Shown here: one piece after another, positions 1 to 37,028 of the stretch
Layout of the letters: every line of letters begins with the position of its first letter
How positions within the stretch are numbered: position 1 is the first letter of the stretch
DNA from: a virus
Length of the DNA: 37,028 nucleotides
Strand: one strand, 5' to 3'
IMG/VR virus record: IMGVR_UViG_3300032116_000623
Span: 1 to 37,028 of that record
Program-made: the position numbers and the translations under genes
The notes under the pieces: model-generated
The model's input: only the letters and a program-made list of their open reading frames with translations
Database searches by the model: none
Told to the model about the DNA's origin: nothing

Positions 1-308
1 GCACCCAGCTTCCGAGCAATCAGCGACGCGATAAAGAAAAAGACACCGAACGGAATGCCCGCGTAGGCAGAAAACAAAAAAACCGCCGGCTGCATCATCG
101 TGATAACTGAAAACATCGCCCCCAAAATGCCCAGCGCAACGATGCCCGCAGAGGCTTCTAGCGAGAGGTTCCGTTTGCTTAACAGGAAGACTGCGATCCA
201 CGTCGCAATCAGCAAAACGCAGCCAATCAGTATACTCCACCAAGTGGCCTCGCGGAACGCGAACGACACAACGTCGAAAAAATCCAGCTTGTCGACTTGC
301 ATCATCAT
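1..308 (-). CDS. Integral membrane protein, 3' end cut by window edge
   Basis: Reverse-strand translation is open from three tandem ATG codons (308, 305, 302) to the window edge, about 102 codons. A GGGACGGAG Shine-Dalgarno abuts the first ATG. Three hydrophobic segments are visible: residues about 21-42 (begins WWSILIGCVL), 51-70 (GIVALGILGAMF) and 73-97 (ending FFFIASLIA). It is the last visible gene of the leftward early operon, 36 bp after its neighbour. A holin-like or superinfection-type membrane role is possible, but no family was recognised. The C-terminus lies outside the window. Confidence 0.7.
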   Translation of the reverse strand, partial: MMMQVDKLDFFDVVSFAFREATWWSILIGCVLLIATWIAVFLLSKRNLSLEASAGIVALGILGAMFSVITMMQPAVFLFSAYAGIPFGVFFFIASLIARKLG

Positions 309-344
309 CTCCGTCCCTAAGAATCTCACGCTTCGGCTTCGCGC

Positions 345-644
345 TCAACCTTCGTTCGCGGGAATCCAGAACCTCATCTCCCGCCCCGTCTCTCTGACGC
401 GATACGCCACCTTGAACCGAGACTCGTACTTATTGTGCACGCCGCTCGTCTCGAACGCTTCGGCGTCATAAATGAACCACCAGTCGCCTTTGGTGATCTT
501 CTCGTGCATTCCTCTTAGCGCGGCCTTGCGTGGATGATTGGCGAGATAGGCGCGGTAGGTTGCTTCGGGGACTTCGCGCCATTCGCCGTCGTCTGTGAGC
601 CGCATGTTCGATTTCGTTCGCGAAGACTTGCCCTTGGCCGCCAA
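345..644 (-). CDS. Hypothetical phage protein, 99 aa
   Basis: Unrecognised small protein. The frame opens with TTG at 644, directly after the upstream gene's stop at 646. The next in-frame ATG (605, reading MRLTDDGEWREV) has no better ribosome site, so the start is uncertain. The N-terminus is basic and the middle is rich in aromatic residues (GDWWFIYDAEAF), suggesting a compact folded domain. No transmembrane segment. It lies in the leftward early operon downstream of the recombination genes, where phages carry rapidly changing accessory genes. Confidence 0.6.
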   Translation of the reverse strand: MAAKGKSSRTKSNMRLTDDGEWREVPEATYRAYLANHPRKAALRGMHEKITKGDWWFIYDAEAFETSGVHNKYESRFKVAYRVRETGREMRFWIPANEG

Positions 645-645
645 G

Positions 646-1002
646 CTAGCAGGCGTCTTCTGCCTTGTCGCTCTGCTGGTCCTTTGGGGCTATCTCGTGT
701 GGAGAGGATGAGGCGGCTTCGAGCATTGCCTGATAGTCCTCGCGAAAACTGCCGAGCGTCCAGATGCCGACGCTGGCATCCTTCGGCCAACTCGCGACGA
801 GCGCGCGCAGCATTCCGATCGTCGGCTCACGCGGCACCACGCAATGTGTCTCGTTGAGCTTCGCCAAGAAGGCGTCGATGACCGCGTTAGCCTCGAAGGT
901 CGCGTTACCATAGAGCCCGTCCACGCCGTCGTAGAGCCTGCTATGCAAAGCTTCCGCGGCTGCGTGACGCGCATCCTCTACTGCTTTCCGTGGATCAGTC
1001 AT
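646..1002 (-). CDS. Hypothetical phage protein, 118 aa
   Basis: Unrecognised, mostly helical protein. Its ATG at 1002 lies inside the end of the upstream gene (8-bp overlap), as in a tightly packed operon. The N-terminal half reads as an amphipathic helix rich in Ala, Asp and Arg (KAVEDARHAAAEALHS); the C-terminus is acidic and polar. No Cys cluster, signal peptide or membrane segment is seen. Part of the leftward early operon. Confidence 0.6.
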   Translation of the reverse strand: MTDPRKAVEDARHAAAEALHSRLYDGVDGLYGNATFEANAVIDAFLAKLNETHCVVPREPTIGMLRALVASWPKDASVGIWTLGSFREDYQAMLEAASSSPHEIAPKDQQSDKAEDAC

Positions 1003-1291
1003 TACCAGGGGCCTTGATGTGTTTCATCAGCGCTTCGTAGTCGTCGAATTGCGGCAGTTCGGACGCTTCAATCCCGACGCGAACGATTGCAGCTAGGTCC
1101 TTTACGATTGACCGGCGCACATCGGCATCAATGCCATTGAAGCCATGCTTGATCCCGGAGCGGTCGCACAGATCGTACAGGATGGCGCAGGCGATTTGCT
1201 CCGCTTTGTCCTTCGGCTTTCTGTCATGATAGGGGTACAAATAACCCAGCCCAAGCTGGCGGACCGTGGCGTCGAAATCCAGCGCCATCAC
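995..1291 (-). CDS. Hypothetical phage protein, 98 aa
   Basis: Unrecognised. Starts with GTG at 1291 (GTGA overlap with the preceding stop) or with the adjacent ATG at 1288. The sequence has clear helical periodicity (AEQIACAILYDLCDRSG) and an acidic tail. Translational coupling with both neighbours argues it is a genuine gene of the leftward early operon. Function unknown. Confidence 0.6.
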   Translation of the reverse strand: MMALDFDATVRQLGLGYLYPYHDRKPKDKAEQIACAILYDLCDRSGIKHGFNGIDADVRRSIVKDLAAIVRVGIEASELPQFDDYEALMKHIKAPGND

Positions 1292-1635
1292 TCGACTCCC
1301 TGCGGTCTTGGCTTAAGGCCAATGCTCTGCGCCATGTTGTTCACGGCGCGCTGAAGTGGGTTGTACGGACCTTCAGTTAACTCGGCAAAGCCGACGATGC
1401 TTGAGCGCGGCTGGGCGTCCAAACCTGTAGCCGTCACGCAGTAACCAACAGGCTCAACCACGACCGCAATGGCGTCTCCGCCGTAGAACTTGAGGCGCTC
1501 GTTCAGCGCCTCCTTGATCAGCTCCGCCTGCTTTGTCTGGAACACGTCGATGGACTGCATCAGCCGCTTGCGGGCGTCAGTCTCCTTGGTTCCGATCCAC
1601 CACGACCATGCGGCATTTTTTGCGTAGTCGAGCAT
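1288..1635 (-). CDS. Hypothetical phage protein, 115 aa
   Basis: Unrecognised. The frame is open further upstream, but the ATG at 1635 is chosen because it overlaps the previous stop as TGATG, matching the operon's pattern; the upstream extension is low-complexity and out of register with the neighbour. The protein begins MLDYAKNAAW, has a helical stretch, and a C-terminal part with beta-like segments (DAIAVVVEPVGY). No motif recognised. Confidence 0.6.
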   Translation of the reverse strand: MLDYAKNAAWSWWIGTKETDARKRLMQSIDVFQTKQAELIKEALNERLKFYGGDAIAVVVEPVGYCVTATGLDAQPRSSIVGFAELTEGPYNPLQRAVNNMAQSIGLKPRPQGVE

Positions 1636-1955
1636 CACAGGCCCTCCACAGCAAAGCGCGAAAGCTGCTGAGCGTGCGTGATTTCCTTCTTGTGCTGTTC
1701 GCTTAGGCCTGTGTTCCACATGCCATCGATGGCGGCGTTGAGAGCTATCAGCGCGTTCTCCAACTGGACGACGCGCCGCTCAGCCTGAGCCGCGCGCTTC
1801 ACCGCGTCGGCCGCCGTCGCCACGGTCTTGTCGAGATGCAGCGCAAGACTTTCGATCTGCGCCTCGGCTGCGGCGACGGTCTTGGCGGCTTCATGCTCGC
1901 CCGCGTCCACGCTAAGCAGCTCGGCGACCTGTTCCGTGGTAAGGAGCGGGCTCAC
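1635..1955 (-). CDS. Coiled-coil hypothetical protein, 106 aa
   Basis: After an N-terminal motif that looks like a small helix-turn-helix seed (LLTTEQVAELLSVDAGEHE, residues 4-22), the protein is a long heptad-like helix rich in Ala, Glu, Gln and Val to about residue 75, predicted to be a coiled coil. It overlaps both neighbours (ATGA upstream, TGATG downstream). It could act as a small regulator or adaptor; the family is not recognised. Confidence 0.6.
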   Translation of the reverse strand: MSPLLTTEQVAELLSVDAGEHEAAKTVAAAEAQIESLALHLDKTVATAADAVKRAAQAERRVVQLENALIALNAAIDGMWNTGLSEQHKKEITHAQQLSRFAVEGL

Positions 1956-2215
1956 GGCTGCGGCTCCCCCTTCTGCTGGTGCTCCAGCGCGGCGCGGATT
2001 TTGTCGGCGGCTGCGCGGGCGCGGCGTATGTTCCCGATGTTGAGCGTGTAAGGGAGCCCGCGTCCTGATTTTGCCTGCGCAATGCCAACGATGACGCCGT
2101 CAGGTTCAAGGTCAGGGCCAGCGTCTACGCGCTCTGCGGCACTCGCAAACGGCTCCAGCGCCGACAGCGCCTCGCGCAACAGCTCGCGCTCCGCAGTCTC
2201 ATCGTCGTGTGTCAC
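1952..2215 (-). CDS. Hypothetical phage protein, 87 aa, GTG start
   Basis: A longer frame runs upstream antisense-like through the NinB gene, but the GTG at 2215 overlaps the NinB stop as GTGA and gives a sensible protein starting MTHDDETAERELLREALSAL. The region PDGVIVGIAQAKSG followed by a C-terminal Arg/Ala helix suggests a small alpha/beta domain. Similar tiny acidic-helix proteins accompany phage recombination modules, but no specific function can be named. Confidence 0.6.
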   Translation of the reverse strand: MTHDDETAERELLREALSALEPFASAAERVDAGPDLEPDGVIVGIAQAKSGRGLPYTLNIGNIRRARAAADKIRAALEHQQKGEPQP

Positions 2216-2595
2216 TCGACCGTCTCCCTGAACTTGACGCCGTGCCGTGCTGCGAACGCCTCCACCAGCATCGTAAACTCGGAATGCTCCTGCACTGACA
2301 GGTCCGACGTGTGCATCCCGACCGGAACCATCCCGCCATCTTCGTGCGGCATCCAGGTTGCGCCACGATAGGAGTGCATGAAGTAATCCTTCCACGCCTG
2401 CGGCGGATAAAACTGGCCATGCCAACAAAGCTGCGTGGCGATGTCCGTCAACATAGCCCACTGCCGATCATTCTGCGGGATTGAGCGCTTCGGGCCTTGA
2501 AACGTAACGCGCGTATCCTTCGGCGCACGACGTATCCAGTCGATGGCCTTGGCCTTCATCGCATCGTTCCAAAGCACGAGGAGCGCACGACCCAT
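2212..2595 (-). CDS. ninB: NinB/Orf-like recombination protein
   Basis: Likely homolog of lambda Orf (NinB), a single-strand-DNA-associated recombination mediator that helps the phage annealing protein load on SSB-covered DNA and can replace host RecFOR functions. Recognisable family text: PKRSIPQNDRQWAMLTDI (about residues 36-53), PPQAWKDYFMHSY (about 64-77), then VPVGMHTSDLS and a closing helix. At 127 aa it is slightly shorter than the family's usual 140 or so. The ATG overlaps the RecT-like stop (TGATG), so the two are translationally coupled; an internal ATG at residue 13 is an alternative start. The adjacency to a RecT-like gene supports the assignment. Confidence 0.8.
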   Translation of the reverse strand: MGRALLVLWNDAMKAKAIDWIRRAPKDTRVTFQGPKRSIPQNDRQWAMLTDIATQLCWHGQFYPPQAWKDYFMHSYRGATWMPHEDGGMVPVGMHTSDLSVQEHSEFTMLVEAFAARHGVKFRETVE

Positions 2596-3419
2596 CAGCC
2601 CCGCGCCCCTGCTTCATCGCTCCACTCGACCGTCTCGGCCATGTCTTCCAGCCGCGGGATGTACGCGAAGCGATAGAATGCGCGCATCAGATGCGGACGC
2701 TTCTGCTTCAGCGCTTTCTTCTCAGGCGATAGCCACCACGCTTTCAGATCCTCCCGCGTCGAGAATGCGTCCATCTCGGCCTCAAGGATCGGCCACTCGG
2801 GCTGGGTGGTCTGATCGACTTCCTCGCCGTCTTCGTTAGAGTTAGAAGGCGGCTCCCGAGGCGTTTCCACCTGTCCAGGTTCCTCGGGAGCCGCCAGTTG
2901 ACCGCGCGGGGGAGAGACCGGCGCGGATTCCATGTCGCCCATTTCCTCGGGCGTGTAGACCCCGCCAAGGCAGGCGGGGTAGGCCGTGCGAACGCCGTCG
3001 CTGATGACGCGCGCCTTCAGCATGTTGCGGGCAAACTTCTTCCACATATCGCGGCCGGCAAGACCCGCAGCCTTGGCGCGTTCCATGTCCCAGTCGATCT
3101 GCACCGGTTCGCATTGCGGATGGCTGAAAATCGCTGCGCATCGGGTGTCGGACAGTTCCGTCCACTTGATGTGACCGCCCGCCTTCTGGAAGCGCGCCAG
3201 CATCGATTCCGCTTTTAGCGCCGGGCGTCCGTTGATGACGCTGTATTCCTCCACAACGCTGGTGAAGGATCGGCCCTGTGACTGGGCGATGATCATCAGC
3301 GGGAGCATTTCCTCCTCGCTCTTGAAGCCATAGAAGCGCGACCGGACGGCGGCCTGCGCAAACATCCGCATTTCGTCCAGCGACGACATGCGCGGTTCGT
3401 GTTTCGTCAGTGCAGTCAC
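2595..3419 (-). CDS. RecT-like single-strand annealing protein
   Basis: Predicted phage recombinase that anneals complementary single strands during recombination or end repair. The N-terminal 165 residues match the RecT-type pattern: an opening helix (EMRMFAQAAVRSRFYGFK), then LMIIAQSQGRSFTSVVEEYSVINGRPALKAESM, a KWTELSDTRCAAIF strand pair, KAAGLAGRDMWKKFARNMLKAR, and YPACLGGVYTPEEMGDM. After that come a Pro/Glu-rich linker and a basic, Trp-containing C-terminal helix bundle. No partner exonuclease (YqaJ or Red alpha type) is visible next to it, so it may act on ssDNA made by other nucleases. It is coupled by ATGA to the small gene upstream and by TGATG to NinB downstream. Confidence 0.72.
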   Translation of the reverse strand: MTALTKHEPRMSSLDEMRMFAQAAVRSRFYGFKSEEEMLPLMIIAQSQGRSFTSVVEEYSVINGRPALKAESMLARFQKAGGHIKWTELSDTRCAAIFSHPQCEPVQIDWDMERAKAAGLAGRDMWKKFARNMLKARVISDGVRTAYPACLGGVYTPEEMGDMESAPVSPPRGQLAAPEEPGQVETPREPPSNSNEDGEEVDQTTQPEWPILEAEMDAFSTREDLKAWWLSPEKKALKQKRPHLMRAFYRFAYIPRLEDMAETVEWSDEAGARG

Positions 3420-3601
3420 GCTTTCTTCTCCGCTCGGGTGATGATGTGGTCCAGAAACTCTGCCAGCGCGCGCATCTCGTGCTCTGATGCGCAGCGCTCG
3501 CGCACCAGTCGGCGCATCAGGCGCTCGCAGTCGGAGCGCAGGGTGTCGTCAGTGGCGGGGCGCGGGGCGTGGGGGCGGAGTGTGTGAATGGTGGCGGTCA
3601 T
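3416..3601 (-). CDS. Small basic helical protein, 61 aa
   Basis: Unrecognised. ATGA overlap with the RecT-like start region and with its own upstream neighbour. Arg-rich helices (CERLMRRLVRERC, then EHEMRALAEFLDHII) suggest a small dimeric helical protein, perhaps an accessory of the recombination genes. Function unknown. Confidence 0.55.
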   Translation of the reverse strand: MTATIHTLRPHAPRPATDDTLRSDCERLMRRLVRERCASEHEMRALAEFLDHIITRAEKKA

Positions 3602-3810
3602 GCGTCACCTATCCAAAGCCCCGAATCCTCAAAGTAGTCGCTCGGAGGTTCGGCAAAGCAGTGCTTGCAGTGATGGCCTTCCCCGCGCTCGTATTCGTAA
3701 TCGTGATCCTCACAGTGATCCGGGCAGATCGCGCCGGAGTTGTCCGCTGGCGCAACTGCGCATTCGACGCCGCAGACCTTGCATTTGAAATCGGGCTGGT
3801 TGGCCATCAC
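3598..3810 (-). CDS. Small zinc-ribbon-like protein, 70 aa
   Basis: Eight Cys/His ligands fall in zinc-finger spacing: CKVCG (10-13) with CPDHC (about 30-34), then HCKHC (47-51). The rest is acidic. This indicates one or two structural zinc sites, as in small phage proteins that bind nucleic acid or host proteins. The specific family is not recognised. Coupled by ATGA to both neighbours in the leftward operon. Confidence 0.6.
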   Translation of the reverse strand: MMANQPDFKCKVCGVECAVAPADNSGAICPDHCEDHDYEYERGEGHHCKHCFAEPPSDYFEDSGLWIGDA

Positions 3811-4043
3811 GACACCTCCGCATCTAGACGTGCCTGCCAGTCGTCCGCGAACTTGCGGAGCTTGCGCGTGTCGAGGTATTCAATCGGGAAAGCCATCTCA
3901 TACGGCTTGTGCTGATCGGGCTTCAGGCGCCGCATGATCTTCGCGTCTAGCTTCTCGGCCTTGTCCATCAGGTCGGCCAGTTCCTCAATCATGCTGACCG
4001 TGGTGGCGTCGCCGTAGTCTGCGCGTCCTTCAAAGATTTTCAT
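3807..4043 (-). CDS. Hypothetical phage protein, 78 aa
   Basis: The frame could extend upstream to a GTG at 4112, but the ATG at 4043 has a clean GGAGG eight bases upstream and overlaps the stop of the 55-aa gene as ATGA, so 4043 is preferred. The protein begins MKIFEGRADYGDAT and carries an amphipathic helix (EELADLMDKAEKLDAKIMRRL) followed by a basic C-terminal helix. No family recognised. Confidence 0.6.
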   Translation of the reverse strand: MKIFEGRADYGDATTVSMIEELADLMDKAEKLDAKIMRRLKPDQHKPYEMAFPIEYLDTRKLRKFADDWQARLDAEVS

Positions 4044-4207
4044 GGCAGCGGCCTCCGCAGCTTCATGCACGTAGAGCGCACCACGTTGACCGTCTGACGC
4101 GGCTTCATCCACGCCGTCAGGTCGAACGCGCTGACCTCCGCAGAGCGTGCCAGATGCCGCTCAAGATCGAAGGCGGGGCGGGTGAGGGCGATGGCTTCGC
4201 GGATCAT
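4040..4207 (-). CDS. Small 55-aa protein found by overlaps
   Basis: Short reverse-strand frame starting with ATG at 4207, which overlaps the stop of the upstream gene as ATGA, and ending at a TGA that overlaps the next start, also as ATGA. The product begins MIREAIALTRPAFDLERHLA and ends with a basic segment (KLRRPLP). Without it there would be a 160-base hole in an otherwise gapless operon. Part of its sequence lies under a GGAGG that serves the next gene. Function unknown. Confidence 0.55.
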   Translation of the reverse strand: MIREAIALTRPAFDLERHLARSAEVSAFDLTAWMKPRQTVNVVRSTCMKLRRPLP

Positions 4208-4566
4208 TCCGACACCCGCTCGTCGCGACGCTGATCACGGCGGTAATCAGCGATTGCTTCAGCCTCAGCCGCTCGCGCATCGCCGACGAACACCTCCCAA
4301 GCGCGCCAAGCGTTCGCATCGATCTCCGCGCGCTCGACCGTCGATGTCGCGCTGATCGGCAGCGCTTCGTATGCGCTTGTGCGGAACAGGTCCGCTTCCG
4401 TGCCGCTCAGCTCGTCCGCAATGTCGTCAATCAGCGCGTCAAAGAGGCGGCGCGCTTTGCGGGCGGACATGCCCACATTCATCGCGATATCGATTGCCTG
4501 CCAGAGCGCGGCTCCCGCGTCGTGGCCTTCCATCGCGATCCGGTCGGCTTCCTGCTCGTAGTCCAT
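4204..4566 (-). CDS. First gene of leftward early operon, hypothetical, 120 aa
   Basis: Start set at the ATG at 4566 (MDYEQEADRIAM), which has GGGAG six bases upstream; a frame extension to 4599 would run into the operator. The protein is helical and acidic (ARRLFDALIDDIADELSG), without membrane segments or Cys motifs. As the first gene after the OL-like operators it should be expressed immediately when repression is lifted, like lambda N, but it is not basic like N and no antitermination role can be claimed. Confidence 0.65.
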   Translation of the reverse strand: MDYEQEADRIAMEGHDAGAALWQAIDIAMNVGMSARKARRLFDALIDDIADELSGTEADLFRTSAYEALPISATSTVERAEIDANAWRAWEVFVGDARAAEAEAIADYRRDQRRDERVSE

Positions 4567-4591
4567 GCGTGTCTCCCTTGCTACGGGAGAG

Positions 4592-4608
4592 GTAAGCACA
4601 TAGCTGAC
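4592..4608. promoter_or_regulatory. OL-like operator, imperfect 17-bp palindrome
   Basis: GTAAGC-ACATA-GCTGAC. The right half is identical to the consensus GCTGAC; the left half differs at one base. It lies between the repressor gene and the leftward early operon, 26 bp from the first start codon, where a leftward promoter should be. Confidence 0.7.
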
Positions 4609-4627
4609 CTAGATGGCAAGCAAAATC

Positions 4628-4644
4628 GTCAGCACATGGCTGAC
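4628..4644. promoter_or_regulatory. OL-like operator, perfect 17-bp palindrome
   Basis: GTCAGC-ACATG-GCTGAC, perfect inverted half-sites, 36 bp from the neighbouring imperfect copy, which would place two repressor dimers on nearly the same DNA face. Six T residues follow on the plus strand, so the same DNA would also look like an intrinsic terminator for rightward transcription. Confidence 0.75.
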
Positions 4645-4648
4645 TTTT

Positions 4649-4963
4649 TTATGCGCGCTTGCGTTTTCCGTCTGGAATGAAGGAGTTGAGCACTTTCAAC
4701 GCCTGGTCTCGATCCACAGCGGGGATTTGATCCCAGATCGACCAAATGGCTTCAGGCGCGGTCGGATTGCGCATTAGAAGGTCGGCGGGGTCGCACGCCA
4801 AGGCTTCTGCGAAAGCTTCGAGAAGTCCTTGATTATATTGGCGTCTTTGCCTTTCGAGGTCGGAAACATGCTGTTTCGTGATGCCGACGCGTTCCGCTAA
4901 CCGCTCCTGAGTGAGATTACGGTAGGTGCGCCATTCGCGCAGGTAGAACCTCTGCTGTGCCAT
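4649..4963 (-). CDS. XRE-family phage repressor (CI-like, short)
   Basis: Predicted lysogeny repressor. Residues about 8-60 form an XRE helix-turn-helix (LTQERLAERVG, then ITKQHVSDLERQRR). At 104 aa it lacks the S24 self-cleavage domain of lambda CI, so induction must work differently, for example through an antirepressor or partner; this is inference. The C-terminal 40 residues (EAIWSIWDQIPAVDRDQ) may mediate dimerisation. GAGAGG lies about eight bases before the ATG. The gene sits between OL-like and OR-like copies of the same palindrome and is divergent from the Cro-like gene, as in lambdoid switches. The recognition helix GITKQH is almost identical to GISKQH in the Cro-like protein. Confidence 0.85.
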   Translation of the reverse strand: MAQQRFYLREWRTYRNLTQERLAERVGITKQHVSDLERQRRQYNQGLLEAFAEALACDPADLLMRNPTAPEAIWSIWDQIPAVDRDQALKVLNSFIPDGKRKRA

Positions 4964-5021
4964 TGCACAGCCTCTCCCACGGGGTGTGGGTACTGTCGTT
5001 CACTATCCTGCTGACTGCCGC

Positions 5022-5057
5022 TTGACAACTAGGTCAGCCATATGCTGACTAGTACGC
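5022..5057 (+). promoter_or_regulatory. Predicted rightward early promoter (PR-like)
   Basis: A consensus -35 box TTGACA at 5022-5027 points rightward; the operator at 5033-5049 fills the spacer. With a 17-bp spacer the -10 would be CTGACT at 5045-5050, a weak match, and transcription would begin near 5057, at the cro-like ATG (5058). The reverse complement of the same box gives TTGTCA for a leftward promoter toward the repressor, so the two promoters would overlap at their -35 boxes. Confidence 0.55.
5033..5049. promoter_or_regulatory. OR-like operator, perfect 17-bp palindrome
   Basis: GTCAGC-CATAT-GCTGAC, same half-sites and spacing as the OL-like copies. It overlaps the predicted cro-like promoter. 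Weaker half-matches lie on either side: TTCACT-N5-GCTGAC at 4999-5015 and GTACGC-N5-GCTGAC at 5052-5068, the latter overlapping the cro-like start codon; these could be lower-affinity sites. Confidence 0.75.
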
Positions 5058-5258
5058 ATGACGCTGACAGAAGCCAGACAACGCGAAGGTTTGAACGTCC
5101 CGCAGCTTGCGAAAAGGCTCGGGATTTCAAAGCAGCATTTGTACGACATCGAGAAGGGCGAGCGTTCGCCGGGCCGCGAACTGGCCGTCCGCATCGTCGA
5201 GATTTACCCCAACGTTGACCTTCTGAGCCTGCTTCGCGGGCAGCAGGGGGCAGCATGA
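5058..5258 (+). CDS. Cro-like XRE DNA-binding protein
   Basis: A 66-aa protein, nearly all one XRE helix-turn-helix (LNVPQLAKRLG, turn, ISKQHLYDIEKGERSP; residues about 12-40). It is divergent from the repressor and first in the rightward early operon, so it should act as the Cro counterpart, shutting off repressor synthesis. Recognition helix ISKQH matches ITKQH of the repressor, consistent with binding the same palindromes. No Shine-Dalgarno precedes the ATG, and the predicted transcription start coincides with it, so the mRNA may be leaderless. Confidence 0.82.
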   Translation: MTLTEARQREGLNVPQLAKRLGISKQHLYDIEKGERSPGRELAVRIVEIYPNVDLLSLLRGQQGAA

Positions 5259-5431
5259 CCCTCCATCCCAACTCGGCCTCTGGCCACCCCGCGCCGCTGT
5301 CCCATTCCCCCAGACCCGCAGCGGCGTGGGCTTTGTATTCGCGTCCGTCCCCCCGGCGCGAACGGCGGCGAGCCACCCTTCAAGCACCGACCCCCGGCTC
5401 GCCGCCGACCCTTTCTGAGAGACGAGCCTGA
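5255..5431 (+). CDS. Possible 58-aa Pro/Arg-rich protein overlapping hairpins
   Basis: An ATG at 5255 overlaps the cro-like stop (ATGA) and opens 58 codons ending at TGA 5429-5431. The product is Pro/Arg/Ser-rich with no recognisable fold. Two strong RNA hairpins lie inside the frame, so the region may be structured RNA rather than protein. Coupling by ATGA is its only positive support. Confidence 0.3.
   Translation: MTLHPNSASGHPAPLSHSPRPAAAWALYSRPSPRRERRRATLQAPTPGSPPTLSERRA
5288..5330 (+). terminator. Hairpin 1 after cro, terminator-like
   Basis: A 12-bp stem with one G-U pair (CCCGCGCCGCTG against CAGCGGCGTGGG) closes a 19-nt loop. It is followed by CTTTGTATT, a partial T-tract. Position just downstream of cro matches lambda tR1. 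The large loop is unusual for a classic terminator. Confidence 0.45.
5363..5407 (+). terminator. Hairpin 2 after cro, perfect 12-bp stem
   Basis: CGGCGGCGAGCC pairs perfectly with GGCTCGCCGCCG across a 21-nt loop. ACCCTTTCT follows. Could be a second terminator or a processing or antitermination structure. Confidence 0.45.
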
Positions 5432-5441
5432 ACGCAAGCGA

Positions 5442-5459
5442 CCGGCGCTGACACGCCGG
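5442..5459 (+). repeat. Hairpin 3: CCGGCG-CTGACA-CGCCGG
   Basis: Perfect 6-bp inverted repeat with a 6-nt loop, third of three successive hairpins in the 250 bp between the cro-like gene and the HNH gene. No T-tract follows. Confidence 0.4.
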
Positions 5460-5505
5460 CCGCCGAGAGTGCCGATCAATCCAGGTCGATGGAGCCGACC
5501 AGACC

Positions 5506-6141
5506 GTGACCGACCATCAGACATTATCCCGCGCACGTGACGAAACAATGGCCGAACTGCCGTTGGCGATGCGGAGCGCATCGGGCGAAGAGTGGCGCGC
5601 CGTCGCTGGCTACGAAGGCTTATACGAGGTCAGCAACCAGGGCCGCGTTCGGTCTTTGGCGCGAGTGGTGAGAAAGTCGGACGGCACGAAGCAGACTTAC
5701 GCCGGTCGCATACTTCGGTCTGCCGTTACAGCCGGTGGCTACCGTATCGTGGCACTCAGCAGAGGCGGAAAAACGGTCACCAAAACCGTTCATCGCCTTG
5801 TCGCCACGGCATTTCTTCCGCGCGCTGATGAGCGTGATGTCGTCAACCACATCAATTTTGACCGTGCTGATGCTCGCGTCGAAAATTTGGAGTGGGTCAC
5901 TCAAGCGCAGAACTGCCGGCACACAATCAGCGCTGGCAGGTGGTTGGCTCCAAGGTGTCGTGGAGAGGACGCAGGATGCGCAAAGCTCACTGAGCGTGAC
6001 GTTGTGGCGATCCGGCGGGAGTTCGCTTTGGGCGCGTCGATGCGCAGCCTTGGCCTCAAGTACGGCGTCACCGGAATGTCAATTAAGCGGGTCGTCACCG
6101 GAATGACGTGGTCCCACATTGCGGAGGGTCTGCGTGGTTAG
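5506..6141 (+). CDS. HNH endonuclease with NUMOD4 and C-terminal HTH
   Basis: Predicted homing-type DNA endonuclease, 211 aa. Residues 29-70 form a NUMOD4 DNA-binding motif (EEWRAVAGYEGLYEVSNQG). Residues 96-130 form an HNH nuclease (HRLVATAF, then VVNHINFDRADARVENLEW) with H96, H115, N127 and E129 as likely catalytic or metal residues. Residues 161-205 look like a helix-turn-helix (LTERDVVAIR, then SLGLKYGVTGMSIKRVV). GTG at 5506 has GGAG about eleven bases upstream; an internal ATG at 5548 lacks one. Such genes are frequent free-standing mobile insertions in phages and may not serve replication. Confidence 0.8.
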   Translation: MTDHQTLSRARDETMAELPLAMRSASGEEWRAVAGYEGLYEVSNQGRVRSLARVVRKSDGTKQTYAGRILRSAVTAGGYRIVALSRGGKTVTKTVHRLVATAFLPRADERDVVNHINFDRADARVENLEWVTQAQNCRHTISAGRWLAPRCRGEDAGCAKLTERDVVAIRREFALGASMRSLGLKYGVTGMSIKRVVTGMTWSHIAEGLRG

Positions 6142-6430
6142 CGGTCTTCCTCTTTTCGATACAGCCAAAAATTGGAAAAAGGCGGGAACGTCGTCAGACG
6201 CTGCTGAAGCCGCCGCGCGTAAGGCTCCCTACTGGCGCGGCAAATGCTTAGAGGCTCTGCGCGTCCGTTCGATGACAGGCGACGAGGTCGCCGCCTTCCT
6301 CGGCGTTGATGTGCTGACCATCCGCCCGCGCCTGACCGAATGCTTCAATCGCGGCCTGATCGAGACCACCGGCGAGCGCAGGCCCACCCCGCGCGGCCGT
6401 ACCGCTGACGTGTGGCGGGTGCGCGGATGA
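6134..6430 (+). CDS. Winged-helix DNA-binding protein, 98 aa
   Basis: Start placed at GTG 6134, five bases after GGAGGG; it overlaps the HNH stop. Residues about 36-95 read as a winged helix: CLEALRVRSMTGDEVAAFLGV (helix 1 and 2), LTIRPRLTECFNRGLIE (recognition helix) and a basic wing with RRPTPRGRTADVWRV. Such small wHTH proteins in early operons bind DNA for replication or regulation. Coupled by ATGA to the methyltransferase. Confidence 0.65.
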   Translation: MVSGLPLFDTAKNWKKAGTSSDAAEAAARKAPYWRGKCLEALRVRSMTGDEVAAFLGVDVLTIRPRLTECFNRGLIETTGERRPTPRGRTADVWRVRG

Positions 6431-7641
6431 GCATCCAGATCATTCAGGGCGACTGTCGGACTGAGCTGGCGAAGCTGGCTGACGAAAGCGTCAACTGCGT
6501 CGTGACCAGTCCGCCGTATTTCGGCCTGCGCGACTACGGCGTGGACGGCCAGATCGGGCTTGAGAATACACCCGACGCCTTCGTGGCGGAATTGGTTTCG
6601 GTGTTCCGCGAAGTGCGCCGCGTTCTGCGCGATGACGGGACGCTGTGGCTCAATCTTGGAGACAGCTACGCCGGGAGCGGGCGAGGCATAGGCGACACCA
6701 AAACCGAGAACCTGCGCAACCCTGCGTCTCGAGATATGCATGACGCGCGCGTTGAGTCTGGCGCCATCGGTCGGGCATGGGTCAAGCCCCCGGTCGGCTT
6801 AAAGCAGAAAGACCTCATCGGCATCCCGTGGCGCGTCGCATTCGCGCTGCAGGCGGACGGCTGGTATCTTCGCCAGGACATCATCTGGAGCAAGCCGAAC
6901 CCCATGCCCGAGAGCGTGCAGGACCGCTGCACGAAGGCGCATGAGTACGTTTTCCTGCTGAGCAAGTCGCCGCGCTACCACTACGACGCGGACGCGATTG
7001 CGGAGCCCGTAGCGCCCGCCACAGTCACCCGTCTGGCGCAGGACGTGGAGAACCAGCAAGGCTCTGATCGCGTTCCCGGCAAGACCAACGGCGCGATGAA
7101 GGCGGTTGCTCCCCGCGCTAATGGATCCACGCTGACAGGCGGCGACTACGGACGCCATCACCTTGGCGAGGCGCTGCCCGAAGTGGAGAGACGCGACGTT
7201 GGCGTGGGTCACAACGTGCGCCCGCGCAAAGCCGTTCCGAACGGGGCAGGCCGCGCATCTGGCAACAAGTCGCACAAGTACGTTGACCAGTACGAAGCCG
7301 AGGACAGCGAACAGCACCGCACCAAGGCGGGCCTTATGAAGGTGGCTGACGTTGCCTATGATCGCCGCAACGCCCGCTCCGTCTGGAACATCGCAACTCA
7401 GCCTTTCAGCGAAGCCCACTTTGCGACGTTCCCGCCAGAGCTTGCAGAACGCTGCATCAAGGCTGGATGCCCCGAAGGCGGCACAGTGCTGGACCCGTTC
7501 TTTGGCGCTGGCACGACTGGCCTTGTCGCTGATCGCCTTCAGCGCAACGCCATCGGGATCGAACTGAACCCCGCTTATGCAGAAATCGCCCGCAACCGCA
7601 TCCAGCGCGATGCGCCGCTCTTTGCGGAGATTTCCGCATGA
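6427..7641 (+). CDS. Orphan DNA methyltransferase (N4-cytosine or N6-adenine)
   Basis: SAM-dependent amino-methyltransferase, 404 aa, beta-type order: catalytic motif IV near the N-terminus (TSPPY at residues 27-31) and SAM motif I near the C-terminus (DPFFGAGTTG from residue 356) followed by IGIELNPAYAEIA. SPPY is common in N4-cytosine enzymes; N6-adenine is not excluded. The middle (about residues 200-300) is a variable, Gly/Lys-rich insert that may be the target recognition region. No restriction enzyme is adjacent, so protection from host restriction or timing of replication or packaging is likely. ATG 6427 overlaps the upstream stop (ATGA); an upstream GTG at 6412 is less likely. Confidence 0.88.
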   Translation: MSIQIIQGDCRTELAKLADESVNCVVTSPPYFGLRDYGVDGQIGLENTPDAFVAELVSVFREVRRVLRDDGTLWLNLGDSYAGSGRGIGDTKTENLRNPASRDMHDARVESGAIGRAWVKPPVGLKQKDLIGIPWRVAFALQADGWYLRQDIIWSKPNPMPESVQDRCTKAHEYVFLLSKSPRYHYDADAIAEPVAPATVTRLAQDVENQQGSDRVPGKTNGAMKAVAPRANGSTLTGGDYGRHHLGEALPEVERRDVGVGHNVRPRKAVPNGAGRASGNKSHKYVDQYEAEDSEQHRTKAGLMKVADVAYDRRNARSVWNIATQPFSEAHFATFPPELAERCIKAGCPEGGTVLDPFFGAGTTGLVADRLQRNAIGIELNPAYAEIARNRIQRDAPLFAEISA

Positions 7642-8396
7642 CCGAGATTGTCGCCATGATCCAGCACATGCGGGCGAAGGGCATCGCTTGCAGCGTCATC
7701 CTTGAGGCCGTCGAAGCTCTGGCCTGCGCCAAGCAGGATGCGCTCGAAGAACGCCGCGCCGCTGACCGCATCCGCAAGGCCCGGTCACGCGCCGCACAGC
7801 GCGCAGCATTGAAATCTAAGGAAATGTGTCCCGTGACACCTGCGGACTCCGCGGACACGGATTCTCCCTCCCCCCTTGTTTCCCCCCCTAAGCCCCCCAC
7901 ACCCCCAAACACCCCCCCTATAATCCCCCCATCCTCAATAAATCCTGCGCGCGAAAACGCGAAAACGCCGGAAACAAAAGGATCGCGGCTGCCTCCCGAC
8001 TGGGCGCTGCCCGACGACTGGCTCGCTGACGCAGGCGACATCGCCTTCAAAGCAAAAACCCCCATCACCGAGCAGGAAATCCGAAATGAAGCTGATAAGT
8101 TCCGCGATTACTGGACCGCCAAGCCGGGCGCCGCAGGCCGGAAACTCGACTGGCGCGGGACGTGGCGAAACTGGGTCCGTAGCTATCTCGACCGGCGGCC
8201 AAAGCCGCGAAATGCACCCGGCGGTCATGGCCCGGCTGCCTTCGGCCAATCTGGGAGCGTCCCTATCGAAGATATCGTCGCTTGGCGTGCATTGCAGCGT
8301 CGAAATGGAGACGGTGTTCCCGACGAACGAACACGGGGAGACGACGTTCCGGCAGAGGCCGACTGCGTTGAAGGTGACTACCGACTCGTCGGCTGA
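7638..8396 (+). CDS. Replication protein O-like / DnaT-like ssDNA-binding protein
   Basis: Predicted initiator-type phage replication protein, 252 aa. The N-terminus (residues 1-60) is helical and basic (RIRKARSRAAQRA). Residues about 75-95 are a Pro-rich linker encoded by the C-tract array. The C-terminal domain (about residues 115-190) carries the recognisable pattern LPPDWALPDDW, FRDYWTAKPGAAGRKLDW and TWRNWVRSY, typical of phage replication proteins with a DnaT-like ssDNA-binding end. Together with the next two genes it forms a replication module. The tail overlaps the following ORF. Starts with ATG overlapping the methyltransferase stop (ATGA). Confidence 0.7.
   Translation: MTEIVAMIQHMRAKGIACSVILEAVEALACAKQDALEERRAADRIRKARSRAAQRAALKSKEMCPVTPADSADTDSPSPLVSPPKPPTPPNTPPIIPPSSINPARENAKTPETKGSRLPPDWALPDDWLADAGDIAFKAKTPITEQEIRNEADKFRDYWTAKPGAAGRKLDWRGTWRNWVRSYLDRRPKPRNAPGGHGPAAFGQSGSVPIEDIVAWRALQRRNGDGVPDERTRGDDVPAEADCVEGDYRLVG
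7870..7930. other. C-tract array, G-quadruplex-prone; possible origin element
   Basis: Six C-tracts of 5-7 bases lie at 7870-7875, 7882-7888, 7893-7898, 7902-7906, 7912-7918 and 7925-7930, separated by 3-6 bases, inside the O-like gene. On the minus strand they are G-tracts. An AT-richer stretch (CAATAAATC at 7935-7943) and tandem GCGAAAAC units (7951-7966) follow. As protein it encodes only a Pro-rich linker. Phage origins often lie inside the O-type gene, so this may be a replication origin element. Confidence 0.5.
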
Positions 8397-8874
8397 CATC
8401 GCAGCCGCGCTGCGGGTGGCCAACGAATGCCTACTTCCCGCGTCGATCGAGCAGGTCGAGGCCTGGCTGGCGGAACTGGCCATCAAGACCGTCCGGCGCA
8501 AGTCGTCGGAGATCGGCTCCGAGATGGCCCTGACGGTCTACACGAGCCATCTGCGCCAGTACCCCGCCGACGTTGTCCGCTACGTGCTGGCAGGCTGGGC
8601 GGGCAAGTGGTGGCCGACCTGGGGTGAGCTTGCCGAGCGTCTGGACGAGCTGACCGACACCCGGCTCATGATCCGCGACCGTCTTGCCGACATGGTCGCA
8701 GGCACCACTCCTGAGCCGGAAGCAATCGACCGCACAGCCGAGCGCCTGAAGCAGCTCCGGGACGAACTGGAAGCCGCTGAACGTGTCGCGGCGAAGTATC
8801 CCGAACTGGCCGACAGCAGCTTGCGCAAGCGCGAGGCCATCGCGGCTGAAATCTCGAAGCTGGAAAGGACGTAA
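8305..8874 (+). CDS. Phage replication-associated protein, unknown family
   Basis: Sits where a lambda P-like helicase loader would be, just after the O-like gene, but the family is not recognised. A helical domain (residues about 45-125) holds LPASIEQVEAWLAELAIKT and ADVVRYVLAGWAGKWWPTW; a C-terminal coiled coil (AERLKQLRDELEAAERV) follows. The start is uncertain: ATG 8305 overlaps the upstream gene by 92 bp and lacks a ribosome site; TTG 8368 has AGAGG nine bases upstream and overlaps by only 29 bp. Confidence 0.6.
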   Translation: METVFPTNEHGETTFRQRPTALKVTTDSSADIAAALRVANECLLPASIEQVEAWLAELAIKTVRRKSSEIGSEMALTVYTSHLRQYPADVVRYVLAGWAGKWWPTWGELAERLDELTDTRLMIRDRLADMVAGTTPEPEAIDRTAERLKQLRDELEAAERVAAKYPELADSSLRKREAIAAEISKLERT

Positions 8875-8875
8875 C

Positions 8876-9337
8876 ATGTACGACGGGCAGGTCGTTCAAC
8901 CGAGGGCCAAAATCAGGGAGGTGCAAGCCGTCGTCGCGGCCATGCATGGGCTTCCCGTCGAAGCCATGTGGAGCAGGTCGCGCAAGCACAAATGGGCGCA
9001 CCCTCGACAGGAGGCCATGGCGCTGGCGCGTGAATTGACGGGCCGCTCGTTCCCCGAAATCGGCATCATGTTCGGGGGCAAGGATCATACGACGATCCTC
9101 TATGCGCATCGCAAGGTCACGAAGCTTGCCGAGACCGACGCAGTACTGGCTGAGCGTCTCGCCATCGCACGCGCTCGCATCGCCGCGCTGGTGGCCGAGC
9201 GTGTCGCCAAGCAGCCGACCTCGACAGGCTGGCAGCCGCCTGCGCCGCTTCGTCCCGCCAAGCCGATGAAGGTGGCGGTTCGGTTCGACCTCGCCGCATG
9301 GGCGCGTCTCGGCGGAGAGATGGAGGCGGTGTCGTGA
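8876..9337 (+). CDS. Stand-alone DnaA domain IV-like DNA-binding protein
   Basis: A 153-aa protein whose residues 38-82 match the C-terminal DNA-binding domain of the initiator DnaA, including the signature GGKDHTTIL at 67-75 and the preceding HPRQEAMALARELTG helix. The AAA+ ATPase domain is absent, so it cannot act as a full initiator; it may recruit or compete with host DnaA at DnaA boxes or act as a repressor (inference). The start at ATG 8876 follows AAGGA. The C-terminal half is basic and Pro-rich. It lies between replication and resolvase genes. Confidence 0.82.
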   Translation: MYDGQVVQPRAKIREVQAVVAAMHGLPVEAMWSRSRKHKWAHPRQEAMALARELTGRSFPEIGIMFGGKDHTTILYAHRKVTKLAETDAVLAERLAIARARIAALVAERVAKQPTSTGWQPPAPLRPAKPMKVAVRFDLAAWARLGGEMEAVS

Positions 9338-9759
9338 CCGCCTTCACAATTCCTGGCGACCCCAAAGGCTGGGCGCGGACCCGATCCAACAACGGCCAGT
9401 ATTTCACCGCCCCAGAGATGCGCGCCTACCAGAACAACATCCGCTGGCTCGCCAAGGCCGCAGGCATTCGGGAGATCGATGGCCCCGTGTCTGTCGCTGT
9501 GGTGGCGCACTATCGCATTCCAGCGTCCGCAACGAAAGCGCGGCGGGCTGCGATGCTGGCGCTCGATGAGATGCCAACGAAGAAGCCCGACATCGACAAC
9601 GTCGTGAAGAACGTTCTCGACGCGCTCAACGGGCTTGCGTGGAAGGACGACGCTCAGGTGGTGAGCCTGTCCGTCAGCAAGGTCTGGTCGGACGATCCGC
9701 GCACGGAGATCGACGTGGAGCGCTTCAAACAGCGCGCAGTGGCGAGGGTCGCAGCATGA
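9334..9759 (+). CDS. rusA: RusA-like Holliday junction resolvase
   Basis: Resolves four-way DNA junctions arising during phage recombination and replication. The RusA signature is intact: KPDIDNVVKNVLDALNGLAW with D86, D88 and K92, then DD at 105-106 before QVV; these carry the metal-binding aspartates and catalytic lysine of the family. The N-terminus reads FTIPGDPKGWARTR. Length 141 aa is near the family's usual 120-140. GTG at 9334 overlaps the upstream stop (GTGA). It functionally complements RecT and NinB encoded in the leftward operon. Confidence 0.9.
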   Translation: MTAFTIPGDPKGWARTRSNNGQYFTAPEMRAYQNNIRWLAKAAGIREIDGPVSVAVVAHYRIPASATKARRAAMLALDEMPTKKPDIDNVVKNVLDALNGLAWKDDAQVVSLSVSKVWSDDPRTEIDVERFKQRAVARVAA

Positions 9760-9875
9760 GTCAGATTTCAGTAATCGTTTTTTCGCTCATGGGCGTGGCC
9801 GTAATGGGCATGGGCTGCATGCTTGTGATTTTAGGCGCGCTCATGTTCCTGCATCCGTTTGGGGTGCGGCCATGA
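9756..9875 (+). CDS. Tiny single-pass membrane protein, 39 aa
   Basis: ATGA overlaps at both ends (start 9756 in the RusA stop, stop in the next start). Residues 4-33 are one long hydrophobic helix with Gly and Met (VFSLMGVAVMGMGCMLVILG), leaving a short polar tail. Similar to many phage small membrane proteins. Function unknown; holin-like or host-modifying roles are possible. Confidence 0.6.
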   Translation: MSQISVIVFSLMGVAVMGMGCMLVILGALMFLHPFGVRP

Positions 9876-10174
9876 CCCGCCGCAACGAAACGCACGACGT
9901 AAAAGCCGCCGCTGCTCAGGCCGCACAGCTTGTCCAGCGCCAGACTTGCGAGGGCTGCGCCTACCTGCGCGGCCTGAGACCCAAGTGCGAGGAGGAGCGC
10001 GCCGACGCCTACCGTCAGCCGCGCGAGACCTTCCATGAGCGCTGCCAGTTCTACGCGGTGAAGGGCCAGATGGCGCGACCGGCAACGCCAGAGCCGCAGC
10101 CTGCCTCACGCGCGCAGATCGCGGGCGAGGTCGCACGGCGCAAACACAATCGCTGGAGGAGGGCTGAGGCGTGA
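9872..10174 (+). CDS. Cys-containing hypothetical protein, 100 aa
   Basis: A Cys cluster C26-x2-C29, C39 and C58 within CEGCAYLRGLRPKC could bind zinc or an iron-sulfur cluster. The C-terminal third is basic (ARRKHNRWRRAEA), consistent with nucleic-acid contact. Coupled by overlaps to both neighbours. Family not recognised. Confidence 0.55.
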   Translation: MTRRNETHDVKAAAAQAAQLVQRQTCEGCAYLRGLRPKCEEERADAYRQPRETFHERCQFYAVKGQMARPATPEPQPASRAQIAGEVARRKHNRWRRAEA

Positions 10175-10551
10175 TCGACGTGACCCAACAGCGCCTGCGT
10201 GACGTGAAGCAGACCCTCTGCGAAGGCGGCTGCATCTCCACGCTGGCGAAGCAATGGGGGCTTTCCAAGCCCGGCGCGCTGCAATGGCTCGACCGCCACG
10301 CCCCGCCTGAAGAACGCCGAAAGCTGGCCGAGAACGGCCGCACACGGGCGCAACAGAAGATGCGCGGCTTCGACCTGTCCGCCCGCATGGAGATGATCAC
10401 CGTCTGCCGCGCCGCCGGCATGTCGTGGGAACGGATCGGGGAGGCCATCGGCGTGACCGCTGTTTCCGTCTGGACCCTCGCCCGCCGCCACGCGCCGGAC
10501 GGACTGGCCGAAGCGATGGAAGATTTCCGCGAAGATCAACGCGTAGCGTAG
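10171..10551 (+). CDS. HTH protein with two helix-turn-helix motifs, 126 aa
   Basis: GTG start overlaps the upstream stop (GTGA). Two regions look like helix-turn-helix units: residues 20-42 (ISTLAKQWGLSKPGALQWLD) and 75-110 (MITVCRAAGMSWERIGEAIG, then VSVWTLARRHA). Such tandem-HTH proteins late in an early operon often regulate later phage genes, so a late activator role is possible; that is inference only. Confidence 0.6.
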   Translation: MIDVTQQRLRDVKQTLCEGGCISTLAKQWGLSKPGALQWLDRHAPPEERRKLAENGRTRAQQKMRGFDLSARMEMITVCRAAGMSWERIGEAIGVTAVSVWTLARRHAPDGLAEAMEDFREDQRVA

Positions 10552-10570
10552 CAACAGAGGGACCAGGGAC

Positions 10571-10975
10571 ATGGCACTGATTGATGAACTGAGAGAGAAG
10601 CTCAAGGACGTCGAAACATACATTGCGGCGCGACACGCCCAAATCCGTGAGCACGGGTCTGCGCTTGAAGAACTTGAACGGCAGCGCTGGGATTTGGACA
10701 TCGCCATCGCCGCACTGGAGCCCACGCCCGCCGCCGTGACCGAGCCAGAGCCCGAACCCGAACCGCAAGACGACGCCAGCGAGTTCTCCGAGGAAGGCTA
10801 CGCGCCCGTTGTCGAGGCCGAGCCGCTAGCCGACCCGATCTGGAACGAGCCGGAGCCGACCAAGCCGGAGGCCGACGCACTGGCCAAGGCGGCTGACTAT
10901 TACAGCCCGGAAGCCGTAGCCGAGCGCAACAAGTTCAACCCTTTCGCCATGTTTCGGAAGGAGGGCGACCAATGA
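10571..10975 (+). CDS. Coiled-coil and acidic hypothetical protein, 134 aa
   Basis: Residues 1-55 are a heptad-type coiled coil (IDELREKLKDVETYI and LEELERQRWDLDIA); residues 56-105 are Pro/Glu-rich and acidic; the last 30 are helical (KFNPFAMF). CAGGGAC precedes the ATG. Function unknown; the shape suggests a linker or scaffold-type partner protein. Confidence 0.55.
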   Translation: MALIDELREKLKDVETYIAARHAQIREHGSALEELERQRWDLDIAIAALEPTPAAVTEPEPEPEPQDDASEFSEEGYAPVVEAEPLADPIWNEPEPTKPEADALAKAADYYSPEAVAERNKFNPFAMFRKEGDQ

Positions 10976-11085
10976 ACTGGATTGAAGTCGGCTTCTGGGT
11001 CTGCCTGTGGACCATCATCGCGCTCGCCATCGGCTCCGTCATCTGGTGGGGCATCAAGAGCACCGGATCGGGAGGCGGGCAATGA
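10972..11085 (+). CDS. Tiny membrane protein, 37 aa
   Basis: ATGA overlap at the start and end. A single hydrophobic, Trp-rich segment (VGFWVCLWTIIALAIG, residues 6-25) precedes a glycine-rich tail. One of four small membrane proteins in this stretch. Confidence 0.55.
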   Translation: MNWIEVGFWVCLWTIIALAIGSVIWWGIKSTGSGGGQ

Positions 11086-11276
11086 TGGGCAAGGATCACA
11101 TCGACCGCGCGCTTTTAACTGCGCCGGTCCTGGCATTCTTCGTGGGCGTGTCCGTTGCCTACGGGCTTTGCGCACCCAACCCGTCATCGCTGTTTACGTT
11201 TCTCGGCATCCTTCCGTTGGGCATCTGCGTTGCGCTCGTCGTTGACGCCCGGCGTGAATTGTGGGGCAAGCAATGA
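11082..11276 (+). CDS. Small two-pass membrane protein, 64 aa
   Basis: Double ATG at 11082/11085 overlaps the previous stop. Two hydrophobic segments: residues about 12-29 (LTAPVLAFFVGVSVAYG) and 38-54 (FTFLGILPLGICVALVV), ending in a basic tail (DARRELWGKQ). Topology resembles class II holins, but no lysis gene is adjacent, so this is only a possibility. Confidence 0.6.
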   Translation: MMGKDHIDRALLTAPVLAFFVGVSVAYGLCAPNPSSLFTFLGILPLGICVALVVDARRELWGKQ

Positions 11277-11425
11277 AGCTGGCCGGCCTCTCGATACTCG
11301 CCATGACCGCCGCCCTGATGTGGATGCCCCGGCTCGATCCGAACCTGGCGCATCTGGCGTGGGCCAGCCTCGGCCTGCTGTGGATGCTTCTGGGAAGCCT
11401 CAAGGACGAAAGGCGCAGGCGATGA
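11273..11425 (+). CDS. Small membrane protein, 50 aa
   Basis: ATGA overlap at both ends. Two hydrophobic stretches (GLSILAMTAALMWM, residues 5-18, and HLAWASLGLLWMLLGSL, 27-43) flank a polar loop; the C-terminus is basic (KDERRRR), a positive-inside signal. Part of the membrane-protein cluster. Function unknown. Confidence 0.55.
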   Translation: MKLAGLSILAMTAALMWMPRLDPNLAHLAWASLGLLWMLLGSLKDERRRR

Positions 11426-11898
11426 AATACTATCTAGACTGCGAGTTTAACGGCATGGGCGGCGAGCTTTTGAGCTTGGCGCTGGTCTGCGAAAACGCCA
11501 CGCGGCACTCACTGTATCTGGTCCGCGAATGGATGCCAAACGTAGAGCCATGGGTGGCGCAAAACGTCCTGCCGATCATCCACGCAGACACGAACGCGCC
11601 GGGACCGAGGATTGTGCTTGTGACGCCCGTGTCGGAATGGGCCAGCGCCATCGAAAGCATTCTAGAAGGCGACAATGACGTCACTATCGTCACTGACTGG
11701 CCCGATGACATCAAGTATTTCTGCGAGCTGATCATCACTGGCCCCGGCACGATGATCAACGTGCGCCCAAGCATCAAATTTGAAATGCACCGTGTCGATG
11801 CGTACCCGACCAATCTACCGGGCGCGATCCAGCACAATGCCTACTGGGACGCCATGGCGTTGCGCCACAAGCTTCAGTCGCAGGAGCCGCAGCGATGA
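11422..11898 (+). CDS. DEDD 3'-5' exoribonuclease-like protein
   Basis: Predicted RNase T/DnaQ-fold nuclease, 158 aa, resembling phage and mycobacterial Rv2179c-like 3'-5' exoribonucleases. Motif I is LDCEFNG with D6 and E8; motif II is DWPDD (D92 region); motif III is HNAYWDAMAL with H138 and D143, giving a complete DEDDh set. GMGGELLSLALV after motif I is a family-like strand. It may trim phage or host RNA in infection. ATGA couples it to the previous gene. A long upstream extension of the frame is ignored because coupling fits this start. Confidence 0.75.
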   Translation: MKYYLDCEFNGMGGELLSLALVCENATRHSLYLVREWMPNVEPWVAQNVLPIIHADTNAPGPRIVLVTPVSEWASAIESILEGDNDVTIVTDWPDDIKYFCELIITGPGTMINVRPSIKFEMHRVDAYPTNLPGAIQHNAYWDAMALRHKLQSQEPQR

Positions 11899-12434
11899 CA
11901 CAAGCCCCCCTGGTCTGGCACGCCCTCCGCACGAAGTCTCAACGGGAGCAGATGGTGGCCGACGCCCTGATGCGCTTCGGCATTTACGCGCAGGTGAAGA
12001 CTGAGACCCGCCTCCGTCGACGCACGAAATGGGACAAGGAACGCAAGCTCCGCACCTTCGTCGCCGCCCCTGGCTACTGCCTGATCGGCACCCCGGATGG
12101 GGTACCCGTTCCATGGTATCAGATATTCCGCCTGCACATGGTCTCCTCCGTGGTCTCACTCAACGGCCAGCCAGCCCAACTGGACCACAAGGCTGTGCTG
12201 GCATTCCTCGGCCATGAGGGTGGGCGCCTGCCGGGCTACTTCCGCCACTTCCGCACGGGGCATGAGTTCAAGATCGGGGACCGTGTTTTGGTCAGCTCTG
12301 GCGTCTTCAGCGACCACACAATGCGCGTCCAAGACGTGCAGGATGGCGAGGCGGTTTTTCTGGTCAAGCTGTTAGGTCGCGATCATCAAGTAAGGGTGCC
12401 GGTCGATCATTGCATTCCAGCGGCCGCCGCATAG
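11895..12434 (+). CDS. NusG/RfaH-like transcription antiterminator
   Basis: Residues about 6-100 resemble an NGN domain (WHALRTKSQREQMVADAL, then RTFVAAPGYCLIGT), which binds RNA polymerase. Residues about 125-175 resemble a KOW domain (FKIGDRVLVSSGVF and VFLVKLLGRDHQVRVP). At 179 aa it matches host NusG in length. As a paralog ending the early operon, immediately upstream of a strong hairpin, it is a candidate for processive antitermination enabling late transcription (inference). ATGA overlaps the exoribonuclease stop. Confidence 0.8.
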   Translation: MTQAPLVWHALRTKSQREQMVADALMRFGIYAQVKTETRLRRRTKWDKERKLRTFVAAPGYCLIGTPDGVPVPWYQIFRLHMVSSVVSLNGQPAQLDHKAVLAFLGHEGGRLPGYFRHFRTGHEFKIGDRVLVSSGVFSDHTMRVQDVQDGEAVFLVKLLGRDHQVRVPVDHCIPAAAA

Positions 12435-12443
12435 GATTGCGGC

Positions 12444-12476
12444 GGCGCGGGCGGTGTTGATCGCATCGCCCGCGCC
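12444..12476 (+). terminator. Strong hairpin just after the NusG-like gene
   Basis: A 13-bp stem with one G-U pair (GGCGCGGGCGGTG against CATCGCCCGCGCC) closes a 7-nt loop, TTGATCG, starting ten bases after the stop codon. No T-tract follows, so it may be a pause or antitermination site, a Rho-dependent element or an mRNA 3' stabiliser rather than a classical terminator. Confidence 0.5.
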
Positions 12477-12502
12477 TAACCACGCGCCTTACAGGAGGCA
12501 CA

Positions 12503-13087
12503 ATGGCCAGACGCGGAATATGCACACTAGATGGTTGTGGCAAGCCACACGTGGCTCTCGGGCTTTGCCGAAAACACTACGCACGACAGTATTACAACGG
12601 CGACCAATTGCTCCGAAGGCGAGCAAACGGTAGCGGGTTGGCGTTTGTAAAGACAGCGATTGCTACGCAAACCGACGATTGCATTCTATGGCCGTATGGC
12701 AGGTACCCTTCCGGCTACGGCAAGATCCATGACCCTGCCACAAAGAAAAGCGTTGGTGCTCATCAGTTTGTGTGCAGGCTCGCGCATGGCGAACCAAGCG
12801 CAGGCATGGAAGTGCGTCACGCCTGCCATAAAAAGGCGTGCATCAATCCGCGTCACCTGAGCTGGTCAACGCACAGGGTCAACATGGATGACAACATAAA
12901 GGATGGTCGTACGCTGGCGGGGGAAGCATTGCCGCAGGCAAAACTGACCGAACATGCCGTGATTGCAATCCGATGTTCTAATGAAACGCAACGCGTGCTG
13001 GCCAAGCGGTACGGCGTATCGCAAGGCGCAATTTCTCTGATTAAGTTAAGGAAGAACTGGAAACGCGTTAAGGCCGACGCGGCATAA
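12503..13087 (+). CDS. HNH endonuclease with zinc finger and C-terminal HTH
   Basis: Predicted free-standing homing-type nuclease, 194 aa. An N-terminal zinc-finger-like C7-x4-C12-x9-C22-x2-H25 is followed by an HNH core: H106 and C108 in VRHACHK, C113, N115 and H118 in CINPRHLSW, and N127. Residues 148-190 form a helix-turn-helix (LTEHAVIAIR, then VLAKRYGVSQGAISLI) related to that of the other HNH gene at 5506. AGGAGG lies six bases before the ATG. It stands alone between early and late genes with somewhat lower GC, consistent with recent mobile insertion. Confidence 0.8.
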   Translation: MARRGICTLDGCGKPHVALGLCRKHYARQYYNGDQLLRRRANGSGLAFVKTAIATQTDDCILWPYGRYPSGYGKIHDPATKKSVGAHQFVCRLAHGEPSAGMEVRHACHKKACINPRHLSWSTHRVNMDDNIKDGRTLAGEALPQAKLTEHAVIAIRCSNETQRVLAKRYGVSQGAISLIKLRKNWKRVKADAA

Positions 13088-13289
13088 CTTGCCTAGGGGT
13101 TGCGTGCCTGCCCCAAATCGGTCACAACATGTGCTGGGCGAGCTGTTGGCCGGGGCGGGCAATTACCCCCTTTTCTTAGGCTGGCGTGAAGCGGACCCGA
13201 GGCGCTGGGACCGATAGGCAACCCCTTGCACCTTACCCCCGGAGAAAATGCGTCCGGGCTGAACTTGTCCAAAATCGGGGAGCGCCCCC
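13088..13289. other. Non-coding, possibly structured 200-bp region
   Basis: No convincing gene on either strand. Long-range pairing is possible between AGGGGTTGC (13095-13103) and GCAACCCCT (13218-13226), and a short hairpin CCCGGA-N9-TCCGGG lies at 13238-13258. GGGG at 13152-13155 could pair with CCCC at 13166-13170 before a TTTTCTT run, a weak terminator candidate. It probably carries the late promoter or leader; no clear promoter boxes were seen. Confidence 0.4.
13269..13288 (+). repeat. 20-bp leader repeat, copy 1
   Basis: CCAAAATCGGGGAGCGCCCC ends one base before the ATG at 13290; it is identical to the copy before the gene at 13768. GGGGAG can serve as ribosome binding site, while GGGG-AGCG-CCCC can fold into a small hairpin that would hide it. 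Confidence 0.7.
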
Positions 13290-13493
13290 ATGTCTTTTCC
13301 GATGGTTGAGCAGGCCGCCCCTGAAGCGGACAAGTCGGTCGAAATCGAAGTTACGTCTGAGATGGTTGAGGCGGGAGTTGCCGTGTTGCTAAGCGGAGTT
13401 ACCGGGGAGGATGCTTTTGCAGTGGCGCCGGAATCTTTGGTAACTGAGCTTCTTCAAAGGTGCCTTTCTATCGCCAAGCCTCCCTATGGCTAA
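13290..13493 (+). CDS. Hypothetical protein, 67 aa, first after leader repeat
   Basis: Short acidic helical protein (MSFPMVEQAAPEADKSVEIE, then VTSEMVEAGVAVLLSG) with no recognisable domain. The 20-bp leader repeat ends next to its ATG. It faces the minus-strand ORF at 13490. A regulator or moron-type gene is possible. Confidence 0.55.
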   Translation: MSFPMVEQAAPEADKSVEIEVTSEMVEAGVAVLLSGVTGEDAFAVAPESLVTELLQRCLSIAKPPYG

Positions 13494-13777
13494 TTCACCG
13501 AGTGGCCCGGAAGGACCGTGGACGAGTCCTCCCAGACTTTGCGAAGTGCGGCTATCAGATCGGGTATCGTCTCGCTCGGTAAGCGGAAGCCCAATTCTGT
13601 CCCATTCAATACAGTGTGGGTCAGGACTAAATTGGACGTGCCTGTCTGACGTGCAACGTGCCATGTCAACGTCTCAAACGCTGGCGTTTTTCTTGGCTGA
13701 GATTCCCGGATCGCTGACGCGTCAGCGCTAGCTTTTCCAAGTCTCACCCAAAATCGGGGAGCGCCCCATGTTCCCAA
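13490..13777 (-). CDS. Minus-strand ORF, possible gene remnant
   Basis: The only good minus-strand frame in the late region before 36.5 kb. Its C-terminal part reads like a real protein (LVLTHTVLNGTELGFRLPS, then IPDLIAALRKVWEDS), resembling small beta-strand plus helix domains. No ATG or ribosome site exists: only TTG at 13777 or GTG at 13747. It may be a 5'-truncated gene or a captured accessory gene. The opposite plus-strand ORF (13486-13731) is less protein-like. Confidence 0.4.
   Translation of the reverse strand: MGTWGAPRFWVRLGKASADASAIRESQPRKTPAFETLTWHVARQTGTSNLVLTHTVLNGTELGFRLPSETIPDLIAALRKVWEDSSTVLPGHSVN
13748..13767 (+). repeat. 20-bp leader repeat, copy 2
   Basis: Identical to 13269-13288 and directly abutting the ATG at 13768. 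The two copies bracket the 67-aa gene and the minus-strand ORF. Confidence 0.7.
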
Positions 13778-14208
13778 CGCAGGCTTTTGCGGATGAGGTC
13801 ACGCGCCAGCGCTGGGCTCCTGACCCCGAGACGGTCGCAGCCCTCAAATACGTGATCAGGGAGCTGACCCTCCCCGAGAGCGATGGCCTCTGCAAGATCG
13901 AACGCGTTCTCCTGACCTGCCAGCACGCCAACCAGCGGGACGAGGAGATCAGGACCGCAGGCTTCGCCATCCTCGGAAAGCGCTTCAAAGATCGGGCGGT
14001 TTTCTTTCATGTGGATTGTTCCGACGAGGGCCTTTGCAGTTTCGCCCTGCGCCTCGCCCGTCATTCGCATGAACTGCATTCCAAGCAGCCTGCGAAGGAC
14101 ACCTGGTTCGCCAACCTCCTGAAACCGCGCGAGGAATGGGTCACCGCCCCGACAAAGACCCGCCGCGAACCCCAGCAAAAACCGCCCAAAGCGAGGATGC
14201 GCCGATGA
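13768..14208 (+). CDS. Hypothetical protein, 146 aa
   Basis: Unrecognised. Carries helices (ETVAALKYVIRELTLP), a Cys-containing middle (CQHANQRDEEIRTAG, FFHVDCSDEGLCSF) and a very basic C-terminus (TKTRREPQQKPPKARMRR). Preceded by the repeated 20-bp leader. It begins the unbroken late operon, coupled by ATGA to the next gene. Confidence 0.55.
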   Translation: MFPTQAFADEVTRQRWAPDPETVAALKYVIRELTLPESDGLCKIERVLLTCQHANQRDEEIRTAGFAILGKRFKDRAVFFHVDCSDEGLCSFALRLARHSHELHSKQPAKDTWFANLLKPREEWVTAPTKTRREPQQKPPKARMRR

Positions 14209-14429
14209 TCATCCGCACAATCGCAAAGCTCAAATCGCCCCTGTTCGGCGGCAAGCTGTTCGTTGTTTTCGGTCGCAATTTCCGCCGTATCCCGCCTGAG
14301 AAGCGGATGCACCTTCTGAACCAGGCGCTGCGTCAGATCCGCAACGAATACGACCTCGCCGCCGAGCATCACCGCATCGAGCGCAGGGATGAGGATATCC
14401 GCAACGCTGAAGCGGTGGGGCAGGCATGA
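14205..14429 (+). CDS. Hypothetical basic helical protein, 74 aa
   Basis: Start chosen at ATG 14205 (ATGA overlap with the previous stop); a longer frame upstream is a shadow. The product is basic and helical (RNFRRIPPEKRMHLLNQALRQIRNEYDLA). No family recognised. Confidence 0.55.
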   Translation: MIIRTIAKLKSPLFGGKLFVVFGRNFRRIPPEKRMHLLNQALRQIRNEYDLAAEHHRIERRDEDIRNAEAVGQA

Positions 14430-15118
14430 TCCGCCCGCATGTCCGACCGCTGATACGGGCATTCTCGGACTCGGCCCTGCCGGCGCACGACCTGCTTGAC
14501 GATGCGATCAACCTGCTCGGTGTCGAGCCCCGGCACTATTGGGACTTTACCCAAAACCGGGCGCTGTTTGCCGGGGTGGACGTTGGCCCTGTCGCCTCAA
14601 CGCCGGGCTGGAGCGCATCAGCCCTCAACCTCAGCGCCCGTGGGATGCTCATGGACGGGGTCAGCACGGCGATCATCACCTCGCCGGGCGTTAATTATCC
14701 TCTCTCACTTTGGGTCGAGATCGAGCGCGTGACCGACGCCGGGGCGGCGGAATCCATCATGCAGATTGACGCAAACACTGATAACGACCGCGCCCTGCTG
14801 AGGATAAACGCATCCGACCTCGCCGTCGCCACCATGACCGCAGCAACAATCACGCAAGGCGCCCCTTCAGTTACGGGGTCAGTCCCGCTGGCGACAGTAA
14901 CAAAGATCGCGGGGCGGTTCGCGACGAACAGTATTCAGGCCTGCCGCAATGGCACGCTGGCGACGGAAGACACTGTCGCCACGGTTGCAGCGACCCCGAC
15001 ACATATCAGGTTCGGGTTCTTGGCGGCGGGCACATCGCCTTTCTTCGGCTACATCCGCCGCGCCGCTGTGTTCAACAGCGCGCTCAGCGACGCCAACCTC
15101 CAGACGATCACCAGCTAG
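14426..15118 (+). CDS. Virion protein with LamG-like beta-sandwich domain
   Basis: A 230-aa late protein. After a short helical start (MIRPHVRPLIRAFSD), residues 40-230 are beta-rich with the pattern of concanavalin/LamG folds (WDFTQNRALF, TIITSPGVNYPLSLWVEIE) ending in IRRAAVFNSALSDANLQ, a typical LamG-type closing. Such folds bind sugars or decorate capsids and fibers. A surface or adhesion role is inferred. Confidence 0.55.
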   Translation: MIRPHVRPLIRAFSDSALPAHDLLDDAINLLGVEPRHYWDFTQNRALFAGVDVGPVASTPGWSASALNLSARGMLMDGVSTAIITSPGVNYPLSLWVEIERVTDAGAAESIMQIDANTDNDRALLRINASDLAVATMTAATITQGAPSVTGSVPLATVTKIAGRFATNSIQACRNGTLATEDTVATVAATPTHIRFGFLAAGTSPFFGYIRRAAVFNSALSDANLQTITS

Positions 15119-15139
15119 GCCTTCACTGAAAGGACCGTC

Positions 15140-15508
15140 ATGCAACGCACCTTTACGGCGGTTGACCAGTTCAGCCAGACGCTCACCATTCTCGGCCCCA
15201 TCACCATCGGCGTCTACATGGCCGGGGCCAACACTCTCCTGATCCAGCAGAACGTCGCCGGTAACTGGGTGACCATGGATGACGGCACGCTGACGACCAG
15301 CACGAGCGTCACCCTCGATCCGGGCGGCGTGCCGATATACTGCCGGATCTACAATTCCGTCCACGCAGCCAATGCCACCGTGGACGTAGTCGGCAACTTC
15401 CTTGCCGATGAAATCACCGTCCTGACCGGCGGCGATTCCATTCTCATGGAAGATGGCGATGACCTGCTCGTTGAAAGTGGCGATTACCTTGAGTTGGAGG
15501 CAGCCTGA
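15140..15508 (+). CDS. Small beta-rich virion protein, 122 aa
   Basis: Beta-rich protein (FTAVDQFSQTLTILGP, ITIGVYMAGANTLLIQQ, then GGVPIYCRIYNSVHA) ending in an acidic repeat, LMEDGDDLLVESGDYLELE, which recurs in the nozzle-like protein. AAGGA precedes the ATG. Decoration or small fiber role inferred. Confidence 0.5.
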   Translation: MQRTFTAVDQFSQTLTILGPITIGVYMAGANTLLIQQNVAGNWVTMDDGTLTTSTSVTLDPGGVPIYCRIYNSVHAANATVDVVGNFLADEITVLTGGDSILMEDGDDLLVESGDYLELEAA

Positions 15509-16092
15509 TGGGCTCGAAGATTAGTGATCTAACGGCCCTGACCGGGGCCGATTCCGCAACTGGCGACCTGTTCCCTATCGTGGACGTTTCGGCGGGCACA
15601 TCTGGGACAAAGAAAATCACCCGCGCCGAAGCCGAAATCGCGCTGCGCAATGCAGCCACCGCGGCGCGCATGGTCTCGGTCGGCGGTACCGCCCTGACCC
15701 TGACGCAAGCCACCCATGACGGGCGCACGATCAAGCTCGACCATTCGGCCGCAGCCTCGACCGTCACCCTTCCCGACGCTACCGGGACCGGGATGGTCTT
15801 CGAGTTCATCGTGACCGCCGTGAACACGAACAACCATCTGATCAAGGTTCCCGATGCCTCGAACGTGATGAAGGGCGTCGTCATGATGCTCGACAACGAT
15901 TCGAACGCAGCCACGGCTTACGCAGCGTCAGGCACCGATGACACGATCACGCTCAACGGCACGACCACGGGCGGCCAGATTGGCGACTGGCTGCGACTGG
16001 TCGATATCGCGGCTGACACCTGGCACGTTTCCGGCGCGCTTCTCGTGCCTGCCGGCTCAAACGTCGCCGATCCCTTCTCGGCCACCGTCTAA
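15508..16092 (+). CDS. Virion protein, paralog A (194 aa)
   Basis: The N-terminus begins like many phage fiber-type proteins (KISDLTALTGADSATGDLF). Residues about 57-194 are a beta-rich domain that aligns along its whole length with the next gene product: TIKLDHSAAASTVTLP here, TIQLDTAAGTTITLP there; DTITLNGTTTGGQIGDW here, DTITLNRTTTGSVKIGE there; SNVADPFSATV and EATPFSAAVS at the ends. TGATG couples it upstream. Decoration or fiber protein inferred. Confidence 0.55.
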   Translation: MGSKISDLTALTGADSATGDLFPIVDVSAGTSGTKKITRAEAEIALRNAATAARMVSVGGTALTLTQATHDGRTIKLDHSAAASTVTLPDATGTGMVFEFIVTAVNTNNHLIKVPDASNVMKGVVMMLDNDSNAATAYAASGTDDTITLNGTTTGGQIGDWLRLVDIAADTWHVSGALLVPAGSNVADPFSATV

Positions 16093-16110
16093 GCGTAGGA
16101 GTGAAAAACA

Positions 16111-16572
16111 ATGGCGCGTGTCGTCGAACTAGCCCGCCGCGATTTCAGCGGCGACTTCACAGCGGGAGGCTCTGCCCGCACCCTGACCGCCTTTGATGCT
16201 GGAAAAACCATCCAGCTCGACACGGCAGCAGGAACCACCATCACCCTCCCGGCCGCGCTGGGAACCGGGAACGAATACTACTTCGTCACCACGGTCATCG
16301 CGACCAGCAACAGCCACGTCATCCAGGTTGCAAATGCAACGGACGTGATGACGGGCGCCCTGATCGTCGTGGACAACGCAGACGGCACGGCCACCACCTT
16401 CGGGACTGTCGCAGCCTCCGACACCATCACGCTCAACCGCACCACAACGGGCAGCGTGAAGATCGGTGAGCGCATCTGCGTCAAGGACGTGAAAGCCGGC
16501 TTCTGGTCGGTGTGGGGCGTCATCATCGCAACCGGCTCCGAAGCCACTCCCTTCTCAGCCGCAGTAAGCTAA
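16111..16572 (+). CDS. Virion protein, paralog B (153 aa)
   Basis: Consists almost entirely of the beta domain shared with the preceding gene, lacking its N-terminal 55-residue module. AGGAG precedes the ATG by about ten bases. A tandem duplication that diverged is the simplest explanation. Surface or decoration function inferred. Confidence 0.55.
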   Translation: MARVVELARRDFSGDFTAGGSARTLTAFDAGKTIQLDTAAGTTITLPAALGTGNEYYFVTTVIATSNSHVIQVANATDVMTGALIVVDNADGTATTFGTVAASDTITLNRTTTGSVKIGERICVKDVKAGFWSVWGVIIATGSEATPFSAAVS

Positions 16573-16582
16573 CCCGCGACAA

Positions 16583-16599
16583 CCTTCCCTAGCGGAAGG
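16583..16599. repeat. Small hairpin CCTTCC-N5-GGAAGG
   Basis: Perfect 6-bp inverted repeat in the 49-bp gap between paralog B and the ParB-methyltransferase remnant. No T-tract follows; weak evidence for transcript processing or termination. Confidence 0.3.
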
Positions 16600-16621
16600 A
16601 TCGCACAGCGAGGCCCTGACA

Positions 16622-16954
16622 ATGGCCAAAACCATAACGTCAACGCGCGCGAAATGGCCTAGCGACGCTCCAGAGCGTCGTTCGGTCGCCAGCCTCGTGC
16701 CGTATGCACGCAACGCCAGAACGCACTCAGACGCACAGGTGGCCCAGATAGCGGCCAGCATCCGCGAGTGGGGCTGGACGAATCCGGTGCTGATCGATGA
16801 GACGGGCCGTCAGTGCTTGGCCATCGAGCTGGCCCCTGAGTACGTGGACGTCGCCGTCAAGCGCTGGCAGGCGTTCACGGGCAAGGACGCGACCCTCGAC
16901 GGCACCGACCGCACGTTCAACGAGATCGCGGAGGAACGCCATGTCCCGGCCTAA
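16622..16954 (+). pseudogene. Collapsed ParB-domain DNA methyltransferase (internal deletion)
   Basis: The first 50 residues match the ParB-like N-terminus of phage ParB-methyltransferase fusions (SLVPYARNARTHSDAQ, then IREWGWTNPVLIDETG). Residues 52-105 then match the very C-terminus of the same kind of protein (CLAIELAPEYVDVAVKRWQ, then RTFNEIAEER). Everything between, including the rest of ParB, the SAM-binding loop and the catalytic PPY motif, is gone, in frame; full-length relatives are roughly 400 aa versus 110 here. It cannot methylate. It could still bind DNA or survive as a remnant. It lies directly before terminase, the usual site of intact versions in related phages (from memory). 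Confidence 0.7.
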
Positions 16955-17285
16955 GAAGGGGCAGGAGCATCCTCGCGAGGATTTGCACCCGAAGATCAAG
17001 ATCATGTCGGCCATCGGCATCCCGCACGCGCAGATTGCGGGCGTGCTGAAGATGGGGCTGGACACGCTTCACAAGCACTACAGAGACGATCTCGATTATG
17101 GCGCGACGGAAGCTAATACGGTTGTCGGCGGCAAGATATTTGAAGCGGCCAAGCGCGGGGAAAGCTGGGCGTGTAGCCTCTGGGCAGCCAAGCGCATGGG
17201 ATGGCGCGACACGACTGATCTGAACATCAACGGGTCTTTGACCATTACCAGAGTTGAGCGCTCGATTGTCCACCCTGACAATTAA
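16941..17285 (+). CDS. terS: Terminase small subunit
   Basis: A 114-aa protein with an N-terminal helix-turn-helix (MSAIGIPHAQIAGVLKMGLD, residues about 17-40, then LHKHYRDDLDYG) and a C-terminal helix with AAKRMGWRDTT. It recognises phage DNA to start packaging. GGAGG lies six bases before the ATG; the gene overlaps the end of the methyltransferase remnant and the start of the large subunit. Position directly before the large subunit supports the call. Confidence 0.8.
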   Translation: MSRPKKGQEHPREDLHPKIKIMSAIGIPHAQIAGVLKMGLDTLHKHYRDDLDYGATEANTVVGGKIFEAAKRGESWACSLWAAKRMGWRDTTDLNINGSLTITRVERSIVHPDN

Positions 17286-18546
17286 GACCGCCAAGGTCTT
17301 CGAGCCGCTTCTGCATCCCAAACGCTACAAGGGAGCCCATGGCGGCAGGGGGTCGGGCAAGTCTCACTTCTTCGCGGAAAGCCTGGTTGAGGATGCCATA
17401 CGCTTCCCCGGCCTGCGCGCCGTCTGTATCCGCGAGGTGCAGAAGTCGCTGGCGGAAAGCGCCAAGAGGCTGATCGAGGACAAGATCCAGACGCTTGGCG
17501 TCGGCACGCTGTTCAACGTCCTCAAGACGGAGATCGGCACGCCGGGCGGCGGGGTCATCCTGTTTCAGGGTATGCAGGACCATACAGCCGAATCTATCAA
17601 GTCGCTGGAAGGCATGGACCGGGCATGGATCGAGGAAGCGCAGACCCTCAGCGACAAGAGCTGGCGGATGCTGCGCCCGACTATCCGTAAGGACGGCTCG
17701 GAAATCTGGGCAAGCTGGAACCCGCGCCTGAAGGTCGATCCGGTCGATAAGTTCTTCCGCTCACAGAAAGGCGATCCGGCCATTGCCTGCGTGCAAGCCA
17801 ACTGGCGGGATAACCCATGGTTCCCCAAGGTGCTCGAAGCTGAAAGGCAGAGAGACCTGAAGAACGATCCTGATGCCTATCCCCATGTCTGGGAGGGCGA
17901 CTACGTCACCATTCTTGCGGGAGCGTATTATTATGCCGCTCTCAAGGATGCCGAACGGGAAGGGCGCATCGACTTCGTTCCGGTGGACCCCAACCTGCGC
18001 ATTTATGCTTGCTGGGATATAGGCGGTCCCGGTCGGAAGGCCGACGCAATGACCATCGTCATTGCTCAGTTCGTTGGCCAGAAAATCAATGTGCTCGACT
18101 ACTGCGAGGGCGTTGGACAGGTTTTGGGCTATTACACCGACTGGCTGCGCGAGCGCGGCTGGTCCAAGGCGTTTTGTATCGTCCCGCACGATGCCGCGCA
18201 GACGCACGCAGATAACCCGACCGGAATAGACTTTGAGGCGCAGCTTCGGGCCGCAGGGTTCCAGACCCGTAAGATTCATAGTCCGCCCGGCATCATCATG
18301 CAGCGGATCGCGACCACGCGCCGGCTGTTCCCGCGCATCTGGTTCAACCGGGAAAAGACCGAAGGATTACGCGCCGCGCTGGGCTGGTTCCACGAGAAAC
18401 GAGACGAGGAACGTGGCATTGGCCTCGGACCTGATCATGATTGGGCGATCCATGGCGCAGACGCCTTCGGGCTCATGTGCATCGCTTACGAAGAGCCGAG
18501 GACAACCGTGCAGAAACTGGCCCTTCCCACCTTTGGCGCTGTCTGA
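17254..18546 (+). CDS. terL: Terminase large subunit (packaging ATPase and nuclease)
   Basis: DNA-packaging motor, 430 aa. Walker A is GGRGSGKS (residues 30-37), Walker B MDRAWIEE with D122 and E127-E128. The C-terminal RNase H-like nuclease shows acidic motifs CWDIGGPG (D255), PHDAAQ (D313) and DHDWAIHGADAFG (D394/D396, D403). The architecture matches PBSX-type terminases. The first in-frame start is TTG 17254, overlapping the small subunit by about 30 bp; another TTG at 17266 is possible. Confidence 0.92.
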   Translation: MSARLSTLTIKTAKVFEPLLHPKRYKGAHGGRGSGKSHFFAESLVEDAIRFPGLRAVCIREVQKSLAESAKRLIEDKIQTLGVGTLFNVLKTEIGTPGGGVILFQGMQDHTAESIKSLEGMDRAWIEEAQTLSDKSWRMLRPTIRKDGSEIWASWNPRLKVDPVDKFFRSQKGDPAIACVQANWRDNPWFPKVLEAERQRDLKNDPDAYPHVWEGDYVTILAGAYYYAALKDAEREGRIDFVPVDPNLRIYACWDIGGPGRKADAMTIVIAQFVGQKINVLDYCEGVGQVLGYYTDWLRERGWSKAFCIVPHDAAQTHADNPTGIDFEAQLRAAGFQTRKIHSPPGIIMQRIATTRRLFPRIWFNREKTEGLRAALGWFHEKRDEERGIGLGPDHDWAIHGADAFGLMCIAYEEPRTTVQKLALPTFGAV

Positions 18547-20738
18547 TGGCCTATAGCGATACATCCGCCCCCGAAGCCGAGGAGATGAAGCTGGGCGATG
18601 CCGAGCTTCTGTCCATCCTCAAGGCCGAGAAGCTCAACAGCGTCGGCTTCGAGAACGGCACGGAACTGGAGAAGAAGCGCAGGAAAGCGCTCGAATACTC
18701 CAAGGGCGAGATGAATGACGTCCCCAGCCTGCCCAACCGTTCCAAGGCGGTAAGCACGGATGTGGCCGACGCCATCGAAACGGTCCTGCCCGACCTCATC
18801 GAGATATTCACCGGTGGGGAGGATGTGGCCTCCTTCGATGCGCAGGGCGAGGAGGATGAGGAAGCCGCCAAGCTGGAGATGGAATACGTCCAGTACGTGG
18901 CCTTCCGTAAGCTCAACGGCTGGCGCCTGCTCTATACGGCCATCAAGGATGCACTCCAGGTCGACACCGGCATCATCGAGACATGGTGGGCGGACGAGGA
19001 AAAGACCGATGAGCAGACATTCGAGGGCATTACTGCGCCCCAGCTGATGATGCTGGAGCAGGACGGCTATGAGATAATCGAGCGGGAAAGCCTCGGTCCG
19101 GCTGTGGATGGCGTTGAGCTGTTCCGCGTCAAGGCGATGATGACCTATGACGCTGGCTGCATCAAATCGGCCAACATCGACCCGACTAACCTTTCGGTTG
19201 CACCTGACACAATCAACATTGCCGACGCCACTTATTGCGTGGTGCGCAGCTATCCAAGGGCGCAGAGCCTGATTGATCAGGGCTTTGACCCCAAGCTGGT
19301 GGCGAAGCTGCCGGACTACCCGAACAAGGGGGATGAACAGACCGAGCTGAGCCGCGACCTTGCCAGCGAGAGCGATGCAACGGCCGGCGGGGCGAGCAAC
19401 AAGCTCCTCCGCACGGTGCAGGTTCTGAAGCATTGGGTCAGGATCGACGCCAACGACGATGGCAAGACCGAGCTGTGGCGTATCCAGACGGATGACCAGT
19501 GCTCGATCATCCTCGATAAGCGGCAGGTGAACCGGATCGGGCTGGCGGTAGGCACGCCCTTCATCCAGACCCACCGCTTCTATGGCCAGTCGCTGGCTGA
19601 CAAGCTGACGGAGATACAGAAGATCAAGACGGCCCTCGTTCGCATGATGCTGGACAGCGGCTATTTCGCGATGAACCAGCGGGTCGAGATTGCGAAGGAC
19701 CTCGCCTCGGAAGAGACCGTCGATGACGTGCTCAGGAACGAGCCGGGCATGCCGATCCGGGTTCAGAAGCCGGGCGCGGTGACGGCGATACAGGCCGGCC
19801 AGCTTGGCTTCGATGTGCAGACAGCGCTGGAATACGTCTCGACCATGGCCGAGCAGCGTTCGGGCATTGTCCGCAATGCGCAGGGGCTCAATCCCGACAC
19901 GCTGCACGACACGGCCAAGGGCGCAATGGCGCTCATGTCGATGGCGCAGAAGCGGGTGCGGATGATTGCCCGCGTGCTGGCGGAAACGCTGGTCAAGGAC
20001 TGGTATCTGAACATTCACGCGCTGAGCCGCACGCATAACACGCGCCGGGAGAAGATCAGGCTGCACGGGAAAGCGCCTGTGGACATCGATCCGAGCACGT
20101 TTGGCGAGCGTGCGGACATGGTGATCGAGGTCGGCGTCGGCTCTGGCGGGCGCGAAATGGAACTGATGGTGATGGAGAAGATGCTGGGCTTCCAGTCCCA
20201 GGTCATCCAGATGCAGGGCGGCTTGAATGGCCCCATCGTCACCGCGCCTAATGGCTATGAGCTTCTGAAGCGGTTTACGGAGCGGGCAGGGTTCAAGAGC
20301 CCGGAGCTTTTCTGGACTGATCCGAGCACGGCCCCGCCTGAGCAGCCCAAGCCCGACCCGGCCATGGCCAAGGTGGAGGCGGATGCAAAGGCGAAAGAGG
20401 CCGAGCTTCAGATGACTGGCCAGATGAAGGCGCAGGAACTGGAAGTCTCGACGCAGGCCAAGCAGGCTGAACTTGCCATGAAGGCGCAGGCTGACCAGCA
20501 GAAGGCCGAGACCGAGATGCAGGCCATGCAAATGAAGCTGGCCGCTGAGCGCGAGCTTGGGATTATCCGTCTACAGCAGGAGCGCGAACTGGCCATTCTC
20601 CGCATGGCGCAGGAAAAGGAACTGGCCATCTATCAGGCCGACCTCAACCATCAGGCCGCCTTGCACGCCAACGAGAAGAAGGCCGAGGTCCAGCGTGAGG
20701 CCAAGTCCTTCCGGCCGGGCGGGAGCCTTGCCGAATGA
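18546..20738 (+). CDS. Portal protein
   Basis: A 730-aa protein right after the large terminase, coupled by TGATG. It forms the dodecameric DNA gate at one capsid vertex. Family-like features: KAVSTDVADAIETVLPDLIEIFTGG near residue 60-85, HRFYGQSLADKLTEIQKIKTALVRMML in the middle, and RSGIVRNAQGLNPDTLHDTAKGA, typical of podovirus portals. The last 130 residues are a Gln/Glu/Lys/Ala coiled coil, comparable to the barrel of P22-like portals. The antisense frame over this gene is a shadow. Confidence 0.88.
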   Translation: MAYSDTSAPEAEEMKLGDAELLSILKAEKLNSVGFENGTELEKKRRKALEYSKGEMNDVPSLPNRSKAVSTDVADAIETVLPDLIEIFTGGEDVASFDAQGEEDEEAAKLEMEYVQYVAFRKLNGWRLLYTAIKDALQVDTGIIETWWADEEKTDEQTFEGITAPQLMMLEQDGYEIIERESLGPAVDGVELFRVKAMMTYDAGCIKSANIDPTNLSVAPDTINIADATYCVVRSYPRAQSLIDQGFDPKLVAKLPDYPNKGDEQTELSRDLASESDATAGGASNKLLRTVQVLKHWVRIDANDDGKTELWRIQTDDQCSIILDKRQVNRIGLAVGTPFIQTHRFYGQSLADKLTEIQKIKTALVRMMLDSGYFAMNQRVEIAKDLASEETVDDVLRNEPGMPIRVQKPGAVTAIQAGQLGFDVQTALEYVSTMAEQRSGIVRNAQGLNPDTLHDTAKGAMALMSMAQKRVRMIARVLAETLVKDWYLNIHALSRTHNTRREKIRLHGKAPVDIDPSTFGERADMVIEVGVGSGGREMELMVMEKMLGFQSQVIQMQGGLNGPIVTAPNGYELLKRFTERAGFKSPELFWTDPSTAPPEQPKPDPAMAKVEADAKAKEAELQMTGQMKAQELEVSTQAKQAELAMKAQADQQKAETEMQAMQMKLAAERELGIIRLQQERELAILRMAQEKELAIYQADLNHQAALHANEKKAEVQREAKSFRPGGSLAE

Positions 20739-20974
20739 GCAATAACATCCAGCGCGCCGTTTTCGCCAAGGAAGCCCTTGAGGTCACGGGCGAGGCGTTC
20801 GAGACCGTGCGGGAACGGATGCTGAAGGCTGTTCTCGACGCCGACAGCGAGCCCAAGGCGTGGCAGGCATTGCTTGCCCTGCGTGGTCTGGAAGCCGCCC
20901 GGCGCCAGCTCCAGAACTTTGTCGATACCGGATCGATTGAACGCGAAGCCGCCAACCGGCGGGCAGCGGACTAA
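20735..20974 (+). CDS. Small helical structural protein, 79 aa
   Basis: ATGA overlap with the portal stop. Entirely helical, moderately charged (FAKEALEVTGEAFETVRERM, then WQALLALRGLEAARRQLQN). A small accessory between portal and scaffold genes is common in podoviruses; the exact role is unknown. Confidence 0.6.
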   Translation: MSNNIQRAVFAKEALEVTGEAFETVRERMLKAVLDADSEPKAWQALLALRGLEAARRQLQNFVDTGSIEREAANRRAAD

Positions 20975-20988
20975 CCCCGAGGAAAACC

Positions 20989-22002
20989 ATGTCAGACGTT
21001 ACAACCGCCCCTGTGGCGGATAGCGCCCCCTTGTCCATTGAACAGGCCGTCAAGCGCCAGCAGGAATTGCGCGCTTCGGCCAGAGAACCAGAACAACCCG
21101 CTGAGACCGAGGCCGATGCCGCGCCCGTCGAAGCCGAGCCAGAGATCGAAGCCGCCCCCCAAGCGGTTGACGACGCCGGAGAGGAGCCCACAGAGGCCAA
21201 CCTTGAGGGTGAGCAGCAGGACGAAGCCGAACCGGCCCCGCCGGCAATCGAGCCCCCTGAATTTTGGGATACCGAAGGCAAGGAACACTTCGCCAAGCTT
21301 CCTCCCTCCGCTCAACAGGCGGTTGTGGAATACGAGAAGCAGCGAACGAAAGCCGTTGCCAAGGCAATGCAGGAAGCGGCCACTGTTCGCAAGACCTCCG
21401 AAGCCAAGCTCAAGCAGCTCGACCAGGTCATCGATACGATCAGTGCGCAGGTCGCAGACGAAGCCGCGTATTTTGATCAGTGGGAAGAATGGCTGGACAG
21501 TCCACAGGCTGCACAGCTCAAGTCCGCTGACCTCAATGCGTACAATGCCGAGATCGCCCGTTATCAGGCCGAGAAGCTGGAATACACCCGCAAGCAGGAC
21601 AAGCTGTCCCAAGCCGAGCGGTTGAAGTTCGAGCAGTTCGCAGCCGAACAGGCAGAGCTTCTCAAGACGGTCGCACCGGAACTGGTCGATCCGAAAGAGG
21701 GCCGGCAGCGTTGGGCTGACATGACAACCCATCTGCACAAGCTCGGCGTGCCGAACGAGCAGATCCGCACCATTTCTGCGCTGGAGGCGTCTATCGCCTA
21801 CAAGGCCATGCTCTGGGATCGAGCACAGGCCAAGGCGAAAGAGACGCCCAAACCCAAGCCGAAGCCCGCAGGCCCGTCCGCTTCACCGGCAGGACAAGGT
21901 CGGCAGGGCTCCCCATCAGACGCTCGTATCAAGCAGCTCAATTCCAAGCACTCGCTGACCATTGAGGAAGCGATGGAGCTGCGACGGCTCAAACGTTCAT
22001 AA
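20989..22002 (+). CDS. Scaffold-like protein
   Basis: A 337-aa protein between portal and major capsid, the usual position of the scaffold that guides procapsid assembly. The N-terminal third is highly acidic and Pro/Ala-rich; residues about 95-260 are coiled-coil helices (VEYEKQRTKAVAKAMQEAAT); the C-terminus is basic with a Pro/Lys linker (KPKPKPAG) and a final helix (IKQLNSKHSLTIEEAMEL), a typical capsid-binding end. GAGGAAA precedes the ATG. No protease motif seen. Confidence 0.75.
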   Translation: MSDVTTAPVADSAPLSIEQAVKRQQELRASAREPEQPAETEADAAPVEAEPEIEAAPQAVDDAGEEPTEANLEGEQQDEAEPAPPAIEPPEFWDTEGKEHFAKLPPSAQQAVVEYEKQRTKAVAKAMQEAATVRKTSEAKLKQLDQVIDTISAQVADEAAYFDQWEEWLDSPQAAQLKSADLNAYNAEIARYQAEKLEYTRKQDKLSQAERLKFEQFAAEQAELLKTVAPELVDPKEGRQRWADMTTHLHKLGVPNEQIRTISALEASIAYKAMLWDRAQAKAKETPKPKPKPAGPSASPAGQGRQGSPSDARIKQLNSKHSLTIEEAMELRRLKRS

Positions 22003-22014
22003 GGAACCCCTTTC

Positions 22015-22974
22015 ATGGCTGCCCCTACCAATGCGCTCCTGCGCGCCGCCGTCGTTGGCGAACGCGAGGACCTCGAAGACACGATCTACAGGGTGTCGCC
22101 CGAAGCGACCCCTTTTACGTCCAACATCGGCAAGATGAAGATCAAGAACGTTCTGCACGAGTGGCAGATCGAAAGCCTTGCCAACCCCGACGCCACCAAC
22201 CAGCAACTGGAAGGCGACGACATCGGCACGCACACGGCGGCGCACCAGCCGTCCCGCATTTCGGTCTATGCCGGTATCTTCCGCAAGGACGGGGCGCTGT
22301 CCCGTACCGTGCAGGAATCGGATCGCGCGGGCCGTGCGGACGAAATGGACTACCAGAAGATGATCCGCGGCATCGAACTGCGCCGCGACATGGAAGCCCG
22401 CATGATCGGCAACTATGCCTCGAACGCGGAATCTGGCCCGACCCCGCGCCGGACAGCGGGCGCCCTGGCATGGGTCGCCACCAACGATGCGCTCGGTTCG
22501 GGCGGTTCGTCCGGCGGCTGGGCCTCGGCGGGCGTGGTCAATGCGGCCTCCAACGGCACGCAGCGCACCTTCACCGAAACGCTCCTCAAGGGCGTGCTGG
22601 TGACCGGCTTCACGAATGGCGCGAAGTACAGCCAGGCGTATATGTCCGGCACGCACAAGCAGCTTGCCTCGGCCTTCACCGGTATCGCGGACATCCGCGC
22701 GACCGTGTCGGGCTCGTCTCAGGCGACGATCTATGGCGCGGCCGATACCTACGTCTCGGACTTCGGCCAGATCAGTTTCATCCCGCACGAATACGGGCTG
22801 ACGCGCGACGTGCTCCTGATCGATCCGTCCGGCTGGGCGGTCGGCACCTATTCCGGCGTCCAGACTGTGACGCTGGCGAAGAACGGCGACTCTGATCGCT
22901 GGATGACGGTCTGTGAAAAGGCCCTCATCTGCAAGAACGAGAAGAAGGGCGCAGTTATCCGCGACCTCACCTGA
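22015..22974 (+). CDS. Major capsid protein (SU10-like)
   Basis: Main shell protein, 319 aa, resembling the SU10-type capsid family (HK97 fold). Recognisable text: EDLEDTIYRVSPEATPFTS near the start, NQQLEGDDIG, then MDYQKMIRGIELRRDMEARM and later KQLASAFTGIADIRATVSG and RDVLLIDPSGWAVGTYSG. No N-terminal propeptide cleavage site is obvious. AAGGA precedes the ATG. A strong hairpin follows the gene, suggesting a separate transcript end. Confidence 0.85.
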   Translation: MAAPTNALLRAAVVGEREDLEDTIYRVSPEATPFTSNIGKMKIKNVLHEWQIESLANPDATNQQLEGDDIGTHTAAHQPSRISVYAGIFRKDGALSRTVQESDRAGRADEMDYQKMIRGIELRRDMEARMIGNYASNAESGPTPRRTAGALAWVATNDALGSGGSSGGWASAGVVNAASNGTQRTFTETLLKGVLVTGFTNGAKYSQAYMSGTHKQLASAFTGIADIRATVSGSSQATIYGAADTYVSDFGQISFIPHEYGLTRDVLLIDPSGWAVGTYSGVQTVTLAKNGDSDRWMTVCEKALICKNEKKGAVIRDLT

Positions 22975-22999
22975 TCCTGACAACTGACTGACGCGACAA

Positions 23000-23023
23000 G
23001 GGGAGGCCAGTCACGGCCTCCCC
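23000..23023 (+). terminator. Hairpin after capsid gene, terminator-like
   Basis: GGGGAGGCC pairs perfectly with GGCCTCCCC over a 6-nt loop (AGTCAC). ACCGCATTTTA follows, a short T-tract eight bases away. Likely partial terminator or mRNA-stabilising stem behind the most abundant virion protein. Confidence 0.55.
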
Positions 23024-23045
23024 ACCGCATTTTAGGAGATACCCC

Positions 23046-23450
23046 ATGACCGAACAGGTGCTGGAGACAGCCGAAGAGGTCGAACGCAAGGCGCAGGAGG
23101 CGCGCAAGCTCCTGCTTGCAGAGGCAGGCGCGCTAGGCGTCACGGGCATTCGCAAGAATGCGTCGGACGAGTCCATCCGCATCGCCATTCAGCGCAAGCG
23201 GGACGAGATCATGCAGGCCGCAGCCATCAAGGCGGCCGAGCACAAGATCAGGGAGACTGTCCCGGTCGATACGGTGTCTGTCCGCGTGCTGAAGGCGGGC
23301 GACAACCGTATTTCAACGGGCATTCACATTCCGGGCAAGGGCGACCTGTTCCATCCGCGTGGGACGGTGCTGGTGATGCCAAGGCCCCAGGCCGATGCGC
23401 TCGAAGCGCGCGGCTTCGTGGAGATTACAAGCGATGCAGTTAACGAATGA
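23046..23450 (+). CDS. Hypothetical structural protein, 134 aa
   Basis: N-terminal coiled helix (MTEQVLETAEEVERKAQEAR), a small helical middle (IRIAIQRKRDEIMQAAA) and a C-terminal beta segment (VLKAGDNRISTGIHIPG, then FHPRGTVLVMP). Placed right after the capsid gene; a head completion or decoration role is inferred. AGGAG lies about eight bases before the ATG. Confidence 0.6.
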   Translation: MTEQVLETAEEVERKAQEARKLLLAEAGALGVTGIRKNASDESIRIAIQRKRDEIMQAAAIKAAEHKIRETVPVDTVSVRVLKAGDNRISTGIHIPGKGDLFHPRGTVLVMPRPQADALEARGFVEITSDAVNE

Positions 23451-23814
23451 GGCGGTTCCGATCCCTGCGGGTTTCCGGCATCTCCTGACGACGGCTGCCG
23501 GCTGTCACTGGTTCGTGCGCTATGAGCACGACGCCAGAGGCAACATCATCGGACGCGAGTTCGCGATGTATGCCGATGTGCAGCCCATCCTTGACCGCAA
23601 CGGCGCGATGGCCCGCCACAATGATGGCTGGTCCACGGACAAGGACAAATTCATGCGGCGGGCCGCGTCCGTGCCGTTCGCGCTGATCAACAAGTGGAAG
23701 ATCGAGGAGGGCTGGGATTATCTCTCGGCCGATCCCGATCAGCAGCGCAAGGCCCGGCAGAAGCTCAACAGCCGGGAGTTCCACAAGCTCAGAACTGCGG
23801 ATTGGACCGTCTGA
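23434..23814 (+). CDS. Hypothetical virion protein, 126 aa
   Basis: Start at ATG 23434, inside the end of the previous gene, ten bases after GGAG; a frame opening at 23395 is longer but lacks a ribosome site. The protein has an alpha/beta look with Trp-rich strands (CHWFVRYEHDARGNIIG, then MRRAASVPFALINKWKIEEG). Not recognised. Confidence 0.6.
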   Translation: MQLTNEAVPIPAGFRHLLTTAAGCHWFVRYEHDARGNIIGREFAMYADVQPILDRNGAMARHNDGWSTDKDKFMRRAASVPFALINKWKIEEGWDYLSADPDQQRKARQKLNSREFHKLRTADWTV

Positions 23815-25841
23815 TGGGCATCACCTTCTCGGACCCGGATGCGGATTCTGACGTCGATACGACGTCATGGGCGGCGGTCACGCGCGCGGCGGGGTTTGAT
23901 ACCTTCGCCGCATCGCCCACAAGCGCCAATCTGAAGGCGCTGGTCACGGACCTGTCCTATCCGCGTGTCGTGCCGACCTATGCGGCCATGACGGCGCTGA
24001 GTGCAGCCAATCTCAGCGACAACATGGTGGTCAAGGCGACGGCGCGGGCTGTCGATGACGATGGTGGCGAGCAGGAGTTCGTCTGGGATGCGTCCGCGAC
24101 GGATACGGACGATGACGCCACCGTACTGGCGCATGACACGATCACGCCGGGCCGGTTCAAGGCGCTCAACATCATCGGGCGCAGCTTTGTCCGGCTGGAG
24201 CAATGGGGCGCAGACGGCACGGCGGCCAACGACCGGGCAGCGTGGCAGGCATGGGCGGCCAGCGGCAAGATATGCGAGTTGAGGCCCGGCCGCACATATC
24301 TGCTTGATCGCGGGCTTTCCGTTGTCTCCAACAGCCGCCTGATTGGCAATGGCGCAACCGTGCAGATCCAGGTCGGCTCGGGCGGGTTCAACTCCACGGA
24401 TCGCGCCGACAAGTTCAACGCCAACAGTCAGAACACCTGCGCATTTTATGCGCTTGCCCGCGAGAATGTCGCCTTCCACGACATCGTCTTCACGGCGTCG
24501 GCATCGACTGAGCGGGTCGTGCAACTCATTCAGGCCCGTGACGGGTTTGACGATACGCAGTTCCACACCAGCAACATTCTTGTCCGCGACATGAACGTCC
24601 ACGCTGGCGGTGGCCTGATCGGGGTGCATTCGATTGGCGAGGGCGCGTTCCTGATCGAGAACATTCGCGGCCTCGATTGTGGCATCACCGGCACGACGTG
24701 GACTACCGGCACGCCGCAGCTAACGCTTGTTGAGGCTGATTCAGACCTTGTCTCGACCACGCCGTCACGGCCCGGCGGCACGATCCGGCGTATCCGTGCG
24801 AAGAACTTCCTGTTCAGCGGCAACGCACTGACGACCTACGGTCAGGAGACTGACCTTGTCACGCTGGCGGGGGCCACGCTGGCGGGCAAGTGTCTCGGCC
24901 ACAACGTGGACGATCTCTTTGCCGATGGCATTGGCGAGGTGCTCGACTGCTTCGCGAATGGCGCTCGCATCAGCAACATCCGGGGCGAAAACGTTATCTT
25001 TGTGCTGAAGCTGATTCACGGGGCCCGTTATTGCGTTGCGACCAACATCAGCGGCAGCGGTATCGGTCGGGGTTCGGTCGGCGGGGCTCTCATCACGATT
25101 GCCGGTACTGGCACAGCCAGCAGCGGCGACACGATGAACAACGTGATTTCGACCTGCACGGTGGAGAGTTTCGCGGTCAACGACAGCAGCGCTGTACTGT
25201 TTCAGGAAAATACCGGAACCGTTGGCGTTCCCAAGCGCAACACCATCATGGGCCTGCGTGTGCTGGGTGACTCCAACGGCGACCAATATGTCAAGGACAA
25301 CTGCACGACCGACGCCGACAACGACAACCGCGTCTATCTGATCGACGGAAGCGCGGCGGGAACAAAGACGGTCAGCATCGTCCACGCCGACAATACGAAA
25401 GTCCACGCCGTCAACCGCGCGCATACGCAGCTCAGTCTCGGCGCGAATCAGGCGGTCACGACCCTTGCAACTCTGGATTTCTCGGTCGCGACCGTGGACC
25501 CCGAGGGAATCGCAGACACAGCCAACGACAAGGTGGCGCCCAAGTGGCCGGGGCTCTATCTCGTGGAAATCGGCCTGCGTTTTGCGACCGATCTGGACGA
25601 TCAGGACACGGTGGAAATCCGCTGCGTCGGTGGCGGCGTCACGCAGGTCACACGCACGACCATCGCCAAGAGCGCAGAGCAGGACATTGTCCGCGCAAGC
25701 TTCCACGTTCTTATCAAGGAACAGGACATCGGATCCGCAACAGCGGACATTTACGCGCAATGCGCGGTTGAGGGCGCCACTGACGCGACCGTGCTGGCGA
25801 CGGTGGATCGCACCGGCATGTGGCTCACGCGGGTCGGATAA
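23814..25841 (+). CDS. Tailspike / receptor-binding protein
   Basis: A 675-aa late protein. The N-terminal 120 residues form a particle-binding head (FSDPDADSDVDTTSWAAVTRA) and a beta motif FVRLEQWGADGTAANDRAAWQ that opens many right-handed beta-helix tailspikes. The middle is repetitive short beta strands with Asn/Gly turns (SRLIGNGATVQIQVG and later SNILVRDMNVHAGGGLIG), the sign of a parallel beta-helix; a beta-sandwich C-terminus follows (RTTIAKSAEQDIVRASFHVL). It likely binds or degrades surface polysaccharide. Coupled to the previous gene by TGATG. Confidence 0.8.
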   Translation: MGITFSDPDADSDVDTTSWAAVTRAAGFDTFAASPTSANLKALVTDLSYPRVVPTYAAMTALSAANLSDNMVVKATARAVDDDGGEQEFVWDASATDTDDDATVLAHDTITPGRFKALNIIGRSFVRLEQWGADGTAANDRAAWQAWAASGKICELRPGRTYLLDRGLSVVSNSRLIGNGATVQIQVGSGGFNSTDRADKFNANSQNTCAFYALARENVAFHDIVFTASASTERVVQLIQARDGFDDTQFHTSNILVRDMNVHAGGGLIGVHSIGEGAFLIENIRGLDCGITGTTWTTGTPQLTLVEADSDLVSTTPSRPGGTIRRIRAKNFLFSGNALTTYGQETDLVTLAGATLAGKCLGHNVDDLFADGIGEVLDCFANGARISNIRGENVIFVLKLIHGARYCVATNISGSGIGRGSVGGALITIAGTGTASSGDTMNNVISTCTVESFAVNDSSAVLFQENTGTVGVPKRNTIMGLRVLGDSNGDQYVKDNCTTDADNDNRVYLIDGSAAGTKTVSIVHADNTKVHAVNRAHTQLSLGANQAVTTLATLDFSVATVDPEGIADTANDKVAPKWPGLYLVEIGLRFATDLDDQDTVEIRCVGGGVTQVTRTTIAKSAEQDIVRASFHVLIKEQDIGSATADIYAQCAVEGATDATVLATVDRTGMWLTRVG

Positions 25842-26767
25842 TGACAACAGCAATCACGTCGGCTAACTCGTCCACGACCAGCCAGCTCCTGCTTGCTGCG
25901 GACGCGACACGCACGTCCGTCACGCTGGAGAACACCGACGCCAACACGCTCTATGTGGCGCTTGGGCAGGCTGCGACGACCTCCATCGGCGGCTATACCT
26001 TCTCGCGCAACTACGGCGCCAGCGCGACCCTGACGCCGCCTGAAAGCTATCAGGCCATCTATGGCATCTGGAGCGCAGACGGGTCTGGCGGGGTCACCAT
26101 CACCGCCGTTACGGACCCCGTGCAGGATGATAACGGGGCCATTTCCACCTATGCCGAATTGAAGACCGCGATTGCCGCCTGGCTGAAGCCCGGCACGACG
26201 CTGCCGACCGAGGAAACTGCGTCCCGCATCCCCGAATATGTCGCGCTGTTCGAGGCCGAGGCCAACCGCGTGCTGCGGACCCGCGACATGGAGTCGGTTG
26301 ATACCGCCCTTGCCGTGACCAGCGGCTCGGCCACCATCCCAACTGGAATGCGCCAGATTACCTCGATCAAGAACGTTTCGACGCCCTATAACGAGATCAT
26401 CTACATCCCCGTTGACACGTTCGAGGGGCTTTATCCCTACAGCACGAGCGAACTGCCGTTCTATTACACGGTTGAGGGCTCGACCCTGCTGTTCTACCCG
26501 GCGCAGACCACGACAGTCCGGGTCCGCTACAAGCGCGGATTGACCGCGCTCACCAACGACAACGATTACAACTGGCTCCTTCGGAAGCATCCCGACGCCT
26601 ATCTCTATGGCGCCCTCATCAATGCGGATCGGCGGCTGATTGACCCGGAGCGCATCGGGCTGGTGGAGCCGCGCTATCGCGAGGTCATGCGCCAGATCCA
26701 GCACGAGGAGGCATTTGTCATCGGCATGGGGCTTCGTCCGCAGCCGAGCGCGAGCTTCGTCGCCTGA
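25841..26767 (+). CDS. Head-tail adaptor (SU10-like) with extra N-terminal beta domain
   Basis: A 308-aa protein. Residues 1-90 are a beta domain (TSVTLENTDANTLYVALGQ and YTFSRNYGASATLTPPE); residues 100-308 match SU10-type adaptors: AWLKPGTTLPTEETASRIPEYVALFEAEANRVLRTRDM, then WLLRKHPDAYLYGALINADRRL. It joins portal to tail. Most adaptors consist only of the second part, so the first is an extension of unknown role. TAATG overlap couples it to the tailspike. Confidence 0.72.
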   Translation: MTTAITSANSSTTSQLLLAADATRTSVTLENTDANTLYVALGQAATTSIGGYTFSRNYGASATLTPPESYQAIYGIWSADGSGGVTITAVTDPVQDDNGAISTYAELKTAIAAWLKPGTTLPTEETASRIPEYVALFEAEANRVLRTRDMESVDTALAVTSGSATIPTGMRQITSIKNVSTPYNEIIYIPVDTFEGLYPYSTSELPFYYTVEGSTLLFYPAQTTTVRVRYKRGLTALTNDNDYNWLLRKHPDAYLYGALINADRRLIDPERIGLVEPRYREVMRQIQHEEAFVIGMGLRPQPSASFVA

Positions 26768-28290
26768 TGTTCCTGAAGCTCACACTTCAACCAGGCCTCT
26801 ACCGGAACGGTACGGCCTACCAGAGCGCAGGACGTTGGTATGACGCCAACCTTGTGCGCTTCTTCGAGGGCCAGATCAGGCCAATGAAGGGCTGGGAGAC
26901 GGGGCTCACGGGAACACTCTCAGGTACGCCACGTGCGGCCCATGCGTGGAAGGACAATGAGGGCGACAGCTTCGCAGCCTTCGGGACAGTGACTTCGCTC
27001 TATGCCCACGACGGCACGACGCTGGACGACATCACGCCGGAAGCTGCGGTCTCGATCCTGCTTGAAGACGGAACGGAGCTTGATACCGAGGGCAGCGAGC
27101 CTTTGTTGCAGGAATCGGGGTTCGACAGCGGGGCGGACAGCTCCACATGGACGCTGGATAACTTTGGCGAGCTTCTTATCGCCTGCAATGACCATGAGCA
27201 GACCATCTATGAATGGCAGCCGCGCGGCGGGCTGGATGCAACGGCCATCACAAATGCGCCCGATGCCAAGGCGATCTTTGTTACCAATGAGCGGTTTATC
27301 ATAGCCCTTGGGGCTGATGGCGATCCGCGACGGGTGGCATGGAACGATCAGGAAAACCGAACTGTCTGGACGGCAACCAGCACCAACCAGGCGGGCGACC
27401 TCAACCTGCAAACGGCAGGCGTTGCCATGTGCGGGGGCAAGGTAAGGTCAGGCGGGCTCATCTGGACGGACACTGACCTGCACCTGATGCGCTATCAGGG
27501 CTTTCCCGACATCTATGGGATTGAACGGGTCGGAAATAATTGCGGCATCATCGGCCGGCACGCCTTCTTCATCGTGGACAGCGTGGCCTACTGGATGGGC
27601 CAGAACGGCTTCTGGCGTTATGTCGGATATGTCGAGCCTCTCCCGTGCGACATCAGCGACGACGTGTTCCGCAACCTCAACACGACCTATCGCAACAAGG
27701 TCTGGTGTCAGCACTTTCCGCAGTTTGGCGAAGTCTGGTGGTTCTATCCAAGGGTCACCAACCTTGCGCTGGAGGATGGCGAAGACCTGCTGCTTGAAAA
27801 CGGCGACACGCTGGAGGCTGAGGGCGGGGCGGTCGAGTGCTCTCATGCGGCGATCTACAATTACCGCGAAGGGCACTGGAACCATACTGAACTGCCGAGG
27901 CTCTGTGGATTTCCAGAGGGCGCTTTTGACTGGCCGGTGATGGTCAACGGCTCGGGCGCAATGCTGAAGCACGAGACGGGCTGGTCCTTCGACAGCGCAA
28001 TCCGCAGGGCGGTGTCGGGGCCTGTGGAGCTGGGCGAGGGCGAGCGCCGGATGCAGATCGACGAGTTCATTCCTGATGAACTGACGCAGGGCGATTGCGA
28101 GGTGACGTTCTACACCCGCGAATATCCCAACGCGACGGAATACACGATTGGCCCCTTCAATGCCGCTGACCGGGTCGGCGTCATCACCACGGCAAGGCAG
28201 GCGCGGATTGAACTGAGAGCCGAGAGCGGAACGGAGGATTTCAGGGTCGGCGCATACCGTGTGCAGGCCAAGGCGCGGGGGCGGTATTGA
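26767..28290 (+). CDS. Tail nozzle-like / tail hub protein
   Basis: A 507-aa beta-rich protein downstream of the adaptor, the position of the nozzle in SU10 and of the tail hub gp10-like proteins of P22. It shows beta-propeller-like repeats (NLVRFFEGQIRPMKGWETG, NNCGIIGRHAFFIVDSVAYWM, NLNTTYRNKVWCQ). Acidic motifs of the type LEDG-x2-L-x-E occur twice, near residues 97-118 and 335-353. TGATG couples it to the adaptor. Confidence 0.7.
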   Translation: MFLKLTLQPGLYRNGTAYQSAGRWYDANLVRFFEGQIRPMKGWETGLTGTLSGTPRAAHAWKDNEGDSFAAFGTVTSLYAHDGTTLDDITPEAAVSILLEDGTELDTEGSEPLLQESGFDSGADSSTWTLDNFGELLIACNDHEQTIYEWQPRGGLDATAITNAPDAKAIFVTNERFIIALGADGDPRRVAWNDQENRTVWTATSTNQAGDLNLQTAGVAMCGGKVRSGGLIWTDTDLHLMRYQGFPDIYGIERVGNNCGIIGRHAFFIVDSVAYWMGQNGFWRYVGYVEPLPCDISDDVFRNLNTTYRNKVWCQHFPQFGEVWWFYPRVTNLALEDGEDLLLENGDTLEAEGGAVECSHAAIYNYREGHWNHTELPRLCGFPEGAFDWPVMVNGSGAMLKHETGWSFDSAIRRAVSGPVELGEGERRMQIDEFIPDELTQGDCEVTFYTREYPNATEYTIGPFNAADRVGVITTARQARIELRAESGTEDFRVGAYRVQAKARGRY

Positions 28291-29276
28291 TCGAGCCCTC
28301 AAAAGCCTACACGCAGCAGAACGAGTTCGAGCATCGGGACGAGGTCGAGCGCGAGCTTATCCAGAAGCACGACAAGCGCGCTGATGTGATCATCCCCTAC
28401 GGCAAGAAACTCGGCTTCACCGGCCTCAATGGCGAGCAGGTGACGCTGATCCTCAACGCAGACGGCGCCTTCACCATCGATGCCGGCACGGGGATTGTGC
28501 GCTTTGCAGGCGACCTTGAGGTGACGGGTTCGGTCACGGTGGGCGAGGTCCGCTGGCCCGTGGCCCTGCAGCCGGCCTATCTCTATGCGGCTGACGGGGC
28601 GACGATTGAATGGGCGGACGGGGCGGCCCTGAGTCAGATCCCGCTGTATACGATCACGGTTCCAAGCGGCGTTGCGCTGGCGGCGGGCGAGGCATGGGAA
28701 GCCCCGACGATCCAGAATGCGACGACGACGGGCGGCACGCTGCGGCTCAAGATATCGACGCCAGGCGCGACCTCCACGACGACGGACAACACGGACAGCG
28801 CGGGCGGGGTTGGCGATCCTGACCGGGTGATGCACAAGTCGGTGAGTGCGGACGCCTATAACGGCATCTACACTTTCACCTTTTCGGGGACCATCGACAT
28901 CGAATCCGAGCCCATGGGCGGCGGGTCTTACTATCATGATGGCGCGGTGACGCTCTCGACCTGGTTCAACGATGGCGGCGGCTGGGATGAGGGGCCTACC
29001 GTGGTCCTGACTGCGGCGAATGTGCTTGGCTACAGTTTCAGCACGGCCAACCTCACCGGCAATCGGGCTTTTACCAACGTTTCCAAGACCGTGACATGGG
29101 CCAATGCGGTGGGCCAGCATGGCGGAACCGAGTTCGGTGCGAGCTATGAAAGCGGTGGGTCGCTGACTGACCTTGTGAGTGTCGCCTACACCACGCAGAG
29201 CACATCCGGCGTCCGCACGGGTTCGCCCAACGGGGAGACGGCGACCATCATCGTAACGCCGCAAAACTCGGCATGA
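28287..29276 (+). CDS. Virion protein, unknown, 329 aa
   Basis: TTG start at 28287 overlaps the nozzle-like stop as TTGA. An acidic/basic N-terminus (IEPSKAYTQQNEFEHRDEVE, then ELIQKHDKRADV) is followed by a phage-type beta repeat (FTIDAGTGIVRFAGDLEVTG) and a long beta-sandwich with many Gly/Thr/Ser (TGGTLRLKISTPGATSTTT). Typical of tail fibers or accessory tail proteins; no specific family recognised. Confidence 0.6.
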   Translation: MIEPSKAYTQQNEFEHRDEVERELIQKHDKRADVIIPYGKKLGFTGLNGEQVTLILNADGAFTIDAGTGIVRFAGDLEVTGSVTVGEVRWPVALQPAYLYAADGATIEWADGAALSQIPLYTITVPSGVALAAGEAWEAPTIQNATTTGGTLRLKISTPGATSTTTDNTDSAGGVGDPDRVMHKSVSADAYNGIYTFTFSGTIDIESEPMGGGSYYHDGAVTLSTWFNDGGGWDEGPTVVLTAANVLGYSFSTANLTGNRAFTNVSKTVTWANAVGQHGGTEFGASYESGGSLTDLVSVAYTTQSTSGVRTGSPNGETATIIVTPQNSA

Positions 29277-29446
29277 GCAACCGCGTGGAATGTCCAACCT
29301 GTGGACGGCTGAAGCCTGATTTCGCGATCAGGGCGGGGCGCTGCAAGGATGATGAGTGGGACGAGCAGCACCTTGGCGAGACGCGGGCGTCTCAGAGCTG
29401 GGAAAGGCGCAAGGCGGACAATGCCAGAAACGAAAGACCGGCTTGA
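29273..29446 (+). CDS. Small Cys-containing protein, 57 aa
   Basis: ATG at 29273 overlaps the previous stop (ATGA) and the frame closes at TGA 29444-29446, overlapping the next gene's start by 26 bases. The sequence starts MSNRVECPTCGRLKPDF with C7, C10 and a later C24, half of a zinc ribbon. Tail is basic. Function unknown. Confidence 0.5.
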   Translation: MSNRVECPTCGRLKPDFAIRAGRCKDDEWDEQHLGETRASQSWERRKADNARNERPA

Positions 29447-29777
29447 AGAGTTCCGGCCGCTCATCGAGCGGGCGCTGGAGCGGACGAATGGCGAATGCAC
29501 ATGGGAGCAACTGGCCCATGAGGTGCGGGAAGGCCGGGCAATGCTGTTGCCGAGCAAGTCGGGCAATTCCGTTGCCGTGCTCCAGATCGTGCATGACCTG
29601 CATGTCTTCACGGCCTCGGGCGATCTCGACGAGCTGATGCAGATGGAAGCGGATGTGACGGACATGGCGCGACGGCAGGGCTTCGACCGGATGACAATGA
29701 TCGGCCGCAAGGGCTGGACACGTGTGTTGGGATTGCGCGGGTGGACGCCTGAGCATTCCCTGGTGAAGGAGCTTTAG
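29421..29777 (+). CDS. Hypothetical virion-linked protein, GNAT-like, 118 aa
   Basis: Start at ATG 29421 after AAGGCGGA; the longer upstream frame is a shadow. The C-terminus resembles GNAT-type acetyltransferase ends often seen in phages (MARRQGFDRMTMIGRKGWTR, then VLGLRGWTPEHSLVKEL). Whether it is catalytic cannot be told. AAGGAG at its end serves the next gene. Confidence 0.55.
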   Translation: MPETKDRLEEFRPLIERALERTNGECTWEQLAHEVREGRAMLLPSKSGNSVAVLQIVHDLHVFTASGDLDELMQMEADVTDMARRQGFDRMTMIGRKGWTRVLGLRGWTPEHSLVKEL

Positions 29778-30518
29778 ATGTCATTCGGGAAATCAAAGCA
29801 GAAAAGCTCGCAGGAGCTGAACCCGTGGGCCAAGCAGCAATGGACTGACCAGACGCGCGGGATGCAGCAGCAGGTCGATGCCTACACCTCGAAGCCGTTC
29901 AACCCCTACACGGGCCAGATGGTGGCGGGTCAGACGGCGACGGAGACGAACGCGCGCGACATGATCGCGAACAACACTTACGACCCGTCCAACGTCTCGA
30001 AGTATTTCAACCCCTATGAGCGTGACGTGGTGGACGCGGCGGGCGCGTATTACGATCAGTCATTGCAGGGCAATCTGGCGCAGAACAATGCGCGTGCAAC
30101 CCAGGCAGGGGCGTTCGGCGGCTCGCGTCATGGCGTGGCCGATGCCGAGCTGATGCGTCAGAACACGATGGACAAGTCCAACATGATGGCGAACCTGCGC
30201 TATCAGGGCTACCAGAATGCGCAGGATGTCGGTTTCCGCGATGCGCAGAACCGCAGGTCTGATGCGGCGATGCTGGCGCAGTTCGGGGCGACCGAGCGCG
30301 AGATCGAGCAAGCGCGGTTGCTTGCGCAGCGTGCCGAGTTCGACCGTCAGGCGGCGGAAGAATACCGCAATCTCATGCTCCAGCTTCAGACGCGCGGAAA
30401 CATCCTCGGCTCAACCCCGATGCTGGTCAATTCGACGGGCAAGAGCAGCGGGTTCAGGTTTGATCTGGGCGAAATGCTCAGCGGAGGCGGCTCGAACGGT
30501 CAAGGCGGGGGTGGCTGA
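29778..30518 (+). CDS. DNA-ejection / internal virion-like protein, 246 aa
   Basis: Gln/Asn-rich, low-hydrophobicity protein, part of the ejection cassette. Recurring text such as FNPYTGQMVAGQTATETNAR and FNPYERDVVDAAGAYYDQS near Tyr/Pro-rich repeats is typical of phage internal proteins. Helical centre (QARLLAQRAEFDRQAAEEYR), Gly-rich C-terminus (GGGSNGQGGGG). AAGGAG precedes the ATG. Confidence 0.6.
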   Translation: MSFGKSKQKSSQELNPWAKQQWTDQTRGMQQQVDAYTSKPFNPYTGQMVAGQTATETNARDMIANNTYDPSNVSKYFNPYERDVVDAAGAYYDQSLQGNLAQNNARATQAGAFGGSRHGVADAELMRQNTMDKSNMMANLRYQGYQNAQDVGFRDAQNRRSDAAMLAQFGATEREIEQARLLAQRAEFDRQAAEEYRNLMLQLQTRGNILGSTPMLVNSTGKSSGFRFDLGEMLSGGGSNGQGGGG

Positions 30519-31738
30519 TGGCAGGGCTTTTTGGCGGGGGTCTTGAGCGCATCAGGCGTCAAGCTGGGTACCTCGCTCCGCGTGTTGCGCGCGAAGAAGA
30601 ACGCATGACACCTGCGCCCATCATGCAGGGCACGCAGGCCCGCACGCGCGATGAGGCGCAAATGGGCGGCCTGATCGGAGGCTCCTACAAGAGCCCCCGC
30701 GCGCAAGGCTGGTGGAACGAGATCATGGCCGATCCGTTCACGGCGCTGCTCGCGGGCCGCAACGGGCTTGACCGGAAGTATGAAGCGCAGGCTGCGGAGG
30801 ATGAAGCGCGGCGCATGGCTCCTCAGATGCAATGGATGGAGCAGTTCACTCAGGGTCTCCCCGATCAGCAGCGCTTCGCGGCCATGACGGCTCCGGGCGA
30901 TCTGGGCAAGGAGTTCGCCAAGGGTGCGGCGCCGCAGACTGGCACCTTCTGGGATGGCAGACAGTGGAACCAGAAGCCGCAGGACATGATGACGGTTTCG
31001 GATGGCGCGGCCGTGTTTGATCCCAACTCCGGCGCTCCAGTGTTCAGCAACCGCGCGCCTCCTGGTCCGAAGTATTTCAACACCGGGCAGGCCGTTGTGT
31101 CTGTTGAGGGTGACAAGGCCAACGTGCTCTATCGCGATCCGCAGAATGCAGGAGGTTCGCAAGCCAGATTGCGCGCCGCCACTCCCGAGGAAGCGGCAAA
31201 GTACGGTCCACCGGGGACGATGGGTCAGATCGACATGACGACTGGTCGCTTCTACCCAACATCGCGTCCCAATCCGCAAACGGGCGGTCTTCCAACCGAA
31301 GGTGAGCGCAAGTTTGGCCTCTATGCTAAGACGGCGCGCGATGCTCTGGCCGACATTGAAGCTATCGAATTTGGTAACGGGTTTGAAGCTGATCCGACAT
31401 TTGATCGCGGCGGGGAGTTAAACCCGTTCAACGGCACGGCGCGCAAATACGACCAAGCAATTGATCGCTTTCTTGACGGCTGGTCGCGCGCAATGACTGG
31501 CGCCGCCATGACGATGGACGAGAAACTATTCTATTACGGCATCATGAAGCCGACGTTTGGCGATGATCCAAGCGTCAGGAAACAGAAAGCCGCTGAACGT
31601 CGCGCCATGGTTGAGCGTCTGAAAGAAGCTGCCGCTCGTGGTTATACCGAGCCGGCCTCAGAACCCATCGTGCCAAGCCTGAGCCCTGACGAAGAAGCCG
31701 AACTTGAAGCCCTCCGGGCAGAGCTGGGAATGCAGTAA
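30518..31738 (+). CDS. Internal virion / ejection protein, 406 aa
   Basis: TGATG overlap with the preceding gene. N-terminus small and basic (LFGGGLERIRRQAGYLA), then a helical region (QMQWMEQFTQGLPDQQRFAAM), a Pro/Thr-rich stretch and a long helical C-terminus (FDRGGELNPFNGTARKYDQA, later RAMVERLKEAAARGYTEPA). Probably enters the cell with DNA as in other podoviruses. No enzyme motif recognised. Confidence 0.6.
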   Translation: MAGLFGGGLERIRRQAGYLAPRVAREEERMTPAPIMQGTQARTRDEAQMGGLIGGSYKSPRAQGWWNEIMADPFTALLAGRNGLDRKYEAQAAEDEARRMAPQMQWMEQFTQGLPDQQRFAAMTAPGDLGKEFAKGAAPQTGTFWDGRQWNQKPQDMMTVSDGAAVFDPNSGAPVFSNRAPPGPKYFNTGQAVVSVEGDKANVLYRDPQNAGGSQARLRAATPEEAAKYGPPGTMGQIDMTTGRFYPTSRPNPQTGGLPTEGERKFGLYAKTARDALADIEAIEFGNGFEADPTFDRGGELNPFNGTARKYDQAIDRFLDGWSRAMTGAAMTMDEKLFYYGIMKPTFGDDPSVRKQKAAERRAMVERLKEAAARGYTEPASEPIVPSLSPDEEAELEALRAELGMQ

Positions 31739-34700
31739 ATGCCCCCACAACTGCAATCACCGCAATCGGCGCCAGACCCTCGCGCCGAACTTGAGCGGCT
31801 GCGCAAGGTCAAGCGCCTGCGCGAGCTTGAAGCGAAGGCGGCTGGTCAGCAGCCTGCGCAGCCCTCATTCTTCCAGCGCCAAGGCCAGCGCATGGTGGGC
31901 ATGGGCACGCCGCAGGCTGCGGCTCCGTCTGCTCCTGATCCCAACGCGCCTAACCCGATCACGACGGCGATGCGCCAGAGTACGGCGCAGGTGAACAGCC
32001 AGTTCGCAGCGCAGAAGGCCGAGGAAGAACGTCGCAGGCAGGAGCGGCGCGAGGCGTCACGCGTCAACATGAGCGATTTCGTCCTGACGCACGACGACAC
32101 GGGCCAGCTTCGCCCGGGCACTGAGGTTGACCGCGACATCGGAAAAACCATCACGACGATGCCAGCGGATGCCGTCAACGCTGCTTCAGGCGCTGCGCAG
32201 GGTCTCATCAATCTGCCGGGCGATGCGCTTCAGAGCGTCATGGGCGGCGAGCGCGTCATTCCGCGTGCTGACCTGCCGGAAATTCCCATACCGCAAGAGC
32301 TGGAATCGGTCGGAAGCCAGTTCACCCAGCCGATCATGCAATTCCTGATTGGTCGCGGCGTTATCGGAAAAGCGGCGCCCGGTGGCGGCAACTTGTCCAA
32401 TGCATCGAAGGATGCAGCGACGGTTTTTGGCGCGTTCGACTCCGAGACCCCGCGCATCACGGAAACGCTTGCTGCTGACTTCATGCGTCAGAACGGCATG
32501 GGCTGGATGGCTGATCGCGATCCGAACAATCCCATGATGGAGCGGGTCAAGAACGCTATCGAGGAGATGGTTCTCGCTTACGCGCCCGTGGAAATCGCGC
32601 GCCGCACGCCGGGAGTTGTTGACGCTATAACGGGTGTCAATCGTGCTGCGCCCGTGCCTACCAATGCAGGAGGCGCTGCCGTCAGTGCGCCCCGCCGGCC
32701 GCCCTCAGTCGCCCCCCCCGTCGCTCCCGTCGCCCAAGCCCCGTCGTCTTCTGCCCTGACGCCAGAGCAGACGGCTACATGGCGAGGCCTCTGGGGTGAG
32801 GTAAAAGCTGCGGAAGCTGCGGGCGATCCGGCGCGACTGGCTGCGGCTCGCCAGGCTGTGCAGACAGCGTGGGACGCGCTGCCGGCAGGCGCTACAGACG
32901 AGGCCTACCGCATAAGCACGCAAGCCGTGCTTCAGCCCTCAGTCGCTCCCGTCGCCCAAGCCCCCGTCCCGCAGGGTCCGCCCCGGATGGCTCAGGCTGG
33001 GCCTGCCGGCGCGGGGCAACAGCCTCCCGCTGGTGGTCCCCAGCCCGTCCTTAACACTGTCCGCACGGCTCCGACCATCTCCAAGGCTCAGGCCAGAGAG
33101 GCCAAGGACACGGCTGTCATCCTCGGGCGCATCATGCGCTCCGGTGGCATCAAAAACGACGCTATACGTGGGTATTTGCCGGGACTGATACAGCGATATG
33201 AAAGCCTGGGTGATAGCCGCATTCCCCTTGCGCGTTTCATAGAACGTGATCTTCCGCAGCATTTTCCTGAAGGGATTGCGGGTGACGTCGTCACCAAGCT
33301 TCGCGGCTTTGGCCGGGAACGCCATGCGAGCACAGGCCCGAAGGATTCGTCGCGCTATACGGTACAGGACACCGTAAAATCGCTGCGTGGATCTCAACAG
33401 GACCATCTTACCGAGGTTATCCGAAGCAACACTTACCGGAAAGACCTGATCGACGCCGAGGACAAGATCAAGGCGGATATGCGCAAGAATGCTGAGGCTG
33501 GCTATGAAACAGCCCTTGCGAACGGCCTTGACCGTTTCACGCAGAACAGGGCGGCGCCGGATGAGGTCGCAGCCTTCGAGCAGATGCGAACCCTGATCGC
33601 GTCAGAGCCGTTCCTGTCGCGCGTTCCCGACCATGTGAAGGTCCGCGCCATTCGTGAGGGCAAGCCTCTGGAGGAGGCGATTGCCGCCGATCCTGTCCGC
33701 ACGGCGCACTGGCTGCAATCGGCTTTGGGCAAGGCCGAGCGGGCGGCGCAGGGCATGGGCGGAAAGGCAACGCCGGAATCGCTGCTCTATAGCGAATTGC
33801 GCGAAGCCGTTCTCGACCCGCTGCAAAAGGCCGTGCCGGGCTACAAGGGCGCCCGAAGCGCCCACGGCGACCTGTTCGGGGCAGATGAGGCGCTGGAGTT
33901 CGGGGAAGACCTGTTTCTCGCCGCCCGTTCGGAAGTCGAGACGGCCCGCAAGGCGCGGGACTTTGGCAAGCTTTCAAAGCAGCAGCAGACCGTCGCGACA
34001 ATGTCGATCCGCGACAAGCTGCTCAACGAGTTCCGCGGCACGCCAGAGGATGCAGCAGCGAAGCTCACCCGGATGCAGCAGGAAGGCGTCCTAGATGCTA
34101 TCGAGCGCATCCTGGGGGCTGACGGCAAGCGCATCACGGCGGCCATTCGTGAGACGGTCGAAGAAAACGACTGGCTGAGATCGATCGATCAGGGATCAGG
34201 CTCGCCAACCTTTGCCAATGCTGCCGGCGCGCGCGATGCAGCCGAGAACGTCCGTGGTCCTATCAACAAGGCTGTGGGATCGCTCGGAGACAAGCGCACG
34301 TATCTAGGCGCCGTTGTGGGCGATGTGGTGCTGTCCAGCGTCGGCGTTCCGCCTGTCCTGACGGTCGGCAAGGCGACGAGCGACGTAGTCGGCGCCGCAG
34401 GCCGTCCCAGCGCTCGCCAGCTTTCCAACGCATCGAAGGGGCTGTTCGGGCTCCCTGAGCCGAAGGCGCCAGCCCCGCCGCCGACACGGGCGCCGCGTGG
34501 CCCGCGCAAGCCGAAAGCGCCGGAGCAGCTTGAAGCCGATCTGGAAACCCTGTTGAAGCGCTATGACGAGATCGACCATCGGAACAACCCGACCGAGTCG
34601 GCGCGCGTCCTGAAGCAGATTGACGCGCTGAAAAAACGGCTCGCCAAACCGCCCGCCACCACAGCCCCCAGCCGTCCGCCAGAGCAGGCGGGGTTCGTAA

Positions 34701-36646
34701 CACCCAGCGCTCTGGCTCCCCTTGTTGGCGGAAGCGGTGGCCTTGCCTATGGCGAGTTCGCTCCGCTTCAGGACATGGATCGCGACGGCGATACGGACGC
34801 AGACGACCGGCAGGCCATGCGGATGAGCTATGGCTTGGGCGGCCTTGTCGGCGGCGGTCTTGCAGGAGCCGGAGCGAACAGGCTGCTAGGGCCGCGTCGT
34901 GGTGCGCCAAAGGCCGGGCCGCAGAAGCCCCCCGCTCAGGCCCCGCAGGCAAAAGCAGCGCCTGCCGTTGGACCAGACACGGTCAGCCAGACGCGGATTG
35001 GAAATAACCGCGACGTGGCGGAGATCGCCATGCCAGACGGTGGCGCGTTCAAGGTCAAGGCCGAAGTGTTCCCAGACCGCGACGCCGTTGTCATGTCGCC
35101 TACATGGCCAACAAACGACATGGACGACCTTGTTGGCGCACTCAAACATCAACAAAGCACCATGCGCGCCCGCGCGCGTGGAATGGACGTGGTGAACGAT
35201 CCTCCGCAGTCGCAAAACTGGGCGCAACAAAACCCGCAGGAGTGGGCGCAGGCGCAACAGCAGATTGGAGACAGCTTCGTTCGTCTGGTTCGCTCGACCA
35301 TGAAACCTGCGCATGTGCTGGCTCTCGCTGATGATGTTGACATCAACGGGCTGGCAACACGGATACAGCTTCAACTCCCGCCGGGCCGCGTTGTGATGGT
35401 CTCGCCATCGAACGGCGAGCTTGCAGTTGTGAGCAAGCAATATCTTGGAGAAAAGCCAGAGCAATTTGCGCGCTGGAAGACTTATAACGCGATTTACAAC
35501 CAGAATAGCGGCTTGCTCCCGATGCCGCCAGCATGGGCGACGGATGGGCTTGATGCGCCGATGCGGCCGACCACCCCCAAGCCCCCCGTGCAGAGCGGCT
35601 TCGGGGGCGCTCCGACAAAGGGGCGGTCAGGAACTGCATCGCGCATGATCGCCGGCGGCGTTGTTGGCGGCATGGCCGGGTCACTCGCTGGTGATGCGCA
35701 AGCGCAAAGCACTGAGACAGCCACGCAACTTGATGCGGTCAACGAGCGCATCAAGCAACTCGAAGCCGATGCCAAAATCTTTGAGACCGGATCAATCCTG
35801 CAAATTCAGCAGCTTCTGCAACGTCGCGGCAAGGTCATTGCCGATGACGGGAAGATGGGTCCGCAGACGGCGGCTGCAATTCAGAAGGATCGGGACGAGA
35901 CACGCGCGGAACTTGAAGCGGCCCGCAAGCGCCGCAGCGATCTGGAAAAGCAGGCAGCAACCGAAGCCACGCGCCCCAACGAAGCGCAGATGGCTTTGCG
36001 AGAGTGGGGGCCAATCCTTGGCGCTCTGGCTGGCCTTGGACTAGGCACAAAGCTCCGTAGCGGTGCAGTCAACAAGGCCGCGAAATCGGCTCCCGCGCAG
36101 ATTGCAAAGGCCAATGCGCTCTTGACGCCTGGCCCCCTCAACAAGAGCCGCAACGCTGCCGCGCAGGCCGCTTTGAAGAAGCAGCCGGCCAATCTCAATG
36201 AGTTCTGGCAGCTTGGCGGGGCAAAGGACGCTGTGCCGTTTGATGTAGGCGCAGGCGGAAAATGGAAGCCGCGCAAGAAGTCTGACGTAATGCCGCCGAG
36301 CAAGCTTTATCCGAACCGCCGCATCCGTTCGATGGATGTCGGCGTGATGGCGGGCGGTGTTGCAGAAGGCGTAGGCGCTCAGTTCGCGGCATCGGCTTTG
36401 GAAGGCCAGATTGAGGAGGCGCGCGCTCTTGCCGAAAAAGAACCCACGCGAGCTAACCTTGCTCGCGTCGAAGCTCTGGAAGACCAGCACGCAATCGCCG
36501 TGCTCATGTCGCGGCTTGGCTATGGCGTTGCAGGCGGTCGCCTGATCGCCTCGCTCAAGATTCCTTATAAGGATGCTCGTCCTGATGTGGCGGCGGCGGA
36601 CGCTGAGCGGGCTTTGCTTCTTGAGTACCTGAAGAAGGTGAAATGA
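31739..36646 (+). CDS. Giant ejection protein, 1635 aa, with peptidoglycan-binding motif
   Basis: Largest gene, last in the late operon; likely carried in the head and ejected to breach the envelope. Residues 280-480 are Pro/Ala-rich linkers; about 490-860 helical (TAHWLQSALGKAERAAQG). Around 1012 lies a dockerin/EF-hand-like loop, DMDRDGDTDADD, flanked by Gly-rich segments (SALAPLVGGSGGLAYG and YGLGGLVGGGLAGAG). Residues 1302-1320 form a glycine zipper (MIAGGVVGGMAGSLAG). At about 1345-1385 a peptidoglycan-binding repeat is visible (ILQIQQLLQRRG, then DDGKMGPQTAAAIQKD). A further zipper lies near 1422 (PILGALAGLGLG). No lytic catalytic domain seen. Confidence 0.72.
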   Translation: MPPQLQSPQSAPDPRAELERLRKVKRLRELEAKAAGQQPAQPSFFQRQGQRMVGMGTPQAAAPSAPDPNAPNPITTAMRQSTAQVNSQFAAQKAEEERRRQERREASRVNMSDFVLTHDDTGQLRPGTEVDRDIGKTITTMPADAVNAASGAAQGLINLPGDALQSVMGGERVIPRADLPEIPIPQELESVGSQFTQPIMQFLIGRGVIGKAAPGGGNLSNASKDAATVFGAFDSETPRITETLAADFMRQNGMGWMADRDPNNPMMERVKNAIEEMVLAYAPVEIARRTPGVVDAITGVNRAAPVPTNAGGAAVSAPRRPPSVAPPVAPVAQAPSSSALTPEQTATWRGLWGEVKAAEAAGDPARLAAARQAVQTAWDALPAGATDEAYRISTQAVLQPSVAPVAQAPVPQGPPRMAQAGPAGAGQQPPAGGPQPVLNTVRTAPTISKAQAREAKDTAVILGRIMRSGGIKNDAIRGYLPGLIQRYESLGDSRIPLARFIERDLPQHFPEGIAGDVVTKLRGFGRERHASTGPKDSSRYTVQDTVKSLRGSQQDHLTEVIRSNTYRKDLIDAEDKIKADMRKNAEAGYETALANGLDRFTQNRAAPDEVAAFEQMRTLIASEPFLSRVPDHVKVRAIREGKPLEEAIAADPVRTAHWLQSALGKAERAAQGMGGKATPESLLYSELREAVLDPLQKAVPGYKGARSAHGDLFGADEALEFGEDLFLAARSEVETARKARDFGKLSKQQQTVATMSIRDKLLNEFRGTPEDAAAKLTRMQQEGVLDAIERILGADGKRITAAIRETVEENDWLRSIDQGSGSPTFANAAGARDAAENVRGPINKAVGSLGDKRTYLGAVVGDVVLSSVGVPPVLTVGKATSDVVGAAGRPSARQLSNASKGLFGLPEPKAPAPPPTRAPRGPRKPKAPEQLEADLETLLKRYDEIDHRNNPTESARVLKQIDALKKRLAKPPATTAPSRPPEQAGFVTPSALAPLVGGSGGLAYGEFAPLQDMDRDGDTDADDRQAMRMSYGLGGLVGGGLAGAGANRLLGPRRGAPKAGPQKPPAQAPQAKAAPAVGPDTVSQTRIGNNRDVAEIAMPDGGAFKVKAEVFPDRDAVVMSPTWPTNDMDDLVGALKHQQSTMRARARGMDVVNDPPQSQNWAQQNPQEWAQAQQQIGDSFVRLVRSTMKPAHVLALADDVDINGLATRIQLQLPPGRVVMVSPSNGELAVVSKQYLGEKPEQFARWKTYNAIYNQNSGLLPMPPAWATDGLDAPMRPTTPKPPVQSGFGGAPTKGRSGTASRMIAGGVVGGMAGSLAGDAQAQSTETATQLDAVNERIKQLEADAKIFETGSILQIQQLLQRRGKVIADDGKMGPQTAAAIQKDRDETRAELEAARKRRSDLEKQAATEATRPNEAQMALREWGPILGALAGLGLGTKLRSGAVNKAAKSAPAQIAKANALLTPGPLNKSRNAAAQAALKKQPANLNEFWQLGGAKDAVPFDVGAGGKWKPRKKSDVMPPSKLYPNRRIRSMDVGVMAGGVAEGVGAQFAASALEGQIEEARALAEKEPTRANLARVEALEDQHAIAVLMSRLGYGVAGGRLIASLKIPYKDARPDVAAADAERALLLEYLKKVK

Positions 36647-36770
36647 TCACCACCAGAGCGCCGATGACCGTCAGCGTCACGGCCAACCAGAGCGGCATCT
36701 GCCAAGCCCCGTAAGTGGGGAAAAAGCCGCCGACGCCGACCCCCAGACAAAGCAACCCGACTATCCACAT
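36555..36770 (-). CDS. Minus-strand small membrane protein, 71 aa
   Basis: ATG at 36770 has AGAGG seven bases upstream. Two hydrophobic segments are visible (IVGLLCLGVGVGGFFP, residues 3-18, and LWLAVTLTVIGALVVII, 27-43), followed by a hydrophilic C-terminal tail. The 3' end overlaps the giant ejection gene by 92 bp on the opposite strand, which lowers confidence. A small membrane accessory protein (holin-like or superinfection exclusion) is possible; no family recognised. Confidence 0.5.
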   Translation of the reverse strand: MWIVGLLCLGVGVGGFFPTYGAWQMPLWLAVTLTVIGALVVIISPSSGTQEAKPAQRPPPPHQDEHPYKES

Positions 36771-36781
36771 GCCGCCACCTC

Positions 36782-36795
36782 TTAACCGAGGTTAA
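36782..36795. promoter_or_regulatory. Palindrome TTAACC-GA-GGTTAA between divergent genes
   Basis: Perfect 6-bp inverted half-sites with a 2-bp centre, located between the minus-strand membrane gene (start 36770) and the plus-strand gene (start 36817). Position and symmetry suggest a binding site controlling one or both. Unrelated to the GTCAGC operators. Confidence 0.45.
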
Positions 36796-36816
36796 CACAT
36801 CGTGCCGGAGTTTTAA

Positions 36817-37028
36817 ATGTCCCGTCTCCGCAACCGTCCTGACCGATTCACGTTCAAGGGCGACCCTTACGCATTCCACCGCATTCAGGATGGGGCAACG
36901 CTGGGGCGGCTTGATCCCTATGCTTCGACCGAGCAGCGCTGGCTTCTCCACTCCGGCCGCGTGCTGATGGTGACCGGTGCGGATGTTCGCGACATCACCG
37001 AGCAGGTGCATGGCATCAAGCTCCCGAC
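36817..37028 (+). CDS. Partial hypothetical protein, 3' end outside window
   Basis: GGAG lies six bases before the ATG. The visible 70 codons begin MSRLRNRPDRFTFKGDPYAF and read as a folded protein with mixed helices and strands (QRWLLHSGRVLMVTGADVRD). It lies apart from the late operon, behind the palindrome. Not recognised; the rest is missing. Confidence 0.55.
   Translation, partial: MSRLRNRPDRFTFKGDPYAFHRIQDGATLGRLDPYASTEQRWLLHSGRVLMVTGADVRDITEQVHGIKLP

Follow-up and report, generated by a model that had tools for sequence, protein, structure and literature searches.

The giant protein encoded at the right end of an uncultured short-tailed phage genome carries, in its C-terminal third, a 12-residue calcium loop of the EF-hand/dockerin type set between two glycine-rich hydrophobic segments, and the ligand residues of this loop are kept wherever it occurs among related giants. 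The window analyzed here is the whole virus record, 37,028 bases long. Our preferred reading, held at roughly even odds (about 0.5), is that the giant is a modular, injected protein with three C-terminal membrane hairpins, the first of which would be locked by the calcium loop.

The late genes lie toward the right end of the window, with the portal gene at 18441, the major head protein gene at 22015 and two virion structural genes at 25820 and 26767. On the 3′ side of the structural genes follow genes for proteins of 329, 142, 246 and 406 amino acids and then the giant ORF (Table 1), which is thus placed after smaller genes (142, 246 and 406 aa) as T7 gp16-like ejection proteins are. Family searches with the 406-aa protein gave no match, and a PHROGs search with the giant returned none either, so that no homology to the gp16 families was detected. 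In a second clade (represented by L137), the gene two upstream of the giant, in the same relative position as the 246-aa gene, matches phrog_598, “DNA ejection” (E = 4.5e-7). Domain searches found ART-PolyVal in the giants of L003, L010 and L014/L060, and LPD23 in those of L010, L014/L060, L018 and L027, close before or after the calcium hairpins, which identifies these giants as “polyvalent” proteins. Several disparate effector domains within one polypeptide (ART and LPD23) were seen in L010 and L014/L060; the window giant itself showed neither domain in the Pfam search, and its sole effector-type match is a peptidoglycan (PG)-binding domain below the Pfam threshold. LPD23-like regions are also present in gp60 of Pseudomonas phage H66, annotated as virion-verified by mass spectrometry, and in gp16 of phage AF, which comes after two proteins annotated as internal to the virion and a large gene carrying an endolysin annotation. 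Polyvalent proteins of phages and conjugative elements have been proposed to be packaged and injected with the DNA (Iyer et al. 2017, PMC5512222). The best reading of the window giant is that it is probably a polyvalent-type ejection protein in a T7-gp16-like position, presumably packaged and injected. The first-pass annotation had called it a giant ejection protein, a name now backed by the gene order, the polyvalent domains of its relatives, the “DNA ejection” match of the gene two places before the giant in relatives and the virion annotation in H66.

Table 1. Features of the giant protein and its neighbors in the 37,028-base window (residue numbers refer to the giant)
Feature	Residues	Coordinates	Strand	Basis
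246-aa protein, probable ejection-protein partner		29778..30518	+	neighbor conserved with giants
406-aa protein adjoining the giant on the 5′ side, probable ejection-protein partner		30518..31738	+	position kept in L010, L009, L017, L018
Probable giant ejection/polyvalent-type protein, 1,635 aa (stop included)		31739..36646	+	ORF; ends late-gene block 26767-36646; relatives’ domains
Inter-domain joint (PPEQAGF linker)	971-986	34649..34696	+	blastn between giants; 95.7% DNA identity to L010 joint
Gly-rich hydrophobic segment 1a, hairpin 1 N side	984-1005	34688..34753	+	sequence scan
Shared DNA block	1003-1076	34745..34966	+	blastn; 96% identity with otherwise dissimilar L003 giant; shorter in L009
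EF-hand/dockerin-type calcium loop DMDRDGDTDADD, 12 residues	1012-1023	34772..34807	+	pattern, conservation, module profile
Gly-rich hydrophobic segment 1b, hairpin 1 C side, then GPRRG	1029-1051	34823..34891	+	scan; charge asymmetry
Joint VQSGFGGAPTKG..., common to L010	1281-1297	35579..35629	+	blastn; 87.9% DNA identity over aa 1281-1326
Gly-rich hydrophobic segment 2a, hairpin 2	1298-1322	35630..35704	+	sequence scan
Peptidoglycan-binding-like stretch in helical insert of hairpin 2	1355-1392	35801..35914	+	weak Pfam matches
Gly-rich hydrophobic segment 2b, hairpin 2	1418-1444	35990..36070	+	scan; helix in AlphaFold2 model
Gly-rich hydrophobic segment 3a, hairpin 3	1531-1554	36329..36400	+	scan; AlphaFold2 model
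Gly-rich hydrophobic segment 3b, hairpin 3	1585-1610	36491..36568	+	scan; AlphaFold2 model

The first-pass annotation had proposed a dockerin/EF-like loop between two glycine-rich, membrane-like segments, and this arrangement was confirmed, with DMDRDGDTDADD as a canonical loop. The comparison set consisted of 29 giants at the same genome position, mostly found through neighboring genes used as baits (the 507-aa and 246-aa genes, and a 378-aa gene of the second clade). Apart from the second-clade seed, found by the loop pattern, and L003, found by similarity to the giant, all were selected regardless of the loop. Among them, 13 carry EF-type loops, 15 in total, compared with 0.405 expected in the set from shuffled proteins (0.01 in the window protein). 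A glycine-rich hydrophobic segment lies within 12 residues on both sides of 14 of the 15 loops, the fifteenth having no N-side segment above the threshold; the corresponding figure for random 12-mers is 1.2%. The 15 loops comprise about eight distinct sequences, with five identical copies, and are not all independent. The L003 copy stems from a recent exchange with the window, and L002-L004, whose hairpin is 96% identical to that of the window at the DNA level, were rejected as conservation evidence for that reason.

All 15 loops have D at position 1, N or D at 3, D at 5, G at 6, D or N at 9 and D or E at 12, while positions 2, 4, 7, 10 and 11 vary more freely. The ligand residues are kept through synonymous codon changes while neighboring positions vary. 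The invariant columns of the module are the zipper glycines, D1, D5, G6 and the arginine after the loop (R13), and the i, i+4 spacing of the zipper glycines is conserved in divergent copies. Loss of the acidic residues in homologs had been named beforehand as an observation that would refute the first-pass interpretation; the ligand positions are instead calcium-compatible throughout. None of the zipper pairs seen in the giants examined encloses an EF loop in visible decay, and other short zipper pairs enclose different inserts, often a glycine-rich acidic turn. It could be argued that acidic residues fell by accident into an EF-like pattern in an Ala/Gly-rich protein, given that any one short motif turns up often in a large collection of sequences and that the pattern scan also gave EF-like loops in unrelated proteins. 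However, the excess of loops in the 29-giant set, their placement between glycine-rich segments and the conservation at the codon level disfavor a chance origin, which we regard as extremely improbable.

When the module profile was compared with all PDB sequences, 16 chains were retrieved at E ≤ 0.1. All of them are calcium proteins of the EF-hand or dockerin type (calmodulin and centrin are among them), and the displayed alignments cover the loop. Pfam matches of individual modules are weak: EF-hand_5 was found in 9 of 15, with a best E of only 0.13, and none of the 15 modules tested reached the curated family score for EF-hand or dockerin. The loops are unpaired, one per hairpin, and in the two giants with two loops these are hundreds of residues apart. 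Single EF/dockerin loops usually bind calcium weakly. Calcium binding by the loop is a well-supported prediction from the ligand pattern and its conservation. A dockerin-like loop might also serve to dock the giant onto a partner within the core of the virion. The dockerin-type pattern DxNxDGx[IV] fits most loops (the window loop has T at position 8 in place of I/V), and the top PDB match is a cellulosomal dockerin chain. Yet dockerins have two loops and a cohesin partner, whereas there is one loop per unit here and no cohesin-like partner among the neighbors scanned, and docking of this kind seems very unlikely.

The loop is not universal among giants. It is missing from 16 of the 29, some of them cut off by contig ends. 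Searches of named phages with tblastn gave no match to the window giant, the L010 hairpin, the L137 giant or the L137 ejection gene, and the L010 giant matched Pseudomonas and other phages in LPD23-type regions only. No loop between zippers was found in the LPD23-bearing regions of H66, AF and ctsTn925. It was also unseen in 8P and ct2G2228, which weigh little because 8P was read out of frame (73 stops) and just two neighboring ORFs of ct2G2228 were read. Its absence from these 16 giants and from those LPD23 giants of named phages that were readable in full indicates that the loop is optional and dispensable to ejection as such. Genome scans for a relative with the giant found none, the single weak match being a Cytophagales MAG.

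Six glycine-rich segments, four of them after hairpin 1, make the C-terminal third of the giant a series of three zipper-insert-zipper units. The hydrophobic segments contain GxxxGxxxG, the pattern that defines glycine-zipper domains, and Pfam glycine-zipper models match several of the 15 modules, all weakly. The zippers annotated earlier near residues 1302 and 1422 correspond to segments 2a and 2b; the first zipper was also rightly recognized, but begins slightly before the 34720 given as the start of the feature, at nt 34688, and the two zippers of hairpin 3 are additions to that annotation. Its “peptidoglycan-binding repeat” held up as a PG-binding-like match but not as a repeat, being a single stretch (aa 1353-1392) between zippers 3 and 4 with scores under the curated cut-off (PG_binding_3 / PG_binding_1, E = 0.00098 and 0.074). 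In the same hairpin 2 insert, profile A6 gives a match (E = 0.0054) to a murein transglycosylase chain, in its C-terminal part. The AlphaFold2 model of residues 1285-1635 has long helices in a hairpin arrangement (pLDDT 70.9), with the first zipper of hairpin 2 in its low-confidence part (residues 1-39), and fold searches with this C-terminal model returned nothing at E ≤ 0.001. The model of hairpin 1 (pLDDT 51.8), with the C-side helix only, is too low in confidence for use.

Similar plans were observed elsewhere. A protein of about 400 aa (L003:19787-21007, also in L009, L017 and L173-L175) has hydrophobic membrane segments flanking a helical insert with a weak PG_binding_1 match, as in hairpin 2 of the giant; its gene adjoins a DnaK-like gene and, in L003, also a lysozyme-like gene. 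Another recurrent zipper hairpin, RIVGGGVGAFAGSAGDALAAP-GDGNEGGGPDIINP-GTGAIAGMIAPRLAG, lies at about aa 260-330 of giants (L140, L145, L147, L158, L163, L164, L169), and its conserved acidic glycine-rich turn is not EF-like. EF-like loops with no flanking zippers occur in two viral-contig families, of 185 aa (DLNADGAMDLLE; L021, L033, L042 and others) and 487 aa (DMNGDGVIDSDD; L031, L107, L122 and others). A very common small viral-contig protein of about 105 aa (L022, L026, L029 and many others) carries a canonical EF loop, DLNGDGVIDAEE, near its N-terminus, followed by a charged helix and one hydrophobic membrane-like segment (MAWFALFGLLLYPFGI), a second, unrelated case of a calcium loop occurring together with a membrane segment.

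Blocks of 88-98% DNA identity connect the window giant with those of L010, L003, L009 and L018 (blastn). They map to the N-terminus, to linkers rich in proline, to the PPEQ(S/A)GF(G) joint, to the C-side half of the calcium hairpin and, in hairpin 2, to the joint and zipper, while the domains between them differ among giants. Zippers and linkers thus seem to serve also as sites of recombination, and conservation of the C-side zipper is partly due to recent exchange. The loop, in contrast, is conserved in divergent copies for reasons other than such exchange. A linker of the form P(E/V/A)(Q/K)(S/N/A)GF(G) recurs between domains (window 34649-34696 and 35579-35629; L009, L010, L017 and L060) and, being kept at the DNA level, is apparently a joint for domain shuffling. 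An unnamed domain (VKAEVFPDR.AVVMSP.WP...) follows the calcium hairpin at about aa 1083-1240 of the window giant (nt about 34985-35458); it was also noticed by eye in the L014 giant, and other relatives have LPD23 or linkers there. The comparison suggests that the giants were put together by domain exchange at conserved linkers and zippers, which would account for the diversification of polyvalent proteins and for their poor recognizability by whole-protein similarity. The same identity blocks, with differing domains between them, would be expected if the Gly/Ala-rich stretches were soluble and flexible, acting as spacers between exchangeable effector domains and as the joints at which these recombine, with the loop rigidifying a spacer. 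Marginal hydrophobicity and the low-confidence model of hairpin 1 also speak for such spacers, but they are hard to reconcile with zipper glycines kept at i, i+4 in divergent copies, with the helical hairpins of the C-terminal model and with the charge asymmetry around the hairpins, and we consider them unlikely.

Hydrophobicity was compared with that of the two membrane regions of T7 gp16. On the Kyte-Doolittle scale the window zippers score about 0.9-1.2 and the gp16 regions 1.1-1.4, and raw Hessa sums are comparable. The raw sums, about +6 to +8, do not favor autonomous transmembrane helices, and stretches of the T7 capsid protein 10A are equally hydrophobic, so that the comparison permits insertion without pointing to it. 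T7 gp16 purifies as a soluble monomer yet inserts into liposomes (PMC8954989). In all 15 calcium hairpins the loop has a net charge of -4 to -6 and the C-side flank +3 to +6, the N-side flank being mixed and not consistently positive. The hairpin 2 inserts carry -1 to -6 with a C-flank of +3 or +4, and the 30-aa insert of hairpin 3 carries -4. Under the positive-inside rule such a charge pattern is expected where inserts stay in the periplasm, and membrane insertion of the glycine-rich segments is plausible. A different possibility is that the loop binds calcium constitutively, as a structural element of a helical hairpin, whether within the virion or extracellularly, and that no calcium-dependent insertion takes place. 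All conservation data are accounted for equally well by such a loop, and surface waters usually contain sufficient calcium to fill it. Furthermore, no calcium role is mentioned for the liposome insertion of T7 gp16 (review PMC8954989). On its own, however, a constitutive structural loop leaves unexplained why 14 of 15 loops lie between membrane-like segments and why the charge contrast is so strong; we hold it possible, if somewhat doubtful.

Under the preferred reading of a modular giant with three membrane hairpins, the protein would be a virion component, polyvalent and T7-gp16-like, injected with or ahead of the DNA. Hairpin 1 would be a single EF-hand-like unit in which glycine-rich membrane segments form the flanking helices, in the order zipper, calcium loop, zipper. 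The plan would be shared by hairpins 2 and 3, the loop being replaced by a coiled coil and the PG-binding-like domain in hairpin 2 and by a short coiled coil in hairpin 3. Once in the periplasm after ejection, the hairpins would enter the inner membrane with their acidic inserts periplasmic and their basic C-side flanks cytoplasmic, and would keep the domains that lie between them (in relatives ART and LPD23, among others) at the membrane or spanning it. Calcium is millimolar on the outside but sub-micromolar within the producing cell; it would fill the loop, neutralize its charge of -4 to -6 and lock the hairpin. That calcium also triggers insertion or pore formation, as the first-pass annotation had suggested, is speculative, and compatible with the data, so that its interpretation is supported in part. 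In its full form, which we think improbable, the EF-hand’s own helices would be transmembrane, soluble in the low-calcium producing cell and inserting in the calcium-rich periplasm, and the calcium hairpin would act as an exchangeable clasp between injected effector domains. If true, such gating would provide a molecular reason why some phages need calcium in DNA entry.

Many phages require calcium after adsorption, and the molecular sensor behind this need is, to our knowledge, usually unknown. A calcium loop within membrane-like hairpins of probably injected giants is a concrete candidate for such a sensor. Calcium control of phage entry becomes a testable idea, since the clasp recurs in related phages with its ligand residues preserved, and the calcium hairpin, at about 80 aa, is a small, expressible test object.

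The first-pass annotation knew of no described system with this order of elements, and the open-literature search agrees, having found no description of the module. Within that literature, no paper joins EF-hand/dockerin loops with ejection or polyvalent proteins, and neither an ejection protein with a glycine zipper, nor a virion protein with a dockerin, nor the combination of calcium, DNA ejection and an EF-hand was found. We therefore describe the zipper-calcium loop-zipper module as a variant of polyvalent/ejection proteins without earlier description in the open literature searched. Like these giants, polyvalent proteins are giant, multidomain and late-gene-linked, and close relatives of the window giant carry ART-PolyVal (PF18760) and LPD23 (PF18838); the window giant, however, lacks ART and LPD23, and the main text of the polyvalent-protein paper (PMC5512222) leaves calcium, EF-hand, glycine and transmembrane unmentioned. 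T7 gp16 and P22 gp16 resemble the window giant in coming last in a series of proteins encoded behind the tail genes and being the largest among them, and in having weakly hydrophobic membrane-type segments and a peptidoglycan-directed domain. In contrast, PHROGs reveals no detectable sequence relation to them, the peptidoglycan-directed part is a PG-binding-like stretch in the window and a transglycosylase in gp16, and no calcium is mentioned for gp16 (PMC8954989). With EF-hand and dockerin loops the window loop shares its 12 residues, ligands at positions 1, 3, 5, 9 and 12 and Gly at 6, but the loop of the giants is single instead of paired, its flanking helices are glycine-rich and hydrophobic, and its Pfam matches are weak. 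Glycine-zipper segments (Pfam Rick_17kDa_Anti and Gly-zipper_YMGG; the EsxX toxin, PMC12744356) have Gly at every fourth residue in hydrophobic helices, as here, whereas in the virion-type giants a calcium loop comes between the zippers and these occur repeatedly in one protein.
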